Origin: Noviherbaspirillum massiliense JC206
GTDB taxonomy: Bacteria > Pseudomonadota > Gammaproteobacteria > Burkholderiales > Burkholderiaceae_D
DNA length: 64,000 nt
Direction: 5' to 3'
Assembly: GCF_000312045.1 (NCBI RefSeq)
Contig: NZ_HE978634.1
Location: forward strand, 2,683,875-2,747,874
The stretch's first letter is position 1, and each line of letters begins with the position of its first letter. The notes under the pieces were generated by a model, which saw only the letters and a program-made list of their open reading frames with translations, did not search any database and was not told where the DNA came from. Positions 1-64,000 of the stretch are shown one piece after another. Made by a program: the position numbers and the translations under genes.

Positions 1-408
1 GATCACTGCGGTCGGCGTGCCCAGCTGCGACAAAGCCTTGCCCAGCCACTGGGTGCAGGAAGTCTTGCCATTGGTGCCAGTGACCCCGATGGAAAACATG
101 CTGGCGTCGGGCTGATCGTAATAGGCGTTTGCGATTGGACCGGCCAGCTGCTTCAGGCCGGGAACCGGAAGATGGGGCAGCGACCACGTACTGTTCCAGT
201 CAAAACCGCCGGCTTCATGAACCACTGCCTTGGCCCCGTTTGCAATCGCCTGCGCAATGTAATTGCGGCCATCGGCCGTATCGCCCGGATAGGCGAAGAA
301 GATGTCGCCCTTTTCAACCGTGCGGGAATCGGACGACAGGTGCGCGGACGGCGCCGCTGCATGCATCCATGCCACGATGTCGGCCGGGCTGAGCGTCTTG
401 CTGTCCAT
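1..408 (-). CDS. murE: UDP-N-acetylmuramyl-tripeptide synthetase MurE (N-terminal part, cut by window edge)
   Basis: MurE adds meso-diaminopimelate to UDP-MurNAc-L-Ala-D-Glu in cytoplasmic peptidoglycan precursor synthesis. Only the first 136 or so residues are present. The Mur-ligase N-terminal domain is followed by the ATP-binding P-loop GVTGTNGKTSC near residue 105, and the gene continues past base 1. The start ATG (406-408) overlaps the ftsI stop codon by one base (TGATG), which implies translational coupling. The position right after ftsI is the standard dcw order. MurE is preferred over MurF because of this order and the P-loop context; the C-terminal DAP-recognition motif that would prove it lies outside the window. 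Confidence 0.93.
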   Translation of the reverse strand, partial: MDSKTLSPADIVAWMHAAAPSAHLSSDSRTVEKGDIFFAYPGDTADGRNYIAQAIANGAKAVVHEAGGFDWNSTWSLPHLPVPGLKQLAGPIANAYYDQPDASMFSIGVTGTNGKTSCTQWLGKALSQLGTPTAVI

Positions 409-2165
409 CACAGGCTTTCCTTTACGGCATCCGCCGGAATGATGATGTTGGTCACGGTGGAATCCGGGGCCACGTTCATCGTGCGCAATACATTGGCCGC
501 CACCGAGGCAAATACCGGCGCGGCGACGTCACCGCCGTAATGGCCAATGGAGGGCTCGTCGACCATCACCGCGATGATGACGCGCGGATCGGAAACCGGG
601 GCGAAACCGACGAAGGATGCGACGTACTTGTTCACATAACGTCCGCCTGCGAGCTTGTAGGCGGTTCCGGTCTTGCCCGCCACACGATATCCCGGCACCT
701 GCGCTTTCGGTGCGGTGCCGCTCGGGCTCGCCACGGTCTCCAGCATGGCGCGCATGTCGCGCGCAGTTTTCGTGCTGATGACCCGACGCCCCACGGGGGC
801 GTCGTCCACCTTCTGGAAGGAAAGCGGAATCAGGTCACCGTCACGCGCGAAGATCATGTAGGAATGGGCCAACTGGATCAGCGAGACGGAAATGCCATGC
901 CCATAACTCATGGTCGCCTGCTCGATCGGTCGCCAGGATTTGTAGGGGCGCACGCGGCCGGCAACGGCACCGGGAAAACCGAGCTTCGGCTGCTGGCCGA
1001 AACCGACGGTCGTGAACAAATCCCACATCTCCTGCGGTTCCATCTGCAGTGCAAGCTTGGCCGTGCCGATATTGGAAGACTTTTCGATGACCTGCGCCAC
1101 ACTCAGAAGACCATGCGGATGAGCATCCCCGATGGTCGCAGTGCCGATCGTCATCTTGCCGGGCGCAGTCTCTATCATGGTGGAAGGCGTGACGCGCCGG
1201 GTCTCGAGTGCCAGTGCCACGGTGAAAGGCTTGAGCGTCGACCCCGGTTCAAAGGTGTCGGTCAGCACGCGGTTGCGCAACTGGCCGCCATTCAGCTGTG
1301 AACGGTTGTTGGGGTTGTAGGTCGGCAAATTGGCAAGCGCCAGCACTTCGCCAGTCCTGACATCGAGCACCACGATGCCTGCCGCCCTGGCCTTGTGCTT
1401 TTCCACCGCTTCCTTCAGGTGGGAAAACGCGATGTACTGGATCTTGCGGTCGATCGACAGCGCCAGATTCTTGCCGTCATGGGGCTCGCGAACGGATCCG
1501 ATGTCTTCGACGATGCGGCCGAGGCGGTCCTTGATCACGCGGCGGCTGCCGTTCATGCCTGCCAAGGTTTTCTGGAAGGCCAGTTCCATCCCTTCCTGGC
1601 CTGCATCCTCGACATTGGTGAAGCCGACGACATGCGCCATGACCTCGCCTTCGGGGTAATAGCGCTTGTACTCCTTGCGGGTGCCGATGCCGTCAATGCC
1701 AAGCTTGACAATCTTGTCGGTGACGTCCTGTTCGACCTGGCGCTTGAGGTAGACGAAGCTGCGATCGGAATCCAGCTTCTTGCGCAGATCGCGATCGCTC
1801 AATTCGAGCAGCTGCGCAAGCTGATGCAACTTATCCGCCGGCGCCACCTGCACATCTTCCGGGATTGCCCAGATGGCTTTCACGGGAATCGAAGACGCCA
1901 GCACCTGGCCGTTGCGATCAGTGATCTTTCCGCGGATCGCAGGCAGTTCCAGCGTGCGCGCATAGCGCGACTCGCCCTGCTTCTGCAGGAAATCCGTGGA
2001 CATGCCCTGCAGCCAGAGCGCGCGGCCGATCAGTGCGGCGAATGCGCAAAACAGGACGAACAGCACGAGCCGTGATCGCCAGGCCGGCAGTTTCAATGCC
2101 AGTACCGGGCTTGCCGAAAACGGTCGGCCCTTGGCTGCCGCAGTACGATGCGTAGCGCGACTCAT
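408..2165 (-). CDS. ftsI: Peptidoglycan D,D-transpeptidase FtsI (PBP3)
   Basis: This is the septal class B penicillin-binding protein that cross-links peptidoglycan at the division site together with FtsW. The 585-residue product has a short cytoplasmic tail, one membrane helix at about residues 31-52, a PBP dimerisation domain, and a transpeptidase domain. The catalytic signatures are in order: S309-T-L-K312 (nucleophile Ser309), S363-S-N365 and K498-T-G500. The frame is open upstream to 2294, but I chose the ATG at 2165 because it overlaps the ftsL stop (ATGA) and gives the normal cytoplasmic tail before the helix. It is coupled to ftsL upstream and murE downstream. A periplasmic site of action is inferred from the topology. 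Confidence 0.97.
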   Translation of the reverse strand: MSRATHRTAAAKGRPFSASPVLALKLPAWRSRLVLFVLFCAFAALIGRALWLQGMSTDFLQKQGESRYARTLELPAIRGKITDRNGQVLASSIPVKAIWAIPEDVQVAPADKLHQLAQLLELSDRDLRKKLDSDRSFVYLKRQVEQDVTDKIVKLGIDGIGTRKEYKRYYPEGEVMAHVVGFTNVEDAGQEGMELAFQKTLAGMNGSRRVIKDRLGRIVEDIGSVREPHDGKNLALSIDRKIQYIAFSHLKEAVEKHKARAAGIVVLDVRTGEVLALANLPTYNPNNRSQLNGGQLRNRVLTDTFEPGSTLKPFTVALALETRRVTPSTMIETAPGKMTIGTATIGDAHPHGLLSVAQVIEKSSNIGTAKLALQMEPQEMWDLFTTVGFGQQPKLGFPGAVAGRVRPYKSWRPIEQATMSYGHGISVSLIQLAHSYMIFARDGDLIPLSFQKVDDAPVGRRVISTKTARDMRAMLETVASPSGTAPKAQVPGYRVAGKTGTAYKLAGGRYVNKYVASFVGFAPVSDPRVIIAVMVDEPSIGHYGGDVAAPVFASVAANVLRTMNVAPDSTVTNIIIPADAVKESL

Positions 2166-2434
2166 TTCTGGCCCCGCGTCAGGTACTGCGTACGTGCCGG
2201 CGTCGGCGCCACCATGTTCAGGTCGCGCCGGGCATTGGCTTCGATGCGGGCATGCTTGCCGAAGGTCGACTGATCCAACTGCAGCTGCGCCCATTCAAGA
2301 TCCAACTGACGGGACGCAGCCTGGGCGCGCTCGAGCTCGATGAACAGCCGCCGCGCCTGGTATTGCGCATTCACCAGCGACAGCGCGCACAACACCAGCG
2401 CGACGGTCAGGAGCAGGTTGGCGCGCATGCTCAT
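2162..2434 (-). CDS. ftsL: Cell division protein FtsL
   Basis: FtsL is the small bitopic divisome protein that pairs with FtsB and FtsQ and helps activate FtsWI. The 90-residue product has a very short cytoplasmic N-terminus, one hydrophobic helix (about residues 5-24), and then a charged heptad-like segment suited to a periplasmic coiled coil. Sequence conservation in this family is poor, so the call rests on size, topology and the exact slot between rsmH and ftsI. Its start overlaps the rsmH stop by four bases and its stop overlaps the ftsI start by four bases (ATGA in both cases), so the three proteins are probably translated in a coupled way. Confidence 0.93.
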
Positions 2435-3408
2435 TGCCCGGCTCCTCCTTTTTGCAGGGGAACCATACGCTCGGCAACGCGCATGATGGCAGAGCGCGCG
2501 CGCGGATTGTCGGATACTTCCGAAGGCGTCGGCTTCAGTTTCGACAAGAGTTTGATTTCGGGTTGCGGCAACTCGGCGGCACGGATCGGCAGGCGGCGGT
2601 CAGGCTGCGGCGCGTTGGCTTTGGAAGCCATGAAGCGCTTGACGATGCGATCTTCCAATGAATGAAAGCTGATCACAGCCAATCTCCCATGCGGGGCCAG
2701 TTTTTCTAATGCCGCGTTGAGGCCTATTTCGAGTTCTTCAAGCTCTTGATTGATGTAAATCCGGATAGCCTGAAAGGTACGAGTGGCCGGGTCTTTGCCC
2801 TTCTCGCGGGTTTTGACGGCGTGTGCCACGATCTCGGCAAGCTGTCGTGTGCCTGAAATTGGCTCGACTGCCCGGCGAGCTGCAATCGCCTTTGCAATCT
2901 GAATAGCAAACCGTTCTTCCCCATAATCCCTGATCACCTTTGCTATGTTCTGCTCGGATTCCGTCGCCAGCCACTCGGCGGCCGATACGCCGCGTGTGGT
3001 ATCCATGCGCATGTCGAGCGGGCCGTCGAAACGAAAACTGAAACCGCGCGCCGCATCGTCCACTTGCGGCGACGAAATTCCCAAATCCAGCAATACACCG
3101 TCCACCTGCGAGATCCCGCGTGCAGCGAGCGCCTCGCCCATCGTCGCAAAACTGCCATGCACGATCTCGAAGCGTTGGTCCGCGATGGCGCGCGCCACCT
3201 CAACCGCCTGCAGATCCTTGTCAAAGGCAATCAGCCGGCCGGCCGCGCCCAGACGCTCCAGGATCAGGCGGCTGTGACCACCCCGGCCGAAGGTGCCATC
3301 GACATACACGCCGCCGGCGCGCGCGCCTTCAATCGCAAGCGCTTCAACCGCCTGTTCCAGCAGCACCGTACGGTGCTGCGATCCTGGCACCGCTTGTTCA
3401 GTCATCAC
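2431..3408 (-). CDS. rsmH: 16S rRNA (cytosine(1402)-N(4))-methyltransferase RsmH (MraW)
   Basis: RsmH uses S-adenosylmethionine to methylate N4 of C1402 in the decoding site of 16S rRNA. The 325-residue protein has the expected length. The SAM-binding loop [10 protein letters not shown] lies near residue 40, followed by [10 protein letters not shown] and the family signature DGPLDMRMD. The C-terminal helical part carries [10 protein letters not shown], another RsmH hallmark. The start is the first of two adjacent Met codons, six bases after the mraZ stop. The mraZ-rsmH pair heads the dcw operon in most bacteria. It has no direct role in wall synthesis; the location is historical or regulatory. 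Confidence 0.97.
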
Positions 3409-3414
3409 GGGCCG

Positions 3415-3843
3415 TCAGAACGAAAAATTGTTCAACACGTCAGGCATGCCTGCCGCAATCGCCTGCTCTTCGCTTTCGGCGAGCTTGGCCGCATCCCAGA
3501 TTTCAAAGTGGCTACCCATGCCCAGCAGCATCACGTCGCGCGTCAATCCCGCTGCATTTCGCAGCTCGGGCGCGATCAGGATGCGGCCGGCCGAATCCAT
3601 TTCCACGTCGGAGGCATTGCCAAGGAAAATGCGCTGCCAGGCGCGCGCCGACATCGGCCACGCGGCGATCTGTTCACGATGCACTTCCCATACCGGGCGC
3701 GGAAAGAACAGGAGGCAGCCGTGTGGATGCTTGGTCAGCGTGACCCGGCCTTCGCACTGAAGCAGCAAGGCGTCACGATGCTTGGCCGGAATTGACATCC
3801 GCCCTTTCGCATCGAGATTCAGTGCTGAGGCTCCTTGGAACAC
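3415..3843 (-). CDS. mraZ: Transcriptional regulator MraZ
   Basis: MraZ is an AbrB/SpoVT-fold DNA-binding protein that forms a ring and, in Escherichia coli, represses its own dcw operon by binding tandem TGGGN boxes. The 142-residue product contains two copies of the swapped-hairpin domain. The first ([15 protein letters not shown]) is at about residues 10-25; the second ([14 protein letters not shown]) is at about residues 83-96. Translation probably starts at GTG 3843, because [15 protein letters not shown] is the conserved family N-terminus and an AAGGAT ribosome site lies about eight bases upstream. A matching operator is found about 80-110 bases upstream, so autoregulation is likely. 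Confidence 0.96.
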
Positions 3844-3920
3844 CCTGAAGATCCTTTTGGTTTTCGGTTTTTGAGCTTGGGTTACAGGTGGTTTTTAGTT
3901 GGCAAAAGCCAAATTTTTAT

Positions 3921-3982
3921 CCCACAAAAATACACTTTTTCACACTGCCACCCACTTTAGAGGATGCTCTTTTTGCGGTCAA
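3921..3982 (-). promoter_or_regulatory. dcw operon promoter overlapped by a four-copy MraZ operator
   Basis: Read on the minus strand, a sigma70-type promoter has -35 TTGACC (3982-3977), a 17-base spacer and -10 TAAAGT (3959-3954). Starting inside the -10 are four GTG-containing pentamers: GTGGG (3955-3951), GTGTG (3945-3941), GTGTA (3935-3931) and GTGGG (3925-3921). They repeat every 10 bases exactly, one helical turn. The two outer copies match the TGGGN MraZ box and the two inner ones are degenerate. The predicted transcript start (about 3947) falls inside the array, so bound MraZ would block the polymerase. The spacing and position are seen directly; binding is inferred from the E. coli system. 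Confidence 0.85.
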
Positions 3983-4715
3983 GTAATATTCAGGGGACGA
4001 AAATTGATTTTTTTCAATGAAGTCAACGACTTAGCGCATCTTCCAAACAAATGTCAAAATATTAAATTCCTTGAAAATTAAGGGCTTAAGAGAAAAACTC
4101 AAAGCTTCTCATGAGGTAAATACATGTGTTTGGCCTGTTGCGAGAGCGTGGCTAAGATGCCTTACGCCAACTTAAGTTCGCCAAAACCCAGGGATTTCGC
4201 CTTGATTGCTTATGCAGAAGCAATTTTCTGAGCAATGAAGAAAGAAAAATGCAATCGTTGAGATCGACGAGTCTCGATTTTGTCTCGTATGCAAGCTCTT
4301 TCAGTCGACGACTGCTGACTTGCAAAAGGGGGAGCAGGAGAGAATTGGCCTGCACAAAAAAGAGAGGTGACAGAGGAGCGAAGCGCTTTCTTGGACGGCG
4401 TGCGGAAATGGAAGAGCAGGCACGAAATGCATGTCTGGTCCAGAACCCGGTGGTCGTGGAATGGATTTCCGAAAGCGGAAAAGCGGATCCATCGTCGCCA
4501 CTGCTGAGATGCTAAGCGGCCGCTGATTCGTGGTGCGCTGGCCCGCCCTCCTGCCCTGCTTCGCACTCCCCATCCCACGGCCACCGGATTCTGGAAACAG
4601 ACTGTACCGACATCGATGACGCCCACGTTGAGCCAGCTCAATTTGCGAAATGTCTGGGGCAGCCAAGGAAAAGCGAGAGTGCCTGCAATGATTGCAAGAC
4701 AGCTGAAAGACAAAA
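3983..4715. other. Long intergenic stretch between the mraZ promoter and rnpB, no gene recognised
   Basis: About 730 bases separate the dcw promoter from the 3' end of rnpB. The part nearest mraZ (to about 4130) is AT-rich, and the rest has ordinary composition. Several short open frames cross it, but none has a convincing start, ribosome site or recognisable protein pattern. A small perfect hairpin, ATTGCTT-ATGCAG-AAGCAAT (4205-4224), is followed on the plus strand by four T residues; it is too weak to call a terminator with confidence. No 6S RNA or other structured RNA was recognised here. Confidence 0.6.
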
Positions 4716-5068
4716 GAAGCAAGCCGATAGGCCGGATTCTGTTACGGCGAGTCGCCCCGCTATGACAGCCATTCCTCTAGGCCGTGAATTGCTCCACGGC
4801 TCAAGCTTCCTACCCGCACGCTCCGCGAGCAGCATCAATGCGTGCCTATTTGGAATTGCTCCGGGTGGAGGTTACCGCGTTTCACCCTTTGTGACCCCGC
4901 TTTAGGCTTGCGCCTTCCGCAGATCCCAAAGACTCGTCTCTGTGGCCCTGTTCCTCGCCTTATACCTTGCGGCTTTCAGCGTACGGCCGTTAGCCGTCAC
5001 CCCGCTCTGTGGAGTCCGGACCTTCCTCCCGCCACCTGACGATGGCCAGCGGCTGTCTGGCTTGCTTC
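4716..5068 (-). ncRNA. rnpB: RNase P RNA component (class A)
   Basis: This is the catalytic RNA of ribonuclease P, which removes tRNA 5' leaders. On the minus strand the 5' region carries the nearly universal GGAGGAAGGTCCGGACTCC block and the 3' region carries ACAGAATCCGGCCTATCGG; these form the P4/catalytic core of bacterial RNase P RNA. The ends were set by the terminal P1 helix: GAAGCAAGCC (5068-5059) pairs perfectly with GGCTTGCTTC (4725-4716). The length of about 353 nt suits the bacterial A type. A TACAAT -10 box ends eight bases before the predicted first base, which supports the 5' end. No clear terminator follows. Confidence 0.97.
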
Positions 5069-5075
5069 AGGTGGC

Positions 5076-5081
5076 ATTGTA
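5076..5081 (-). promoter_or_regulatory. -10 element of the rnpB promoter
   Basis: TACAAT on the minus strand is followed by seven bases and then the predicted first base of RNase P RNA (5068), the ideal distance for a transcription start. No good -35 hexamer is visible at 16-18 bases upstream, so the full promoter architecture is uncertain. Confidence 0.6.
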
Positions 5082-5148
5082 ACTGAGTGCCCGCATCCAA
5101 TCCTGCCGCCGGCCATTTTCTGCTACGTTATGCCTTTTTGCTCAGCTT

Positions 5149-6870
5149 ATGTCCACGACCATGCCCACAATCAGAACCGGCGGCCAGATCCTGGTCGATG
5201 CCTTGCAAACCCATGGTACCGACATCGTCTTCGGCGTGCCCGGAGAAAGCTATCTCGCCGTGCTGGATGCGCTGCATGATGCGCCGATCCGTTTCATCGT
5301 CAATCGTCAGGAAGGCGGAGCGGCGTTCATGGCCGAAGCCTTTGGCAAGCTGACCGGCCGCCCCGGCATCTGCTTCGTCACGCGCGGCCCCGGCGCCACC
5401 AATGCCTCCATAGGCGTGCACACGGCATTCCAGGATTCCACGCCGATGATTCTGTTCATCGGTCAGGTCGGCAATGATTTCGTCGAGCGGGAAGCCTTTC
5501 AGGAAATCGACTACCGGCGCATGTTCGGGGTGATGGCGAAATGGGTCGCGCAGATCGACCGGGCCGACCGCATTCCCGAATACGTGGCGCGCGCATTCCA
5601 GGTCGCGACCAGCGGCCGCCCGGGGCCGGTGGTGCTTGCACTGCCGGAAGACATGCTTGCATCGACGGCACGCATTGCCGATGCCCTGCGCTACCAGCCG
5701 GTACAGGCAGCACCCTCCCCTGCGCAGATCGGACAGTTGCGGGAGCTGCTGACACATGCCAAGCGTCCGGTCGTGCTGCTCGGCGGCGGTGGGTGGAATG
5801 TAACTGCCTGCGAAGACATCCGCCGCTTCGCGGAAGACAACCATCTGCCGGTCGCATGCGCCTTCCGCTTCCAGGACTTGCTCGACAATCGCCATCCCAA
5901 TTATATCGGCGACGTCGGCATCGGCATCAATCCGAAACTCGCGGCGCGCATCAAGTCATCCGATCTGGTCATCGCGATCGGTCCGCGCCTGGGCGAGATG
6001 ACGACCGGCGGCTATACGCTGATCGAAGCACCCGTGCCGAAACAGCAGCTCATCCATATCCACAGCGATGCGGAAGAGGTGGGCCGTGTCTACCAGGCAA
6101 ACATGATGATCAACAGCGGCATGCCGCAAGTTGCGGCAGCCTTGGCGAACATGGCACCGGTCGATGCTTCTGCCTGGCAGCATACAGTCGCGGAAGCCCG
6201 TGCCGAGCTGCAGGCGTGGCAGGCCGAACCGCCCGTCTTCAAAGATGCCAGCGCAAAACTCAACCTCTGGCAAGTCGTGCAAAGCCTGCAGGCAGCGCTT
6301 CCTGCCGATACGGTAGTCACCAACGGCGCGGGCAATTTCGCCACCTGGGCGCATCGCTTCTGGCGCTATGGCGGATTCCGCACTCAGCTTGCACCGACTT
6401 CCGGCGCAATGGGCTATGGCGTGCCGGCGGCCGTTGCGGCGAAGATCATCGGACAGCAAGAAGGCAAGCCGCGCAGCGTGGTGAACTTCGCGGGCGACGG
6501 CGACTTTCTGATGACCGGGCAGGAATTGGCAACTGCCGTGCAATACCGGGCAGGCGTTCTGTTCATCGTCTTCAACAACGGCAGCTACGGGACGATACGC
6601 ATGCACCAGGAACGGGAGTATCCGTCACGGGTATCCGGCACGGAATTGCGCAATCCCGATTTCGCAGCGCTGGCCCGCGCCTATGGCGCGCATGGCGAAA
6701 TCGTCGAAGCGACTGCCGATTTTGCTCCCGCGCTGCAGCGTTCGCTGGCGCACATCGAAGCCAGCGGCTTGCCGGCATTGATCGAACTGCGCTATGACGC
6801 CAACCTGATCACGCCGAACGCCACGCTGGAAACGATCCGGCAGACGGCACAAGCCGCCGGAAAGCAATGA
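5149..6870 (+). CDS. ThDP-dependent enzyme of the acetolactate synthase family (function not assigned)
   Basis: This 573-residue protein has the three-domain layout of ThDP enzymes: an N-terminal pyrimidine-binding domain with the activating Glu in GVPGES (about residue 34), a central domain, and a C-terminal domain with the ThDP/Mg motif GDGDF...NNGSYG (about residues 450-485). The family includes acetolactate synthase, glyoxylate carboligase, benzoylformate decarboxylase and relatives. It stands alone, with no ilvN/ilvH small subunit and no ilvC nearby, so it is probably not the biosynthetic acetolactate synthase. The substrate cannot be read from the sequence. The start could also be the ATG at 5161. 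It lies divergent from rnpB and convergent with the next gene. Confidence 0.85.
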   Translation: MSTTMPTIRTGGQILVDALQTHGTDIVFGVPGESYLAVLDALHDAPIRFIVNRQEGGAAFMAEAFGKLTGRPGICFVTRGPGATNASIGVHTAFQDSTPMILFIGQVGNDFVEREAFQEIDYRRMFGVMAKWVAQIDRADRIPEYVARAFQVATSGRPGPVVLALPEDMLASTARIADALRYQPVQAAPSPAQIGQLRELLTHAKRPVVLLGGGGWNVTACEDIRRFAEDNHLPVACAFRFQDLLDNRHPNYIGDVGIGINPKLAARIKSSDLVIAIGPRLGEMTTGGYTLIEAPVPKQQLIHIHSDAEEVGRVYQANMMINSGMPQVAAALANMAPVDASAWQHTVAEARAELQAWQAEPPVFKDASAKLNLWQVVQSLQAALPADTVVTNGAGNFATWAHRFWRYGGFRTQLAPTSGAMGYGVPAAVAAKIIGQQEGKPRSVVNFAGDGDFLMTGQELATAVQYRAGVLFIVFNNGSYGTIRMHQEREYPSRVSGTELRNPDFAALARAYGAHGEIVEATADFAPALQRSLAHIEASGLPALIELRYDANLITPNATLETIRQTAQAAGKQ

Positions 6871-6911
6871 GAAAACGTACGGAAAAGATGGCGTAAAACC
6901 AGGGGGGCCGC

Positions 6912-7421
6912 TCAGCCTCCCTTGATCTCCTCGGAACTTGAAGTGCGGGTCACCTTGCCGGTTCCCATGTCGAAGTGCACATTGAAAAGCCGCGGCTCGA
7001 AACCCGGCGAAGGCAGGTAGCGCCAGTCCCAGACTTCCTCGTTCTTCAGCCGGTATTGCGCGATGCTGCGCGGCTTGCCCAGCATGCGGCGCACCTCGTC
7101 TCTGCTCATGCCAGGCTGAACGCGGGCGAAGTTTTCTTCCGTGAGTATCTGCCGGTAATCCTTGAGCTTGCCTTGCGGATCGATGACAAACACCCAGGTA
7201 CGCGCACCTTCGGGCCCTTTCGGATATTGCAGCATGCGCGTGCCGTCGTCTTCTTCCCAGACCATTTCCGGCTTGCCCATCACCGTGCGCACGTCGCCTT
7301 CGGAAGATACGCCTTTGGCCAGCTTGTCCAGGCCGAATTCCTCGATGGGACGCCCCTGCTTGTCGCAGCCGAAGCTCAGCAAGGCCGATCCCAGCAAGAC
7401 AAGGTAACGCGTCCATCGCAT
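6912..7421 (-). CDS. BamE/OmlA-like lipoprotein
   Basis: The 169-residue product starts with a lipoprotein signal peptide ending in the lipobox LSFGC (lipidated Cys19), so it should be anchored to the outer membrane facing the periplasm. The mature part resembles the SmpA/OmlA (BamE) fold. Two similar segments are visible: one with SSEGDVRTVMGKPEMV near residue 40, and one with VQPGMSRDEVRRMLGKPRSI near residue 103. The phrase GMSRDEVRRMLGKP is the classic BamE-type turn. It may be an accessory paralogue rather than the BamE of the outer-membrane assembly machine, because it is longer and duplicated. It is convergent with the ThDP enzyme gene and lies downstream of the fatty-acid genes. Confidence 0.8.
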   Translation of the reverse strand: MRWTRYLVLLGSALLSFGCDKQGRPIEEFGLDKLAKGVSSEGDVRTVMGKPEMVWEEDDGTRMLQYPKGPEGARTWVFVIDPQGKLKDYRQILTEENFARVQPGMSRDEVRRMLGKPRSIAQYRLKNEEVWDWRYLPSPGFEPRLFNVHFDMGTGKVTRTSSSEEIKGG

Positions 7422-7481
7422 GTTTGCCGCTCCTGATGCAGGCCCATGCAGCCGGGTCGTCCCCGGCCGCTTGGAAAGGAA

Positions 7482-8246
7482 TCATCCGAACTTGGTGAAG
7501 TCAGGCTTGCGCTTTTCGAAAAAGGCAGTAAACGCTTCCTTTGCTTCCGGGGCACCGAGCATCTGCCCGAAATGCCGGTTTTCTTCCACCATGCGGGCTT
7601 CGACAGCGCCGCCGTGATTTGATTTCATCAGGCGCTTGGTAACCCGCAGGGAAGCAGCGGGCAACGCCGCCAGTTTCGCCGCCTGGCCTTGCGCAAATGC
7701 CGCAAGTTCCGCCACCGGCAGCACCTTGCTGACCAGCCCCATTTCATAGGCTTCCCGAGCGGAAAACGCTTCGCCAAGCAGCAGCTTTTCCGCTGCACGC
7801 TGATAACCGGCCACTTGCGGCAACAGCAGGCTGGAGGCGAACTCGGGGCAGAGTCCGAGCTGGGTGAACGGCATGGAAAACTTCGCGTTCTCGGCCGCAT
7901 AAACCAGGTCGCAGTGCATCAGCATCGTAGTACCGATACCGACTGCCGCACCTGCGACTGCTGCCATGACCGGCTTGGTCGCCGTGCTCAAGGCGCGCAT
8001 GAATTGCGCAACCGGCCGGTCGGATGATATCGAGGTGTTTTTCAGAAAATCTTCAAGGTCGTTTCCGGCGGTGAAAATCTCCGGCTTGCCGGTGATCAGG
8101 ATTACGCGTACTGAGGAATCCTTTTCTCCATCGTTCAAGGCATCGGCCATCATCTGGTACATGGCCGCGGTAATTGCATTCTTCTTTTCCGGCCGGTTGA
8201 ATTCGATGGTGAGGATGCCGTTTGCCTTGCTAGTCAAAATATCCAT
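7482..8246 (-). CDS. Enoyl-CoA hydratase/isomerase family protein, probably a delta3-delta2-enoyl-CoA isomerase
   Basis: This is a 254-residue crotonase-fold protein. The oxyanion-hole regions (TAGNDLEDF and AVAGAAVGIG) are intact. However, the two Glu residues that hydratases use for water addition are absent: the first position falls in GIGTTMLMHCD and the second in MPFTQLG. A Glu at residue 135, in GLCPEFASS, instead matches the catalytic Glu of ECI2/PECI-type isomerases. I therefore favour isomerisation of 3-enoyl-CoA to 2-trans-enoyl-CoA, as needed for unsaturated fatty acids. It lies beyond an intrinsic terminator after the thiolase gene, so it may be a separate unit of the same beta-oxidation cluster. 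Confidence 0.85.
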   Translation of the reverse strand: MDILTSKANGILTIEFNRPEKKNAITAAMYQMMADALNDGEKDSSVRVILITGKPEIFTAGNDLEDFLKNTSISSDRPVAQFMRALSTATKPVMAAVAGAAVGIGTTMLMHCDLVYAAENAKFSMPFTQLGLCPEFASSLLLPQVAGYQRAAEKLLLGEAFSAREAYEMGLVSKVLPVAELAAFAQGQAAKLAALPAASLRVTKRLMKSNHGGAVEARMVEENRHFGQMLGAPEAKEAFTAFFEKRKPDFTKFG

Positions 8247-8337
8247 GAGGTCTCCTGTCGGATACGGTTCTTGGCCGAATCTATGACTCGGTGTTCTGCG
8301 GACTGCCTGTCATCTTGCAGCAGTCAACGGGTCTTTA

Positions 8338-8376
8338 GCAAAAAAGCCGCACAGCTTGCAACTGTACGGCTTTTTG
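8338..8376 (-). terminator. Intrinsic terminator after the thiolase gene
   Basis: On the minus strand GCCGTACAG (8370-8362) pairs with CTGTGCGGC (8354-8346) over nine base pairs including one G-U, with a seven-base loop. It is flanked by five A residues upstream and six T residues downstream. This matches a rho-independent terminator for the operon ending in the thiolase gene. The reversed A/T flanks give partial activity on the other strand too. Confidence 0.85.
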
Positions 8377-8394
8377 CGATTCGGGCGAGGTTTC

Positions 8395-9591
8395 TTACAT
8401 GCGCTCGAAAATTCCCGCGGCGCCCATGCCTGTACCGACGCACATGGTCACCATGCCGTATTTCAGGTTCCGGCGACGCATTGCATGAATCACCGTCGCT
8501 GAACGGATCGCGCCTGTCGCGCCGAGCGGGTGGCCCAATGCAATCGCGCCGCCGAACGGGTTGACCTTGGCCGGGTCGAGCTTAAGATCCTGCATGACTG
8601 CCAGCGCTTGCGCTGCGAAGGCTTCGTTCAGCTCGATCCAGTCCAGCTGGTCTTGCGTGATGCCGGCAGCGCGGCAGGCGGCAGGAATCGCTTCCTTCGG
8701 CCCGATACCCATGATTTCCGGCGGCACGCCGCGCACTGCGAATGATACGAAGCGCGCCAGCGGGGTCAGGTTGAACTGCTTCAGGATCTTTTCGCTGACC
8801 AGGATCAGGGCACCCGCGCCGTCCGAAGTCTGCGAGCTGTTACCCGCCGTGACCGAACCCTTGGCCGCGAACACCGGCTTCAGCTTGGCCAATGCTTCCA
8901 GGCTGGTATCGGCACGCGCGCCTTCATCCTGGTTGACCGTGCGGGTCTTGATCTCGATCTGGCCGGTAGCCAGGTTCGGGAACTTCTCGACGATTTCGAC
9001 CGGAATAATTTCGCCCTCGCGTTCGCCGGATTTCTGTGCAGCGACCGCCTTCATGTGCGATTCGAGCGAGAACTGGTCCTGGGCTTCGCGCGAAATTTTC
9101 CATTGCTGGGCGACTTTTTCCGCGGTCAGGCCCATGCCATAGGCCATGCCGATGTTTTCATCCTTGAACACGCCCATGTTGATGGAGGGGTGATGCCCCA
9201 TCATCGGCACCATCGACATCGACTCGGCACCGCCGGCGATCATCACATCAGCCTCACCGACGCGGATGCGGTCGGCGGCCATCGCGACCGCAGTGATGCC
9301 GGACGCGCAGTAACGGTTGATGGTCACGCCGCCGATGGTGTTCGGCAGGCCGGCCAGCAGCACCGCGTTGCGGGCCATGTTCATGCCCTGCTCGGCTTCC
9401 GGGAAGGAGCAGCCGATGATCGCATCCTCGATCAGCTTCGGATCGAGGTTGGGCACCTGGGCAACTGCGGACTGAATGGCACGAACCAGCAGGTCATCCG
9501 GGCGGACATTCTTGAACATGCCGCGCGGTGCTTTGCCGATCGGCGTGCGGGTGGCGGCAACGATATACGCTTCTTGAATTTGTTTGCTCAT
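8395..9591 (-). CDS. Acetyl-CoA C-acyltransferase (3-ketoacyl-CoA thiolase)
   Basis: Thiolase cleaves 3-ketoacyl-CoA with CoA to release acetyl-CoA, the last step of each beta-oxidation round. The 398-residue protein has the family length and all catalytic parts: nucleophile Cys95 in NRYCASG, GGAIALGHPLGATG (His), and the final acid/base Cys in CVGTGMGAAGIFE near the C-terminus. It follows the dehydrogenase/hydratase gene by 18 bases, so the two probably form a multienzyme pair like FadAB or FadIJ. A biosynthetic acetoacetyl-CoA thiolase is less likely given these neighbours. A terminator follows directly. Confidence 0.95.
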   Translation of the reverse strand: MSKQIQEAYIVAATRTPIGKAPRGMFKNVRPDDLLVRAIQSAVAQVPNLDPKLIEDAIIGCSFPEAEQGMNMARNAVLLAGLPNTIGGVTINRYCASGITAVAMAADRIRVGEADVMIAGGAESMSMVPMMGHHPSINMGVFKDENIGMAYGMGLTAEKVAQQWKISREAQDQFSLESHMKAVAAQKSGEREGEIIPVEIVEKFPNLATGQIEIKTRTVNQDEGARADTSLEALAKLKPVFAAKGSVTAGNSSQTSDGAGALILVSEKILKQFNLTPLARFVSFAVRGVPPEIMGIGPKEAIPAACRAAGITQDQLDWIELNEAFAAQALAVMQDLKLDPAKVNPFGGAIALGHPLGATGAIRSATVIHAMRRRNLKYGMVTMCVGTGMGAAGIFERM

Positions 9592-9609
9592 TTTATGCTC
9601 CTGATCCGG

Positions 9610-11997
9610 TTAGTTGCGCACCGGCTTGCCGGTCTGCATCATGCCCATGATGCGTTCCTGGGTCTTGGGATGGTTCAGCAATTCCATGAATGCCTTGCGT
9701 TCCAGATCCAGCACCCATTGCTCGCTGACGAGGCTGCCCGGCTCGATATCGCCGCCGCTCACGATTTCCGCGATCATCGATCCCAGCTTGAAGTCGTGCG
9801 CGGAGATGAAGCCGCCATCGCGCATGTTGACGAGCTGCGCCATGATGGTTGCCATGCCATAGCGCCCGGTCACCGGGAATTGCGCCTTCAACGGTGGACG
9901 GTAGCCGGCATCGAACATTGCGCGCGCCTGTACCTTGGCGACGTGCAGCAGTTCATAAGGATTGAACACGATCACGTCGTCGGACTTGAGGTAACCCATC
10001 TTCTGGGCTTCCAGCGCCGACTTGGACACGTTAGCGGTGGCTGCATTCGTGAACGTGGACTTCAGGAATTGCAGGATATCGTTGCCCTTGGCATCCGCAG
10101 CCGCACGCAGTGCGATTTCCTTCAGGCCGCCGCCGGCCGGCACCAGGCCCACGCCGACTTCAACCAGGCCGATGTACGACTCGATCGATGCGACACGCTT
10201 GGAAGCGTGCATCATCAGTTCGCAGCCACCACCAAGCGCAAGACCTGCAACCGCGGCAACTACCGGCACGTTCGCATATTTCAATGCCTGGTGCGCCTGC
10301 TGCAACCTCGCCACTTCCGGCTCGATCGCCTTGACGCCGCCCGACATGAATACCGGCAGCATCGACTGCAGGTCGGCACCAGCTGAGAATGCGCCGCCTT
10401 CGGCCGCGTCAGTGCCCCAGATTACCAGCCCCTTGTAATTCTTTTCTGCTTCATTGACCGCTTTTGCGAGGCCGTTGATAACGCCCTGTCCGATCACGTG
10501 CATCTTGGTCTTGAGCGACAGGATCAGCACATCGTCGTTCTGGTGCCAGATACGTACCGATTCATCCTCGAACACGGTCGTGCCCGCCTTAGTGGCATCG
10601 ACGGTGTTTTCACCGATCAGGGGTGCGCGGAATGCCTGACGCTGATACACGGGGAGGCTGGAACGCGGCACATAGGTTTTCTTCGCCGGTGACCAGGAAC
10701 CTTCCGGCGTATGCACGCCGTTGCGGCCGTCGAACACCCATGCGGGCAGCGGCACATTGCACAAGGCCTTGCCGGCATCGATGTCTTCCTTCACCCACTG
10801 GGCGATCTGCTGCCAGCCGGCAGCCTGCCAGTTCTCGAACGGGCCGGTTTTCCAGCCGAAGCCCCAGCGCAGCGCGAAATCCACATCGCGCGCGTTGTCG
10901 GCGATGGTGTCGAGATGGACGGCGATGTAATGGAATGCGTCACGGAAGATGGCCCACAGGAACTGGGCTTGCGGGTTGGTGGATTCACGCAATGCCTTCA
11001 TGCGCTTGGCCGGATCCTTTTCCTTCAGGATGCGGGCCACCAGGTCGTCGGCCTTCTTGCCGGCCGGGACATAATTGCCAGTGGCCGGATCGAAGCGCTG
11101 GATATCCTTCCCAACTTTCTTGTAGAAGCCGGCGCCGCTCTTCTGGCCAAGCGCGCCTGCGCCAACCAGCTTGGAAAGCGCATCCGGCGTCTTGTAGACC
11201 GGGAAGAAGGGATCGTCCTGCAGGTTGTCCTGCATGGTCTTGATCACATGGCCCATGGTGTCGAGGCCGACCACGTCTGCGGTACGGAAAGTGCCGGACT
11301 TGGCGCGGCCGAGTTTCGAACCGGTCAGGTCGTCGACCACATCGTAGGAAAGGCCGAACTGTTCGGCTTCATGGATGGTGGCAAGCATGCCGAAGATGCC
11401 CACGCGGTTGGCGATGAAGTTCGGCGTGTCCTTGGCACGCACCACGCCCTTGCCGAGCGTCGTCGTCAGGAAGCCTTCCAGCTGGTCCAGGATTTCCGGG
11501 CGGGTAGTAACGGTCGGGATCAGTTCGACCAGGTGCATGTAGCGCGGCGGGTTGAAAAAGTGCACGCCGCAGAAACGTGCCTTCAGCTCGGAGCTGAAGC
11601 CTTCCGACAATGCCGTGATCGACAGGCCGGACGTGTTGGAGGCGAAGATCGCATTCGGTGCGATATAAGGTGCGACTTTCTTGTACAGGTCGTGCTTCCA
11701 GTCCATGCGCTCTGCGATGGCTTCGATGATCAGGTCGCAACCCTTCAGCACATCGAGGTTGTCTTCGTAATTCGCGACTTCGATCAGTGCAGCATCATCC
11801 TTGTTGCCGAGAGGCGCTGGGCTGAGCTTCTTCAGGTTCTCAATTGCACGCAGCACGATGCCGTTCTTCGGACCTTCCTTTGCCGGCAGGTCGAACAGCA
11901 CGACGGGCACCTTGGCATTCACGCAATGGGCAGCGATCTGCGCACCCATCACGCCTGCGCCGAGCACGGCGACTTTTTTGACGGTGAAATTAGACAT
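9610..11997 (-). CDS. 3-hydroxyacyl-CoA dehydrogenase / enoyl-CoA hydratase fusion
   Basis: This bifunctional beta-oxidation enzyme hydrates 2-enoyl-CoA and oxidises 3-hydroxyacyl-CoA with NAD. The 795-residue chain begins with a Rossmann NAD site, VAVLGAGVMGAQIA, and carries the dehydrogenase motif GVHFFNPP near residue 145. The crotonase domain is C-terminal, with GLALGGGCELMMH and VEVGVGLVPAGGG supplying the two catalytic Glu residues. This order is the reverse of E. coli FadB/FadJ and matches the FadN-like class common in Burkholderiales and Bacillus. An AAAGGAT ribosome site precedes the ATG. It forms the core of the cluster with the downstream thiolase and the upstream acyl-CoA dehydrogenase. 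Confidence 0.95.
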   Translation of the reverse strand: MSNFTVKKVAVLGAGVMGAQIAAHCVNAKVPVVLFDLPAKEGPKNGIVLRAIENLKKLSPAPLGNKDDAALIEVANYEDNLDVLKGCDLIIEAIAERMDWKHDLYKKVAPYIAPNAIFASNTSGLSITALSEGFSSELKARFCGVHFFNPPRYMHLVELIPTVTTRPEILDQLEGFLTTTLGKGVVRAKDTPNFIANRVGIFGMLATIHEAEQFGLSYDVVDDLTGSKLGRAKSGTFRTADVVGLDTMGHVIKTMQDNLQDDPFFPVYKTPDALSKLVGAGALGQKSGAGFYKKVGKDIQRFDPATGNYVPAGKKADDLVARILKEKDPAKRMKALRESTNPQAQFLWAIFRDAFHYIAVHLDTIADNARDVDFALRWGFGWKTGPFENWQAAGWQQIAQWVKEDIDAGKALCNVPLPAWVFDGRNGVHTPEGSWSPAKKTYVPRSSLPVYQRQAFRAPLIGENTVDATKAGTTVFEDESVRIWHQNDDVLILSLKTKMHVIGQGVINGLAKAVNEAEKNYKGLVIWGTDAAEGGAFSAGADLQSMLPVFMSGGVKAIEPEVARLQQAHQALKYANVPVVAAVAGLALGGGCELMMHASKRVASIESYIGLVEVGVGLVPAGGGLKEIALRAAADAKGNDILQFLKSTFTNAATANVSKSALEAQKMGYLKSDDVIVFNPYELLHVAKVQARAMFDAGYRPPLKAQFPVTGRYGMATIMAQLVNMRDGGFISAHDFKLGSMIAEIVSGGDIEPGSLVSEQWVLDLERKAFMELLNHPKTQERIMGMMQTGKPVRN

Positions 11998-12042
11998 GGG
12001 ATCTATCCTTTAAATTCGGCCACGAAGGAGGCGTATGTGTGA

Positions 12043-12080
12043 TTGCGGACCGGTCTTTTGATCAGTAACCCGGTCCGCAA
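12043..12080 (-). repeat. Perfect 11-bp inverted repeat between the acyl-CoA dehydrogenase and the fusion gene
   Basis: TTGCGGACCGG (12043-12053) and CCGGTCCGCAA (12070-12080) are exact reverse complements separated by 16 bases. The RNA hairpin would be strong, but no T-run follows on the minus strand, so it is not a normal terminator. It lies between two genes of the same operon and could set mRNA processing or stability, or bind a regulator. Confidence 0.7.
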
Positions 12081-12093
12081 AAACGGCGACTAC

Positions 12094-13884
12094 TTAAAAC
12101 AGGTCGGCTTCGAGCGCCATCAGACTGGACGCGCCGGCGCGGGCCTGACGGATCAGCATGGCGGTTTCCGGCAGCAGGCGTGCGAAATAGAAGCGCGCAG
12201 TCGCCAGCTTCGCCTTGTAGAAGTCGTCGCCGGAATCCCGCTTCTCCAGCGCGATCTTCGCCATTTGCGCGAAGAAGTACGCAAACACGAGGTGACCAGC
12301 AACGCGCAGGTAAGGTACGGCAGCGGCACCCACCTCATCCTGATTCTGGAAAGCCTTCATGCCGACTTCCATCGTCAGCTTGGTGACCTTCTCGCCGAGG
12401 TCGGCCAGAGGCGTAACGAATTCCGACATCGCTTCATTCGTGCCGTTCTCTTCCACGAAGGCCTGGACCTTGGCGCCGAACTTGCGCAGCTTCGAACCGT
12501 TGTCCATCAGGATCTTTCGACCGAGCAGGTCGAGCGACTGCACGGTGTTAGTGCCTTCGTAAATCATGTTGATGCGCGCATCGCGCACGAACTGTTCCAT
12601 GCCCCACTCGGCGATGTAGCCGTGGCCGCCGAACACCTGCATCGCTTCGGAGGTAGCGATCCAGCCGTTATCGGTCAGGAAGGCCTTTATGATCGGGGTC
12701 AGCAGCGCAACTTCGTCAGCGGCTTCCTTACGCACTTCCTCGTCAGGGTGGTTCAGTTCACGGTCGATCTGCAGAGCGACGTAGGAGGTGAATGCACGGC
12801 CGCCTTCGGCATAGGCACGTGCGGTCAGCAGCATGCGGCGCACGTCCGGATGAACGATGATCGGATCAGCCGGCTTGTCCGGGGCCTTGACGCCGGACAA
12901 GCTGCGCATCTGCAGGCGGTCCTTCGCATAGGCCACTGCGTTCTGGTAGGCGACTTCGGTCAGGCCGAGCGACTGCATGCCAACGCCCAGGCGCGCAGCA
13001 TTCATCATCACGAACATGGCGTTCAGGCCCTTGTTCGGCTCGCCGATCATCCAGCCGATCGCGCCGTCCAGATTCATCTGGCAGGTCGAGTTGCCGTGGA
13101 TACCCATCTTCTCTTCAATCGCGCCGCAGAAGATCTTGTTGCGCTCGCCCAGCGTACCGTCCGCATTCGGAATGTATTTCGGCACCAGGAACAGGGAAAT
13201 GCCCTTGGTTCCCGACGGCGCATCCGGCAGGCGGGCCAGCACCAGGTGAACGATGTTGTCCGACATTTCGTGCTCGCCGGCGGAGATGAAGATCTTGCCG
13301 CCGGTGATCTTGTGGGAACCATCGGCCTGAGGCTCGGCCTTGGTGCGCAGCAGGCCGAGGTCGGTCCCGCAATGCGGCTCAGTCAGACACATAGTGCCGG
13401 TCCACTCGCCCGACACCAGCTTGGGCAGGTAAAGCGATTTCAGTTCCGGTGTGCCATGTGCATGCAGGGCCTCATAGGCGCCATGCGACAAGCCGGGATA
13501 CATGGTCCAGGCCTGGTTCGCCGAGTTCAACATTTCATAGAGCGAATTGTTCAGCGTAACCGGCAAGCCCTGGCCGCCGAACTCGGGGTCGCAGGACAAG
13601 GCGGGCCAACCAGCTTCAACGTACTGCTGGTATGCCTCCCTGAAGCCTTTCGGGGTCTGCACGACATGGGTTTCCTTGTCGAGCTTGCAGCCCTCACGGT
13701 CGCCCGAATGATTCAGCGGAAACACAACCTCCGAGGCAAACTTGCCGCCCTCTTCGAGCACCTGGTTGATGATGGCGGCATCGATTTCGGCATGCTTGGG
13801 GAGCTGCTTGAATTCTTCTTCGACACGCAGCAGTTCGTGCAAAACAAATTGCATGTCACGCAAGGGGGCATTGTATTGACCCAT
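12094..13884 (-). CDS. Acyl-CoA dehydrogenase (FAD), long form with C-terminal extension
   Basis: This enzyme introduces the trans-2 double bond into acyl-CoA and passes electrons to ETF. The 596-residue protein has the standard N-terminal helical domain, the beta domain signature CLTEPHCGTDLG near residue 166, and the catalytic base Glu443 in INMIYEGTNTVQS. It then extends about 130 residues past the usual end, as in the long subfamily that includes methylmercaptopropionyl-CoA dehydrogenase DmdC and many Burkholderiales beta-oxidation enzymes. The neighbours favour a fatty acyl-CoA substrate; chain length cannot be read. It lies 23 bases downstream of the TetR gene, so both share the promoter near 14660. 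Confidence 0.93.
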   Translation of the reverse strand: MGQYNAPLRDMQFVLHELLRVEEEFKQLPKHAEIDAAIINQVLEEGGKFASEVVFPLNHSGDREGCKLDKETHVVQTPKGFREAYQQYVEAGWPALSCDPEFGGQGLPVTLNNSLYEMLNSANQAWTMYPGLSHGAYEALHAHGTPELKSLYLPKLVSGEWTGTMCLTEPHCGTDLGLLRTKAEPQADGSHKITGGKIFISAGEHEMSDNIVHLVLARLPDAPSGTKGISLFLVPKYIPNADGTLGERNKIFCGAIEEKMGIHGNSTCQMNLDGAIGWMIGEPNKGLNAMFVMMNAARLGVGMQSLGLTEVAYQNAVAYAKDRLQMRSLSGVKAPDKPADPIIVHPDVRRMLLTARAYAEGGRAFTSYVALQIDRELNHPDEEVRKEAADEVALLTPIIKAFLTDNGWIATSEAMQVFGGHGYIAEWGMEQFVRDARINMIYEGTNTVQSLDLLGRKILMDNGSKLRKFGAKVQAFVEENGTNEAMSEFVTPLADLGEKVTKLTMEVGMKAFQNQDEVGAAAVPYLRVAGHLVFAYFFAQMAKIALEKRDSGDDFYKAKLATARFYFARLLPETAMLIRQARAGASSLMALEADLF

Positions 13885-13907
13885 GATTTCTCCTGACGAC
13901 TAAAGGA

Positions 13908-14600
13908 TTAAGCTGTTTTCTTAACAGCGGATTTTTGATTATTCATATCGGCCAGCATCTCGTCCCCGGCTGGCTGCGGCGCCCTGTACATCGAGATCAG
14001 GCGCTCGAATCCCACTTCTGCCCGGTTAACGCTGCCCGGCACTTTCAGGAACCGGGCGTCGTGATGCAGGGCTAAAACCAGGCCATACATCTCGTACACC
14101 AACTGCTGCGGGTCGGTGTCCGCGCGCAAGTGCCCCATGGTGATCGCCTGCTCGACGCAGCGGCGCAGCGCTGCTTGCCAGGTACGGACCATGGCAGCCA
14201 GTTCTTCCCGTATGGCGCCGGGGCGATCGTCATACTCGACTGCGCCGCTGATATAGATGCAGCCGGATGCAATCTCGACCGACACCCGCTTGATCCAGCG
14301 TGCAAACATAGCCTGCAGGCGAGGCAGGCCGCGCGGCTCCTTCAGGCTCGGATAGAACACCTCCTGCTCGAAGTGCTGGTGATAAAGCTTCACCACTTCG
14401 ATCTGCAGGTCTTCGCGCGAACCGAAATGTGCGAACACGCCGGACTTGCTCATGTTCATCCTGTCCGCGAGCACGCCTATAGTCAGCCCTTCGAGCCCGT
14501 CACGGCTGGCAAGATCCAATGCCACGTCCAGAATCGCAGCCCGGGTCAGTTCTCCTTTACGCATGGATTTCGCTGTAAGCCCAGTAGGATTGATAGCCAC
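13908..14600 (-). CDS. TetR/AcrR family transcriptional regulator of the fatty-acid operon
   Basis: The 230-residue protein has an N-terminal TetR helix-turn-helix. TRAAILDVALDLASRDG (about residues 19-35) leads into IGVLADRMNMSKSGVFAHFGSRE, with the recognition helix around MSKSGVFAHF. The C-terminal ligand-binding domain is divergent, as usual. It is the first gene of the beta-oxidation operon, which suggests an acyl-CoA-responsive repressor similar in role to the FadP-type regulators described in Betaproteobacteria; this identity is an inference. The ATG at 14600 could be replaced by the internal ATG at MRKGELTR. A palindromic operator candidate lies just upstream. Confidence 0.88.
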   Translation of the reverse strand: MAINPTGLTAKSMRKGELTRAAILDVALDLASRDGLEGLTIGVLADRMNMSKSGVFAHFGSREDLQIEVVKLYHQHFEQEVFYPSLKEPRGLPRLQAMFARWIKRVSVEIASGCIYISGAVEYDDRPGAIREELAAMVRTWQAALRRCVEQAITMGHLRADTDPQQLVYEMYGLVLALHHDARFLKVPGSVNRAEVGFERLISMYRAPQPAGDEMLADMNNQKSAVKKTA

Positions 14601-14644
14601 AAAATACCTGATTAAAAAAAATTCAAAACAGCACGGGCGGCTGT

Positions 14645-14686
14645 TGCGAACGCTCGTACTATTATCTACCCAAGTATAAAAGTCAA
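14645..14686 (-). promoter_or_regulatory. Promoter and candidate TetR operator of the beta-oxidation operon
   Basis: On the minus strand TTGACT (14686-14681) and TAATAG (14664-14659) are separated by 16 bases and form a reasonable sigma70 promoter. Directly downstream lies the imperfect palindrome TACGAGC-GTTCGCA (14658-14645), with 10 of 14 positions symmetric, where a bound TetR dimer would block transcription. The promoter is moderately supported. The operator is proposed from position and symmetry only. Confidence 0.55.
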
Positions 14687-14765
14687 ACGGGAACTTAGAG
14701 TGGGAATTCTATTTATTTACTGCCGGAAGGAGGCAGTCCGAAACCGGCTTTGGGGGATATCGGCA

Positions 14766-15143
14766 TCAGGAATTCGTCTTGTCCAGCTGGCGCCTGTCGC
14801 GCTTGGTCGGACGCCCCTTGATTGCCTCGCTTGGCTCCCGGAAAAACCGTCTTTTCTCGGCTTTTTCCTGCCGGAGAGCAATACTCTTTTCGGTTTCTTC
14901 ATACAGGGTCTGCGCCGCGGATGCCGGGCCGCGTACATCGGACAGGCCGCGCACGACGACTTCCCATTCGGTTGAGCCGTTATCGATGTCCAGGATGTCT
15001 CCGGGCTTGATGCTGCGCGCAGGTTTTATCCGGTCGCCATTCAGGCGCACCTTGCCTCCGTCCACGGCATCGGTCGCCAACGAACGGGTTTTGAAAAATC
15101 GGGCTGCCCACAGCCATTTATCGATACGTACAGATTCAGTCAT
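14766..15143 (-). CDS. hslR: S4-domain RNA-binding heat-shock protein Hsp15
   Basis: Hsp15 binds free 50S subunits carrying nascent peptidyl-tRNA and helps recycle stalled ribosomes. The 125-residue product begins with the S4 domain signature RIDKWLWAARFFKTRS, followed by AVDGGKVRLNGDRIKPARSIKPGD. The basic tail (KRDRRQLDK) is typical of the family. The length matches E. coli HslR (133 residues). It stands as a single gene on the minus strand between the fatty-acid operon promoter and the ferritin-like cluster; no heat-shock promoter was identified with confidence. Confidence 0.93.
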   Translation of the reverse strand: MTESVRIDKWLWAARFFKTRSLATDAVDGGKVRLNGDRIKPARSIKPGDILDIDNGSTEWEVVVRGLSDVRGPASAAQTLYEETEKSIALRQEKAEKRRFFREPSEAIKGRPTKRDRRQLDKTNS

Positions 15144-15362
15144 GCTCGGCTCGCAAGTCCACCCCTCATTGTATTCGCCGGCTACGCTTTTTTCAGCTTG
15201 ACGCAGGAAGGGATGATCCGAATCCAGGCTTGCTGGGAGAACGCGGCTGCGGGTCGTGGAGCCATGACAGCGCCCTGCCCTGCCTGCCGCTTGAAAGGAT
15301 CAGGCAGGTGAAGCCGGCCTGACGGGTGGATCGCTTTGGCCGGGAGGGCGCCACGAACCGGG

Positions 15363-16136
15363 TCAGTGCAGCGGAGCGGGCGTCCCCACTTCGTCGATTG
15401 TTCCAGCTGTGACGGACGTGCCCAAGATTGCTTCCTCAAACCACTTGCGCACACGCATCAGATGGGAGCGCTCTTCGTTCAAGGCGGCAGTGAAATCGCT
15501 GACCATCGCATGCCGGCCATTGTCTTCTGCAAGCGTGATCAGCAATTCCCAGCCAGCATTGTCCGTCATCTCGGCAATCAGGATTGCATGCAGGGACTGC
15601 GCCAGCGAGGTGCGAGGATCTGTCACCACTTGCACCAGCCCCATGGATTCGACGCCGGTCACATCGGCGCACGGCGTTTGCGCTGTCGGGTCGCCGCCGA
15701 TCGACTCGATCGCACTCTTCACGATGGAGAAATGCCTTGCCTCGTCGTCCCTGATCTGCTCCAGATCTTCCCTCGTCATGCTCGACGCACTCTCCTGCAA
15801 GCCGTCCAATTTTGCAATCAGGGCGTCATACAGGCGGGCACCGGTGCGCTCGAACGCGAGACGCTCACCCAGCTTGTCGATCAGCAGTTGCGGGTTGTTC
15901 CCGGTCACCATTGATACACCGGTCGTAACGGCACCTTTTACAGTGCCAGGCACTGGCACCGATCCGACCGGGTCCGCATCTGCGGTATATGCACTGCGGA
16001 TCCGGGTCAGGGCCGAATCATCTCCGGGCGTCCTCGGCGCGGAGGGAGTTGCGGTGGCATCTGTCATTTCATCGGTGTCGAAGGGCGACATATGACTGCC
16101 CGTGCGATTCATACCGATCGATGTTGAATCTTTCAT
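15363..16136 (-). CDS. Ferritin-like domain protein with complete diiron ligand set (uncharacterised)
   Basis: I do not recognise a named family. The 257-residue product has a polar, disordered-looking N-terminus (residues 1-80) and then a four-helix ferritin-like domain. The ligand pattern is complete: Glu96, E132-A-R-H135, Glu189 and E222-R-S-H225, which is the E...ExxH...E...ExxH pattern of diiron proteins. The frame is open upstream to 16256, but the ATG at 16136 follows an AAAAGGAAC ribosome site and avoids overlap with the next gene. It is 34 bases downstream of the second ferritin-like gene and probably co-transcribed with it. An oxidase, iron-storage or peroxide-detoxifying role is possible but not shown. 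Confidence 0.8.
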   Translation of the reverse strand: MKDSTSIGMNRTGSHMSPFDTDEMTDATATPSAPRTPGDDSALTRIRSAYTADADPVGSVPVPGTVKGAVTTGVSMVTGNNPQLLIDKLGERLAFERTGARLYDALIAKLDGLQESASSMTREDLEQIRDDEARHFSIVKSAIESIGGDPTAQTPCADVTGVESMGLVQVVTDPRTSLAQSLHAILIAEMTDNAGWELLITLAEDNGRHAMVSDFTAALNEERSHLMRVRKWFEEAILGTSVTAGTIDEVGTPAPLH

Positions 16137-16170
16137 TGCTGTTCCTTTTTTCAATCGCAATCGAACGAAC

Positions 16171-17343
16171 TCAGGCGTTGGCCGCAACCCGACGATTGAT
16201 CTCCGTGCCGGGCACCCATATGTAGCCGGCAGCCACCGATTCGCTCGGCGATCCATCAGAGTTCAAGTGATCACGATAGTCGATCGAAGCCTGGCTTTCC
16301 TGCGACTTGTCGACGAATTGGGTTCCCTTCGAGCGCAGGTCGACTTCGCGCGCCAGGGTTTGCCGGACAAAATCGCGCTGGCTGGCGAAGCTGATGGGCT
16401 CGGGCAAGTCTCCCGGAACGACTTCCATCGGGTCACGCCTTTCATGCTTCTTGAACAGCTCGACGACATGATGGAAATGCCCCAGCTCGTAATCCAGGAA
16501 ACGTTCCCAGATCGCCTTGATGCGAGGATTCGTTTCCTGCTGCACGCAGCTGTAGTAGTTGTAGACCTCGGCTGCCTCATGCAGCAGCCATTTCTCCATC
16601 AGCGATTCCCTCGGGTCGAGCAGGGATTCGTACTGGGTCACATGCTGCTCTTCGATGGATGCGATTTCCGCATACAACTGCCGCGCGACCGGGTCCGCGA
16701 ACAGCGGGCCGATATTCAAGTAATAGTTTTGAGTCTGCTGTTCGGAGGCGGTAAGAGTTAATGCGTGCAGCTTCGTCAGCGGAGCTGCAGCGGCGGCATC
16801 GTAGGGTTCGCGCAGGTCATCCTCGGGCGCGCGATGCTCGATGATGGTAGGCCGCCCGGGCAGGATGTCGGTATAGCTTTGCAGGATGTTGTTGGCATCC
16901 TTGCCTTCCAGCCGGTCCAGCAGCGCGGCATACCGGTACATGTGATCGAAGTCTTCGAGCAAGCCGTAACGGTAAACCTGAGCGAGATAGGGGTCGGGCT
17001 CGCGCTGCGCAACGGCTGCCGTTACCTCGATGGCCACCTGTTCATAGGCGATCGTGGTTTCAAGCGGAGAGTGGTCGGCACCCAGCAGCCAGTTCACCAT
17101 GGTCGCCTGATGATTTTCCACACGCCTGATCTGCGCAAGCGCCGGGCGCAGTGCGCTGCTCATTCTCGCCGCCGCATGCTGAAAGCGCAGCGCCTCCTGC
17201 TCAATGCCATTCATCAGAATGACGCGCACCCGGGTGAATGCATCGTCATCGAGCTTGCTGATCGGCTTGCCGGCAATGTCCTGCCACGTGAAGCGCTGCT
17301 GCTCGAGCGCATATCCTTTTGAGCTGTACAGATTGAAAGCCAT
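16171..17343 (-). CDS. Double ferritin-like protein, one half canonical and one half degenerate (uncharacterised)
   Basis: This 390-residue protein appears to contain two ferritin-like four-helix units. The C-terminal unit has the full diiron pattern: Glu201, E231-E-Q-H234, Glu256 (or Glu259) and E286-L-G-H289. The N-terminal unit keeps similar spacing with altered ligands: Glu48, E76-N-H78, Glu101 and D131-F-D-H134. The helix-3 to helix-4 distance is 30 residues in both halves (101 to 131, 256 to 286), which supports an internal duplication. The last 90 residues are polar. It has no signal peptide, so it is cytoplasmic. It sits in a three-gene cluster with another ferritin-like protein and a flavin-type split-barrel protein. 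The function is unknown. Confidence 0.75.
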   Translation of the reverse strand: MAFNLYSSKGYALEQQRFTWQDIAGKPISKLDDDAFTRVRVILMNGIEQEALRFQHAAARMSSALRPALAQIRRVENHQATMVNWLLGADHSPLETTIAYEQVAIEVTAAVAQREPDPYLAQVYRYGLLEDFDHMYRYAALLDRLEGKDANNILQSYTDILPGRPTIIEHRAPEDDLREPYDAAAAAPLTKLHALTLTASEQQTQNYYLNIGPLFADPVARQLYAEIASIEEQHVTQYESLLDPRESLMEKWLLHEAAEVYNYYSCVQQETNPRIKAIWERFLDYELGHFHHVVELFKKHERRDPMEVVPGDLPEPISFASQRDFVRQTLAREVDLRSKGTQFVDKSQESQASIDYRDHLNSDGSPSESVAAGYIWVPGTEINRRVAANA

Positions 17344-17452
17344 GACTCTTCCTTTACTGAAACACTGTCAGCAATATCCGCCGGCAAATGACCGGAAGGG
17401 AACCGCACGCGCAGGTTCAGACTGACCGAACGCCGTGTGCCAACACGAGGTC

Positions 17453-17953
17453 TTAGATTTGCACGTTCCGATGCTCGCCCAAGGCATCGGTGTTGCCGGT
17501 GGCAATCCCCTTGGCCAACCCGTACAGCCGCTTGGCCATGCTGCCGGGCGCATCCCAGTATTCAGCGTCGTCGATCCTGATCCTCATCAGGATCAGATCC
17601 GGGTCGTCGAGGCCATTCGGAAACCACGGTTTGACCCACGGGCTCCACAATTCCTTCATCTTGTCCTTGTCGCGCACAATTTCAGCCGATCCCGAAATGG
17701 ACAGGTAGTCCTGCTTGTCTGGGCGCGAGTAGCTGAGGTTGATTTCATGGTGCCGCTCCGCCTCCTCGACCTTGAGCGAAGAAAGTCTGGTGAAGAACCA
17801 CAGGCAGCCAGCCGCATCCATCTGCATGGTTGCCATCGGACGGCTGCGCAAAGTGCCATCCATTCCTTCTGTGGTCATCATCGCGAACTTGATGTCCTTC
17901 ACCATCTCTGCCACTTTCTCCAGTCCTTCATGGCGCTGCTCTTGCACATCCAC
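17453..17953 (-). CDS. Pyridoxamine 5'-phosphate oxidase-like split-barrel protein (general stress protein 26 type)
   Basis: The 166-residue product resembles the FMN-binding split beta-barrel family typified by Bacillus general stress protein 26. Visible segments include KVAEMVKDIKFAMMTT, GTLRSRPMATMQMD and LWFFTRLSSLKVEE. The middle part (NLSYSRPDKQDYLSISGSAE) is typical of this group. I chose GTG 17953 because AAAGGAG precedes it by six bases; the longer frame to 18037 has no such site. It is the first gene of the cluster with the two ferritin-like proteins, behind an ECF-type promoter candidate. A flavin- or F420-related redox role under stress is the family expectation; the substrate is unknown. 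Confidence 0.85.
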   Translation of the reverse strand: MDVQEQRHEGLEKVAEMVKDIKFAMMTTEGMDGTLRSRPMATMQMDAAGCLWFFTRLSSLKVEEAERHHEINLSYSRPDKQDYLSISGSAEIVRDKDKMKELWSPWVKPWFPNGLDDPDLILMRIRIDDAEYWDAPGSMAKRLYGLAKGIATGNTDALGEHRNVQI

Positions 17954-18042
17954 GGCGAACTCCTTTTCGTAAAAGATGGTCCTGCAACAGGACCCATTCC
18001 TGGCCGGGGCGGGCGCTGAGCGCGTCGCACCGGTCACGGACT

Positions 18043-18067
18043 GACGCGTTCAAAAATGTAAAGTTCC
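18043..18067 (-). promoter_or_regulatory. Candidate ECF/stress sigma-factor promoter of the ferritin-like cluster
   Basis: On the minus strand GGAACTT (18067-18061) is followed by CGTC (18046-18043), with exactly 16 bases between GGAAC and CGTC. This matches the GGAAC-N16/17-CGT shape used by several ECF sigma factors, and the first element also fits RpoE. It lies about 90 bases upstream of the GTG of the split-barrel gene. The wider gap 17954-18278 holds no other gene. The motif is seen; use by a particular sigma factor is inferred. Confidence 0.5.
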
Positions 18068-18278
18068 TTCGCCTCGGGAAAGCCGGTTGCGGGGTGATTG
18101 GCTGGATGCAATTGACACAATGTCCTGCCGGGTATTCCTGTACTTGTGCAAAGACCGGCAGATGGACAGCCTCGGCACGCCTGGCATCACCAGGCATGCC
18201 GGAATGCATGATCAGGGGTGCGATATTGATGAGGAGATGAGAAGCCGGCTGTGATCGGAGCGCATATGCGCTTCGCAG

Positions 18279-19160
18279 TTACTGCACTGTCTCGGCAATG
18301 GCCGCCTGCTCCGGCCGCCGGGCAATCAGAACGACGGCGGCAAGGACGAGCATGCCGCCTAACAGCTGGGTTGCACTGACCGATTCGCCCAGCAATGCCA
18401 CTCCCAGGCACAGGGTAATGACCGGCTCCAGCGTGGAAATGATCGATGCCTGGGCCGCACCGATGTGCTTTATGCCAATCAGAAAGGCGGCAATGGCGAT
18501 CACGGTCGAAAACAATGCAATCGCAACGATGGCCATCCATGCGGAAGCGCTGGCGGGCAAGCTTGTGCCCTCGGCAACGGCAAACAGGCCGTTGAACGTC
18601 GCCGCTGCCGCCAGCACGACCAGCGTCGCCGCCAGGGGGTCGGTATTCCGGGAGAAGCGTCCGCCGATGAGGATATAGACTGCATAAATCGCCGCTGCCA
18701 GCAAGCCGAGCGCGATGCCGAAAGGCTGTCCCTGGAGATCTCCGCCCAAGGTAATCGCCATTCCCAGGATGGCTAGGGCAAGCAGCAGAAAGGTGCGCCG
18801 GTCCAGTCTTTCCCATCCAAGCAGGACGGCAAGTATGGTGACCAGTATGGGATAGACATACAACAGCAGGCCGACCAGGCCGCTGCTCGCATGCAGCAAT
18901 GCGGTGAAATAGCTTTGCGACTGTGCCGTGTACAAAGCGCCCATGACAATGAATCCGGCGAGGGCCGATCCGCGCGGGAGGCGCAGACGCTTCACCCATA
19001 CCACCGGTGCCAGCAGCAGGGCTGCCAGCAGAAAACGCAAGGCAAGCAGTAGCGTGGGCGTCACGCCTGCCGAGTAGGCAAGCTTGGCAAACATCGCCAT
19101 GCTGCCAAAGCCGAGCGCGGACAACAGGACGAAGAATATCGCGAGCTGGCGGGACATCAT
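18279..19160 (-). CDS. EamA/DMT superfamily inner-membrane transporter
   Basis: This is a 10-helix drug/metabolite transporter family protein of about 293 residues, made of two EamA repeats of five helices each. The first repeat runs to about residue 140; the second carries TDPLAATLVVLAAAATFN and the conserved end ISTLEPVITLCLGVALLGESVS. Members export amino acids, their derivatives or other small molecules; the substrate is unknown. I placed the start at the MMSRQ Met pair because AAAGGA lies just upstream. An in-frame ATG at 19193 would add 11 residues but lacks a ribosome site. It is a single gene between clsB and the ferritin-like cluster. Confidence 0.88.
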   Translation of the reverse strand: MMSRQLAIFFVLLSALGFGSMAMFAKLAYSAGVTPTLLLALRFLLAALLLAPVVWVKRLRLPRGSALAGFIVMGALYTAQSQSYFTALLHASSGLVGLLLYVYPILVTILAVLLGWERLDRRTFLLLALAILGMAITLGGDLQGQPFGIALGLLAAAIYAVYILIGGRFSRNTDPLAATLVVLAAAATFNGLFAVAEGTSLPASASAWMAIVAIALFSTVIAIAAFLIGIKHIGAAQASIISTLEPVITLCLGVALLGESVSATQLLGGMLVLAAVVLIARRPEQAAIAETVQ

Positions 19161-19255
19161 TTTCCTTTGCATGGATGCGGACGAGGCCGACATGTTAGCG
19201 CCAAATCGGCCGGCCGCATGGTGCCGGGGAGGCTTTTATGAAACGCCGGAGCGAA

Positions 19256-20422
19256 TCAGTCGATATATTCCCCGAGCGTCATGATGCGCAGCACGCCCTT
19301 GTAGAACAGATAGGCGCCGCCATACCAGGCGCGCTTGTACCACGGGATGTTTGCGAAATCCTCCAGCCGGACCGGCACGCCTTCCCGGATCGCCTGTTCG
19401 ATATGCAGGCGCAGGTTGCGGGAAAAATCGGCATCACGGACGATGATGTTCGCTTCCTGGTTGACGAACAGGCTCAGTCCGTCGAGGTTGCTGGAGCCGA
19501 CGGTTGCCCATTCGTCGTCGACCACCGCCACCTTCGCATGCATCTGCGTCTTGCGGTATTCGACGACCTTCACCCCGCTCTTGAGCAGCTTCGGATAAAA
19601 GGAATGCGCGACCGCATCCTGGATCCGGAACTGCCCTACCCCCAGCAGCAGGGTAACATCGACGCCGCGCGCGGCAGCGGACGCCAGACCATCCCTCAGC
19701 TTGCGGCCGGGAGCGAAATACGGATTGGCCAGCAGCATGCTCTTGCGGGCCGTCCCGAGGGCTTTCAGATGGGCTTTCTGGATCGTGCGCCGATTGCGCA
19801 GGTTGTCGCGCACCACCAGGGCCGCCAGCGCCGGTCCGTCAGGCGCCGCAAATCCGTGGGAATGCCGGCCGAGCAGCCTGTCCCAGCGGTAGCGCAGATT
19901 CAGCCCGCCCAGTCGCATCCATTGCGATTCCACTTCCGCATGGATGGCCATCACCAGCGGCCCCGTGATGCTGACTGCAAAATCCCAGCGCGGTGCCGGC
20001 AGGATGATGTGGTGGTCATGATCGGCGCGCATGTCGTCGTTGATGTTCAAGCCGCCGATGAAGGCCAGTTGCTTGTCGACGACGACGATCTTCCGGTGCG
20101 TGCGCGATACCCCGCGCTTGAACCAGGCATTGAAAATGCGGTGGTTGACGCGCGCTTCGCGGAATTCACGGTTGAGTTCCAGGCTTTGACGATGTCCGGT
20201 GCCCAGCCAGTCGGTGATGACATTCACCACTACACCGCGGCTTGCCGCACGCTTGAGCGCAGCCTTCACCTCTTCGCCGGTCTCGTCTGCGGCAAAAATA
20301 TACGTCTCCAGGCAAATCTCGAAGCGGGCGGCGTCGCATGCCGCGATCAGAGCCGGAAAAAACTCGGCGCCGCAGTAGAGAAGCTTGACATGGTTATGGG
20401 CAGCAAAGCTTACCGAACGCAT
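19256..20422 (-). CDS. clsB: Cardiolipin synthase B
   Basis: ClsB is a phospholipase D-superfamily enzyme that makes cardiolipin by phosphatidyl transfer between lipids at the inner membrane. The 388-residue protein has both HKD motifs: HRKIVVVDKQLAFIGGLN near residue 110 and HAKVAVVDDEWATVGSSNLD near residue 295. It lacks the N-terminal double membrane helix of ClsA, which fits the ClsB/YbhO type. The upstream gene encodes an EEP-family phosphodiesterase like YbhP, reproducing the clsB-ybhP pairing of E. coli. The gene gap is 59 bases on the same strand, so co-transcription is likely. Confidence 0.93.
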   Translation of the reverse strand: MRSVSFAAHNHVKLLYCGAEFFPALIAACDAARFEICLETYIFAADETGEEVKAALKRAASRGVVVNVITDWLGTGHRQSLELNREFREARVNHRIFNAWFKRGVSRTHRKIVVVDKQLAFIGGLNINDDMRADHDHHIILPAPRWDFAVSITGPLVMAIHAEVESQWMRLGGLNLRYRWDRLLGRHSHGFAAPDGPALAALVVRDNLRNRRTIQKAHLKALGTARKSMLLANPYFAPGRKLRDGLASAAARGVDVTLLLGVGQFRIQDAVAHSFYPKLLKSGVKVVEYRKTQMHAKVAVVDDEWATVGSSNLDGLSLFVNQEANIIVRDADFSRNLRLHIEQAIREGVPVRLEDFANIPWYKRAWYGGAYLFYKGVLRIMTLGEYID

Positions 20423-20481
20423 GGAACTGAATAGGCAGCATGAAAAAGGTCACATATTGTATAGCGACCAGGCTCATGCCT

Positions 20482-21276
20482 TTATTTCAATTCCAGCGAA
20501 GCAACGATGGGCGCGTGATCGGAAAGCTTGGCCCACATTGCGCCATGCAACACTTGGGCCGAATGGATCGCAAAGCCGCGCACGTAGATGCGGTCAAGGC
20601 GCAGCCATGGAAGCGCGGCGGGAAAGGTTCGGGCTGGCTTGAGTTTCGGACCGCGGCCGCTGAGCTGCCGCAGATAGGCTCCGAACCCGCGCGAGGGGAG
20701 ATTCTCGTCGAAGACTTCAGTCAGTCCCAGGCTTGTGCGCAGCGAATCGCTCAACTGGTTGGTCCAGTCATTGAAGTCGCCGGCAATGATCACCGGTGCA
20801 TCCGGCGGCGCTGAATCCTGCACCACCTCGATCAAGGCTTCCGTCTGCCGCTTCCTGCTTTTGGCGAAGAGGCCGAGATGGACAACGTAGCAATGGATCA
20901 TCGCTTCCTGCACCTGCACCACGCAGTGCAGGATGCCGCGTGACTCGAAGGCATGATCGGACACGTCCTGGTTGCTAGCCGAGGCGATGGAAAACCGGCT
21001 CAGCAAGGCATTCCCATGATGCCCATGGTCATACACGGCATTCATGCCATAGACTGCGTAATGCGAATTGCCGGCCAGGAATTTATGCTGCTCCATAGTG
21101 GGCCAATATGCGGCATGGCGCGCCGCACGTTTGTCATGCCGGCCCTGGACTTCCTGCAGGAACAGGATGTCGGCTTCCACGGAAGCAAGTGCCTGCTTGA
21201 GTGCATGAATACGGGGCATGCCGCGGAAGCTGGATACGCCTTTGTGAATGTTGTACGTGGCAATGCGAAGTTTCAT
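20482..21276 (-). CDS. Endonuclease/exonuclease/phosphatase family protein (YbhP-like)
   Basis: The 264-residue product has the EEP fold used by metal-dependent phosphodiesterases. The visible signature residues are YNIHKGV at the N-terminus (Asn), LQEVQ near residue 41 (metal-binding Glu), a central HCYVVHLGL with its His, VIIAGDFNDW near residue 165 (Asp/Asn pair), and LSDHAPIVASLEL at the end (Asp-His). All expected catalytic positions are therefore filled. The neighbouring clsB suggests a role in phospholipid handling as for ybhP, but the substrate could equally be a nucleic acid or another phosphodiester. It lies 90 bases downstream of nudB. Confidence 0.9.
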   Translation of the reverse strand: MKLRIATYNIHKGVSSFRGMPRIHALKQALASVEADILFLQEVQGRHDKRAARHAAYWPTMEQHKFLAGNSHYAVYGMNAVYDHGHHGNALLSRFSIASASNQDVSDHAFESRGILHCVVQVQEAMIHCYVVHLGLFAKSRKRQTEALIEVVQDSAPPDAPVIIAGDFNDWTNQLSDSLRTSLGLTEVFDENLPSRGFGAYLRQLSGRGPKLKPARTFPAALPWLRLDRIYVRGFAIHSAQVLHGAMWAKLSDHAPIVASLELK

Positions 21277-21366
21277 GCGGTTATTTTAGACGCACTGTGG
21301 CTTGCATGTAAGGCGCAATGAATACGAGCGCCTTTTCATGCATAGCATTGTCATAAAACAAGTGCT

Positions 21367-21858
21367 TCAACGCATGGCCGCAAATTCGGGAAGGTGCAAT
21401 ATTGCTTCCGCATTCGATGGTGAAAAGCACATGTCTGCTGCCTGACGATAAGGCAGCCAGAGATGATTTAAGTGCTCGCGCGGCGCAAGCTTCACTGGAA
21501 TGTTCCGCGGCACGCACAGGCCGAACACATGCTCGGTGTTCTTCGTCACGCCCGGAGCATAACGATGCCGCCACACCGGATAGATTTCGTAGACATTGGA
21601 GAGCCGCCAGTCCTGCAATTGGCTGATGGAAACCTCGTTCTTTTCCGGAATGCCTTGCGACGCGTCATCCACAATCCTGATGCCGGTCTCTTCAAACACT
21701 TCCCGGATCGCAGTCGTCATCAGCGGCTCGTCTGGCGTGTCCTTCGAACCGGTGACGGATTGCCAATAACCGGCCTTGTCGGCGCGCTCGATCAGCAGCA
21801 CCTCGAGTTCAGGCGTATGAATGACGACCAGGACGGATTCGGGAATTTTGTAGGTCAT
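21367..21858 (-). CDS. nudB: Dihydroneopterin triphosphate diphosphatase NudB
   Basis: NudB removes pyrophosphate from dihydroneopterin triphosphate in folate synthesis. The protein is about 163 residues, close to E. coli NudB (150). The family phrase YWQSVTGSKD leads into the Nudix box, whose core REVFEETGI is intact for Mg binding. The ATG at 21858 matches the homologous N-terminus; a TTG at 21873 is the alternative and has no ribosome site. It follows aspS, the typical arrangement in Gammaproteobacteria and Betaproteobacteria. A strong terminator lies between the two genes, so nudB must be expressed by read-through or from its own promoter. Confidence 0.92.
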   Translation of the reverse strand: MTYKIPESVLVVIHTPELEVLLIERADKAGYWQSVTGSKDTPDEPLMTTAIREVFEETGIRIVDDASQGIPEKNEVSISQLQDWRLSNVYEIYPVWRHRYAPGVTKNTEHVFGLCVPRNIPVKLAPREHLNHLWLPYRQAADMCFSPSNAEAILHLPEFAAMR

Positions 21859-21877
21859 CGGGATTCGCTTCAAGGCA

Positions 21878-21908
21878 AAGAAAAAAGGCGCGGTAAAAAC
21901 CGCGCCTT
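21878..21908 (-). terminator. Intrinsic terminator after aspS
   Basis: On the minus strand AAGGCGCGGT (21908-21899) pairs perfectly with ACCGCGCCTT (21894-21885) across a four-base loop and runs directly into a T-rich tail (21886-21881 and beyond). This is a textbook rho-independent terminator. Its tail ends about 20 bases before the nudB start, so it separates or attenuates aspS and nudB. Confidence 0.92.
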
Positions 21909-21928
21909 CGATTATGCATGAAGCGGCC

Positions 21929-23734
21929 TTACGCCTTCACCACCGGCTCCACATTGCGCAGGCGGATATGCAGCTCGCGCAACTGCTTCTCGTCGACCTC
22001 GGATGGCGCCTGGGTCAGCAAGTCCTGCGCACGCTGGGTCTTCGGGAAAGCGATCACGTCGCGGATGGACTCGGCGCCGGTCATCATCGTGACGATGCGG
22101 TCGAGGCCGAATGCGAGACCGCCATGCGGCGGCGCGCCGTACTGCAATGCGTCGAGCAGGAAGCCGAATTTCAACTGGGCCTCTTCGGCACCGATCTTGA
22201 GCGCGCGGAACACCTTGCTCTGCACGTCGGCGCGATGGATACGCACCGATCCGCCACCGAGCTCCCAGCCGTTCAGCACCATGTCGTAGGCCTTGGCCAG
22301 CGCCTTGCCCGGATCGGTTTCCAGCAGGTCTTCATGGCCGTCCTTGGGCGAAGTGAACGGATGATGGGCGGCAACGTAGCGCTGATCTTCCTCGTCGTAT
22401 TCGAACATCGGGAAGTCGATCACCCACAAAGGTTTCCAGGTGTCTTCGAACAGGCCGTTCTTCTTGCCGAAATCGCTGTGGCCGATCTTCACGCGCAGCG
22501 CGCCGATCGCGTCGTTGACGATCTTCGCCTTATCGGCACCGAAGAAGATCAGGTCGCCATCCTGCGCGCCGGTCTTCTCGATGATCGCGCTCAGTGCCGC
22601 GTCGTGCAGGTTCTTGACGATTGGCGACTGCAAGCCGTCGCGGCCCTTGGCCTTTTCATTGACCTTGATGTAAGCCAGGCCCTTGGCGCCATAGATGGCG
22701 ACGAACTGGGTATAGGCATCGATCTCGGAGCGCGGCATCGCACCGCCGCCCGGCACGCGCAGGCCGACTACGCGGCCACCTTCCATGTTGGCTGCGCCGG
22801 AAAACACCTTGAACTCGACATCCTTCATCACATCGGTCAGTTCGGTGAACTGCAGCTTGACGCGCATGTCCGGCTTGTCCGAACCGTACAGGCCCATGGC
22901 TTCGGAATACGGCATGACCGGGAACGGGTTCGGCAGATTGATGTCGAGCGTCTTCTTGAATACGAGGCGGATCATGTTTTCGAACAGGTCGCGGATTTCC
23001 TGTTCGTTCATGAAGGAAGTTTCACAGTCGATCTGCGTGAATTCCGGCTGGCGGTCGGCCCGCAGGTCTTCATCCCGGAAGCACTTGGTGATCTGGTAGT
23101 AGCGGTCGAAACCGGACACCATCAGCAACTGCTTGAACAGCTGCGGCGACTGCGGCAATGCGAAGAAATGGCCCGGGTTCACCCGCGATGGCACCAGATA
23201 GTCGCGCGCGCCTTCCGGCGTGGACTTGGTCAGCATCGGTGTCTCGATATCGATGAAACCGTTTTCATCGAGGAACTTGCGCACTTCCATCGTGACCTTG
23301 TAGCGCAGGCGCAGGTTGTTCTGCATCTGCGGGCGGCGCAGATCGAGCACGCGATGTGTCAGGCGGGTGGTCTCGGACAGGTTGTCGTCGTCGAGCTGGA
23401 ACGGCGGCGTGACGGAAGGATTGAGGACTTCGACCTGCTGGCACAGTACTTCGACCTTGCCGGATTTCAGGTTGGGGTTGGTGGTGCCTTCCGGACGGTT
23501 GCGCACCACGCCAGTGATGCGCAGGCAATATTCATTGCGCACCGCCTCCGCAATCTTGAACACCTCGGGACGATCCGGGTCGCAGACCACCTGCACCAGG
23601 CCTTCGCGGTCGCGCAAGTCGATGAAGATGACGCCGCCATGGTCGCGCCGGCGGTGCACCCAGCCGCACAGGCTGACGGTTTGACCGAGAAGCGCCTCGG
23701 TGACGAGGCCGCAGTATTGAGTTCGCATAGACAT
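21929..23734 (-). CDS. aspS: Aspartyl-tRNA synthetase (bacterial type)
   Basis: AspRS charges tRNA-Asp with aspartate. The 601-residue protein has the bacterial layout: an N-terminal OB-fold anticodon-binding domain with [25 protein letters not shown], the class II catalytic core with motif 2 [18 protein letters not shown], a large GAD insertion, and motif 3 GLAFGLDRI near the C-terminus. Betaproteobacterial enzymes are often non-discriminating and also charge tRNA-Asn; that cannot be decided from this window alone. It lies 83 bases downstream of the DUF502 gene in the fmdB-DUF502-aspS order found across Burkholderiales, and ends at a strong terminator. Confidence 0.98.
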
Positions 23735-23817
23735 GATTGATTTCCGTTTTCAGTTCTTTGTGAAGGTCCGCCTTCCGTCACGCTACCGGCCGGGGTCCCG
23801 GTGAAACAGTGCCGGCG

Positions 23818-24453
23818 TCAGATTTTGGGAGGAACAGCTTGCAAATTCTTCGAAGCGGCAACAACATACTCGGGCGAAACAACACCCATCGATACGATGT
23901 ACTTCAAGGCTTCATCGACGCTCATGTCGAGTTCGATCGCTTCCGCGCGAGGCATCATGAGGAAGAAGCCGGATGTCGGATTCGGAGTGGTCGGCACGTA
24001 CACGCTGATGTAATCGCCTGTAAGGTGATTCCTGACATCGCCCCCGGGAACGCCGGTCAGGAAGGCAATGGTCCACGATCCCTGACGCGGATACTGGATC
24101 AGCATGGCCTTGCGGAAGGCATTGCCGGACGAAGAAAACAGCGTGTCCGACACCTGTTTCACGCTCGAGTAAATCGTGCTGACCACGGGAATGCGCGTCA
24201 GCAGCATCTCCCACAAGGTAACCACTTGCTTGCCGATGAAATTGCGCGTCAGCAAACCGGTCAGGAAGACGAACAACAATGTCAGTATCGTCCCCAGACC
24301 GGGAATGTTAAAGCCGATGACGGCCTTCGGCTGCCAGCGCTCGGGCAACAGCAGAAGCGACTGGTCCATGGTGCCGATGATCAGGTTCAGCACCCACAGG
24401 GTAATAGCCAGGGGAACCAGGATCAGCAGGCCGGTGACGAAATATTTACGCAT
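23818..24453 (-). CDS. DUF502 family inner-membrane protein
   Basis: The 211-residue protein is recognisable as DUF502. It has two N-terminal membrane helices (KYFVTGLLILVPLAITLWVL and GLGTILTLLFVFLTGLL), then the conserved IPVVSTIYSSVKQVSDTL, and a soluble beta-rich part with VPTTPNPTSGFFLMM. The biochemical function of the family is unknown. I started at the Met before RKYFVTG, where homologues begin; the frame could start seven residues earlier at 24474, and neither start has a clear ribosome site. The gene lies between fmdB and aspS, an arrangement conserved in Betaproteobacteria. Confidence 0.88.
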   Translation of the reverse strand: MRKYFVTGLLILVPLAITLWVLNLIIGTMDQSLLLLPERWQPKAVIGFNIPGLGTILTLLFVFLTGLLTRNFIGKQVVTLWEMLLTRIPVVSTIYSSVKQVSDTLFSSSGNAFRKAMLIQYPRQGSWTIAFLTGVPGGDVRNHLTGDYISVYVPTTPNPTSGFFLMMPRAEAIELDMSVDEALKYIVSMGVVSPEYVVAASKNLQAVPPKI

Positions 24454-24500
24454 GAGAATCGTTAGCATGGGCACGCTTTACGCGTGCCGCTTGAGTGGTT

Positions 24501-24785
24501 TCAGGCAGCAGTAGTCGGAGCGCTGGCGGAATCGGACGAGGTGCTCCCGCTGTCGGAGCTCGACGTCGTGCTGGTAGTGGCAGGCTTCGAGGTGCCGCCG
24601 CTACCGTTACGAAAATCAGTCACATACCAGCCTGTTCCCTTGAGCTGAAAGCCGGCGGCGGTCAGCTGCTTCTTGAACGTGCTCTTTGCGCAGGACGGGC
24701 AATCCGTCAGGGGCGCATCAGACACTTTTTGCAATACATCCTTGGTGAAACCGCAGGCTTCGCAGCGATAAGCATAAATTGGCAT
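24501..24785 (-). CDS. FmdB-family zinc-ribbon protein
   Basis: This small regulatory-type protein of 94 residues starts with the FmdB zinc ribbon: YAYRCEACGFTKDVLQK with one CxxC, then DCPSCAKSTFKKQLTAAGF with the second CxxC, together able to bind one zinc. GWYVTDFRN follows, as in the family. The last 30 residues are almost only Ser, Thr, Ala, Asp and Gly, a low-complexity tail that should be disordered. The family name comes from a putative amide/formamide regulator; the function is not established. It is the first gene of fmdB-DUF502-aspS and has a perfect TATAAT box upstream. Confidence 0.9.
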   Translation of the reverse strand: MPIYAYRCEACGFTKDVLQKVSDAPLTDCPSCAKSTFKKQLTAAGFQLKGTGWYVTDFRNGSGGTSKPATTSTTSSSDSGSTSSDSASAPTTAA

Positions 24786-24793
24786 AGGTTACC

Positions 24794-24850
24794 CCCGCAA
24801 AAATCATCCAAAACCCTGAATTATAAAGTTTTTTCTCTGAATTTTGCGGG
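24794..24850 (-). promoter_or_regulatory. Promoter of the fmdB-DUF502-aspS operon, enclosed by an inverted repeat
   Basis: A perfect TATAAT (24825-24820) lies 35 bases before the fmdB start. The core is bracketed by the inverted repeat CCCGCAAAA (24794-24802) and TTTTGCGGG (24842-24850). No strong -35 hexamer is visible; the upstream repeat arm falls just beyond the place where one would sit. The arms could be a binding site for a dimer or a DNA loop. They also give the leader RNA the sequence TTTTGCGGG just before the ribosome site. Confidence 0.6.
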
Positions 24851-25011
24851 AATGCACGATGACTTCGGGCGCAAATGCGAAGAGGAAGCTGCTGGCGCCG
24901 GGGCAAGCGGGCCCGGCACTGGCAAAATCGGCAAGGAATCTGGCGGCGGACTTTGCGCCAAAACGCCCCCTCCTGGCAACCGGCAGTACGCTCGCCGGTA
25001 CCCAGGCGCCC

Positions 25012-26475
25012 TTAAACGCTCACGCTCTTGATGCTGTGCCGCGGCTCATGACGATTTTTCAGGATTTGCGGCATGAGCGATCCCAGGATCATGCCGCCGA
25101 ATGCGGCGATCAAGCCCGCAAGCTGGCCGGGAAACTGCTCGCCCAGACTTGTGATCTGGGGGAAAAACAGGATCCAGGTGCCAATGCCGGCCGCGAGCGA
25201 AAGTATCGCGCCCTGAGTCGTCGCATGCCGCCAGTACAAGCCCATCACGAGCGGCACAAAGGCGCCGACCAGTGTTACTTGATAAGCCGCCGACACGAGA
25301 TCATAGATGGAGGTGCCCCGCATTGCGATTGCATACGCCAGCACCAGCGCCGCGAACACGACGATGGTGCAACGCATCGCAAACAGCTGCTGCCTGTCGT
25401 TCATGTGAGGCCGCATGTTCTTGAGAATGTTTTCGACAAAGCTGGTCGATGGCGCCAGCAGCGTGGCCGACGAAGTGCTCTTGATCGCGGAAAGGAGTGC
25501 GCCGAAAAAGAAGATCTGCATCACCAGCGGCATCTTGGTCATGATGAAGGTGGGCAGCAGGCGCTGATAGTCTTCCTTCGCGATCGCCAGCGCCGAGTCA
25601 CCCATGACCACGACCGCGCTTGCGACAATGAACATCGGCACAAAAGCAAACAGGATATAGCTCGCTCCACCGATGATCGCTCCGGTGCGGGCGGTCGGGG
25701 CATCCTTGGCCGACATGACGCGCTGGAACACGTCCTGCTGGGGAATGCTGCCGAGCATCATCGTCAGGCCCGCGCCGATGAAGAATGCAATATCGGTGAA
25801 CGTGGGAGGCGGCAGGAAATTCCACAGATCGGCATTGGCAGCCATCGCAAACACCTTGTCGGCCCCGCCGGCAAGGTCGGCTGCGAAGAATGCGATGACA
25901 CTCAAGCCCACCACGAGCACGATCATCTGAATGAAGTCGGTCCAGGCCACGGCGAGGAAGCCGCCGACCACGACATAGATAAGCACGGCCAGCGTACCGA
26001 CGATCATGCCCGCCGTCTGCGACATAACGCCGTTTGTCAGCACCGAGAATACGAGGCCAAGCGCGGTGATCTGCGCCGCCACCCAGCCCAGGTAACTCAG
26101 GATGATCGCGGCGGAGCAGAATACTTCCACGCCTTTGCCGTAGCGGTTGCGGTAAAAGTCACCTATCGTCAGCAGATTCTGCTTGTACAGCTTCGCGGCG
26201 AAGAACATGCCCACCAGGATGAGGCAGGTGCCGGCGCCGAACGGATCTTCCACGATTGCGTTCAATCCGCCCTGCACGAACTTGGCGGGAATGCCCATGA
26301 CGGTTTCGGCGCCGAACCAGGTCGCGAAGGTGGTGGTCACCACCATGATCAATGGCAGGCTGCGTCCGGCAACTGCGAAGTCGCTGGTGTTCTTGATGCG
26401 CGTACCGGCCCACATGCCGAGCGCAAGCGTGCCCAGCAAATACAGCACCACAAAGGAAATCAATGTGTAGTTCAT
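25012..26475 (-). CDS. Sodium:solute symporter family protein
   Basis: The 487-residue protein is a member of the SSS family (SLC5-like), with about 13 hydrophobic helices. Recognisable family segments are FAVAGRSLPLIMVVTTTFATWFGAETVMG in the first helices, GGFLAVAWTDFIQMIVLVVG in the middle (close to the SSS signature), and SIPQQDVFQRVMSAKDAPTAR. Substrates in the family range from proline and pantothenate to acetate and urea; none can be assigned here. It is a single gene. TATAAT on the minus strand (26518-26513) is a plausible -10 about 40 bases upstream. The flanking gap 24851-25011 holds no gene. Confidence 0.9.
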   Translation of the reverse strand: MNYTLISFVVLYLLGTLALGMWAGTRIKNTSDFAVAGRSLPLIMVVTTTFATWFGAETVMGIPAKFVQGGLNAIVEDPFGAGTCLILVGMFFAAKLYKQNLLTIGDFYRNRYGKGVEVFCSAAIILSYLGWVAAQITALGLVFSVLTNGVMSQTAGMIVGTLAVLIYVVVGGFLAVAWTDFIQMIVLVVGLSVIAFFAADLAGGADKVFAMAANADLWNFLPPPTFTDIAFFIGAGLTMMLGSIPQQDVFQRVMSAKDAPTARTGAIIGGASYILFAFVPMFIVASAVVVMGDSALAIAKEDYQRLLPTFIMTKMPLVMQIFFFGALLSAIKSTSSATLLAPSTSFVENILKNMRPHMNDRQQLFAMRCTIVVFAALVLAYAIAMRGTSIYDLVSAAYQVTLVGAFVPLVMGLYWRHATTQGAILSLAAGIGTWILFFPQITSLGEQFPGQLAGLIAAFGGMILGSLMPQILKNRHEPRHSIKSVSV

Positions 26476-26713
26476 GGCCGCTTCCTTTCCTCCGCACGCG
26501 AAAAATCGGCTAATTATAATGAAGATTGCCTGCCGAACAGTTGCTTATAGGACAAACATGGCAGCGGGATACAGAATCGGGCTGCATTCTTCGAATAAAG
26601 ACGTCGCGATCCAAAAACGTTCAGGCCATCGCCACACTTGGCCTGGCGGTCATCATGACCATCATAGGGCATGAAAGGTCCACGGCAAGAAGTCCTTCCT
26701 GCCTGAAAGGCAA
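26476..26713. other. Intergenic region upstream of the symporter gene
   Basis: This 238-base gap holds ATTATAAT near 26513-26520, giving TATAAT on both strands; the minus-strand copy suits the symporter gene. No other gene, repeat or strong terminator was recognised after the methyltransferase gene that ends at 26714. Confidence 0.4.
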
Positions 26714-27318
26714 TCAACCTAGCCGCTCCCAGACCTGCCAGCGCTCTTTTCCGGCAAATACAGGGATGGAATCGCTCACCGACTGGTCTTCGATACGCGT
26801 AAAAAAAGGTGCGAGCAAGGCGTCCAGTTCGGCGGGTTGGATACCGAATGGCGGCCCCTTGGGGTTGTCGTTGAAGTAAAAGAATCCGGCGAGCACGCAA
26901 CCCGGGCGCAGCAATTCCGCCCAGCGCCGGACCACCTCAGGCCACATCCGGCGCGGCAAGGCGCACAGGAAAGCGCGTTCGTAGATGACATCCACCGGCC
27001 TTGGCGGCATGAAGGAGAAAAAATCGGCCTGCTCGACGCGCCCGGCCCAAGTCCCGAGATGGGCTCGCGCCGCAGCAACTGCAGCAGGGAAAAATCGATG
27101 GCGGTGACATCCCATCCCGCCTCGCTCAGATAAGCCACTTCGTGGCCAGTGCCGCAACCCGGGATCAGGGCTACTCGCGGCTGCGGGAAACGTGCCGCGA
27201 AATCGCGCAATGTCGCCGGCACCCCGCCCTTGTCCCAAGGCGTGAATTTCTGCTCGAACCGTTCCGACCAGAATTCCGGACCGGCGGGATCTCGGTGCTG
27301 GAAGGACGGATCCGCCAT
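26714..27318 (-). pseudogene. TPMT-like SAM-dependent methyltransferase, interrupted by a one-base frameshift
   Basis: Two overlapping frames together encode one methyltransferase of about 201 residues. The first frame (from 27318) gives FWSERFEQKFTPWDKGG and the SAM motif ALIPGCGTGHEVAYL, then AIDFS. The second frame (to 26714) continues with PAAVAAARAHL, ADFFSF, YERAFLCALPRRMWP and GPPFGIQPAELDALL, all typical of the thiopurine methyltransferase-like family. The break is at 27087-27094, where the minus strand reads TTTTTCCC; one extra C would restore DFSPAAV. It is either a recent mutation or a sequencing error in a homopolymer. The gene starts six bases after ubiB ends. The substrate is unknown. 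Confidence 0.85.
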
Positions 27319-27324
27319 GTCCGC

Positions 27325-28899
27325 CTACCAGTAGAAAGGCAGCCAGCGCAGCAGAAGCTGAGCGATCACGATGCCGCCTGCCAGTCCGGCACCGAAATAG
27401 ACGGCCACGCTCAACAGCATGTTGGTGCGCCTCATTTCAACCACCAGCTGCCGCAAGGCTTCATTGTCCCGTTCCGACGGCTCGGCGACCTTGTGCAGCA
27501 GGGCCTGGTGCACAAGACGTGGCAGTTGCGGAATGATGTGGTTGTAATGCGGTGCCTCTTCCCTGAACTTGGCGACCAGGCCACGCCATCCGACCTGCTC
27601 CTCCATCCAGCGCTCGAGGTGCGGCTTGGCGGTTTTCCAGAGGTCGAGGTCGGGGTCGAGCTGGCGTCCCAGGCCTTCGATGTTGAGCAAGGTTTTTTGC
27701 AGGAGCACCAGTTGCGGCTGCACTTCCACGTTGAAGCGACGCGACGTCTGGAACAGGCGCAGCAGTACCTGGCCGAAGGAGATGTCGCGCAATGGCCGGT
27801 CGAAGATCGGTTCGCAGCAGGCGCGCACTGCGGATTCCAGCTCGTCGACGCGGGTATTCCGCGGCGCCCATCCGGATTCTATATGCGCTTCCGCAACACG
27901 CTTGTAGTCGCGCCGGAAAAAGGCGAGGAAGTTCTGCGACAGATAATCCTTGTCGAAATCGGTCAGCGTGCCGACGATGCCGAAATCCAGCGCGATATAG
28001 CGGCCGAAAGTTGCCGGCTCAATCGATACCAGGATATTCCCGGGATGCATGTCCGCATGAAAGAAGCCGTCACGGAAAACCTGGGTGAAGAAAATCTCGA
28101 CGCCGTCGCGCGACAGTTTCTTCAGATCGACGCCGGCTTCCACCAGGCGGGCCGTCTGCGAAATCGGGATGCCGTGCATCCGCTCCATCACGATCACCGA
28201 GGTCGAGCAATAGTCCCAGAACATTTCGGGGACCATCAGCAGGTCCGAACCGAGGAAATTGCGCCGCAGCTGGCTGGCATTGGCCGCCTCGCGCATCAAG
28301 TCCAGTTCGTCGTGCAGGTACTTGTCGAATTCACCGACCACTTCCTTCGGCTTCAGGCGCCGCCCGTCGGCCCACAGCTTTTCGACCCAGTCGGCGGCGA
28401 TGCGCATGAGGGCGATATCCTGTTCGATCGATTTCTTCACGCCCGGACGCAGCACCTTCACCGCGACTTCGGTGCCATCCTTCAGCATGGCGAAATGGAC
28501 CTGGGCGATCGATGCGGAAGCGACCGGTTCCCGCTCGAACTTCGCGAACAGGCGATCGGGGTGCGCGCCGAGCGCACGCGTGATCTGCGCAATCGCCACA
28601 TCCGACGGGAAAGGCGGGACGCGGTCCTGCAATCTCGCCAGCTCGTCGGCTATATCCGGCGGCAACAGATCGCGCCGGGTGGACAGCAGCTGGCCGAACT
28701 TCACGAAGATCGGGCCGAGTTCTTCCAGCGCCAGGCGCAGGCGCACGCCGCGCGGGGTGGAAATGTCTCGCCAGAAAAAGATGGAGTCGATCAGTGCCGC
28801 GATGCGCGGACTGGCCAATCCCGACACGGCGATATTGTCGAGGCCGTAGCGCAGCGCCACGCGCGCGATTTTGAAGAGCCGCAAGAGCCTGAATATCAT
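27325..28899 (-). CDS. ubiB: Ubiquinone biosynthesis protein UbiB
   Basis: UbiB is a membrane-anchored ABC1/ADCK atypical kinase-like ATPase required for ubiquinone synthesis. The 524-residue protein shows the family KxGQ motif in [17 protein letters not shown], the Ala-rich nucleotide loop region SIAQVHFA, the Lys in [10 protein letters not shown], the HPGNILV catalytic loop and the DFG-like ALDFGIVG. Two hydrophobic helices at the C-terminus ([23 protein letters not shown]) form the membrane anchor. Its ATG overlaps the ubiJ stop by one base (TAATG). UbiB works with UbiJ and UbiK around the Ubi complex, so the pairing is functional. Confidence 0.96.
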
Positions 28900-29474
28900 T
28901 AGCGGCTTCCCTGCAATTTTTCGATCCGCTTGCCGAGCCGCTCGACATCATCGCGCAGTCTGGCGACCTCGCTCGCAAAATCCTCGACTGCATTCGGGCG
29001 TATGAGCATCGGTTGTTCTTCAATAAAATATTCGGCAAGGTTTTCCGCCAGCCTGCGCTGGGTCGACTGTGCGGCATCGAATGCCGAGCGTGCACCCTGC
29101 ACCATGCGGGCCGCGGCAATGTCGCCCACCCATCTGGCGAAGTCTTCTTCCGCTTCCCAATGCAATCCCTGGCTGAGCTGGGAAATCGTATTGGCGAAAT
29201 CGGCATCGCCTTCCACCCGGGCATAGGAAAACGCACGCTCGCGGTTTTGCATGATCAGCGGCAGGTCGGCCAACCGGACACGAATGGTCACATTCGGCGG
29301 CTCGTCCCCACTCACCGCCTGCAGCAGGCCGTCCGCGGCGACTTTCACCTTGGCCGCTGCTACACCGGCATCGAAACAGGCGATCTTGCCCGCATGTGCG
29401 GCAAGTTTGGTCCTTGCCCAGGATTCCCGGGCAAGCAGGTGGTTGACTGCGAGTGAAAAGGAAGTGGAAATCAT
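28899..29474 (-). CDS. ubiJ: Ubiquinone biosynthesis accessory factor UbiJ (SCP2 domain)
   Basis: UbiJ is a lipid-binding SCP2-domain protein that organises the soluble ubiquinone synthesis complex. The 191-residue product has an N-terminal SCP2 half (about residues 10-110, including [21 protein letters not shown] and [14 protein letters not shown]). Its C-terminal half ends in a coiled coil ([22 protein letters not shown]) suited to pairing with UbiK. The ATG at 29474 was chosen because everything upstream in the frame is terminator and non-coding sequence. The gene overlaps ubiB by one base. A strong terminator stem ends just nine bases before the start. Confidence 0.93.
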
Positions 29475-29482
29475 CTTTGCAA

Positions 29483-29514
29483 TAAAAAACCGCCCGTGAG
29501 AGCCACGGGCGGCT
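29483..29514 (-). terminator. Intrinsic terminator after the Tim44-like gene
   Basis: On the minus strand CCGCCCGTG (29512-29504) pairs with CACGGGCGG (29498-29490), with a five-base loop and a run of six T residues (29489-29484). It closes the DUF3683-to-Tim44 gene run and lies immediately before the ubiJ start, so ubiJ-ubiB must rely on read-through or on a promoter inside the upstream gene. Confidence 0.9.
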
Positions 29515-29544
29515 TCAAGTTTACCAGTTTGACCAAGCTTGTTT

Positions 29545-30468
29545 TCAGGCTTGCGACAATTGCTGGATGCCTGCCAGGACCCAGCCGCCCGGTCCGGACA
29601 CCGGCTTGACCAGGTTCCAGACTTCAGTAAACGGCTCCGCCGGCGCATTCTCGTCTTCCCGGATCATCCCGGAGAAGCGAACGCTGGCGAAATATTCATC
29701 CGCCACGGTTTCCACGCCGAGCAATTCCGCGTCCAGCGACACCACATCCGTATGGCTGCCCGATGGGCCGCGCTCCTGCAGCTGCATGCGCAGTTCGGCA
29801 AACATCTCGGTCGTGGTGAATTCGCGGATGTCATTGATGTCCGCCCTGTCCCAGGCAGCCTGAAGACGGATGAAATACGTCTTGGCATTGCGCAGGAATG
29901 CAGGCACATCGAGGTCCGCCGGCAAGCCCCACGGCTGGCTGCCGGCGCCTGGCTCGCCCTGGAAAGCCGCCGGCCTGCCCTGTTCCAGCCGCGAACCGAT
30001 TTCCGGCGCCCTTGCAGCCGGGGACGAATAGGCGCCACCGTATGCCGGCCTTGCCTGCTGCTCGCCACCCTTGCGGCGGAACATGCGCAGGATAAACATC
30101 GCGGCCAGGGCCAGCAGGGCGATCATCAGGATCGTGCTGATCACACCGGCCAGCGCGCCGCCTATGCCCAGATGCGACAGCAAGGCGCCGAGACCGAGGC
30201 CAAGCAGCGCGCCGCCCAGAATATTGCGCCATGGCGTGGCCGGCCTCGGCTGGGCCGGTGCGCCCGGGGCTGCGGCAGACCTGTTCTGATTCTGGTTGTT
30301 CATCTGGTTTTGGGAAGGCTGTGCCGGAGCGGGGGCCCTGCGACTCAAATTCTGCGACTGGCGACCGATCGAGCTTCCGCCGCCCAGCCGCCGTGCGGCA
30401 TCCGCATCGCTCACCACCATCGTCAGTGCGCCTGCTGCAAGCATGAAAGCTAGGAAGAATTTTTTCAT
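29545..30468 (-). CDS. Tim44-like domain membrane protein (uncharacterised)
   Basis: The 307-residue protein starts with a signal-like helix (KKFFLAFMLAAGALTMVVSDADA), followed by a Gln/Asn/Pro-rich linker (about residues 40-80), a Gly-rich then hydrophobic membrane stretch (about 85-130), and a C-terminal Tim44-like domain. That domain contains AKTYFIRLQAAWDRADINDIREFTTTEMF and ends with VWNLVKPVSGPGGWVLAGIQQ. Mitochondrial Tim44 tethers Hsp70 to the import channel; bacterial Tim44-like proteins have no settled role. The ATG at 30468 follows AGGAGG. It lies 23 bases downstream of ubiE and ends at a terminator. Confidence 0.85.
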   Translation of the reverse strand: MKKFFLAFMLAAGALTMVVSDADAARRLGGGSSIGRQSQNLSRRAPAPAQPSQNQMNNQNQNRSAAAPGAPAQPRPATPWRNILGGALLGLGLGALLSHLGIGGALAGVISTILMIALLALAAMFILRMFRRKGGEQQARPAYGGAYSSPAARAPEIGSRLEQGRPAAFQGEPGAGSQPWGLPADLDVPAFLRNAKTYFIRLQAAWDRADINDIREFTTTEMFAELRMQLQERGPSGSHTDVVSLDAELLGVETVADEYFASVRFSGMIREDENAPAEPFTEVWNLVKPVSGPGGWVLAGIQQLSQA

Positions 30469-30491
30469 GGGACCTCCTGGAGTCACGAGAT

Positions 30492-31226
30492 CTAGAGCTT
30501 TATTCCGGTATGCAGCGCAGCCACGCCGGCCGTCAGGTTGAAATACTCGACCCGTTCGAGTCCGGCGTCCTGCATCATGTTCTTCAGCGTTTCCTGGTCC
30601 GGATGCATGCGGATGGATTCGGCCAGATAGCGATAACTCTCCGCATCGTTGGCAATCCGCTTGCCAAGCACGGGCAGGACATTGAAGGAATACATGTCAT
30701 AAGGCTTTTGCAGCGGTTCCCAGACCTTGGAAAATTCCAGAACCAGCAGCTTGCCACCCGGCTTCAGCACCCGCCGCATTTCAGCCAGCGCATCTTCCTT
30801 GTGGGTCATGTTGCGCAGGCCGAAAGCCACCGTTACGCGGTCGAAGTAATTGTCCGGAAAAGGCAGCTTCTCCGCATCGCAGAGCAAGGTAGGGCTCGTG
30901 AACCCCTTGTTCAACAGCCGGTCGCGCCCCACGCGCAGCATCGATTCGTTGATGTCGGTCAGCCAGACTTCGCCCGACGGCCCCGCTTGTTTCGCGAATG
31001 CCTTGGCCAGATCGCCGGTGCCGCCTGCGATATCAAGCACCTTGAAGCCGGGACGCACACCGGCCTGCGCAATGGTGAACGTTTTCCAGATACGGTGTAG
31101 CCCGCCGGACATCAGGTCATTCATCACGTCGTACTTTGCAGCAACGGAATGAAAGACCTCGGCGACCTTGTGCACCTTCTCTTCTTCAGCAACGGTTTGA
31201 TAACCGAAATGGGTGGTATTCGTCAT
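30492..31226 (-). CDS. ubiE: Ubiquinone/menaquinone C-methyltransferase UbiE
   Basis: UbiE carries out the SAM-dependent C-methylation of 2-polyprenyl-6-methoxy-benzoquinol (and of demethylmenaquinol). The 244-residue protein has the family N-terminus [19 protein letters not shown], then [17 protein letters not shown], the SAM loop [11 protein letters not shown], and the signature [24 protein letters not shown]. The length matches E. coli UbiE (251). The frame is open further upstream, but the ATG at 31226 gives the conserved N-terminus. It belongs to the same minus-strand run as the Tim44-like gene and precedes ubiJ-ubiB. Confidence 0.97.
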
Positions 31227-31408
31227 GGTGGCGGCATTATCAATGGAAGCCGCATTATACAAGTGCAGACCACGCGGGCGGCCAAGCGTTCCATTGCACA
31301 GGATTGCCGGGCGTATCGAGGGGAAAACCGGATTGCGATCCGGGAATGACAATGATGGCGTGCGGCGGCTGGACGCGCGCAAGTGGCGGGAGGATTACCG
31401 GATCTTTC

Positions 31409-31834
31409 CTAATGATGCCCGCAACTGCCGCCCTTGCCAGACTGCATCGGCGCATCGCGCCCCGTTTCACGCGTAAAGCCCGCTGCCTCCAGCCGTGCCA
31501 GATAGTCTTCCCAGAGCTGCTGCTGGTTGGCGCCCAGCCAGTACAGGTATTCCCAGGTATAAATGCCGGTATTGTGGCCGTCCGAGAAATGCGGCTGGAT
31601 CGCGTAATTGCCTACGGGATCAAGGGCGGTGATCAGCACATCACGCTTGCCGGTCTGCAAAATTTCTTGCCCTGCCCCGTGGCCGCGCACTTCGGCGGAG
31701 GGCGAGTACACGCGCAGGAATTCGAAAGGCAGGGAAAAGCTTGCGCCGTCTTCAAATGCGATTTCGATGATCCTCGACTGCGTGCGGACGGTCAGCGCGG
31801 TCGGGGCGGGAACTGCTTTCCTTGATTCAGTCAT
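31409..31834 (-). CDS. DUF971 family protein
   Basis: The 141-residue protein belongs to DUF971, the fold also found as the N-terminal domain of gamma-butyrobetaine hydroxylase. Typical features are SRIIEIAFEDGASFSLPFEFLRVYSPSAEV and the later VGNYAIQPHFSDGHNTGIYTWEYL. The C-terminus ends in a His/Gly/Cys-rich piece, GKGGSCGHH, which could bind a metal. Homologues have been linked with iron-sulfur protein maturation, but no function is established. The ATG at 31834 is preceded by an AGGAAT ribosome site. It is 34 bases downstream of the HIT gene on the same strand. Confidence 0.87.
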   Translation of the reverse strand: MTESRKAVPAPTALTVRTQSRIIEIAFEDGASFSLPFEFLRVYSPSAEVRGHGAGQEILQTGKRDVLITALDPVGNYAIQPHFSDGHNTGIYTWEYLYWLGANQQQLWEDYLARLEAAGFTRETGRDAPMQSGKGGSCGHH

Positions 31835-31868
31835 GGCAAATTCCTGTCGGGAGAAATGGCGTCCTGCT

Positions 31869-32306
31869 TCAGGCTTGCTTGCCGGCGCGCGCCGGAATTG
31901 CCTGCCGCAATTCCGGCAGCAGCGCCTTGCGCCGAGCCAGCACCGACGACTCCGTGCTGCGCTTCGCTTCCGCCCATATCGGGCTCGGGAAATGCGCATC
32001 ATCTGCGTAGCGCGGAATCACGTGCCAGTGGAGGTGCGGCACCATGTTGCCCAGGCTGGCGATGTTCACCTTGTCCGGCCGCATCACGTTCCGCACCGCT
32101 TGCTCGACCTGCCACACTGCTTCCATCATGAGCGTGCGGTCGGCGGGCGCAAGGTCGGTCATTTCCGCCGCATGCGCGTTCCAGATGACCCGGCAAAACC
32201 CGGGATAGGCAGCATCGTCGACCAGCACGACGCGATACTTCTCGTGCCGATAGACGATGTCACCGCCCGGCTGATCGCATAACTCACAATGTGCTTGTGT
32301 ATTCAT
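31869..32306 (-). CDS. HIT family hydrolase
   Basis: The 145-residue protein carries the histidine triad HLHWHVIPRY near residue 95, which forms the nucleotidyl-transfer site in HIT enzymes acting on AMP-linked substrates. The N-terminus CELCDQPGG has two Cys residues that may bind zinc. The C-terminal part is helical. The precise substrate (dinucleoside polyphosphate, nucleoside phosphoramidate or other) is not apparent. The start is seven bases after the stop codon of the DUF3683 oxidoreductase gene, so the two are almost certainly co-transcribed. Confidence 0.9.
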   Translation of the reverse strand: MNTQAHCELCDQPGGDIVYRHEKYRVVLVDDAAYPGFCRVIWNAHAAEMTDLAPADRTLMMEAVWQVEQAVRNVMRPDKVNIASLGNMVPHLHWHVIPRYADDAHFPSPIWAEAKRSTESSVLARRKALLPELRQAIPARAGKQA

Positions 32307-32312
32307 CGATCT

Positions 32313-35300
32313 TTAAACCAGCACGCGTTCGATGCCGCCGTCGTTGGCCCGCGCCACATACTCCGGCAGCCAGTTTGCGCCCAGCAAATGCTTCGCCATT
32401 TCCACCACGATGTAATCCGCATTGGTTCCGGCATCATCGTTGTAGCGTGACAAGCCCTGCAGGCAGGACGGGCAGGAAGTCAAGATCTTCACGTCGCCAT
32501 TGAAGCCGTCGGCGCGCAGCTTGGCCGATCCCTTCAGCATCTCCTCTTCCTTGCGGAAACGGATTTGCGTCGACACATCGGGGCGCGACACTGCCAGCGT
32601 GCCGGATTCACCGCAGCAGCGGTCGTTCTTTTCCACCTTTTGACCGTCGGCTGTCGTGATGAGTGCGTTTACCGTCTTCAGCGGATCCTGCATCTTCATC
32701 GGCGTGTGGCAAGGATCGTGGTACATGTAGCGCACGCCATTCACGCCCTCGAGCTTGACGCCCTTCTCCATCAGGTATTCATGGATGTCGATGATCCGGC
32801 AGCCCGGGAAGATCTTCTCGAATTCATAGGTCGCGAGCTGGTCGTAGCAGGTGCCGCAGGAAACCACCACGGTCTTGATGTCGAGATAGTTCAGCGTATT
32901 GGCCACGCGATGGAACAGCACGCGGTTATCCGTCATCATCTTTTCCGCCTTGTCGAACTGGCCGGAGCCGCGCTGCGGATAGCCGCAGCACAGGTAACCC
33001 GGCGGCAGCACCGTCTGCACGCCGACATGCCAGAGCATCGCCTGGGTTGCCAGGCCGACCTGGGAGAACAGGCGCTCGGAACCGCAGCCCGGGAAATAGA
33101 ACACGGCTTCGGTATCGGCCGTGGTCGTTTTCGGATCGCGGATGATGGGTACGATCTTGTCGTCCTCGATATCCAGCAGGGCGCGCGCCGTCTTCTTCGG
33201 CAGGTTGCCCGGCATCTTCTTGTTGATGAAGTGGATCACCTGTTCCTTGACCTGCGGCTTGCCATGTGTCGATGGCGGCGCCTTGGTCTGCTTCTTCGCG
33301 AACTTCTTCAGAATGTCATGCCCCAGGCGCTGAGCCTTGTAGCCCCAGCCGATCATCACCTCGCGGGTGGCATTGATGGTCGCTGGATCGGTCGCGTTCA
33401 GGAAGAACATGGATGCCGCGGTGCCGGGATTGAAGGACTTCTTATCCATCTTGCGCAGCAGGTTGCGCATGTTCATCGACACATCGCCGAAATCGATGTC
33501 CACCGGGCAGGGCGTAAAGCACTTGTGGCAGACCGTGCAATGGTCGGCCACATCCTCGAACTCTTCCCAGTGCTTGATCGAGACGCCCCGCCGGGTCTGT
33601 TCTTCGTACAGGAAGGCTTCCACCAGGAGCGAAGTCGCCAGGATCTTGTTGCGCGGCGAATAAAGCAGGTTCGCGCGCGGCACATGGGTGGCGCACACCG
33701 GCTTGCACTTGCCGCAGCGCAGGCAATCCTTCACGCTGTTGGCGATTGCGCCGATATCGCTTTGCTGCATGATCAGCGACTCATGTCCCATCAGGCCGAA
33801 GGAAGGCGTGTAGGCATTGCGCAGGTCCGCGTGCACGTCAGGCAGATTCAGCAGCTTGCCCTTGTTGAAGCGGCCTTCCGGATCGATGCGCTGCTTGTAG
33901 GCGCGGAATGCGCCGATTTCCTCTTCGGTCAGGAATTCCAGCTTGGTGATCCCGATACCATGCTCGCCCGAGATCACGCCGTTGAGCGAGCGTGCCAGCA
34001 CCATGATGCGCGCCACGGCCGCATGCGCGTCCTGCAGCATCTCATAGTGGTCAGAGTTGACCGGAATGTTGGTGTGCACATTGCCGTCGCCCGCATGCAT
34101 GTGCAGGGCGACGAAAACCCGGCCGCGCAGCACGCGCTTGTGGATGGCATTGCATTCATCCAGGATGGGCTTGAATGCGCCGCCGTTGAAAATCTGGCGC
34201 AATGCGGCGCGCAGCTCGGCCTTCCACGATACGCGGATCGTGCGGTCCTGCAGGACGTTGAAGATCGTGGCATCCGGCTGGCGCTCGATACGCGCCTCGA
34301 CCCAGGTCATCGGCACCTGCAGTGCCGCCAGATCATCGTGCGCTTCGCGCAGCGGCGTATCGAGATGGGTCAGCAGGTAAGTCCAGCGCTGCTGCGTCAG
34401 ATCCAGCAACTGCTCGGCCTGCGCGACGCGGTCGCCCAGCAACTCCGCCGGCGGTATGTCGTGCGCATCGGCGTCATCGCTCTTGCCGAGCGGCAGATTG
34501 TCGGCGGTGAAAAACCGGTGCAGCTCGCCCACCAGCTGCAATTTGTTCTTGATCGACAGCTCGATATTGATGCGCTCGATGCCATCGGTGTATTCGCCCA
34601 TGCGGTCGAGCGGAATCACCACGTCTTCATTGATCTTGAAGGCATTGGTGTGCTTGGCGATCGCTGCCGTGCGAGCGCGGTCGAGCCAGAATTTCTTGCG
34701 CGCTTCCGGGCTGACTGCGACAAAGCCTTCGCCGACGCGGGTGTTGGCCAGACGGATCACTTCGGAAGCCGCCTGGGCCACCGCGTTTTCATCGTCGCCG
34801 ACGATGTCGCCGAACAAGGCCATCTTGGGCAGCACGCCGCGCTTGGACTTGGTCGCATAGCCGACCGCGCGCAGGTAGCGCTCGTCCAAGTGCTCGAGGC
34901 CGGCGAGAATCGCCCCGCCCTTCTTCGCTTCGGCATCGAGGTAATTCTTGATCTCGACGATCGACGGGATCGCGTCGCGGGCCTGGCCGAAAAATTCCAG
35001 GCAGACGGTGCGCGTATGCTTCGGCATCTTGTGCAGAATCCAGCGCGCCGAGGTAATCAGGCCGTCGCAGCCTTCCTTCTGGATGCCCGGCAGTCCGGCG
35101 AGGAACTTGTCGGTGACGTCCTTGCCCAGCCCTTCCTTGCGGAAGCGGCGACCTTCGATTTCCAGGATCTCGGTCTTGAACGGTGCATTCGCCTTGCCGC
35201 CCTTTTCGGCGGGATGCGTCCATTCCAGCTTGAATTTCGCCAACGGCGCATCGTGGATCTTGCCGAGGTTGTGCTCGAGCCGCGTCACTTCCAGCCAGTC

Positions 35301-36311
35301 ACCGTTCGGATCGACCATGCGCCAGCTGGCAAGGTTGTCGAGCGCCGTGCCCCACAACACGGCCTTCTTGCCGCCCGCATTCATTGCGATGTTGCCGCCG
35401 ATGCAGGACGCCTCGGCCGAAGTGGGGTCGACCGCAAATACGAAGCCCGCCTTTTCCGCCGCATCCGACACGCGCTTGGTGACCACGCCCGCGCCGGTAT
35501 GGATCGTGGCATAAGGCCGGTCGACGCCAGGCAGCGTGGTCATTTCGACGCCGCCCAAGTGTTCCAGTTTTTCGGTATTGATCACGGCCGACATCGGCGT
35601 CAGCGGAATCGCGCCGCCGGTATAGCCGGTGCCGCCTCCGCGCGGAATGATCGTCAGGCCGAGTTCAATGCAAGCCTTGACCAGCCCGGCCATTTCATCT
35701 TCGCTGTCCGGCGTCAGCACGACGAAGGGGTATTCCACGCGCCAGTCGGTGGCATCGGTCACGTGCGACACGCGCGACAGGCCATCGAACTTGATGTTGT
35801 CTTTTGCGGTATAGCGGCCGAGCACCTTGACGGCGCGCTTTCGCAAGTCATAGATCTGGCGGAATTCTTCGCCAAAGTCGGCAACCGCCTTCCTTGCCGC
35901 ACGCAGCAAGGCTTCGACGTTCGCGCTGCGCCGCATCGCTTCCCGGTCACCGACATCAGCCAGATCAGTGGTGATGCGACGCTTTTCGACTTCCGCCAGG
36001 CGATGGTTCAGCGCATCGATCAGGGCTTGCCGGCGCTGCGGATTGGCCAGCATGTCATCCTGCAAATAGGGATTGCGCCGCACCACCCAGATGTCGCCCA
36101 GCACCTCGTACAGCATGCGGGCGGATCGGCCGGTCTGGCGGGCGCCGCGCAACTCGGCCAGCCAGTGCCAGGCTTCTTCGCCGAGCAGGCGGATCACGAT
36201 TTCGCGGTCCGAGAACGAGGTGTAGTTATAGGGAATCTCGCGCAGGCGCGCGGGAGCGGCGCCTTCAGGCGCGTCGGAAAGGAGAGCTTGGATTTTTGCG
36301 GGGGCGTTCAT
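32313..36311 (-). CDS. DUF3683 FAD/FMN and iron-sulfur oxidoreductase (D-2-hydroxyacid dehydrogenase-like)
   Basis: At 1332 residues this is the largest protein in the window. After an N-terminal DUF3683 segment comes a PCMH-type FAD-binding domain with [17 protein letters not shown] near residue 230. The FAD-oxidase C domain carries [16 protein letters not shown] and SGEHGIG. A ferredoxin domain has two Cys clusters ([11 protein letters not shown] and [11 protein letters not shown]). The C-terminus holds two CCG motifs ([10 protein letters not shown] and CCGESGTLA) as in GlpC, GlcF and HdrB. It resembles a single-chain fusion of Dld/GlcD with GlcF. It probably oxidises a 2-hydroxy acid and feeds quinone; the substrate is unknown. 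ATG 36311 was preferred over 36341 because of the MNAPAKIQ start. Confidence 0.92.
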
Positions 36312-36399
36312 CGGAATAGTCAGACTGACCCAAAGCGGCATTTTAGCTTATTGCATTGCACAAGCGTGAGCAGCCTTACTTGTGGCAGGGCCAAGGCAC

Positions 36400-36888
36400 T
36401 CAAAACAATTGGCCCAGGTGCCGCCAGAACCCGTCCGGCACATACAGCAGGATACCTGTCATGGTCACATAGCGTGCAAATTTGCCAATCGCCATATAAA
36501 GCACGCATGGCAGGAATGGCAATCTGAGCCAGCCTCCCAGCGCGCACAAGGGATCACCGATCCCGGGCAGCCAGGACAGCAGCATGGTTTTTGCACCGAA
36601 CTTCTGCAACCAGCCGAACCACCGGGTCTTCTGTTCCTTCGCAAACGCCTGCTTGGCGCCGTATCCCATCCAGTAATCGATCGCCCCGCCCAGGGTATTG
36701 CCAAGCGTGGCCAGCAGGATCGCCGGCCAGTACAGCGCGCCATTGGCCTTGATCACCGCGAATACCGCAGGCTCGGAACCGAGCGGCAGCAGCGTGGCCG
36801 AGATGAGACTGATGATGAATACCGATGTCAACCCGACATCGGGCACGGCAAGGACGCGTAACAACCACAGGGTTGCGGATTCGATCAT
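36400..36888 (-). CDS. YqaA/DedA-like inner-membrane protein
   Basis: The product, of about 162 residues, is a SNARE-associated/DedA-type membrane protein of the short YqaA group. Visible motifs are SLISATLLPLGSEPAVFAVI, LATLGNTLGGAIDYWMGYG and GAKTMLLSWLPGIGDPLCALGGWLRLP, the last holding the conserved Gly/Pro and Asp positions. Some DedA proteins act as lipid flippases, but YqaA has no assigned role. The open frame extends to 36972; I started at 36888 because IESATLWLLR matches family N-termini, although no ribosome site decides it. It is transcribed divergently from ilvA. Confidence 0.85.
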   Translation of the reverse strand: MIESATLWLLRVLAVPDVGLTSVFIISLISATLLPLGSEPAVFAVIKANGALYWPAILLATLGNTLGGAIDYWMGYGAKQAFAKEQKTRWFGWLQKFGAKTMLLSWLPGIGDPLCALGGWLRLPFLPCVLYMAIGKFARYVTMTGILLYVPDGFWRHLGQLF

Positions 36889-36970
36889 GAATGGGGAAAA
36901 GGACGAACTGCCGGATTTGGATTCCGCATGCCGAATCCTTGACGGCATGCGGGCTTCATCAAGGGCGTCC

Positions 36971-36978
36971 ATTATAAT
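36971..36978. promoter_or_regulatory. Palindromic ATTATAAT box between yqaA-like gene and ilvA
   Basis: CCATTATAATGG is a perfect 12-base palindrome around 36969-36980 that presents TATAAT on both strands. It lies about 50 bases before ilvA and about 80 bases before the divergent YqaA-like gene. The -35 regions are poor on both sides, so dual -10 function is plausible but unproven. Confidence 0.45.
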
Positions 36979-37029
36979 GGCCCGTTGCCTTTTGCAAGCT
37001 ACGATGGCTGTGCCCCGAAAAACAGACTT

Positions 37030-38553
37030 ATGACTACCGCCTATCTGCAGAAAATCCTCACCGCCCGGGTCTACGACGTCGCTGTCGAATCACCGCTGGA
37101 ACTCGCCCCAACCCTGTCCCAACGCATGGGCAACCGCATTTACCTCAAGCGCGAAGACATCCAGAGCGTGTTCAGCTTCAAGCTGCGCGGCGCCTACAAC
37201 AAAATGGCGAACCTGACACCGGCGCAGTTGAAGCATGGCGTGATTTGCGCCTCGGCCGGCAACCATGCGCAAGGCGTCGCCCTCTCGGCCGCCAGACTGG
37301 GATGCCGCGCCGTCATCGTGATGCCGACCACCACGCCGCCGGTCAAGATCGAGGCAGTCAAGGCGCGGGGCGGCGAAGTCGTGCTGTTCGGGGACTCCTA
37401 CACGGACGCCTACAACCATGCACTGACGCTGGAGAAGAAGCACAAGCTGACCTTCGTCCATCCCTTCGACGACCCCGATGTCATCGCCGGACAAGGCACG
37501 ATTGCCATGGAAATCCTGCGCCAGCACCAAGGGCCCATCCACGCGATATTCGTACCCATCGGCGGCGGCGGCCTGATTGCCGGCGTCGCGGCCTTCGTCA
37601 AGGCAGTGCGCCCCGACATCAAGGTCATCGGTGTGCAAACCTCAGATTCGGATGCGATGGCGCGCAGCCTCAAGGCCGGCCGGCGGATCACTATGCCGGA
37701 CGTCGGCCTGTTTTCCGACGGCACCGCGGTCAAGCTGGTGGGCGAGGAAACCTTCCGCCTTGCCAGGAAATACGTGGACGATGTCATCGTGGTCGATACC
37801 GATGCGGTGTGCGCAGCCATCAAGGATGTATTCCAGGACACGCGCAGCATCCTGGAGCCGGCTGGCGCGCTGGCCGTGGCCGGTGTAAAGGAATACATCG
37901 AGCGCGCAAAAGCGAATAAGAAGCCAATCCTGAACGAAACGCTGATCACCATTCCTTCCGGCGCCAACATGAATTTCGACCGCCTGCGCTTCGTCAGCGA
38001 GCGTGCGGAAGTCGGCGAAGCGCGCGAAGCCGTGTTCGCCGTCACGATCCCGGAAGAGCGCGGCAGTTTCAAGCGCTTCTGCGAACTCGTCGGCCCGCGT
38101 AATGTCACGGAATTCAATTACCGCATCAGCGATGCGAAGGAAGCGCATGTCTTCGTCGGACTGCAGATTTCCAACCGGGAGGAGCCCGGGAAGGTCCAGA
38201 AGAATTTCGAAAAGCATGGATTCAGGACGCTCGACCTGACGCATGACGAACTGGCCAAGCTGCATATCCGGCACTTGGTTGGCGGCAAGAGCGCGCTTGC
38301 GCATAACGAATTGCTGTATCGCTTCGAATTCCCGGAACGCCCGGGCGCACTGATGCGCTTCCTGGACAGCATGGCGCCGAACTGGAACATCAGCCTGTTC
38401 CACTATCGCAACCAAGGTGGCGACGTGGGCCGCATCCTGGTCGGCCTGCAAGTGCCGAAGAAGGAAATGAAAGCCTTCCGTGAATTCCTGTCGACCCTGG
38501 GCTACCGACACTGGGACGAAAGCGAGAACCCGGCTTACAAACTGTTTTTATGA
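37030..38553 (+). CDS. ilvA: Threonine ammonia-lyase, biosynthetic (threonine deaminase)
   Basis: IlvA converts threonine to 2-oxobutanoate and ammonia with PLP, the committed step of isoleucine synthesis. The 507-residue protein is the long, regulated form. The catalytic domain has the PLP Lys in SVFSFKLRGAYNKM, ASAGNHAQGVA, and the phosphate-binding loop PIGGGGLIAG. Two ACT-like regulatory repeats follow (from about residue 330: EERGSFKRFCELVGPRNVTEF, and later ERPGALMRFLDSMAPNWNISLF), which bind isoleucine and valine in this family. The ATG at 37030 gives the standard N-terminus; the frame is open to 36985. The gene precedes the transporter gene by nine bases. Confidence 0.96.
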   Translation: MTTAYLQKILTARVYDVAVESPLELAPTLSQRMGNRIYLKREDIQSVFSFKLRGAYNKMANLTPAQLKHGVICASAGNHAQGVALSAARLGCRAVIVMPTTTPPVKIEAVKARGGEVVLFGDSYTDAYNHALTLEKKHKLTFVHPFDDPDVIAGQGTIAMEILRQHQGPIHAIFVPIGGGGLIAGVAAFVKAVRPDIKVIGVQTSDSDAMARSLKAGRRITMPDVGLFSDGTAVKLVGEETFRLARKYVDDVIVVDTDAVCAAIKDVFQDTRSILEPAGALAVAGVKEYIERAKANKKPILNETLITIPSGANMNFDRLRFVSERAEVGEAREAVFAVTIPEERGSFKRFCELVGPRNVTEFNYRISDAKEAHVFVGLQISNREEPGKVQKNFEKHGFRTLDLTHDELAKLHIRHLVGGKSALAHNELLYRFEFPERPGALMRFLDSMAPNWNISLFHYRNQGGDVGRILVGLQVPKKEMKAFREFLSTLGYRHWDESENPAYKLFL

Positions 38554-38562
38554 GAATGGTTC

Positions 38563-39336
38563 GTGCCTGCTCCAGTGGATTCCCTGGAACAGGCCGGCCA
38601 AGCCAAAGCGCACATGATGAGCAAGGGTACCCGTCCGATCGGGCAATACAAGTATTACGACTTCGTGATGGCGGCGTTCGTCACCATCCTGCTGTGTTCC
38701 GACCTGATCGGCGCGGCGAAAGTCGCCCAGGCAAACCTCCCCGTCCTCGGCACCGTCACCTTCGGCGCCGGCGTGCTGTTCTTTCCGGTTTCCTATATTT
38801 TTGGCGATGTCCTGACGGAGGTGTACGGCTACGGGCGCGACCGCCGCGTGATCTGGGCGGGATTTTGCGCGTTGCTGTTTGCTTCGCTCATGTCGACCGT
38901 GGTGCTGGCTTTGCAGCCGGCTGCGGGTCCGGCCAATGCCAGCTATCAGACGCATCTGGAAGCGGTGTTTGGCAATACGCCAAGAATCGTGTTCGGCTCC
39001 ATTCTTGCCTTCTGGTGCGGCAGCTTCACCAACAGTTATGTGATGGCAAAAATGAAGGTGGCGATGCAGGGTCGCCACTTGTGGATGCGCACCATCGGTT
39101 CAACGCTGTGTGGCGAGCTGGTCGATTCCAGCCTGTTCTATGTGATCGCGTTTTACGGAATCTGGCCGAACGAGCAATTGATTTCCGTGATAGTGGCGCA
39201 ATATGTGCTGAAAAGCGGATGGGAAGTAGTGATGACCCCTGTTACCTACAAAGTGATCAACTTCCTCAAGCGCAAGGAGAATGAGGACTATTACGACCGG
39301 GACACGAATTTCAATCCCTTCAAGCTGAGGGCGTAA
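38563..39336 (+). CDS. Queuosine precursor transporter (YhhQ/QPTR family)
   Basis: The inner-membrane protein (257 residues from the GTG, 240 from the internal ATG pair at 38614) has about six helices and the YhhQ/DUF165 signatures ADLIGAAK-like CSDLIGAAKVA, FPVSYIFGDVLTEVYGY and GSILAFWCGSFTNSYVMAKMK. In E. coli YhhQ imports the queuosine precursors preQ0 and preQ1. The queF gene lies 100 bases downstream, which supports the assignment. The start codon is uncertain: neither candidate has a good ribosome site. It is close behind ilvA (nine bases), so they may share a transcript although the functions differ. Confidence 0.9.
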   Translation: MPAPVDSLEQAGQAKAHMMSKGTRPIGQYKYYDFVMAAFVTILLCSDLIGAAKVAQANLPVLGTVTFGAGVLFFPVSYIFGDVLTEVYGYGRDRRVIWAGFCALLFASLMSTVVLALQPAAGPANASYQTHLEAVFGNTPRIVFGSILAFWCGSFTNSYVMAKMKVAMQGRHLWMRTIGSTLCGELVDSSLFYVIAFYGIWPNEQLISVIVAQYVLKSGWEVVMTPVTYKVINFLKRKENEDYYDRDTNFNPFKLRA

Positions 39337-39435
39337 TACAAAGCCGATTTGACAGGAGCCCCAGGCGCGCTCCCCTCATCCCGGCAATCATTCTCGCAGT
39401 AACCTGGTTTCATTTCGAATCGTTTCGTTTTCCCT

Positions 39436-40275
39436 ATGTCTACTTCGAACATTCCGGAAGCTTCGCCCCTCGGCAAGCCGGCGGCTTATCAAGCCCAATA
39501 CACGCCATCGCTGCTGTTTCCGATTGCGCGCCAGACCAAGCGCGATGAAATCGGCGTCACCGGCACCCTACCCTTTTTCGGCATCGACATCTGGAACGCC
39601 TATGAGGTCTCGTGGCTGAACCTGCGCGGCAAGCCCCAGATCGCAATTGTTACTGTCATGGTGCCGGCTGATTCGCCGAACATCATCGAATCGAAATCCT
39701 TCAAGCTGTATCTCAATTCCTTCAACCAGACCCGGCTGGCGGGACCGGATGCCTTGCTGGAATTGCTGCGTGCCGATCTGTCGGCAGGCTTCGGCACACC
39801 GGTGCAGGTGAAGCTGACGATGCCCGATGCATTTTCAAGCCTGCAGATGGGGGAACTCGACGGCCTCTTGCTCGACCGACTCGATATTGAAGTCGACAAT
39901 TACACGCCGAACGTCTCGCTCCTGACCGCAAGGCACGATGAGCCGGCGGTCGAAGAAACCCTGGTCTCGCACCTGCTGAAGTCGAACTGCCTCGTCACGG
40001 GCCAGCCCGATTGGGGGAGCGTCCAGATCAATTATGTCGGCCCGCAGATCGACCAGGAAGGCCTGCTGAAATACCTGATTGGTTTTCGCGACCACAACGA
40101 ATTCCATGAGCAATGCGTGGAGCGGATTTTCATGGACATCCTGCGCCAGTGCAAACCGCAGAAATTATCTGTCTACGCACGCTACACGCGCCGCGGCGGA
40201 CTGGATATCAATCCATGGCGCAGTAATTTCACCACGGGCCGGCGCCCCTCTAACTTGCGCAGCGCGAGACAGTAA
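39436..40275 (+). CDS. queF: NADPH-dependent 7-cyano-7-deazaguanine reductase QueF
   Basis: QueF reduces the nitrile preQ0 to the amine preQ1 in queuosine synthesis, using two NADPH. The 279-residue length marks the long, two-domain (type II, E. coli-like) form. The QueF motif E85-S-K-S-F-K-L-Y binds NADPH. The catalytic Cys185 in [11 protein letters not shown] forms the thioimide with substrate, and Asp192 in the same segment assists. The neighbouring transporter can bring in preQ0 or preQ1, so the two genes give a salvage step. No preQ1 riboswitch fold was recognised upstream. The 40276-40445 gap holds no gene. Confidence 0.96.
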
Positions 40276-40445
40276 CTCCTGAAGGCAAGCAGGAATCCGC
40301 GTCCGGGCGGAAGAAAGAGACTTAAATTAGTGTCTTCAGGAAACTTTTTCCTCTTCGATGCTTCTAACGCTGCGCCATATGCAAACGCAGGCGCTTCATT
40401 CATCGCATTTCATTCGTTTCCTGATATCCATCATGTCCGGCGCCA

Positions 40446-40473
40446 TTGCACAAGTTGAAAAGAAGCCTATAAT
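40446..40473 (+). promoter_or_regulatory. Sigma70 promoter of ptsN-hprK-rapZ
   Basis: TTGCAC (40446-40451), a 16-base spacer and a perfect TATAAT (40468-40473) form a strong vegetative promoter 46 bases before the ptsN ATG. Because ptsN has its own promoter here, it is not co-transcribed with rpoN and hpf, which precede it in many Proteobacteria. Confidence 0.75.
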
Positions 40474-40518
40474 TCGCTCGACGGCTTGCCTTGTGCAGCG
40501 CACCATACCTTTTGCATC

Positions 40519-40986
40519 ATGACTAATCTCGCAAAAATCCTGCCGCGTGAGAATGTCGTGCTCGATCTGGAGGTCTCCAGCAAGAAGCGCGCATTCGAGC
40601 AGGCAGGATTAATTTTTGAAAATAATTGCGGTATTGCCCGCTCCGTCGTTTCAGACAATCTGTTCGCGCGTGAGCGTCTGGGCTCGACCGGCCTTGGCCA
40701 TGGCGTGGCCGTGCCGCACGGCCGCATCAAGGGATTGAAAGCGCCGCTGGCTGCCTTCGTACGGCTGAAGGACCCGATTCCCTTCGAGTCGCCTGACGGC
40801 CAACCGGTCAAGCTTCTGGTGTTTCTGCTGATTCCCGATCAGGTCACCCAACAGCATCTCGAAATCTTGTCAGAAATCGCGGAAATGTTTTCCGATCAAG
40901 CGTTCCGCACTTCGCTCGCAGTCGACAGCGATCCGGCATCGGTCCATGCGCATATCCTTGCATGGCAGCCGAGCGTGCACGCCTGA
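40519..40986 (+). CDS. ptsN: Nitrogen-type PTS enzyme IIA (EIIA-Ntr)
   Basis: EIIA-Ntr is the terminal phosphate acceptor of the nitrogen-related PTS and regulates potassium, carbon and nitrogen metabolism by protein contacts. The 155-residue product shows the phosphorylation site His in GLGHGVAVPHGRIKGL (about residue 74) and the usual N-terminal LAKILPRENVVLDLEVSSKKRAFEQAG. The ATG at 40519 is preferred over 40486, which would add 11 unrelated residues. The gene is followed after 37 bases by hprK. A strong promoter stands directly upstream. Confidence 0.95.
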   Translation: MTNLAKILPRENVVLDLEVSSKKRAFEQAGLIFENNCGIARSVVSDNLFARERLGSTGLGHGVAVPHGRIKGLKAPLAAFVRLKDPIPFESPDGQPVKLLVFLLIPDQVTQQHLEILSEIAEMFSDQAFRTSLAVDSDPASVHAHILAWQPSVHA

Positions 40987-41023
40987 ACACTGAAATAGAG
41001 TCCGGCAGCGCCACGCCATCACC

Positions 41024-41962
41024 ATGCCCAGCACTACCACGCTCACGATCCAGCAACTTTTCGACGATACCCGCGAGGCGCTGCAGCTGGGCTGGTTTGC
41101 TGGTTTTCCAGGTGGCGAAAAAAAGATTTCCGGGGATGCGACCTCCGCCGCCGACCAGGTCGGCCACCTGAACCTGATTCACCCAGGGCGCATACAAGTC
41201 TTCGGCCATCAGGAAATCGAATACTACAACCGGCTTTCTCCGGCATCACGCAAGCACCAGACGGAAGAAATGGTGGCCGGCAATCCGCCAGCCTTCATCA
41301 TTGCTCAGGGACTGGAAACGCCGCCCTATATCCTGTCGGTCTGCGACGAGAAAAACATCCCGCTGTTTTCCACACCGCTTCCCGCAGCGCAGGTAATCGA
41401 TTACCTGCGGGTCTATCTTTCGAAAGAACTGGCTCAGCGCGTGACCATGCACGGCGTGTTCATGGACGTGCTCGGGGTCGGAGTACTGATCACCGGGGAA
41501 TCCGGCCTCGGCAAGAGCGAACTCGGGCTGGAACTCATCTCGCGCAACCATGGCCTGGTCGCCGATGATGCAGTCGAATTCGCACGCATTGCGCCCAACA
41601 TGGTCGAAGGCCGTTGCCCGCCGCTGCTGCGCAATCTGCTGGAAGTGCGGGGCCTCGGGCTGCTCGACATCAAGGCGATTTTTGGAGAAACCGCAGTACG
41701 CCGCAAGATGCGGCTGAAACTGATCGTGCACCTCGTGCGGCGCAGTACGCTGGAAGAAAATTACGAGCGTCTGCCGCTGAATTCGCAGACGGAAGACGTG
41801 CTCGGCGTGCCGATTCGCAAGGTAGTCATTCCGGTTGCCGCCGGCCGCAACCTCGCGGTACTGCTGGAAGCCGCGGTGCGCAATACCATTCTGCAGTTGC
41901 GCGGCATCGACACGCTGAAGGAATTCATGGAGCGGCAGCAAAAAGCAATGAATGGCGAGTGA
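41024..41962 (+). CDS. hprK: HPr kinase/phosphorylase
   Basis: HprK phosphorylates HPr on serine with ATP and reverses it with phosphate. In Betaproteobacteria it is thought to serve regulation rather than sugar transport. The 312-residue protein has an N-terminal MurF-like domain and a C-terminal kinase domain. The latter carries the Walker A loop [14 protein letters not shown] near residue 160, DDAVEF, and the family signature [16 protein letters not shown] near residue 205. It lies in the ptsN-hprK-rapZ operon, 37 bases after ptsN and 104 bases before rapZ. Confidence 0.96.
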
Positions 41963-42066
41963 GGCGAGCGAGGCCGGCCGTTCTCGCCTTGCCTGTGTCT
42001 TGTTTGCATCTTCTTCATTGCCGGTTTGGAACCATCCGCAGAGTGCTTCGGGTATGATACTCACCT

Positions 42067-42930
42067 ATGCGCATCATCCTCATCACAGGCATATCCGGAT
42101 CGGGCAAATCAGTCGGCCTGAATGCACTCGAAGACGCCGGATATTTTTGTGTCGATAACCTGCCGCCGACGTTGTTGCGTCAACTGGTTGCCACCCGCCT
42201 CGAAGAAGGTGAACAGACGCTGGCAGTCGCGATGGATGCGCGCAGCGCCGCTTCCCTAGCCGGACTTCCCGCCGACATCCAGATCCTCAGGAATGAAGGC
42301 CATGACGTCAAGGTCCTGTTCTTGACCGCCAAGACGGAATCCCTCATCACCCGCTTTTCCGAAACACGTCGCAGCCATCCGCTATCGCACAGGGGCAATG
42401 CCAGTACCGCATCGACTGACCAGATGACGCTGACCGAGTGCATCTTGCGCGAGCGCGAAATGCTGTCCCCGATCGAAAGTATTGGGCATGTGATCGACAC
42501 CTCCGGACTGAGCGCGAACAAATTGCGCAGCTGGATCAAGGATCTGGTGGAGATGGAGCGTGCACCGCTGACCCTGCTGTTCGAGTCTTTCGCATTCAAG
42601 TTCGGCGTTCCGCTGGATGCGGACCTGGTCTTCGATGTGCGCGTCCTGCCGAATCCCTATTACGACCTCAAGCTGAGGCCGTTTACCGGCAGGGATGAAC
42701 CGGTGATCGCCTTCCTCGACTCGCAGGCCCACGTGGCCGAACTGCTCAATGACATTCGCAACTTTGTTGAAAAGTGGCTGCCTGCCTTCAAGAATGACAA
42801 TCGCAGCTATCTGACGGTTGCTATCGGCTGCACCGGCGGCCAGCACCGCTCGGTATATATCGCGGAACAGCTGGCCCGGCATTTCCGCCAGACGGAGCGC
42901 GTACTGCTGCGGCATCGGGAGCTTTCCTGA
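42067..42930 (+). CDS. rapZ: RNase adapter protein RapZ
   Basis: RapZ is a nucleotide-binding protein; in E. coli it guides RNase E to the small RNA GlmZ and senses glucosamine-6-phosphate. The 287-residue product begins with a P-loop, [21 protein letters not shown], and has [12 protein letters not shown] and a C-terminal domain with [10 protein letters not shown]-type and [18 protein letters not shown] motifs that bind the effector and RNA. The length agrees with E. coli (284). GlmY and GlmZ are not known in Betaproteobacteria, so the local target may differ. Together with ptsN and hprK it forms the conserved PTS-Ntr-associated cluster. Confidence 0.95.
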
Positions 42931-42983
42931 TTCTGGCGTTCGCAGCCAAGCACTGCCATCAATTCTCTCTAATCGCATTCCTC

Positions 42984-43610
42984 ATGACCGACAATCAAAC
43001 CTGGATCCCGCTTTTTCCGCTCAAGACCGTGCTTTTCCCGGGCGGGATATTGCCCTTGAAGGTCATCGAGGCCCGCTACATCGAGATGGTGCGCAATTGC
43101 CTGAAAGATGAAGTCCCTTTCGGCGTTGCGCTGGTCAAGCAGGGGCAGGACGCAGGGGTTTCTGCCGAGCCGGAAGCGGTCGGCTGCCTTGCCCACATCG
43201 AGCAGGACAAAATGGCGGAATCCGGCACAATCTCGCTGCGCACGCGCGGGGGCAGGCGCTTCCGGATTCTCGAAACCCGCCTGCTCGCGGACCAGCGGCT
43301 GGAAGCCAGGATCGAGTCACTCGCGGAAGATGTTCCAGTCCCGGCCAGCACGATCCATGTGAATTGCGCAAAAGCGCTGAAAGCCATCATCGACAACATT
43401 ACAGCCAAGGGACGTGCAGAGCAGGGCCAGGCGTTCGTCAGCCCGTTCGCCGAACCGTTCCGGTTTGACAGCGCAGGCTGGGTGGCCAATCGCTGGTGTG
43501 AAATCCTTCCGATTCCATTGAAGGCACGCCAGAAACTGCTGGAACTCGACGACGCAGGCACCCGCTTGTCGATCATTCACCAGTATCTGCAGCAGCACAA
43601 AATCCTGTAA
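42984..43610 (+). CDS. Lon N-terminal (LAN/PUA-like) domain protein, no protease part
   Basis: The 208-residue protein consists of the substrate-binding N-terminal domain of Lon protease only. PLFPLKTVLFPGGILPLKVIEARYIEMVRNCLKD is the typical beginning, and ETRLLADQRLEARIESL lies in the middle. There is no AAA+ module and no Ser-Lys protease site, and the length is normal for stand-alone proteins of this family in Proteobacteria. The role is unknown; it may be an adaptor or chaperone-like protein. It follows rapZ by 53 bases and ends at a double hairpin and terminator. Confidence 0.9.
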   Translation: MTDNQTWIPLFPLKTVLFPGGILPLKVIEARYIEMVRNCLKDEVPFGVALVKQGQDAGVSAEPEAVGCLAHIEQDKMAESGTISLRTRGGRRFRILETRLLADQRLEARIESLAEDVPVPASTIHVNCAKALKAIIDNITAKGRAEQGQAFVSPFAEPFRFDSAGWVANRWCEILPIPLKARQKLLELDDAGTRLSIIHQYLQQHKIL

Positions 43611-43616
43611 TTACCA

Positions 43617-43690
43617 CCCGAAACATCTCTGTTTCGGGCACCCCGCCTCATGCCGTACGGTCGGAACTTGTTACCGTACGGCATTTTTTT
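43617..43690 (+). terminator. Tandem hairpins with intrinsic terminator after the ptsN-hprK-rapZ-Lon-domain run
   Basis: A perfect nine-base-pair hairpin CCCGAAACA-TCTC-TGTTTCGGG (43617-43638) lies just after the stop codon. Eleven bases later a second perfect stem of 12 base pairs, ATGCCGTACGGT (43650-43661) with ACCGTACGGCAT (43673-43684), ends in a run of T residues (43684-43690). The second is a strong rho-independent terminator. The first may protect the transcript end or serve as a backup. Confidence 0.92.
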
Positions 43691-43747
43691 AACCGTTTCT
43701 TGTTGTGGCGCAAGTTGGGAGCAGGTGTTTCATAGGATAAATGCAAG

Positions 43748-44884
43748 ATGATCCTGGACACCAATACCCTTATGCTCGTGGACGAGACAAGCGACGCCGT
43801 GCGGACTCCGCCGCTCAACCGGCGCTTGAGCGCACTGAAAACGCGTACAACTCAGTTTTCCCCGCTCAGTCTGATTTCCCTGCTGTATGCGCTGAACCTG
43901 TTTATTTTTTACCAACAGGAATTCATTTCGGATGCCAGCTTTCTTTGTGGTTCGGCATTCGTCCTGTGCACCGTGATCTTCTTTTACGGCCTGTTCAAGC
44001 TGGGCGCCAACAAGCGTTTCGAGGACCCGACGCTGATGCTGCCGCAATTATGCGCGACCGTATCGATCATGCTGCTGATGGCCTATATCGACCGCGCCAC
44101 CCAGCCGGCCCTGGTGCCCTTCATCCTGATTGCCTTCTCGTTCGGCATTTTCCGGCTTTCGACGCGTTCCCTGGTCCTGATGTCGGCTGCATGCGTCAGC
44201 GCTTATCTCGGCATCATCCTCATGCATGCGGACCAGGCGGAACAGATCTCCCTGCTTCGCCATGACTTCATGCAGTGGTGTGTACTCGCTCTTACCCTGC
44301 CCGGCATGATCGTGGTCGGCAAGCAGATCCAGAATCTGCGCCAGTTGCTCAGGCTGACCCGCTACCAGCTGGCACACTTCGAAGAAAAGGCGACGCGTGA
44401 CGAATTGACCGGCCTGTATAACCGCCGCCAGTTGCAGGATGAGCTCGAGCGGGCCAGGGCGCATGCGCGTGCATCGTCGACGCCGTTCTGCATCTGCCTG
44501 ATCGACATCGACCACTTCAAGAAAATCAACGATGGAAGCGGGCATCTGACAGGGGACACGATGCTGCGCGAATTCGCCAGAGTGGCGCGCAACAGCATTC
44601 GCGATACCGACATTCTCGGGCGCTATGGCGGCGATGAATTCATGCAGATCCTGCCGGACACGGATTTGAAAGGCGCCGTCATGCATGCGGAACGCTTGCG
44701 GGTGCAGGCGCATTTTCTGGATTTCCAGGCGCTCCTGCCGCAAAAGCATATTTCATTGTCGATCGGGATAGCGCAGTACCGCGACGGGGAAAGCCTCCTG
44801 GATTTGATCGCACGCGCCGATGCAGCGCTGTATCGGGCCAAGCAACTGGGGCGCAATCGGGTGGAGTGGGCGGAAGCCGCTTGA
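43748..44884 (+). CDS. Membrane-bound diguanylate cyclase (GGDEF)
   Basis: The 378-residue protein has an N-terminal membrane region of about six helices (residues 40-190), a short coiled linker (about 192-215), and a C-terminal GGDEF domain that would make cyclic di-GMP from two GTP. The catalytic motif is intact at G294-G-D-E-F298. The inhibitory I-site R285-D-T-D288 stands exactly five residues before it, so feedback inhibition by c-di-GMP is expected. ATRDELTGLYNRRQL marks the start of the domain. No sensory domain beyond the membrane part is recognised. It stands alone, convergent with mutY. Confidence 0.93.
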   Translation: MILDTNTLMLVDETSDAVRTPPLNRRLSALKTRTTQFSPLSLISLLYALNLFIFYQQEFISDASFLCGSAFVLCTVIFFYGLFKLGANKRFEDPTLMLPQLCATVSIMLLMAYIDRATQPALVPFILIAFSFGIFRLSTRSLVLMSAACVSAYLGIILMHADQAEQISLLRHDFMQWCVLALTLPGMIVVGKQIQNLRQLLRLTRYQLAHFEEKATRDELTGLYNRRQLQDELERARAHARASSTPFCICLIDIDHFKKINDGSGHLTGDTMLREFARVARNSIRDTDILGRYGGDEFMQILPDTDLKGAVMHAERLRVQAHFLDFQALLPQKHISLSIGIAQYRDGESLLDLIARADAALYRAKQLGRNRVEWAEAA

Positions 44885-44951
44885 GCCCGTCCGCAATTCC
44901 ACGGCATTTGCTGGTTTTGGGAGCGTAGTGGCCGACGCACCGTTCAACCTG

Positions 44952-46070
44952 TCATTGGCTCAGCAGATCGGGTTCGGCGAATAGCGCCAGCAACAGTTTC
45001 TTGACCGGTGCCGGCAAAGGCGCATCGGCAAGCCTGGCGACCGGATACCAGACATGGCTGCTCTGCGCTGCCATCTGCAGGCGCTTTGCAAGCCTGATCT
45101 GGTAAGGCGTCACATGCAGCTTGAAGTGGGTGAAGCCATGCGAGAACGGCAACAGGCGTTCATGCATTGCCATCTCGCCAAAAGGCGCCACTGCATGTGC
45201 CAGATCCGCTTCCTCAGGACTCGTGTGATCCATTTCCGGCAAGGACAACAATCCGCCCCAGATGCCGCTACCAGGACGCTGCTGCAGCAGCACCTCGTCG
45301 CGATCGGTAACGACCAGCATGGCCACATGTTTTTCCGGCACCGGCTTTTTCGGCTTGCGTACTGGCAGCTGATGCACGCGTTCGGTCGCAAGCGCGATGC
45401 AGCGCTGCGCCAGCGGGCATGAGGGGCACGCCGGCTTGCTGCGGGTGCAGAGTGTCGCGCCGAGGTCCATCAAACCTTGCGTATATGCTTCGATATCGTT
45501 TTGCGGCAGCAAGGCCACTGCGCGTTGCCAAAGCCTGTCTTCCACTGGCTTCGCTCCAGGATACGCGTCGATGCCGAACACCCGGCAAAACACGCGTTTC
45601 ACATTTCCATCGAGGATGGCAGTACGCGCGCCGTAGGCAAAGGCGGCAATTGCGGCAGCGGTCGAGCGTCCGATACCCGGCAGGTCCGTCAGCAATTCCG
45701 GATCCTTCGGAAACACGCCGTCATATTCGGCAACCACGCGTTGTGCACAACGGTGCAGGTTGCGCGCGCGGCTGTAATAACCCAGCCCGCTCCAGTGCGC
45801 CATCACTTCTTCGATGCTTGCAGCAGCCAGCGAGGCAACATCGGGAAAGCGCGCAAGAAATCGCTGGTAATACGGAATGACGGCGGCGACCTGGGTTTGC
45901 TGCAGCATGATTTCGGAGAGCCAGATCCGGTAGGCATCGCGCGTGTTTTGCCAAGGCAGGGTGTGGCGGCCGTGCTGCTTTTGCCAGCGAATGACCTCTC
46001 CCGAAAAGCCGGGGTCGCTATCGGCGCGCTGAGCTGCCCCAGCCGCCGCTTCATTGGCAATTCTTTTCAT
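44952..46070 (-). CDS. mutY: A/G-specific adenine DNA glycosylase MutY
   Basis: MutY removes adenine mispaired with 8-oxoguanine, as part of the GO repair system. The 372-residue protein has the catalytic Glu in SEIMLQQTQVA, the helix-hairpin-helix LLTDLPGIGRSTAAAIAAFAYG, and the catalytic Asp in ILDGNVKRV. A [4Fe-4S] cluster is bound by Cys residues spaced 6-2-5 in CTRSKPACPSCPLAQRC. The C-terminal MutT-like domain that recognises 8-oxoG (VVTDRDEVLLQQRPGSGIWGG) is present. The start follows the stop of the dynamin-like gene by seven bases, so both are surely on one transcript. Confidence 0.97.
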   Translation of the reverse strand: MKRIANEAAAGAAQRADSDPGFSGEVIRWQKQHGRHTLPWQNTRDAYRIWLSEIMLQQTQVAAVIPYYQRFLARFPDVASLAAASIEEVMAHWSGLGYYSRARNLHRCAQRVVAEYDGVFPKDPELLTDLPGIGRSTAAAIAAFAYGARTAILDGNVKRVFCRVFGIDAYPGAKPVEDRLWQRAVALLPQNDIEAYTQGLMDLGATLCTRSKPACPSCPLAQRCIALATERVHQLPVRKPKKPVPEKHVAMLVVTDRDEVLLQQRPGSGIWGGLLSLPEMDHTSPEEADLAHAVAPFGEMAMHERLLPFSHGFTHFKLHVTPYQIRLAKRLQMAAQSSHVWYPVARLADAPLPAPVKKLLLALFAEPDLLSQ

Positions 46071-46077
46071 GCGGGTA

Positions 46078-48015
46078 TTATGCGGCGGCTTTCAGGAAGG
46101 CGAGTTCCGCAGCAATCGCCCGCTTCAGTTCCCCCTCCAACGCAAGCAATGAGCGTTTTTGCTCCTCGAGATCGGCCTGCATTTTTTCAAACTGCTGGAT
46201 ACGCTCTTCCAGGCTCTCGCTGGCCGAATTGATGCGCTCGATCGATTGCCTGCGCCGCTTCAATTGTGCCTTGTGCTCCCCGATTTGCGCTTCCAGTGGC
46301 GCCATCACGACTTTCAGCCAGGCTTCGACATCGCGATTGGCCTGCAGGAAGCTGTGCTTGACGCGCGAAGCGATCGAGTCGAAGAACTTTTGCATCAGCA
46401 CCAGTTGCGGCGTGGTCAGAATTGCAGTGGGGCCGAACTGTTTCTGGTAAATGCCCTCGATCATTTCGATCTCTTTCTGATACCGATCGAGCGAAAAAGG
46501 CATGGGCGTGGACAAGGCGAGGCCGTGTTCGGTCGAGAACTTCCGATACATGACCGTCATCATTTCAGTGATTTCACCGGTCTTCTGTTCCGACGCGGCG
46601 AGGTTGGCGCGGGCCTGGTCAAAGAAATCCTTCACCGCCTGACGCAGTCCCGCCGAGAACTTGCTCTTTTCCATGGCGTCGCGGGTTTTGCGAATTTCCC
46701 TCTTCAGCATGTCCATGCCGAGGCTGGTGAACACCTCTGACGACAGACGGGTGAACACGGAACGCGTGCCTTGCAGCTTGAGCAGGCTGGCATCGAATTC
46801 CCTTCTCTCCAGCTCCACCCGCTTCATCATGTGTTCGATGATGTTCTGGTTCTTGCCGCGCAAGCTTTTCAGTTCGACGAGCTGTTCCACCACGTTCCGT
46901 ACGCGCGCAGCAAGCAACGCCTGCCGCGATGCAGCCAGTTCATCGATGTCCGATGCCAGTTGGGCGCGGATGATGTCCTGTTTGCCCGGAATCAGTTCAT
47001 GGGACAGCGCGTTTTCCAAAAGCGGCAGGCGGCTTCTCTTCAGCAGCTCCGCATCCTGCGTGACCTTGCCGACCAGGCCCTTTTGGGCGGACACTGGAAA
47101 TACCTGACGCTCGGCCAGATTCAGGGTCTGGGCCACCTGCGCTGCCTGGCGACCGATCAGTTCATCGACTTCCGCCGGCGTGCGCAATTCATCCCACATG
47201 CTGTCGATCTTGTTCAGCACGACCATGCGACCGGGGCTGGTACCGATATGCTGGCGCCAGACCTCGATATCGCTCTTGGTCACGCCGGTGTCGGCAGCCA
47301 GAATGAACAGCACTGCGTGCGCATTCGGAATCAGGTTCAGCGTCAATTCCGGCTCGGTGCCGATTGCATTCAAGCCCGGCGTGTCGATAATCACCAACCC
47401 CTGCTTCAGCAAGGGATGCGGAAAATTCACGATGGCATGGCGCCATTGCGAAACCTCCACTGTGCCGTCAGGACCGACAGCCAGTGCGGTATCCGGGTCG
47501 GCCTCGTCGTATAGCCCATACCGCTTCGCCTCCTCGACCGGCACGCGCTTGGTCAGGCTGACCTGCTTGAATGCTTCGAGCATGCCTTCGCCGGAGGAAA
47601 TATCGAGCGGCAGCACTGTCCAGAGCTGCGGACTTTCCTTGAAGTCACTGGTGGATTGCGCCTCGGCGCGCGTCTCGATCGGCAGCAGGCGGATCGAGGG
47701 CGGGAAGGTTTCGTCGTACAGCAATTCGGTCGGGCACATGGTCGTGCGTCCCGCCGAGGAAGGCAGTATGCGCTGGCCGTAATCGGCGAAAAAAATCGCG
47801 TTGATCAATTCCGATTTGCCGCGCGAAAATTCGGCGACGAAAGCAATCGACAGCTTGTCGTCGGTCAGCCGGGCCAATACGCGCGAAAAACGCTGATCGC
47901 TTGCTGCATCCGCCAGTTCGGCGGTTTCGATCCATGCGCGATAGCGCTTGAGCGCCTTAGCGACGTTGCCGCGCCATTCGCTGTATTCCTGGAACTTTTC
48001 GACCAGATTGCTCAC
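46078..48015 (-). CDS. Bacterial dynamin-like GTPase (uncharacterised)
   Basis: The 645-residue protein is a large GTPase of the dynamin superfamily. The GTP-binding motifs are G1 AEFSRGKSELINAIF (residues 61-75, with Ala in place of the first Gly), G2 Thr in GRTTMCPTE, G3 DTPGLNAIG near residue 215 and G4 LNKIDSMWDE near residue 265. The rest is mainly alpha-helical, and the C-terminus forms a coiled coil (SLEERIQQFEKMQADLEEQKRSLLALEGEL), as expected for the stalk. There is no obvious membrane segment. Such proteins fuse, tubulate or repair membranes in some bacteria. It sits between mutM and mutY. Confidence 0.9.
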   Translation of the reverse strand: MSNLVEKFQEYSEWRGNVAKALKRYRAWIETAELADAASDQRFSRVLARLTDDKLSIAFVAEFSRGKSELINAIFFADYGQRILPSSAGRTTMCPTELLYDETFPPSIRLLPIETRAEAQSTSDFKESPQLWTVLPLDISSGEGMLEAFKQVSLTKRVPVEEAKRYGLYDEADPDTALAVGPDGTVEVSQWRHAIVNFPHPLLKQGLVIIDTPGLNAIGTEPELTLNLIPNAHAVLFILAADTGVTKSDIEVWRQHIGTSPGRMVVLNKIDSMWDELRTPAEVDELIGRQAAQVAQTLNLAERQVFPVSAQKGLVGKVTQDAELLKRSRLPLLENALSHELIPGKQDIIRAQLASDIDELAASRQALLAARVRNVVEQLVELKSLRGKNQNIIEHMMKRVELERREFDASLLKLQGTRSVFTRLSSEVFTSLGMDMLKREIRKTRDAMEKSKFSAGLRQAVKDFFDQARANLAASEQKTGEITEMMTVMYRKFSTEHGLALSTPMPFSLDRYQKEIEMIEGIYQKQFGPTAILTTPQLVLMQKFFDSIASRVKHSFLQANRDVEAWLKVVMAPLEAQIGEHKAQLKRRRQSIERINSASESLEERIQQFEKMQADLEEQKRSLLALEGELKRAIAAELAFLKAAA

Positions 48016-48147
48016 ATTTTCCTCAATTCATGCTGGTTTCGATCATGCGCCGGATTCGAAGAACTTCGGCATCGGCCATGCAACCTGAGCTTGCCCGGCG
48101 CAAGCTTTGATATCACGCTATTTCTCACAGGAATCTAGCATCCGTCT

Positions 48148-48969
48148 TCACTTTTGACAATTTGGACAGTAGAAGGTGGAGCGCTGACCTTGCCTGATCT
48201 GCCTGATCGATGCACTGCAAACACGGCAGGGCTGATCGGCACGGTCGTAGACAAAGTAGCTTTGCTGGAAATAGCCGGGCTGACCATTGACTGCCAAAAA
48301 ATCGCGCAGGGTGCTGCCCCCCTGCTCTATGGCGGCAGTCAAGATCTCCCGTATCGCCTTTGCCAGCTTTTCATAACGCGCAAGACCGATGCGGCGAGCC
48401 GGCGTCCTGGGATTGATGCCGGCCTTGAACAAGCTCTCGCAGGCGTAGATATTGCCCACACCAACGACAATGTCTCCCGCCAGCAACACCTGCTTGACGG
48501 GAGCCGTTCGATTGCGAGTCTGTTCATACAGGACATTCGCATCAAATCCTTCTTCGAGCGGTTCCACGCCCAGCCCCCGCAGCAGCAGATGGTCGCCGAT
48601 TGCACCGTCTTCGCGTCCATGCCACAGCACGGCGCCAAACCGCCGCGGGTCATTCAGACGCAGCATTTGCGTGTCCATGACCAAATCGAAATGATCATGC
48701 TTTCGCGCAGGCGTGGTGGAAGGCAGGACGCGCAAATGGCCCGACATGCCCAGATGAACGATGAGCGTGCCGTGATCGAATTCGATCAGCAGATATTTTC
48801 CGCGCCGGCCGATGCCTCGTATGGTTCGCCCCTGAATTCGTGCCGGCAAATCTGGCGGGAACGGCCAGCGCAGACCGGAATGCCGGAGGATGACTGCCTT
48901 GACGGTTTGCCCTTCGAGATGCGGCGCCACACCGCGCCGCGTCACTTCAACTTCTGGCAATTCAGGCAT
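48148..48969 (-). CDS. mutM: Formamidopyrimidine-DNA glycosylase MutM (Fpg)
   Basis: MutM excises 8-oxoguanine and ring-opened purines and cuts the DNA at the abasic site. The 273-residue protein begins with [13 protein letters not shown] (catalytic Pro2 and Glu3 after Met removal), carries the Lys in [11 protein letters not shown], and has the C-terminal zinc finger [10 protein letters not shown]...TFYCPNCQK with the C-x2-C-x16-C-x2-C pattern. The length is that of E. coli Fpg (269). It is the first gene of the mutM-dynamin-mutY run, 132 bases upstream of the dynamin gene, and is divergent from the TPR lipoprotein gene. Confidence 0.97.
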
Positions 48970-49142
48970 GCTTGAAATAGATTTTCACGTGAAAAGATTG
49001 CAGTAGCGCAACACAAAAGCAATGTGCTGGCACAGCACATGTCAGTTCGTTGAGCGTAGAATTATTATTTGGTTGCGGGAACATGTGGAGCAATCCCGTT
49101 AGGATAGACTGTTCAAATTCATCCGATTAGCCAGGATCGCCA

Positions 49143-50954
49143 TTGAAAAACCTCCTCCTTATTGTAACCCTGTCAGCCGCACTGTCCGCATGTGCCGGGT
49201 TGTCTTCTCAACGCCCGTCCACGATGACGACTGGCGAGGCCTCCTCGACCAGCCCTGATGCCGGAAAAAGCTCGGCAAGTGCTGAGACCGCCTCCAAGAC
49301 GGGCAGCGCGCAGAATGCGGAGGCAAACGAGGCCTCCTTGCCCGAAGTCGAATTGACCAGCGAGATGCTGTACCGACTGCTCACTGCGGAGATTGCCTTC
49401 CAGAGGGGCAACTGGCAAATGGCATATGTCACCATGCTGTCCACCGCGCAGCAGACACGCGACCCTCGCCTTGCTCACCGGGCAGCGGAAATTGCGTTGA
49501 CTGCCAAGCAGCCGGAAGAAGCGTTCAACGCAGTCAAGGTATGGCGCGCACTGGCCCCGAATTCGGAAGAAGCCACCCAGTATTACCTGAGCTTCGTGGT
49601 CCTTGGCGACAATCTTGAAGAAGCCAAGCCGATCATCGAAGAGCGGCTGCGGGAAGCAGCTCCGGCAACGCGCGGCGTGCTGATTTTCCAGGTGCAGCGA
49701 TTGCTGGCACGCGCGAAGGACAAAGACGCCGCGTTTTCCTTGCTGGAACAATTGCTGGCCCCCTATTCATCGATGCATGAAACCCATCTCGCACTGGCGC
49801 AGGGCGCATTTGCCAAAGGCGATTTGCAACGCGCACGGGATGAGGCGCAGACGGCGCTAAAGGACAAGCCCGATTCCGAACTGGCCGCGCTCACCATGGC
49901 GCAAGTGCTTCCGGACAAGAACGACGCATTGCGGTCACTCGCGGATTTCCTGGCAAGGAACCCCAAGGCGCGCGATGTCCGCATGGCTTATGCGCGGATG
50001 CTGGTCGATCAGAACCAGTACGAGCAGGCACGGAAAACTTTCGAAGTCTTGCTGAAGGACCAGCCGAAGGAGCCGACCCTGCTGTACGCACTGGGCGTGC
50101 TGGCTGCACAAATGAATGACTACCAGGCAGCCGAAAATTACCTGACGTCCTACCTGAATGTCCTGGCAGCCAACCAGGATGAAGAACGCGATCCCACCCA
50201 GGCACTGCTGTTGCTGGCGCAGATCGCGGAAGAGCGCAAGGACCTGGATGGCGCGCTGAAATGGCTGTCGCAGGTCGAACCGGGCGAAGGCTATTTCGGC
50301 GCCCAACTCAAGCGCGCCCAGATCATCGGCAAGCGCGGCGACATGGCAGGCGCGCGCAAGGTGCTGACTGACCTGCACGCTTCCGGCGAACGGGAAGAGA
50401 CGCAAGTCATTCTTACCGAAGGGCAGATCCTGCGCGATGCCAACCGCATGCCGGAAGCCATGAATGTGCTGAAAGCCGGCCTCAAGCGCTTCCCGAAAAA
50501 CACGGAACTGCTGTACGACTACGCGATGATGGCGGAAAAGAGCAACCAGCTCGACGCCATGGAAAGCTCGCTGCGCAAGATCATCGAGATTGCCCCCAAC
50601 AACCAGCATGCCTACAACGCTCTCGGATACTCGCTGGCGGAACGCAATGTTCGCCTGCAGGAAGCCTATACGCTGATCGAGAAGGCACTGTCGCTGGCTC
50701 CGGAAGATCCGTTCATTATGGATAGCATGGGCTGGGTGCAATATCGTATGGGCCGGCTGAATGAAGCGGAAAGCCTCCTGCGCCGTGCCTATGAATTGCG
50801 GCCCGATGCGGAAATCGCAGCTCACTTGGGCGAAGTGCTGTGGATCAAGGGCCAAAAGGATGCTGCGCAAAAGCTGTGGCGCGCGGCACAAACCAAGGAT
50901 CCGCAGAACGACACCCTAAAAAGCACGCTCGCGCGACTCAATGTGAATCTATGA
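49143..50954 (+). CDS. TPR-repeat lipoprotein
   Basis: The 603-residue product starts with a lipoprotein signal peptide ending in LSAACS-type LSACAG (lipidated Cys near residue 17), so it is attached to a membrane facing the periplasm, most likely the outer membrane. After a Ser/Ala-rich linker come many tetratricopeptide repeats, for example AYNALGYSLAERNVRLQEAY and MGWVQYRMGRLNEAESLLRRAYELRPDAEIA near the end. TTG 49143 is chosen because it supplies the signal peptide and follows AGGA by seven bases. Its stop overlaps the lolB start (ATGA). TPR proteins are scaffolds; the partner is unknown, but the lolB coupling points to outer-membrane biogenesis. Confidence 0.88.
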   Translation: MKNLLLIVTLSAALSACAGLSSQRPSTMTTGEASSTSPDAGKSSASAETASKTGSAQNAEANEASLPEVELTSEMLYRLLTAEIAFQRGNWQMAYVTMLSTAQQTRDPRLAHRAAEIALTAKQPEEAFNAVKVWRALAPNSEEATQYYLSFVVLGDNLEEAKPIIEERLREAAPATRGVLIFQVQRLLARAKDKDAAFSLLEQLLAPYSSMHETHLALAQGAFAKGDLQRARDEAQTALKDKPDSELAALTMAQVLPDKNDALRSLADFLARNPKARDVRMAYARMLVDQNQYEQARKTFEVLLKDQPKEPTLLYALGVLAAQMNDYQAAENYLTSYLNVLAANQDEERDPTQALLLLAQIAEERKDLDGALKWLSQVEPGEGYFGAQLKRAQIIGKRGDMAGARKVLTDLHASGEREETQVILTEGQILRDANRMPEAMNVLKAGLKRFPKNTELLYDYAMMAEKSNQLDAMESSLRKIIEIAPNNQHAYNALGYSLAERNVRLQEAYTLIEKALSLAPEDPFIMDSMGWVQYRMGRLNEAESLLRRAYELRPDAEIAAHLGEVLWIKGQKDAAQKLWRAAQTKDPQNDTLKSTLARLNVNL

Positions 50955-51595
50955 CGAGCGGCACTGCGCGCCTGCGCATTTTTTCCCTTGTGCTGCCCTT
51001 GCTGCTGGCAGGCTGCGCAAGTCTGAGCCCTTCTGGCGCCAACAAGCTCCCGCCGGCGGCAACTGCCCCGGCGGAGAGTCGAATCTATTTCGGCACCATC
51101 GAACTCGGCGGACGCTTGTCAGTGTTCTATCAGAATCCGAGAACCGGCAAGGATGAAGCACTGCACGGCAGCTTCACTTGGGAACAAACCCCGGACCAGA
51201 CCCGGGTTACGCTACTGTCTCCGCTGGGACAGACCATCGCCATCATTACCGTTGCTGCTGAAGGCGCCACCCTGATGCAAAACGGAAAGACGGTGAGTGC
51301 CGCTGGCGACGTCGATACGCTGGTAATGCAGACGCTCGGCTGGCCCCTGCCCATCGCCGGACTGCATGAATGGCTGCAAGGTTTCGGAACCGACGCAGCC
51401 GGCCAGCGTTTCATCGCAACTCCCCTGACGCCAGAAGTCAATACCCGCGACAACTGGCATATTCGCTACGTGAACTGGGAGAATGAAGCTGGCCCCGACC
51501 CGGTGCGGCCGAGAAGGATAGACCTTGGACGCAGGACATCCGAAGCGGGTGACGTTTCCATTCGCATTGTCATCGATACCTGGCGCCCGCACTGA
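50951..51595 (+). CDS. lolB: Outer-membrane lipoprotein insertion factor LolB
   Basis: LolB receives lipoproteins from the periplasmic carrier LolA and inserts them into the outer membrane. The 214-residue product has a lipobox LLLAGCAS near residue 20 and the LolB segments [40 protein letters not shown] and [20 protein letters not shown]. The ATG overlaps the TPR gene stop (ATGA) and its stop overlaps the ispE start (TGATG), so the three genes are translationally coupled. The lolB-ispE-prs order is common in Proteobacteria. Confidence 0.94.
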
Positions 51596-52476
51596 TGCTG
51601 CATTCCCTGGACAATTGCCCGGCCCCCGCCAAACTGAACCTGTTCCTGCACGTCGTTGGGCGTCGGACAGACGGCTACCATTTGCTGCAGACCGCGTTCC
51701 AGCTCCTTGATTACGGCGATCTGTTGCATTTCCGTCTGCGTGATGATGGCGCAATCCGCCGTATTACCGACATTTCCGGCGTGCCGGAGGAAGCGGACCT
51801 GGTCGTGCGCGCTGCCCGACTGCTGAAAGCAGCCGCATTGCAGCGCCAGAACAGGGAAATCCCAGGCGTCAGCATTGCCATCGAAAAGCGGCTGCCAATG
51901 GGTGGCGGGCTGGGCGGCGGCTCTTCGGATGCAGCAACGACTCTGATTGCGTTGAATCATTTGTGGCAAACCGGCCTGACGCGCGCGGAATTGATGGCGC
52001 TTGGCTTGCAACTGGGCGCGGATGTCCCCTTCTTCCTGTTTGGACAGAATGCGTTTGCCGAAGGCGTCGGCGAAGCGCTGCAGGCGCTCGGTACGTCCGA
52101 CTGCTGGTATCTGGTCATCGAACCTGGCGTGTCGGTTCCGACCGCATCAATATTTGCCTCGCCGGAATTGACAAGGGATTCGAAACCGGTCAGAATATCG
52201 GACTTTCTCGCAGCACAAAACAGCTTCGGGAAAAACGACCTCCAAGCTGTTGCATCCCGACTGTTTCCGCAGATTGCTGAAGTGATCGAATGGCTGAAGC
52301 CCTACGGGAATGCGAGAATGACAGGTTCCGGGGCTTGCGTGTTTTGCGCGTTTTCAGAAGAGCGCCAAGCCGATGAGGTGCTCGCGAAATTGCGGCAAGC
52401 CGGACCAAGTCAGTGGAAAGCTTGGAAAGCGAAATCGATTGAGCGACACCCGCTCTCGCATTTGCTCAGGTCGTAG
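51595..52476 (+). CDS. ispE: 4-diphosphocytidyl-2-C-methyl-D-erythritol kinase IspE
   Basis: IspE phosphorylates CDP-methylerythritol in the MEP pathway of isoprenoid synthesis, which also supplies the side chain of ubiquinone. The 293-residue GHMP kinase has the N-terminal [22 protein letters not shown], the ATP loop [18 protein letters not shown] near residue 100, and the C-terminal [13 protein letters not shown]. The start overlaps the lolB stop by one base. A perfect 14-bp inverted repeat and then tRNA-Gln follow downstream. Confidence 0.96.
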
Positions 52477-52488
52477 TCAAGATTTTTG

Positions 52489-52530
52489 TTTGCCGTCGTA
52501 TTAGCGGAAGACGCGGAATACGACGGCAAA
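52489..52530 (+). repeat. Perfect 14-bp inverted repeat between ispE and tRNA-Gln
   Basis: TTTGCCGTCGTATT (52489-52502) and AATACGACGGCAAA (52517-52530) are exact reverse complements around a 14-base GC-rich loop. The hairpin would be very stable but no T-run follows on either strand. It starts 13 bases after the ispE stop and ends 13 bases before the tRNA. It could be an RNA-processing or 3'-end-protecting stem, or a factor-dependent terminator. Confidence 0.75.
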
Positions 52531-52543
52531 TGCCCGGTTGTGT

Positions 52544-52620
52544 AGGGGAGTCGCCAAGTCGGTTAAGGCACCGGATTTTGATTCCGGCATTCGAGGGTTC
52601 GAATCCTTCCTCCCCTGCCA
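52544..52620 (+). tRNA. tRNA-Gln (anticodon TTG)
   Basis: A 77-base tRNA with encoded CCA. The acceptor stem is AGGGGAG paired with CTCCCCT, the discriminator is G73, and the anticodon stem-loop CCGGA-TTTTGAT-TCCGG gives anticodon TTG, reading CAA and CAG by wobble. The T-arm AGGGTTCGAATCCTT is canonical apart from one weak outer pair. It sits between ispE and prs, as in many Proteobacteria. No integrase or att-like repeat is nearby. Confidence 0.98.
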
Positions 52621-52649
52621 TTCAATTCAAGTAAGAAGACAGTGATCAA

Positions 52650-52695
52650 AAAAGCCGCCAACGCAGGACTGACAAGTCAAGCATTGGCGGCTTTT
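52650..52695 (+). terminator. Terminator-like stem between tRNA-Gln and prs
   Basis: AAAAGCCGCCAA (52650-52661) pairs perfectly with TTGGCGGCTTTT (52684-52695). The 22-base loop contains a small inner GACT/AGTC stem. The 3' arm ends in four T residues. It most likely terminates the ispE/tRNA transcript. Because it lies only 38 bases before prs, it may also act as an attenuator in the prs leader. Confidence 0.75.
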
Positions 52696-52733
52696 CAAGC
52701 TTTTAACGTTTAACAATTGCAGCTAGGTGTCCC

Positions 52734-53684
52734 ATGGCGCTTGAAAACCTGATGGTCTTTACCGGCAACGCAAATCCGGAGTTGGCCGCCGGTGTTGCCA
52801 AGCAATTAGGCATTCCGCTCGGCAAAGCCGTCGTCTCCAAGTTCTCTGACGGCGAAGTGATGGTCGAGATCAACGAGAATGTCCGCGGCAAGGATGTGAT
52901 CGTGCTGCAATCGACCTGCGCGCCGACCAATGATCACCTGATGGAGATCATGCTGATGGTCGATGCACTGAAGCGCGCCTCCGCCGGCCGCATCACCGCA
53001 GCCATCCCGTATTTCGGCTATGCACGCCAGGACCGCCGGCCGCGTTCGGCGCGGGTGGCGATTTCCGCCAAAGTGGTCGCCAACATGCTGCAGGAAGCCG
53101 GAGTCGAACGCGTGCTGATCATGGATCTGCATGCCGACCAGATCCAGGGCTTTTTCGACATCCCGGTCGACAACATCTATGCATCGCCTGTCTTACTGAG
53201 CGACCTGGTCAGCAAGAAATACGACAACCTGCTGGTTGTCTCACCCGACGTCGGCGGCGTGGTCCGCGCCCGTGCGCTGGCCAAGCGCCTGGACTGCGAC
53301 CTGGCCATCATCGACAAGCGCCGGCCGAAAGCCAATGTATCCGAAGTCATGAACATCATTGGCGAAGTGGAAGGCCGCAACTGCGTGATCATGGATGACA
53401 TGGTCGATACCGCCGGCACCCTGACCAAAGCGGCAGAAGTGCTGAAAGAGCGCGGCGCCAAGAAAGTCATCGCTTATTGCACGCACCCCGTGCTGTCCGG
53501 ACCGGCCATCGAGCGTATCGCCACCTCGCCACTGGACGAACTGGTGGTCACCGATACGATTCCCCTGTCGGCGGCCGCCAAGGCCTGCAGCAAGATCCGC
53601 CAGCTGACCTGCGCCGGATTGCTCGCCGAGACCTTCAAGCGCATCACCAAGGGCGATTCTGTGATGTCGCTGTTCGCCGACTGA
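52734..53684 (+). CDS. prs: Ribose-phosphate pyrophosphokinase (PRPP synthetase)
   Basis: Prs transfers pyrophosphate from ATP to ribose-5-phosphate, making PRPP for nucleotides, histidine, tryptophan and NAD. The 316-residue protein is of class I type, with [27 protein letters not shown] (the flexible catalytic loop), [17 protein letters not shown] (Mg and AMP contacts) and the PRPP-binding loop [14 protein letters not shown]. The frame is unambiguous and the length is that of E. coli (315). It follows tRNA-Gln and a terminator-like stem, and precedes rplY by 106 bases. Confidence 0.98.
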
Positions 53685-53790
53685 TACTGTAGTTTTCACA
53701 TCATCCGCAGGGATGGTGTCTTTTGAATCCCCTGGTCGCGGGGGGTTGCCACCGCAGGACGAAACATCCTGCATACATTGGAGCTTTAAC

Positions 53791-54423
53791 ATGAAAGTGA
53801 TCGCATTTCCACGCAAAGAGCAGGGGACCGGAGCGAGCCGCCGCCTGCGCAAAGCGGGCCAAACCCCTGGCATCATCTATGGCGGCAATGGTGCGCCCGT
53901 CACCGTCGCACTGGACCATAACGCGCTGTTCCACGCCCTGAAGAAGGAAACCTTCCATTCTTCGATCCTCGACATGGAAGTCGAAGGCAAGGTGGAAAAA
54001 GTTCTGCTGCGCGACTTCCAGATGCACGCATACAAGCAACTGGTCTTGCACGTCGACTTCCAGCGCGTCGATCCGAATCAGAAGATCCACGTCAAGGTTC
54101 CGCTGCACTTCATCAATGCGGAAATCTCCCCGGCCGTGAAGCTGGGCGGCGGCATCATCAGCCACGTGGCATCCGAACTGGAAATCAGCTGCCTGCCGGG
54201 CGACCTGCCAGAGTTCATCGAAGTCGATCTGTCCAAGATGGAAGTCGGTGCTTCGCTGCACCTGTCCGACGTCCAGTTGCCGAAAGGCGTTACGCCGGTA
54301 TTGCACGGCGGCCAGGACAACCCGACCATCGCAACCGCCAGCGTGCCGGCCGGCCAAGTTGCCGCTGAAGGAGAGGCTGCCGAAGGCGCCGCCGAGGCTG
54401 CAGCACCTGCCGAGAAGAAGTAA
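53791..54423 (+). CDS. rplY: 50S ribosomal protein L25/general stress protein Ctc
   Basis: L25 binds 5S rRNA. The 210-residue form is the longer CTC type with an N-terminal L25 domain ([18 protein letters not shown], about residues 13-30) and a C-terminal beta domain ([24 protein letters not shown]), followed by an Ala/Glu-rich tail. The ATG at 53791 follows a GGAGCTTTAAC ribosome site; the open frame to 53713 is upstream leader. The prs-rplY-pth-ychF order is highly conserved in Proteobacteria. A strong terminator follows. Confidence 0.97.
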
Positions 54424-54452
54424 TCCGGCCTGCAGTCCTTGCCGAAGTAAGG

Positions 54453-54482
54453 AAAACCCGTCATTCGTGGCGGGTTTTTTTG
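54453..54482 (+). terminator. Intrinsic terminator after rplY
   Basis: AAAACCCGTC (54453-54462) pairs with GGCGGGTTTT (54469-54478), with one G-U, across the loop ATTCGT, followed by further T residues. It is a clear rho-independent terminator that separates prs-rplY from pth. Confidence 0.9.
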
Positions 54483-54650
54483 TTTTCCGCCCAAGCAAAA
54501 TCCCTGCTCCCGCCTGCTGCCACTTGATCGCAGATTGGCACCGGGCAGCGACATCCGGGATAATTTGCTTTTCCATTGTTAAAGGCCGTCGCTGGAAACC
54601 GGTGCAATCCGGCAAACGACTGCGGCATATTCGATCACCTGCATTTCGCC

Positions 54651-55229
54651 ATGTCCATTCGCCTCATTGTTGGCCTCGGCAATCCTGGCCTGGAATACGA
54701 ACAAACCCGCCATAACGCCGGCTTCTGGCTGGTCGACAACCTTGCCGGCCGCCCGTTGGCCCGGGAAGCACGCTACAACGCGCTGGCGGGAAAAATCACG
54801 ATCGCCGGACAGGAAGTATGGCTGCTCGAGCCGCAGACCTTCATGAACCGCTCCGGCCAGTCGGTGGGTGCCTTGGCGCGCTTTTACAAGATCGCCCCGG
54901 ACGAGATCCTGGTTGCGCACGATGAGCTGGACCTGCCGCCGGGCGTGGCCAAGATCAAGAAGGGCGGCTCTTCCGGCGGTCACAACGGCCTGAAGGACAT
55001 CACCGCTGCCCTTGGCACCCAGGATTACTGGCGGCTGCGCATCGGTATCGGACATCCGCGCTCGCTCAATCTCGCGCAGCCGGTCATTGACTTCGTGCTG
55101 CACCGTCCACGCAAGGAAGAGCAAGTCCTCATCAACGACGCCATCGAAAAGAGCCTGGATGTCATTCCGCTCCTGTGCGAAGGCAAGTTCGAAGCTGCGA
55201 TGATGCGGCTGCATTCCTCGAAACCGTGA
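54651..55229 (+). CDS. pth: Peptidyl-tRNA hydrolase
   Basis: Pth frees tRNA from peptidyl-tRNA that drops off the ribosome. The 192-residue product has [24 protein letters not shown] with the catalytic His near residue 23, [12 protein letters not shown], the Asp in [20 protein letters not shown], and GGHNGLKDI. The ATG at 54651 gives the family N-terminus; the frame is open to 54576. It stands between the rplY terminator and the patatin-like gene. Confidence 0.97.
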
Positions 55230-55344
55230 AAGCCGGCACACCCTGCGCCAGACGATGCCGCAAGACCCGCGCCGATTCTGCGGGCCGGCGCAAATGTGAA
55301 AGCGGCCTCCGCGGCCGATCACGCCTTAGACCGAGAACAAAAGC

Positions 55345-56439
55345 ATGACAGCATTATCCATACAGGCCGGACCGAAAGCGCTTGCGCATCTGCGCAGGCA
55401 CGGCTTGCGCGCACGGGATATCGCACTGATTCCCGCTGCGGCAGGCGGTCCGAAGGGCTTGATCTTCCAAGCGCTCGACCAATGGCTGTTCAGCAGCTGG
55501 CTGCCTTCCGCACCGCGCGAGCGCACCTTGATCGGCGCCTCGATAGGCGCATGGCGCATGGCTGCCGCCTGCCATGCGGACCCGGCGGCCGCCTTCCAGC
55601 GCCTGGGCGATCTGTATTGCGAACAGCGTTATCCGCACAAGCCCTCGCCACAGTTCGTATCGGCCGCTTGTGAAAAGATGCTGGCCGACCTGATCGGCGG
55701 TCATGAAGCCGAGATCGCCAATCATCCGCACAACCGGCTCCACATTCTCGCCGCGCTCGGCCGCAGGCTGCTGAAAGCGCCGCAAAAAAATGCCGCCGTG
55801 ATGTCAGGCTTCGGACTGGCCGTGCTCGGCAACCTGATGTCCCGCAGCCAGCTGTCGCATCATCTGGCACGGGTAGTGATTGGCGACCCGCGCGATCAGT
55901 CTGCCTGGCTGAAAACCCGATTCGATGCCTTTCCCACTGAATTTGCGCAGCTGTCCGCGGACAATCTCGCCCCTGCCCTGCTGGCTTCAGGGACGCTGCC
56001 TATGATCATGGAGCCGGTGCGCGCAATTCCCTCCGCGCCTTCTGGCACCTACTGGGATGGCGGTCTGATCGACTATCATCTGGCGCTGCCGTATTCGCGC
56101 GTGGTGGATGCCGCAGACGGCGGACTGGTGCTGTATCCGCATTTCAACGACCACATCGTTCCCGGCTGGTTCGACAAGCAACTGCCATGGCGTCGTGCAG
56201 CCAAGGGTAAGAATCGTGCTTGGCTGGACAATGTCATTCTCGTCTCCCCGTCGCGCAGCTTCTTGCAGAAACTGCCACGGAAAAAGCTGCCTGATCGCAA
56301 TGACTTCGTCGAATACGGCAGCGACAATGCCTCCCGCGTCCGCGACTGGAAAGCCGCCATGCGCGAGGGCGAGCGCCTGCGTGATGCGCTCGCCAGCTTC
56401 GTCGAAAAGCCGGATCTCGGCCTGGTGCAGCCGATCTGA
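55345..56439 (+). CDS. Patatin-like phospholipase family protein
   Basis: The 364-residue protein shows the patatin catalytic dyad: the oxyanion loop PAAAGGPKGLIF, the nucleophile Ser in GASIGAWR (GxSxG, about residue 68) and the Asp in YWDGGLIDYH (DGG motif, about residue 234). It lacks a signal peptide, so it acts in the cytoplasm or at the inner membrane face. Family members hydrolyse acyl ester bonds of lipids; the exact substrate is unknown. The gene sits between pth and ychF, which are usually adjacent, so it looks like an insertion into a conserved pair. Its base composition resembles its neighbours. Confidence 0.85.
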   Translation: MTALSIQAGPKALAHLRRHGLRARDIALIPAAAGGPKGLIFQALDQWLFSSWLPSAPRERTLIGASIGAWRMAAACHADPAAAFQRLGDLYCEQRYPHKPSPQFVSAACEKMLADLIGGHEAEIANHPHNRLHILAALGRRLLKAPQKNAAVMSGFGLAVLGNLMSRSQLSHHLARVVIGDPRDQSAWLKTRFDAFPTEFAQLSADNLAPALLASGTLPMIMEPVRAIPSAPSGTYWDGGLIDYHLALPYSRVVDAADGGLVLYPHFNDHIVPGWFDKQLPWRRAAKGKNRAWLDNVILVSPSRSFLQKLPRKKLPDRNDFVEYGSDNASRVRDWKAAMREGERLRDALASFVEKPDLGLVQPI

Positions 56440-56646
56440 GCGCAACCGAGGCCGGGCGCCCGCGGCCGGCCTTTGGAGCGGGAATACCGGGGGAGTTACA
56501 ATAGCCATCTTTTTCGCAGGGCGTCGCCAATCGCTGCCCCACCGGCGTTCCCGGCCCTGCGGCCTAACCTGAATCCCAGCTGATGGACTCGCCGGCGGCA
56601 TTGCCTATGAGCCTCCTCAGCGCCTTTTGAATGAGAAGGTTGTTCC

Positions 56647-57738
56647 ATGAGTCTCAAATGCGGCATCGTCGGCCTGCCCAATGTCGGCAAATCCACCCTG
56701 TTCAATGCACTGACCAAGGCGGGCATCGCTGCGGAAAACTATCCCTTCTGCACTATCGAGCCGAACGTCGGCATCGTGGAAGTGCCTGATCCGCGCCTGA
56801 AAGCTTTGTCTGACATCGTCAAACCCGAGCGCATCGTGCCGGCCACCGTCGAATTCGTCGACATCGCCGGGCTGGTGGCTGGCGCGTCGAAAGGCGAAGG
56901 CCTGGGCAACCAGTTCCTCGCCCACATCCGCGAGACTGATGCGATCGTCAACGTGGTGCGCTGCTTCGAAGATCCGAACGTGGTGCACGTGGCGGGCAAG
57001 GTCGATCCGCTGGCCGACATCGAAGTGATCCAGACCGAACTGGCGCTGGCCGACTTGGCGACCGTGGAAAAGACGGTGCAGCGCGAGAGCAAGAAAGCCA
57101 AAGCCGGTGACAAGGAAGCGATCAAGCTGGTCGCCGTGCTGGAACGCATCCTGCCGCAGCTTAACGAGGCCAAGCCGGTGCGCGCCATGGGTCTGGATGC
57201 GGAAGAGATGGCATTGATCAAGCCGCTGTGCCTGATTACCGCAAAGCCGGCGATGTATGTGGCCAACGTCGCCGAAAACGGCTTCACCAACAATCCGCTG
57301 CTCGACCAGCTGACGCAATACGCGCAGTCGCAGAATGCACCAATCGTCGCCATCTGTGCCGCGATTGAAGCCGAGATCGCCGACCTCGACGAGGAAGACA
57401 AGGGCGCCTTCCTGGCCGATATGGGCATGGAAGAACCGGGCCTCAACCGCCTGATCCGCGCCGGCTTCAAGCTGCTTGGCCTGCAGACCTACTTCACCGC
57501 CGGCGTGAAGGAAGTGCGCGCCTGGACTATCCATGTCGGCGACACTGCGCCCCAGGCGGCGGGCGTGATCCACACCGACTTCGAGCGCGGCTTCATCCGC
57601 GCGCAGACGATCGCGTATGAAGACTTCATCGCCTACAAGGGCGAACAGGGTGCGAAGGAAGCCGGCAAGATGCGCGCCGAAGGCAAGGAGTACATCGTCA
57701 AGGATGGCGATGTGCTGAATTTCCTGTTCAACGTCTAA
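56647..57738 (+). CDS. ychF: Ribosome-binding ATPase YchF (Obg family)
   Basis: YchF is an Obg-family P-loop protein that hydrolyses ATP rather than GTP and binds ribosomes; it dampens the oxidative stress response in E. coli. The 363-residue protein has G1 [14 protein letters not shown], the switch segment [13 protein letters not shown]3 [21 protein letters not shown], and a C-terminal TGS domain with FFTAG-type [14 protein letters not shown] and [10 protein letters not shown]. The length equals E. coli YchF (363). An AGAAGG ribosome site precedes the ATG. The gene ends at a strong terminator. Confidence 0.97.
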
Positions 57739-57776
57739 GCCGAATATCGGATTCCGCCGGATTCCCGCGGACAAAG

Positions 57777-57812
57777 AAAACCCCGTAAAGCCTTGTGCTT
57801 ACGGGGTTTTTT
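57777..57812. terminator. Terminator between ychF and ggt, probably bidirectional
   Basis: AAAACCCCGTAA (57777-57788) and TTACGGGGTTTT (57799-57810) pair perfectly over 12 base pairs with a 10-base loop, and T residues follow on the plus strand. The A residues on the 5' side give a T-run for the minus strand as well. The genes on both sides converge, so one element can stop both. Confidence 0.93.
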
Positions 57813-57915
57813 AATGTGCTCTTGTCGCAAGTGAATCGGCCAAAAGGCAATCTTCTGCGCCTTCACGCATCAGACTGCCTTAAAGTTTCCGCTTTCTCGA
57901 ATCCCTAGCAGGCTC

Positions 57916-59751
57916 TCAGCCTCCCACCTCCCTGATGCCGATGACGGTTCCTTCTCGGCGCTGATCGGCGCCACCATATTGTTTCCCGTTCCTCAGGTCG
58001 ATCACCACGCCTTGTACCGAACCAATGGTGGACGTACATGCCGGTACGCCATTGGTCTGCGGAACCTGATGGCCCAGTGCGGCCACACCTTGCAGAGCCT
58101 CCGCTGAAAATCCTCTTTCGCAGCTGATGGTGCCGGCGGCACTGGTCACTGACCAGCGCGGCGCATCGATGGCCTGCTGGATCGACATATGGTGGTCGAT
58201 GAGATTGAGAGTGACGTTGAACACAGAGTTGATGATGGTGGCCCCGCCTGGAGAACCGTAGGCGGCAACAGGTTTGCCTTGGTAGAACAGCATGGTCGGC
58301 GCCATCGAGGAGCGCGGCCGCTTGTTCGGGGCGACGTCATTGGCTCCCGGGTTGCCAGTGGCGTCATTGCGCGTAGGCGTGAAATTGAAGTCGGTAAGCT
58401 CATTGTTGAGCAGGAAGCCATAGCCGGGTACCACAATGCCGGTGCCCCAGGTGTTTTCGATCGTCGTCGTGTACGACACCACGTTGCCTTCCTGATCAAC
58501 GACAGAGAAATGGGTGGTATGGACGCCTTTCTCTTCCTCAATGCCTGCGAGCCTGAGCGGTGCATCCGCGGCAGCGGAAGCGGTATCGCATGGGCGAGGG
58601 TCCCCTGCAGTAGCGCTTGCCAGCCTTTGTTCCGGATTGATCAGCAGCCGGCGTATGTTGAGATAGCAGGATGAGATCAGTCCCCGTTTTGGCACAGGCA
58701 CAAAATCCTCGTCACCCATCCAGACTGCGCGGTCGGCGAAAGCCAAACGCATGGCCTCCGTCATGACATGCAGGGTACGCGTGCTGCCAAAGCCAAAACC
58801 TTGAGACGTGTCACCGATCGGAAATTGCTCCAGCATTTTGAGCATCTGGATGATGGTCAGCCCGCCGGACGATGGCGGCGACATCGACTTGATCGTCACG
58901 CCGCGATATTCACCTTCCACCGGCACGCGCTCCGCGACATCGTACGCAGCCAGGTCCTGAAGGGTCATGCGACCGACACCTGCGGCCCCCAGGGTCGGAT
59001 TGCTACGCTTCTGCGCTTGGACGATGGCTTGCGCGATCTCGCCCTTGTAAAACACCTGGCTGCCTTGGCCGGCAATCAGGCGGAAGGTCTTGGCCAGATC
59101 GGGTTGACGCAGCAGATACCCTTCAGGCAACGGGCTGCCGTCAGGGAGCCGGAAGATGGCACGTGTTTCCGGCTGCAGCGAAGTGCGCTCATCTTTGATG
59201 TCCGCCGCCAGGAAGCGGTTGATGTGAAAGCCGCTGTCGGCCAGCGTGATGGCTGGCTGCAATGTTTCGGCCAGGGTTTTCGTGCCCCATCTGGCCAGCG
59301 CGGTTTCCACGCCCAGCAGAGTGCCGGGGACGCCGACCGCATGGCCGCTGGTGGACGCGGCATCAAAGCTCTGGTTGAGGAACATATCGGGAGTGGCAGC
59401 CGCCGGTGCCTTTTCCCGCGAGTCAATGATGAAGGTCTTATTCGACTTGGCGAGATGGATCATCATGAAGCCGCCGCCGCCGATGCCGGAAAATTGCGGC
59501 TCGACGACGTTGAGCGCAAACTGGATTGCCGCCGCAGCATCGATGGCATTGCCACCCTGCTCCAGCATACGGGCGCCAGCCTCGGCAGCCAGCGGATGGG
59601 AGACTGAGACGACGCCCTTGCGGTAGGCCTGCTCCTGTGCGGCAAGCGTATTGGGGAATGTCTGGACCTTATTCTCTGCGACGGCCAGGGAGGTGCTCAA
59701 GGCGACAGCAAGGGGAAGTACGCGCAATATGCGCAGCAATGACTTGCTCAT
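57916..59751 (-). CDS. ggt: Gamma-glutamyltransferase
   Basis: GGT cleaves or transfers the gamma-glutamyl group of glutathione in the periplasm. The 611-residue precursor has a signal peptide (SKSLLRILRVLPLAVALSTSLAVA). The large-subunit part includes VSVSHPLAAEAGARMLEQGGNAIDAA and GGGGFMMIH. The autoprocessing site is in GVHTTHFSVVDQEGN, where the second Thr becomes the nucleophile of the small subunit. The small subunit carries NEL and PRSSMAPTMLFYQG. ATG 59751 follows AAAGGATTT and gives a clean signal peptide; the longer frame to 59934 does not. It is transcribed divergently from the MOSC gene. Confidence 0.96.
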   Translation of the reverse strand: MSKSLLRILRVLPLAVALSTSLAVAENKVQTFPNTLAAQEQAYRKGVVSVSHPLAAEAGARMLEQGGNAIDAAAAIQFALNVVEPQFSGIGGGGFMMIHLAKSNKTFIIDSREKAPAAATPDMFLNQSFDAASTSGHAVGVPGTLLGVETALARWGTKTLAETLQPAITLADSGFHINRFLAADIKDERTSLQPETRAIFRLPDGSPLPEGYLLRQPDLAKTFRLIAGQGSQVFYKGEIAQAIVQAQKRSNPTLGAAGVGRMTLQDLAAYDVAERVPVEGEYRGVTIKSMSPPSSGGLTIIQMLKMLEQFPIGDTSQGFGFGSTRTLHVMTEAMRLAFADRAVWMGDEDFVPVPKRGLISSCYLNIRRLLINPEQRLASATAGDPRPCDTASAAADAPLRLAGIEEEKGVHTTHFSVVDQEGNVVSYTTTIENTWGTGIVVPGYGFLLNNELTDFNFTPTRNDATGNPGANDVAPNKRPRSSMAPTMLFYQGKPVAAYGSPGGATIINSVFNVTLNLIDHHMSIQQAIDAPRWSVTSAAGTISCERGFSAEALQGVAALGHQVPQTNGVPACTSTIGSVQGVVIDLRNGKQYGGADQRREGTVIGIREVGG

Positions 59752-60168
59752 GTAAATCCTTTCTTGTTCATGGGAATAAAGGCCTTGCCAAGCAAAGTGT
59801 GAACTTGCTGCCGCACACCTTTTGCCCGCAACTGCTACCGCCTGTGAACGTGCAGTAGTGACTGGAAGTGTAGTAAGCCATCGCTGCTTTGCCAGCGCAT
59901 TGCTCATCCGCTTGACCGCGATCAAGTATTGCAATGGCCAACCCTGATCTTACAAAAGCGAAAGCGCAACATCGAACCTGCATCGACAACTGCAAGCAGC
60001 ATGCGCTGCATGTTCTTCATGAAGGCTCATTCGTGCGACGCGGGTATGTACGCAGGAACGCTTTACGCAAGCTCGTTGAGAAACGGCTTGCAACCGAGCA
60101 CGGCTGAGAATAGGCAATCCGATATTGGCCGTTTACAATCCAGCATTTGCGGAAACACATACACGAAC
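59752..60168. other. Divergent promoter region between ggt and the MOSC gene
   Basis: This 417-base gap carries the upstream regions of two divergent genes. TACAAT (60134-60139) is a plausible -10 for the MOSC gene, 29 bases before its ATG, but the -35 is weak. No convincing ggt promoter, repeat, RNA gene or small protein was identified. Confidence 0.4.
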
Positions 60169-61023
60169 ATGCCTATCCTCACCGAACTCAACCTCTACCC
60201 CATCAAGTCCTGTGGCGGCATCGCGCTGCGCGAAGCGACGCTGACCGCGGCTGGCCTGATGAGCGAGCATGTGTATGACCGTGAATGGATGGTGGTCGAT
60301 GCGCATGGCGAATTCCTGACACAGCGCAGCTGTCCGCGCATGACGCTGGTCACGCCGCGGATCAAGGCCGATACGCTGGAACTGCGCGCGCCGGGCATGA
60401 TGCGACTGGAGATTCCTCTCGACCTGCCGGACCCGGATGAAGCGCCGACGCTGGAGGTGAGGGTGTGGGGCGATACGGTGAAGGCTTACGACTGCGACGA
60501 CACCACCGCCGCGTGGTTTTCCAATGTGCTCGGTCAGCCCTGCCGGCTGGTGCGCTTTCATCCGCATGCCAGCCGCCATGCAAGCAGGAAGTGGACTGGC
60601 GGGGTGGAAGCACCCACCCTGTTTGCCGATGGCTATCCGATGCTGGTCATTTCCGAAGCGTCACTGGAAGACCTGAACGGCAAATTGCGGGCGCAGAAAC
60701 GCGAAGCGCTGAGCATGAACCGCTTCCGGCCGAATATCGTCATCAGTGGCGTCGAGGCATACGAAGAGGATTATGCGGACCGCCTCACCATCGGCAGCGC
60801 GGCACTCAAGCCAGTGAAGCCCTGCGCGCGCTGCAACGTTCCTTCGGTGGATCAGGCAACCGGCGTCATCGGCCCGGATCCGCTCGACATATTGCAAACC
60901 TATCGCGCCAACCCGAAGGTCGACGGCGGCATCACGTTCGGCATGAATGCAATCCTGCTGGAGGGAGAGGGTCAGGTGGTGCGTGTGGGGCAGGAAGTCG
61001 ACGTTAGCCTTGCGTTCGCCTGA
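60169..61023 (+). CDS. MOSC-domain molybdenum cofactor-binding protein (YcbX/mARC-like)
   Basis: The 284-residue protein has the MOSC N-terminal beta-barrel (LTELNLYPIKSCGGIALREATL) followed by a MOSC domain (NRFRPNIVISGVEAYEEDY and KPCARCNVPSVDQATG). The Cys in RCNVPSVD corresponds to the molybdenum ligand of YcbX and mARC, which reduce N-hydroxylated compounds. E. coli YcbX has a C-terminal 2Fe-2S domain that is absent here, so electrons must come from a separate protein. The nearby ferredoxin gene (61120-61377) is a candidate partner but convergent. The ATG at 60169 gives the family N-terminus. Confidence 0.9.
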   Translation: MPILTELNLYPIKSCGGIALREATLTAAGLMSEHVYDREWMVVDAHGEFLTQRSCPRMTLVTPRIKADTLELRAPGMMRLEIPLDLPDPDEAPTLEVRVWGDTVKAYDCDDTTAAWFSNVLGQPCRLVRFHPHASRHASRKWTGGVEAPTLFADGYPMLVISEASLEDLNGKLRAQKREALSMNRFRPNIVISGVEAYEEDYADRLTIGSAALKPVKPCARCNVPSVDQATGVIGPDPLDILQTYRANPKVDGGITFGMNAILLEGEGQVVRVGQEVDVSLAFA

Positions 61024-61119
61024 ATGAAGTCTTCCACAGCCCTTGCCCCAAGTGGCACGCCCCGGATTTCGTAGCCGCGCCTTCCGCGCGCAGGCCAGCA
61101 TTGCGGGCCGTGAATCGCT

Positions 61120-61392
<273 letters not shown>

Positions 61393-61404
61393 TTAAGACA
61401 GCCC

Positions 61405-61893
61405 TTATTGACCCATTTTCCTGATCTTTTCCTTCAACCATTTTTCCACTGAAGGGAAAACGAATTTCGATACATCACCGCCGAGGATGGCGATTTCGCG
61501 CACGATGGTGCCGGAGATGAACTGATATTGATCGGAGGGGGTCAGGAACAGGGTTTCCACATCGGGCAAGAGATAGCGATTCATGCCGGCCATCTGGAAC
61601 TCGTACTCGAAGTCGGACACGGCACGCAGGCCGCGCACGATGACGCGCGCGTCGTTGGCGCGAACGAAGTCCTTCAGCAGGCCGGAGAAGCTCTCGACCT
61701 GTACGTTCGGATAATGACCGAGCACTTCATTGGCAATCGACAGGCGCTCGTCCAGCGTGAAGAAAGGCTTCTTGCTCTTGCTGTCGGCGACGCCGACGAT
61801 CAGCTTGTCGAACAGGCCCGAAGCGCGGCGCACCAAATCTTCATGTCCGCGGGTGAGCGGATCAAAGGTTCCTGGATAAACGGCTGTGACCAT
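61405..61893 (-). CDS. coaD: Pantetheine-phosphate adenylyltransferase
   Basis: CoaD transfers AMP from ATP to 4'-phosphopantetheine, the fourth step of CoA synthesis. The 162-residue protein has the nucleotidyltransferase motif [16 protein letters not shown] (HxGH variant), the [20 protein letters not shown] helix and the [22 protein letters not shown] end. The length equals E. coli CoaD (159). It lies 29 bases downstream of rsmD, the usual pairing. CoA supply links it loosely with the beta-oxidation genes of this window, but there is no shared regulation visible. Confidence 0.97.
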
Positions 61894-61922
61894 CGCGTTT
61901 CCCTAAACGAAAAGAAGGCACA

Positions 61923-62582
61923 TTATGCCTGAATTTCAGGCACCGCTTTGCGGCGCAGCAAGTGATAAAACACCATCCCCGCCTTATTCGCGCGCACGCT
62001 CTCCCATGGTCTGAGCCAGTCGGGGCCGTTTTCCTCGTCCAGCGACTGCTCCGCTTCGGCATACACCAGGCCTCCCACTTCGAGCAGGCGCTCGCACAAA
62101 GGAAGCATCTTCGCAAGCCAGCCGTGGTGATAAGGCGGATCAAGGAAGATCACATCAAAGCGCGCGTGCTCCCCATCGCGGCGCTCGACCAAACTGTGCG
62201 CAATGCGCCCAGCATCGCCTTGCAATATCGTCACCTGCTCCGCATTCAGTTTAGCCTTGCTCGCCTCCATCCGCTTCACGGCAGGCAAATAATTTTCGAC
62301 CATGAGTACGCTCGCAGCTCCGCGGCTTGCCGCTTCGAAACCGAAGGCGCCGGTTCCGGCAAACAGGTCGAGGCAGCGGACATTGTCCCAGCTGCCCTCA
62401 AGCAAATGATTCAACCAGTTGAACACGGTCTCTCGGACGCGGTCCGGCGTAGGCCGCAAACCTTCCGCGTCCAGCACTGGCAAGGGCGTGCGCTTCCACT
62501 GCCCGCCGATGATGCGCACCTGTTGCGCCGGCCCGCCGCCATGTTGCGGCATCGCCCTGCCCCGCTTTTGCTGCTTTTGCAT
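61923..62582 (-). CDS. rsmD: 16S rRNA (guanine(966)-N(2))-methyltransferase RsmD
   Basis: RsmD methylates N2 of G966 in 16S rRNA on the assembled 30S subunit. The 219-residue protein has RIIGGQWKRTPLPV, RPTPDRVRETVFNWL, the SAM loop CLDLFAGTGAFGFEAASRGA and the catalytic DPPY in VIFLDPPYHHGW. The ATG at 62582 or the ATG at 62552 could start translation; both have weak ribosome sites, and the second gives a length closer to homologues. The gene begins four bases after the M16 peptidase gene ends. Confidence 0.95.
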   Translation of the reverse strand: MQKQQKRGRAMPQHGGGPAQQVRIIGGQWKRTPLPVLDAEGLRPTPDRVRETVFNWLNHLLEGSWDNVRCLDLFAGTGAFGFEAASRGAASVLMVENYLPAVKRMEASKAKLNAEQVTILQGDAGRIAHSLVERRDGEHARFDVIFLDPPYHHGWLAKMLPLCERLLEVGGLVYAEAEQSLDEENGPDWLRPWESVRANKAGMVFYHLLRRKAVPEIQA

Positions 62583-62585
62583 GTG

Positions 62586-63905
62586 CTATTGCTCCGGCCC
62601 GACCACGACCGTGGTCAGGCGGTCCAGCGAGACTTTCCGGCTGAAGGCACTCCGGATGTCGGCGAGCGTGACCTTGGCGACATTGGCGGTCCAGGTGTCG
62701 AGGTAGTCGAGCGGCAGGTTGTAAAAGCCAATGGCGGCGACGTTGTCGAGAATCTTGCGGTTGTTATCGATGCGCAAGGCAAAGCCGCCGATCAGGTTGT
62801 CCTTGGCCGCCTTCAATTCCTCCTGCGTCGGCCCGTCGCGCAGGAAAGTGGCGAGCGTATCCTGCACCACCTTGAGCGCCTGCTCGGTCTGCTCCTTCTT
62901 GGTCTGCAAGCCGATCTGGAATGGCCCCTGCTGCGCCAGCGGATTGAAATAGCTGTAGGCGCTGTAGGACAGGCCGCGCTTCTCGCGCACTTCGTAGGTC
63001 AGGCGTGACACGAAGCCGCCGCCGCCAAGCACATAGTTGCCGACGATGAGAGGAAAATAATCCTTGTCGCCGCGGGCGACAGCCGGCTCGCCGATCAGCA
63101 CATGGGCCTGAGAAGCGGGGTGCAGGATGTATTCCTTCTTGGCCTGAAGTACCGGCACCGAAGGCAGGGGCGGCAGCGGCTCACCCTGCGGCAGGCGCAC
63201 GGTGAGCTGCCGCGCCATGGCATCCGCATCGGCGCGGCTGATGTCGCCGATGATCGCGATGATGGCGCGATTGGCCACGTAGTAGGTGCGATGGAAATTG
63301 ATCAGGTCTTCCCGGGTAATTGCTTCAACCGAAGACGCGGTTGCCTGGCTTGCATAGGGATGCATGCCGTAGAGCAGGCGCCAGAAGGCCTTGTCGGCAA
63401 TTGTTTCCGGCTTGGTGTCATCTTCCTTGATGGAAGCGATGGTGCGCGCCTTGTCGCGTGCCAGCAGCTCATCAGGAAAACCCGGCTGGGCCAGGATGCG
63501 TGCCACCAGCATGACGGCCTTGTCGCGCTCGGCCGGGCTCGACAAGGTACGCAATGTAGCGCCAGCCCTGTCCAGCCCCGCACCGCCACCGCGCTGGGCC
63601 GCGGTATCGGCCAGCGCATCGGAGATCTGCGCCTCGGTCAGTGCCGGTTCGGAAACCGGCGTCTCGGACGCGTGCACGCCGCGTGCCAGCATGGCATTGG
63701 TCAGTGCGGCAGTGCCGGCCTTTCCTTCGGGATCGCGGCGCGCGCCGGCATCGAATTCGATGCTCGCATCCACGATAGGGATTGAATGATTTTCCACGAA
63801 CAAGACGCGGGCACCGTTGTCCAACGTCCATGACTGGATCTTCAAAGTGGCATGCGCGACAGGCGCGCAAACTATCGCAAAAGCCAGAACGAGATATCGG
63901 ATCAT
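62586..63905 (-). CDS. M16 family peptidase subunit lacking the zinc site
   Basis: The 439-residue protein has a signal peptide (RYLVLAFAIVCAPVAHA) and two M16 domains, including SFHRTYY-like NFHRTYYVANRAIIAIIGDI and the C-terminal YEVREKRGLSYSAYSYF that is typical of the partner subunit. The catalytic HxxEH is absent; the equivalent position reads TAALTNAMLARG (about residues 65-76). It is therefore the non-catalytic half of a heterodimeric periplasmic M16 protease. The catalytic half is most likely the upstream gene, of which only the end is in the window. The stop is just before rsmD. Confidence 0.92.
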   Translation of the reverse strand: MIRYLVLAFAIVCAPVAHATLKIQSWTLDNGARVLFVENHSIPIVDASIEFDAGARRDPEGKAGTAALTNAMLARGVHASETPVSEPALTEAQISDALADTAAQRGGGAGLDRAGATLRTLSSPAERDKAVMLVARILAQPGFPDELLARDKARTIASIKEDDTKPETIADKAFWRLLYGMHPYASQATASSVEAITREDLINFHRTYYVANRAIIAIIGDISRADADAMARQLTVRLPQGEPLPPLPSVPVLQAKKEYILHPASQAHVLIGEPAVARGDKDYFPLIVGNYVLGGGGFVSRLTYEVREKRGLSYSAYSYFNPLAQQGPFQIGLQTKKEQTEQALKVVQDTLATFLRDGPTQEELKAAKDNLIGGFALRIDNNRKILDNVAAIGFYNLPLDYLDTWTANVAKVTLADIRSAFSRKVSLDRLTTVVVGPEQ

Positions 63906-63951
63906 GATGGTTTTGTGCGTTCTCTATGTCTGAGCGGGCAAGCCGGGAGCA

Positions 63952-64000
63952 TCAATGACGCAGTCCCGGCGGCTCCGGTTTTTTCTCGGTGAGCGGCAAG
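63952..64000 (-). CDS. C-terminal end of an upstream gene, probably the catalytic M16 peptidase subunit
   Basis: The last 49 bases encode a frame that reads LPLTEKKPEPPGLRH and then TGA (63954-63952). The gene runs off the window. Because the next gene encodes a zinc-less M16 subunit 46 bases downstream, a catalytic M16 protease is the most likely identity, since the two usually occur in tandem. The visible residues themselves carry no diagnostic motif. Confidence 0.5.
   Translation of the reverse strand, partial: LPLTEKKPEPPGLRH

Follow-up and report, generated by a model that had tools for sequence, protein, structure and literature searches.

Two genes predicted to encode ferritin-like proteins form a conserved pair in Noviherbaspirillum massiliense and many other proteobacteria. 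Within the window, the 64,000-nucleotide stretch of JC206 DNA analysed here, they are P2 (16171-17343, 390 aa, a double ferritin-like protein) and P1 (15363-16136, 257 aa, a diiron ferritin-like protein). A third ORF, P3 (17453-17953, 166 aa, GTG start), encodes a PNPOx-like general stress protein and is a local addition to the unit. All three ORFs lie on the minus strand, separated by 109 bp between P3 and P2 and 34 bp between P2 and P1. Elsewhere in the genome, on a different contig, P2 and P1 occur together once more, at 75% (P2) and about 60% (P1) identity. Our preferred explanation, held with moderate confidence, is that P2 and P1 make up a diiron ferroxidase/peroxidase module in which P2 would be an interlocked double bundle and P1 would dock on it through an N-terminal motif.

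To describe the pairing, a collection of species-representative genomes was scanned for P2 relatives; 243 were found and the best 80 kept. P1 lay directly downstream of P2, in identical order and on the same strand, in 78 of these 80 loci. The two exceptions, L015 and L040, run out of contig about 150 bases past P2. The gap between the genes had a median of 26 bp (range -8 to 400) in the 75 pairs measured, which left out the two loci without P1 and three where the ORF walk met a stop. Across these best 80 of 243 loci P2 identity was about 68-82% over nearly the whole length, in organisms including Noviherbaspirillum, Massilia, Cupriavidus, Lysobacter, Pseudomonas, Azotobacter and Methylobacter; the closest relatives among the matches listed came from Noviherbaspirillum and other Burkholderiales. 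Seven plasmid records also carried P2, annotated as hypothetical in three and with no gene listed there in four.

Co-occurrence followed the same pattern. Among 294 genomes drawn from the family, 36 carried P2 and 39 carried P1, 35 of them having both; one genome had P2 alone (G277) and four had P1 alone (G423, G443, G245 and G421). In 398 genomes of the phylum, P2 was found in seven and a strong P1 match in six, all six with P2, leaving one genome (G642) with P2 and without P1. Two of the six strong P1 matches cross one stop codon, and four further P1 matches were weak (E 4e-7 to 2e-13), covering only profile positions 91-240 or less. The P2-P1 pairing exceeds chance. When ORFs from 74 of the 80 loci were clustered, the P1 and P2 clusters each covered 73 loci, whilst the largest clusters away from the pair covered just 14. 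Six other clusters with at least 20 loci were considered as a third conserved neighbour and rejected, since by their median positions they were taken to overlie P1 and P2 as frame shadows. P3 adjoined P2 within the fetched flank in only two of the best 80 of 243 loci, L016 and L017, both from Noviherbaspirillum. Given the adjacency and co-occurrence counts and the rarity of P3 beside P2, the module is therefore P2-P1.

Structure predictions, all of monomers, gave a P2 model with pLDDT 91.9 and pTM 0.91. Compared with ferritin folds, 30 of 50 matching rows span residues 88-92 to 242-256, 13 span 29-32 to 298-304 with 121-139 residues aligned, and seven are wider or mixed; none of the 50 starts and ends inside one sequential half of the protein. 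From these alignment ranges and from conservation we infer an interlocked topology. Bundle I would comprise helices 3-6 (residues 93-239; 16627-17067, minus strand), carrying a complete site of E101, D131xxH134, E201 and E231xxH234. Bundle II would be assembled from two hairpins on the same strand, helices 1-2 (residues 35-84; 17092-17241) with E48 and E76xxQ79, and helices 7-8 (residues 248-301; 16441-16602) with E256 and E286xxH289. The model has short loops at 85-92 and 240-247, and its bundle I aligns with mini-bacterioferritin over 121 residues at an rmsd of 2.0. P2 seems, as modelled, to form its two sites from nested helix hairpins.

The conservation pattern of the two bundles supports this nested pairing. 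The bundle I ligands E101-D131-H134-E201-E231-H234 are intact in 89 of 91 P2 sequences (exceptions L019 and L037), so that non-consensus ligands occur in two sequences for bundle I against 13 for bundle II. The bundle II departures are E76D in five, E256K/Q in three and replacement of H289 in 12, with Q79 being Gln in all 91. All five D76 sequences fall within the 12 without H289 (hypergeometric 1.7e-5, a post hoc value uncorrected for common descent), linking helix 2 to helix 8. Hairpins 2 and 3 vary less, with mean column entropies of 0.36 and 0.53, than hairpins 1 and 4 (0.77 and 0.76). Mutual information between the hairpins gave no clear result at an Neff of 66. The two sequential halves of P2 are detectable as a tandem repeat (E 4.8e-6, probability 86%).

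The bundle I carboxylate/His set and the predicted fold place P2 in the diiron ferritin-like superfamily. Searched as a single sequence against solved structures it matched only 4jys, at E 0.93. PF02915 was absent from its Pfam matches at E up to 1, the NCBIfam rubrerythrin model scored 13.4 bits (E 0.06) against a cut-off of 200, and hhalign against three rubrerythrin-type sets, one of them with nine of its ten rows filled, gave E 0.029 or worse, so that profile comparison detected no rubrerythrin ancestry. P2 is well conserved over many proteobacteria yet falls under every Pfam and NCBIfam cut-off; window P1 likewise reached none, and a PHROGs search matched nothing.

The ferritin-like core of P1 occupies residues 82-238 (15423-15893, minus strand), with predicted helices at 82-112, 122-145, 155-172, 178-205 and 209-238. 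Its six ligands, E96, E132, H135, E189, E222 and H225, were identical throughout the 51 sequences aligned, among them the window protein and its paralogue. The E-ExxH-E-ExxH pattern on four long predicted helices assigns P1 to the diiron ferritin-like superfamily, and structure comparison of its model points to a bacterioferritin/Dps-like fold. A single-sequence search of solved structures returned only 2clb (E 0.11). Against the ferritin family PF00210 (cut-off 24.5) window P1 scored 13.1, the Pandoraea P1 33.8 and the paralogue in the same genome 24.5, marked as over the cut-off. The P1 family is thus borderline to PF00210, since those two relatives reach the cut-off and window P1 stays below it. 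With DUF892 (PF05974, cut-off 23.7) the scores were 13.6 for window P1 and 24.3, just over, for the Pandoraea protein.

Residues 1-40 of P1 are poorly ordered in the model (pLDDT about 48-68) and hold the motif G-x-N-[RK]-T-G-x3-S-P, present in the window protein as G-x-N-R-T-G-x3-S-P at residues 8-18 (16083-16115, minus strand). N10 and T12 of this motif occur in 51 of 51 aligned sequences. Where P2 is present, 81 of 82 P1 proteins carry a loose form of the pattern, and the single miss (L063) starts with the related GMAPTG; none of three P1 relatives examined from genomes without P2 (L103, L104 and L105) has it. A fourth such genome, G245, was left out of the count as its match lies at a contig end. 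In the N. massiliense genome the GMNRTG-coding pattern occurs twice, once per P1 copy. From this distribution it is plausible that the P1 tail is a P2-docking peptide. L105 has also lost a ligand, by E132K. L103 and L104 are congeners, and a single deletion could account for both tail losses.

Parts of the first-pass annotation of these two proteins held. The complete P1 ligand set that it listed is invariant in the 51 aligned sequences, and in the predicted folds P1 resembles bacterioferritin/Dps and P2 aligns to ferritins. Its reading of two diiron ferritin-like proteins that belong together is supported; neither reaches a family cut-off, and in some lineages the genes nearby are of stress type or encode four-helix iron proteins. 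Its description of P2 as having one complete and one degenerate ligand set was right in that both sets are present; the helices bearing them, however, apparently find their partners along the whole chain and not within each sequential half.

The module we propose would work as follows. P2 would be a single chain of two interlocked four-helix bundles (helices 3-6 as I; helices 1-2 with 7-8 as II), in the manner of a domain-swapped rubrerythrin/sulerythrin-like dimer joined into one polypeptide. Bundle I would carry a working bacterioferritin-type diiron site. The altered site of bundle II, with Gln for the first His and the other ligands drifting, may be structural or may hold a different metal set. 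P1, a putative bacterioferritin/Dps-like diiron protein, would be tethered to P2 by its flexible N-terminal motif. Fe(II) would then be oxidised by H2O2 or O2 in a ferroxidase/peroxidase reaction, removing peroxide and free iron under stress. The gene pairing and the ligand conservation are observed and the ferritin-like folds predicted; the interlocking, the docking, the binding of metal, the chemistry and the role in stress are proposals built on them.

Several described proteins resemble parts of this module. In typical bacterioferritin, which forms a 24-subunit cage, a haem-binding Met adjoins the ExxH glutamate in helix B; on this general definition neither protein qualifies, the corresponding residues being A133 in P1 and F132 and E232 in P2. 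Symerythrin gave the best sequence-profile match to P1 in the PDB (E 1.5e-6); it is a eukaryotic, internally symmetrical protein, and we know of no P2-like partner for it. P1 differs from the DUF892/YciF stress proteins in its N-terminal tail and in scoring below their cut-off. Sulerythrin and ferriperoxin, the latter a peroxidase, are described in PMC3317640 as single-domain rubrerythrin-like proteins with a short B-C loop, helix hairpins swapped between two four-helix bundles and a diiron site. In the proposed topology P2 would share the short B-C loop, the exchanged hairpins and the diiron site with these proteins; unlike them it is a single polypeptide whose two sites differ, and no profile similarity to rubrerythrin-type proteins of the family was detected. 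The E-ExxH-E-ExxH pattern of bacterioferritin and mini-bacterioferritin (PMC13168243) is matched by P1 and by P2 bundle I, and these proteins are among the best fold matches for both; P2 departs from bacterioferritin in its double bundle and an Asp in one ExxH, and P1 in its long N-terminal extension. The same source reports that two helix ligands of mini-bacterioferritin are each held by a Tyr seven positions further on. At ligand+7, P1 has Y103 (Tyr in 85 of 85 sequences) and P2 has Y208 and Y263 (Tyr in 91 of 91 each), whilst three positions do not fit the pattern: W196 in P1, and T108 and the variable residue following E48 in P2. DpsL/thioferritin is marked, according to PMC12532284, by two conserved cysteines; on that description P1 differs, window P1 having one Cys and the best Cys columns of the family being filled in 43, 36, 19 and 10 of 85 sequences.

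The chemistry and the superfamily are known. The literature searched (titles and abstract openings, mostly outside subscription journals) gave no description of a P2-P1 pair or of a tandem ferritin-like protein. If the topology holds, P2 would be a new architecture that adds an unusual fused form to the ferritin superfamily, and a natural example of domain-swapped partners merged into a single chain; the pair would offer a testable two-protein system for handling iron and peroxide. A bolder extension, which we put forward only tentatively, makes this tandemly duplicated, intramolecularly domain-swapped P2, with one site kept and the other repurposed, the centre of an as yet undescribed diiron redox system whose four-helix iron partners depend on lineage: P1, bound through its peptide motif, and elsewhere hemerythrin, DUF4142 or DUF892. 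The neighbours of distant P2s provide supporting context, as raw counts. A Tistrella P2 (45% identity) lies near a DUF4142 gene and a hemerythrin-DUF892 fusion. DUF4142 and hemerythrin genes are near the P2 of L099, hemerythrin near those of L007 and Nonomuraea (L091, where it is a minus-strand ORF), and DUF4142 near that of L119; the single-sequence queries used had no match in L106. The one Pandoraea plasmid inspected has the gene order P2-P1-DUF892, and DUF892 is also found near P2-P1 in L082, L094/L109 and L098. A Pfam scan of 148 neighbour proteins found at most five members per family (short-chain dehydrogenases 5, Usp 3, hemerythrin 3, as raw counts), giving the P2-P1 neighbourhoods a weak stress flavour.

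Other functions for the pair were weighed against the ferroxidase/peroxidase module. P1 and P2 might co-assemble into a hetero-oligomeric, iron-storing mini-ferritin in which P1 forms the shell and P2 lines, caps or nucleates it. Fold matches of the P1 model include the cage formers bacterioferritin, thioferritin and Dps, and mixed bacterioferritins are among the structures matched (9h1u, 9bts and 9iig). Typical cage subunits, however, have neither an N-terminal extension as long as that of P1 (about 80 residues) nor a double bundle like that of the 390-residue P2, and, leaving a P1 copy aside, the genome already encodes three clear members of PF00210. We regard a mixed cage as unlikely. That the pair acts as a diiron oxygenase or oxidase on a small molecule, with P2 catalytic and P1 accessory, appears more doubtful still. 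P2 sequences vary less than those of P1 (mean column identities of 71% and 44%), as one expects for an enzyme, and one complete plus one altered site could suit catalytic and accessory roles. Against this, the loci clustered or scanned show no recurrent metabolic gene next to the pair, both proteins keep the bacterioferritin-like carboxylate/two-His pattern, and it is four-helix iron-protein families that recur near distant P2s.

The first-pass annotation had instead read P3, P2 and P1 as a three-gene stress system under ECF sigma control. Its three ORFs are all present, and P3 is indeed a general-stress-type PNPOx protein, matching PF16242 (E 3.4e-50; 169.9 bits against a cut-off of 28.8) and the structure 2i02 (E 1.5e-38). 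The co-occurrence search that it had suggested upheld the P2-P1 part and not P3, which among the best 80 of 243 loci stands beside P2 in a single genus. In L103 and L104, of that same genus, translations show a P3-like gene adjoining a shortened, tail-less P1, with no P2. The promoter candidate, a literal GGAAC-N16-CGTC upstream of P3 (18043-18067, minus strand), fared no better. One match in the window compares with 0.56 expected, and at least one appeared in 43 of 100 shuffles; genome-wide there were 48 matches against 199 for the pattern read backwards; and of 84 regions of 350 bp taken upstream of P2, one carried the motif. A terminator-like inverted repeat (17978-17994) lies between this candidate and P3, which weighs little because the scanned stretch holds four such sites with 2.5 expected. 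The common strand, the short gaps, the literal motif and the family name of P3 speak for the three-gene reading, but with P3 so rarely beside P2 and the promoter candidate neither enriched nor conserved, it is highly improbable, and largely refuted as a general system.

In some Noviherbaspirillum a separate element, TGTAAG...TGTAAAAACTG, was spotted by eye ahead of P2 and then rejected: it has no match in the window and a shorter form occurs in two of 102 loci. Related patterns did exceed shuffled expectation in P2 upstream regions. An EcfG-like GGAAC-N16-18-GTT was found in six of 84 (shuffle mean 1.0, largest 3) and GGAAC-N15-17-CGTT in four of 84 (shuffles 0.3, largest 2), and these sequence patterns are a possible regulatory signal in other lineages.

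Both congeneric loci L103 and L104 lack P2, the 390-residue double ferritin-like protein, and the P1 encoded there, a diiron ferritin-like protein, is missing its N-terminal tail, the proposed P2-docking peptide. Read by eye, the gene order at these loci is SIR2-like, NTF2-like, P3 (a PNPOx-like general stress protein) and P1. A lone P1 relative (L105:2447-3007) is likewise without the tail and has one iron ligand changed (E132K); it may be a copy either in decay or repurposed.

The genome containing the window encodes another P2-P1 pair on contig C2 (L101:8006-10003; identity 75% and about 60%). P3 was not found near this copy in the stretch tested (L009). The gene following the pair was judged by eye to be isopropylmalate-synthase-like.

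The C-terminus of P2 (residues 378-390; window 16174-16212) is disordered, with a pLDDT of about 39, and within it G379 and E381 are invariant in all 48 aligned sequences. It is possibly a second short binding motif. In one genome, the P2 match is split over two frames with its middle missing (G429:C1:4178561-4179518), which may be a broken gene or a sequencing error.

An inverted repeat, GGTCCTG-TTG-CAGGACC (17978-17994), lies just upstream of the P3 start, between P3 and the promoter candidate, and may be an operator, an attenuator or a chance occurrence. Among 84 regions of 350 bp upstream of P2 in relatives, GGAAC-N16-18-GTT occurred in six and GGAAC-N15-17-CGTT in four, each more than in shuffles. 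Such GGAAC-type motifs are a possible stress-sigma signal in some lineages.

Downstream, P1 is adjoined on the same strand by a gene (14766-15143) whose product we take to be Hsp15-like, with an S4 RNA-binding domain. A gene that we name in the same way also lies close to the P3-P1 locus in L104.
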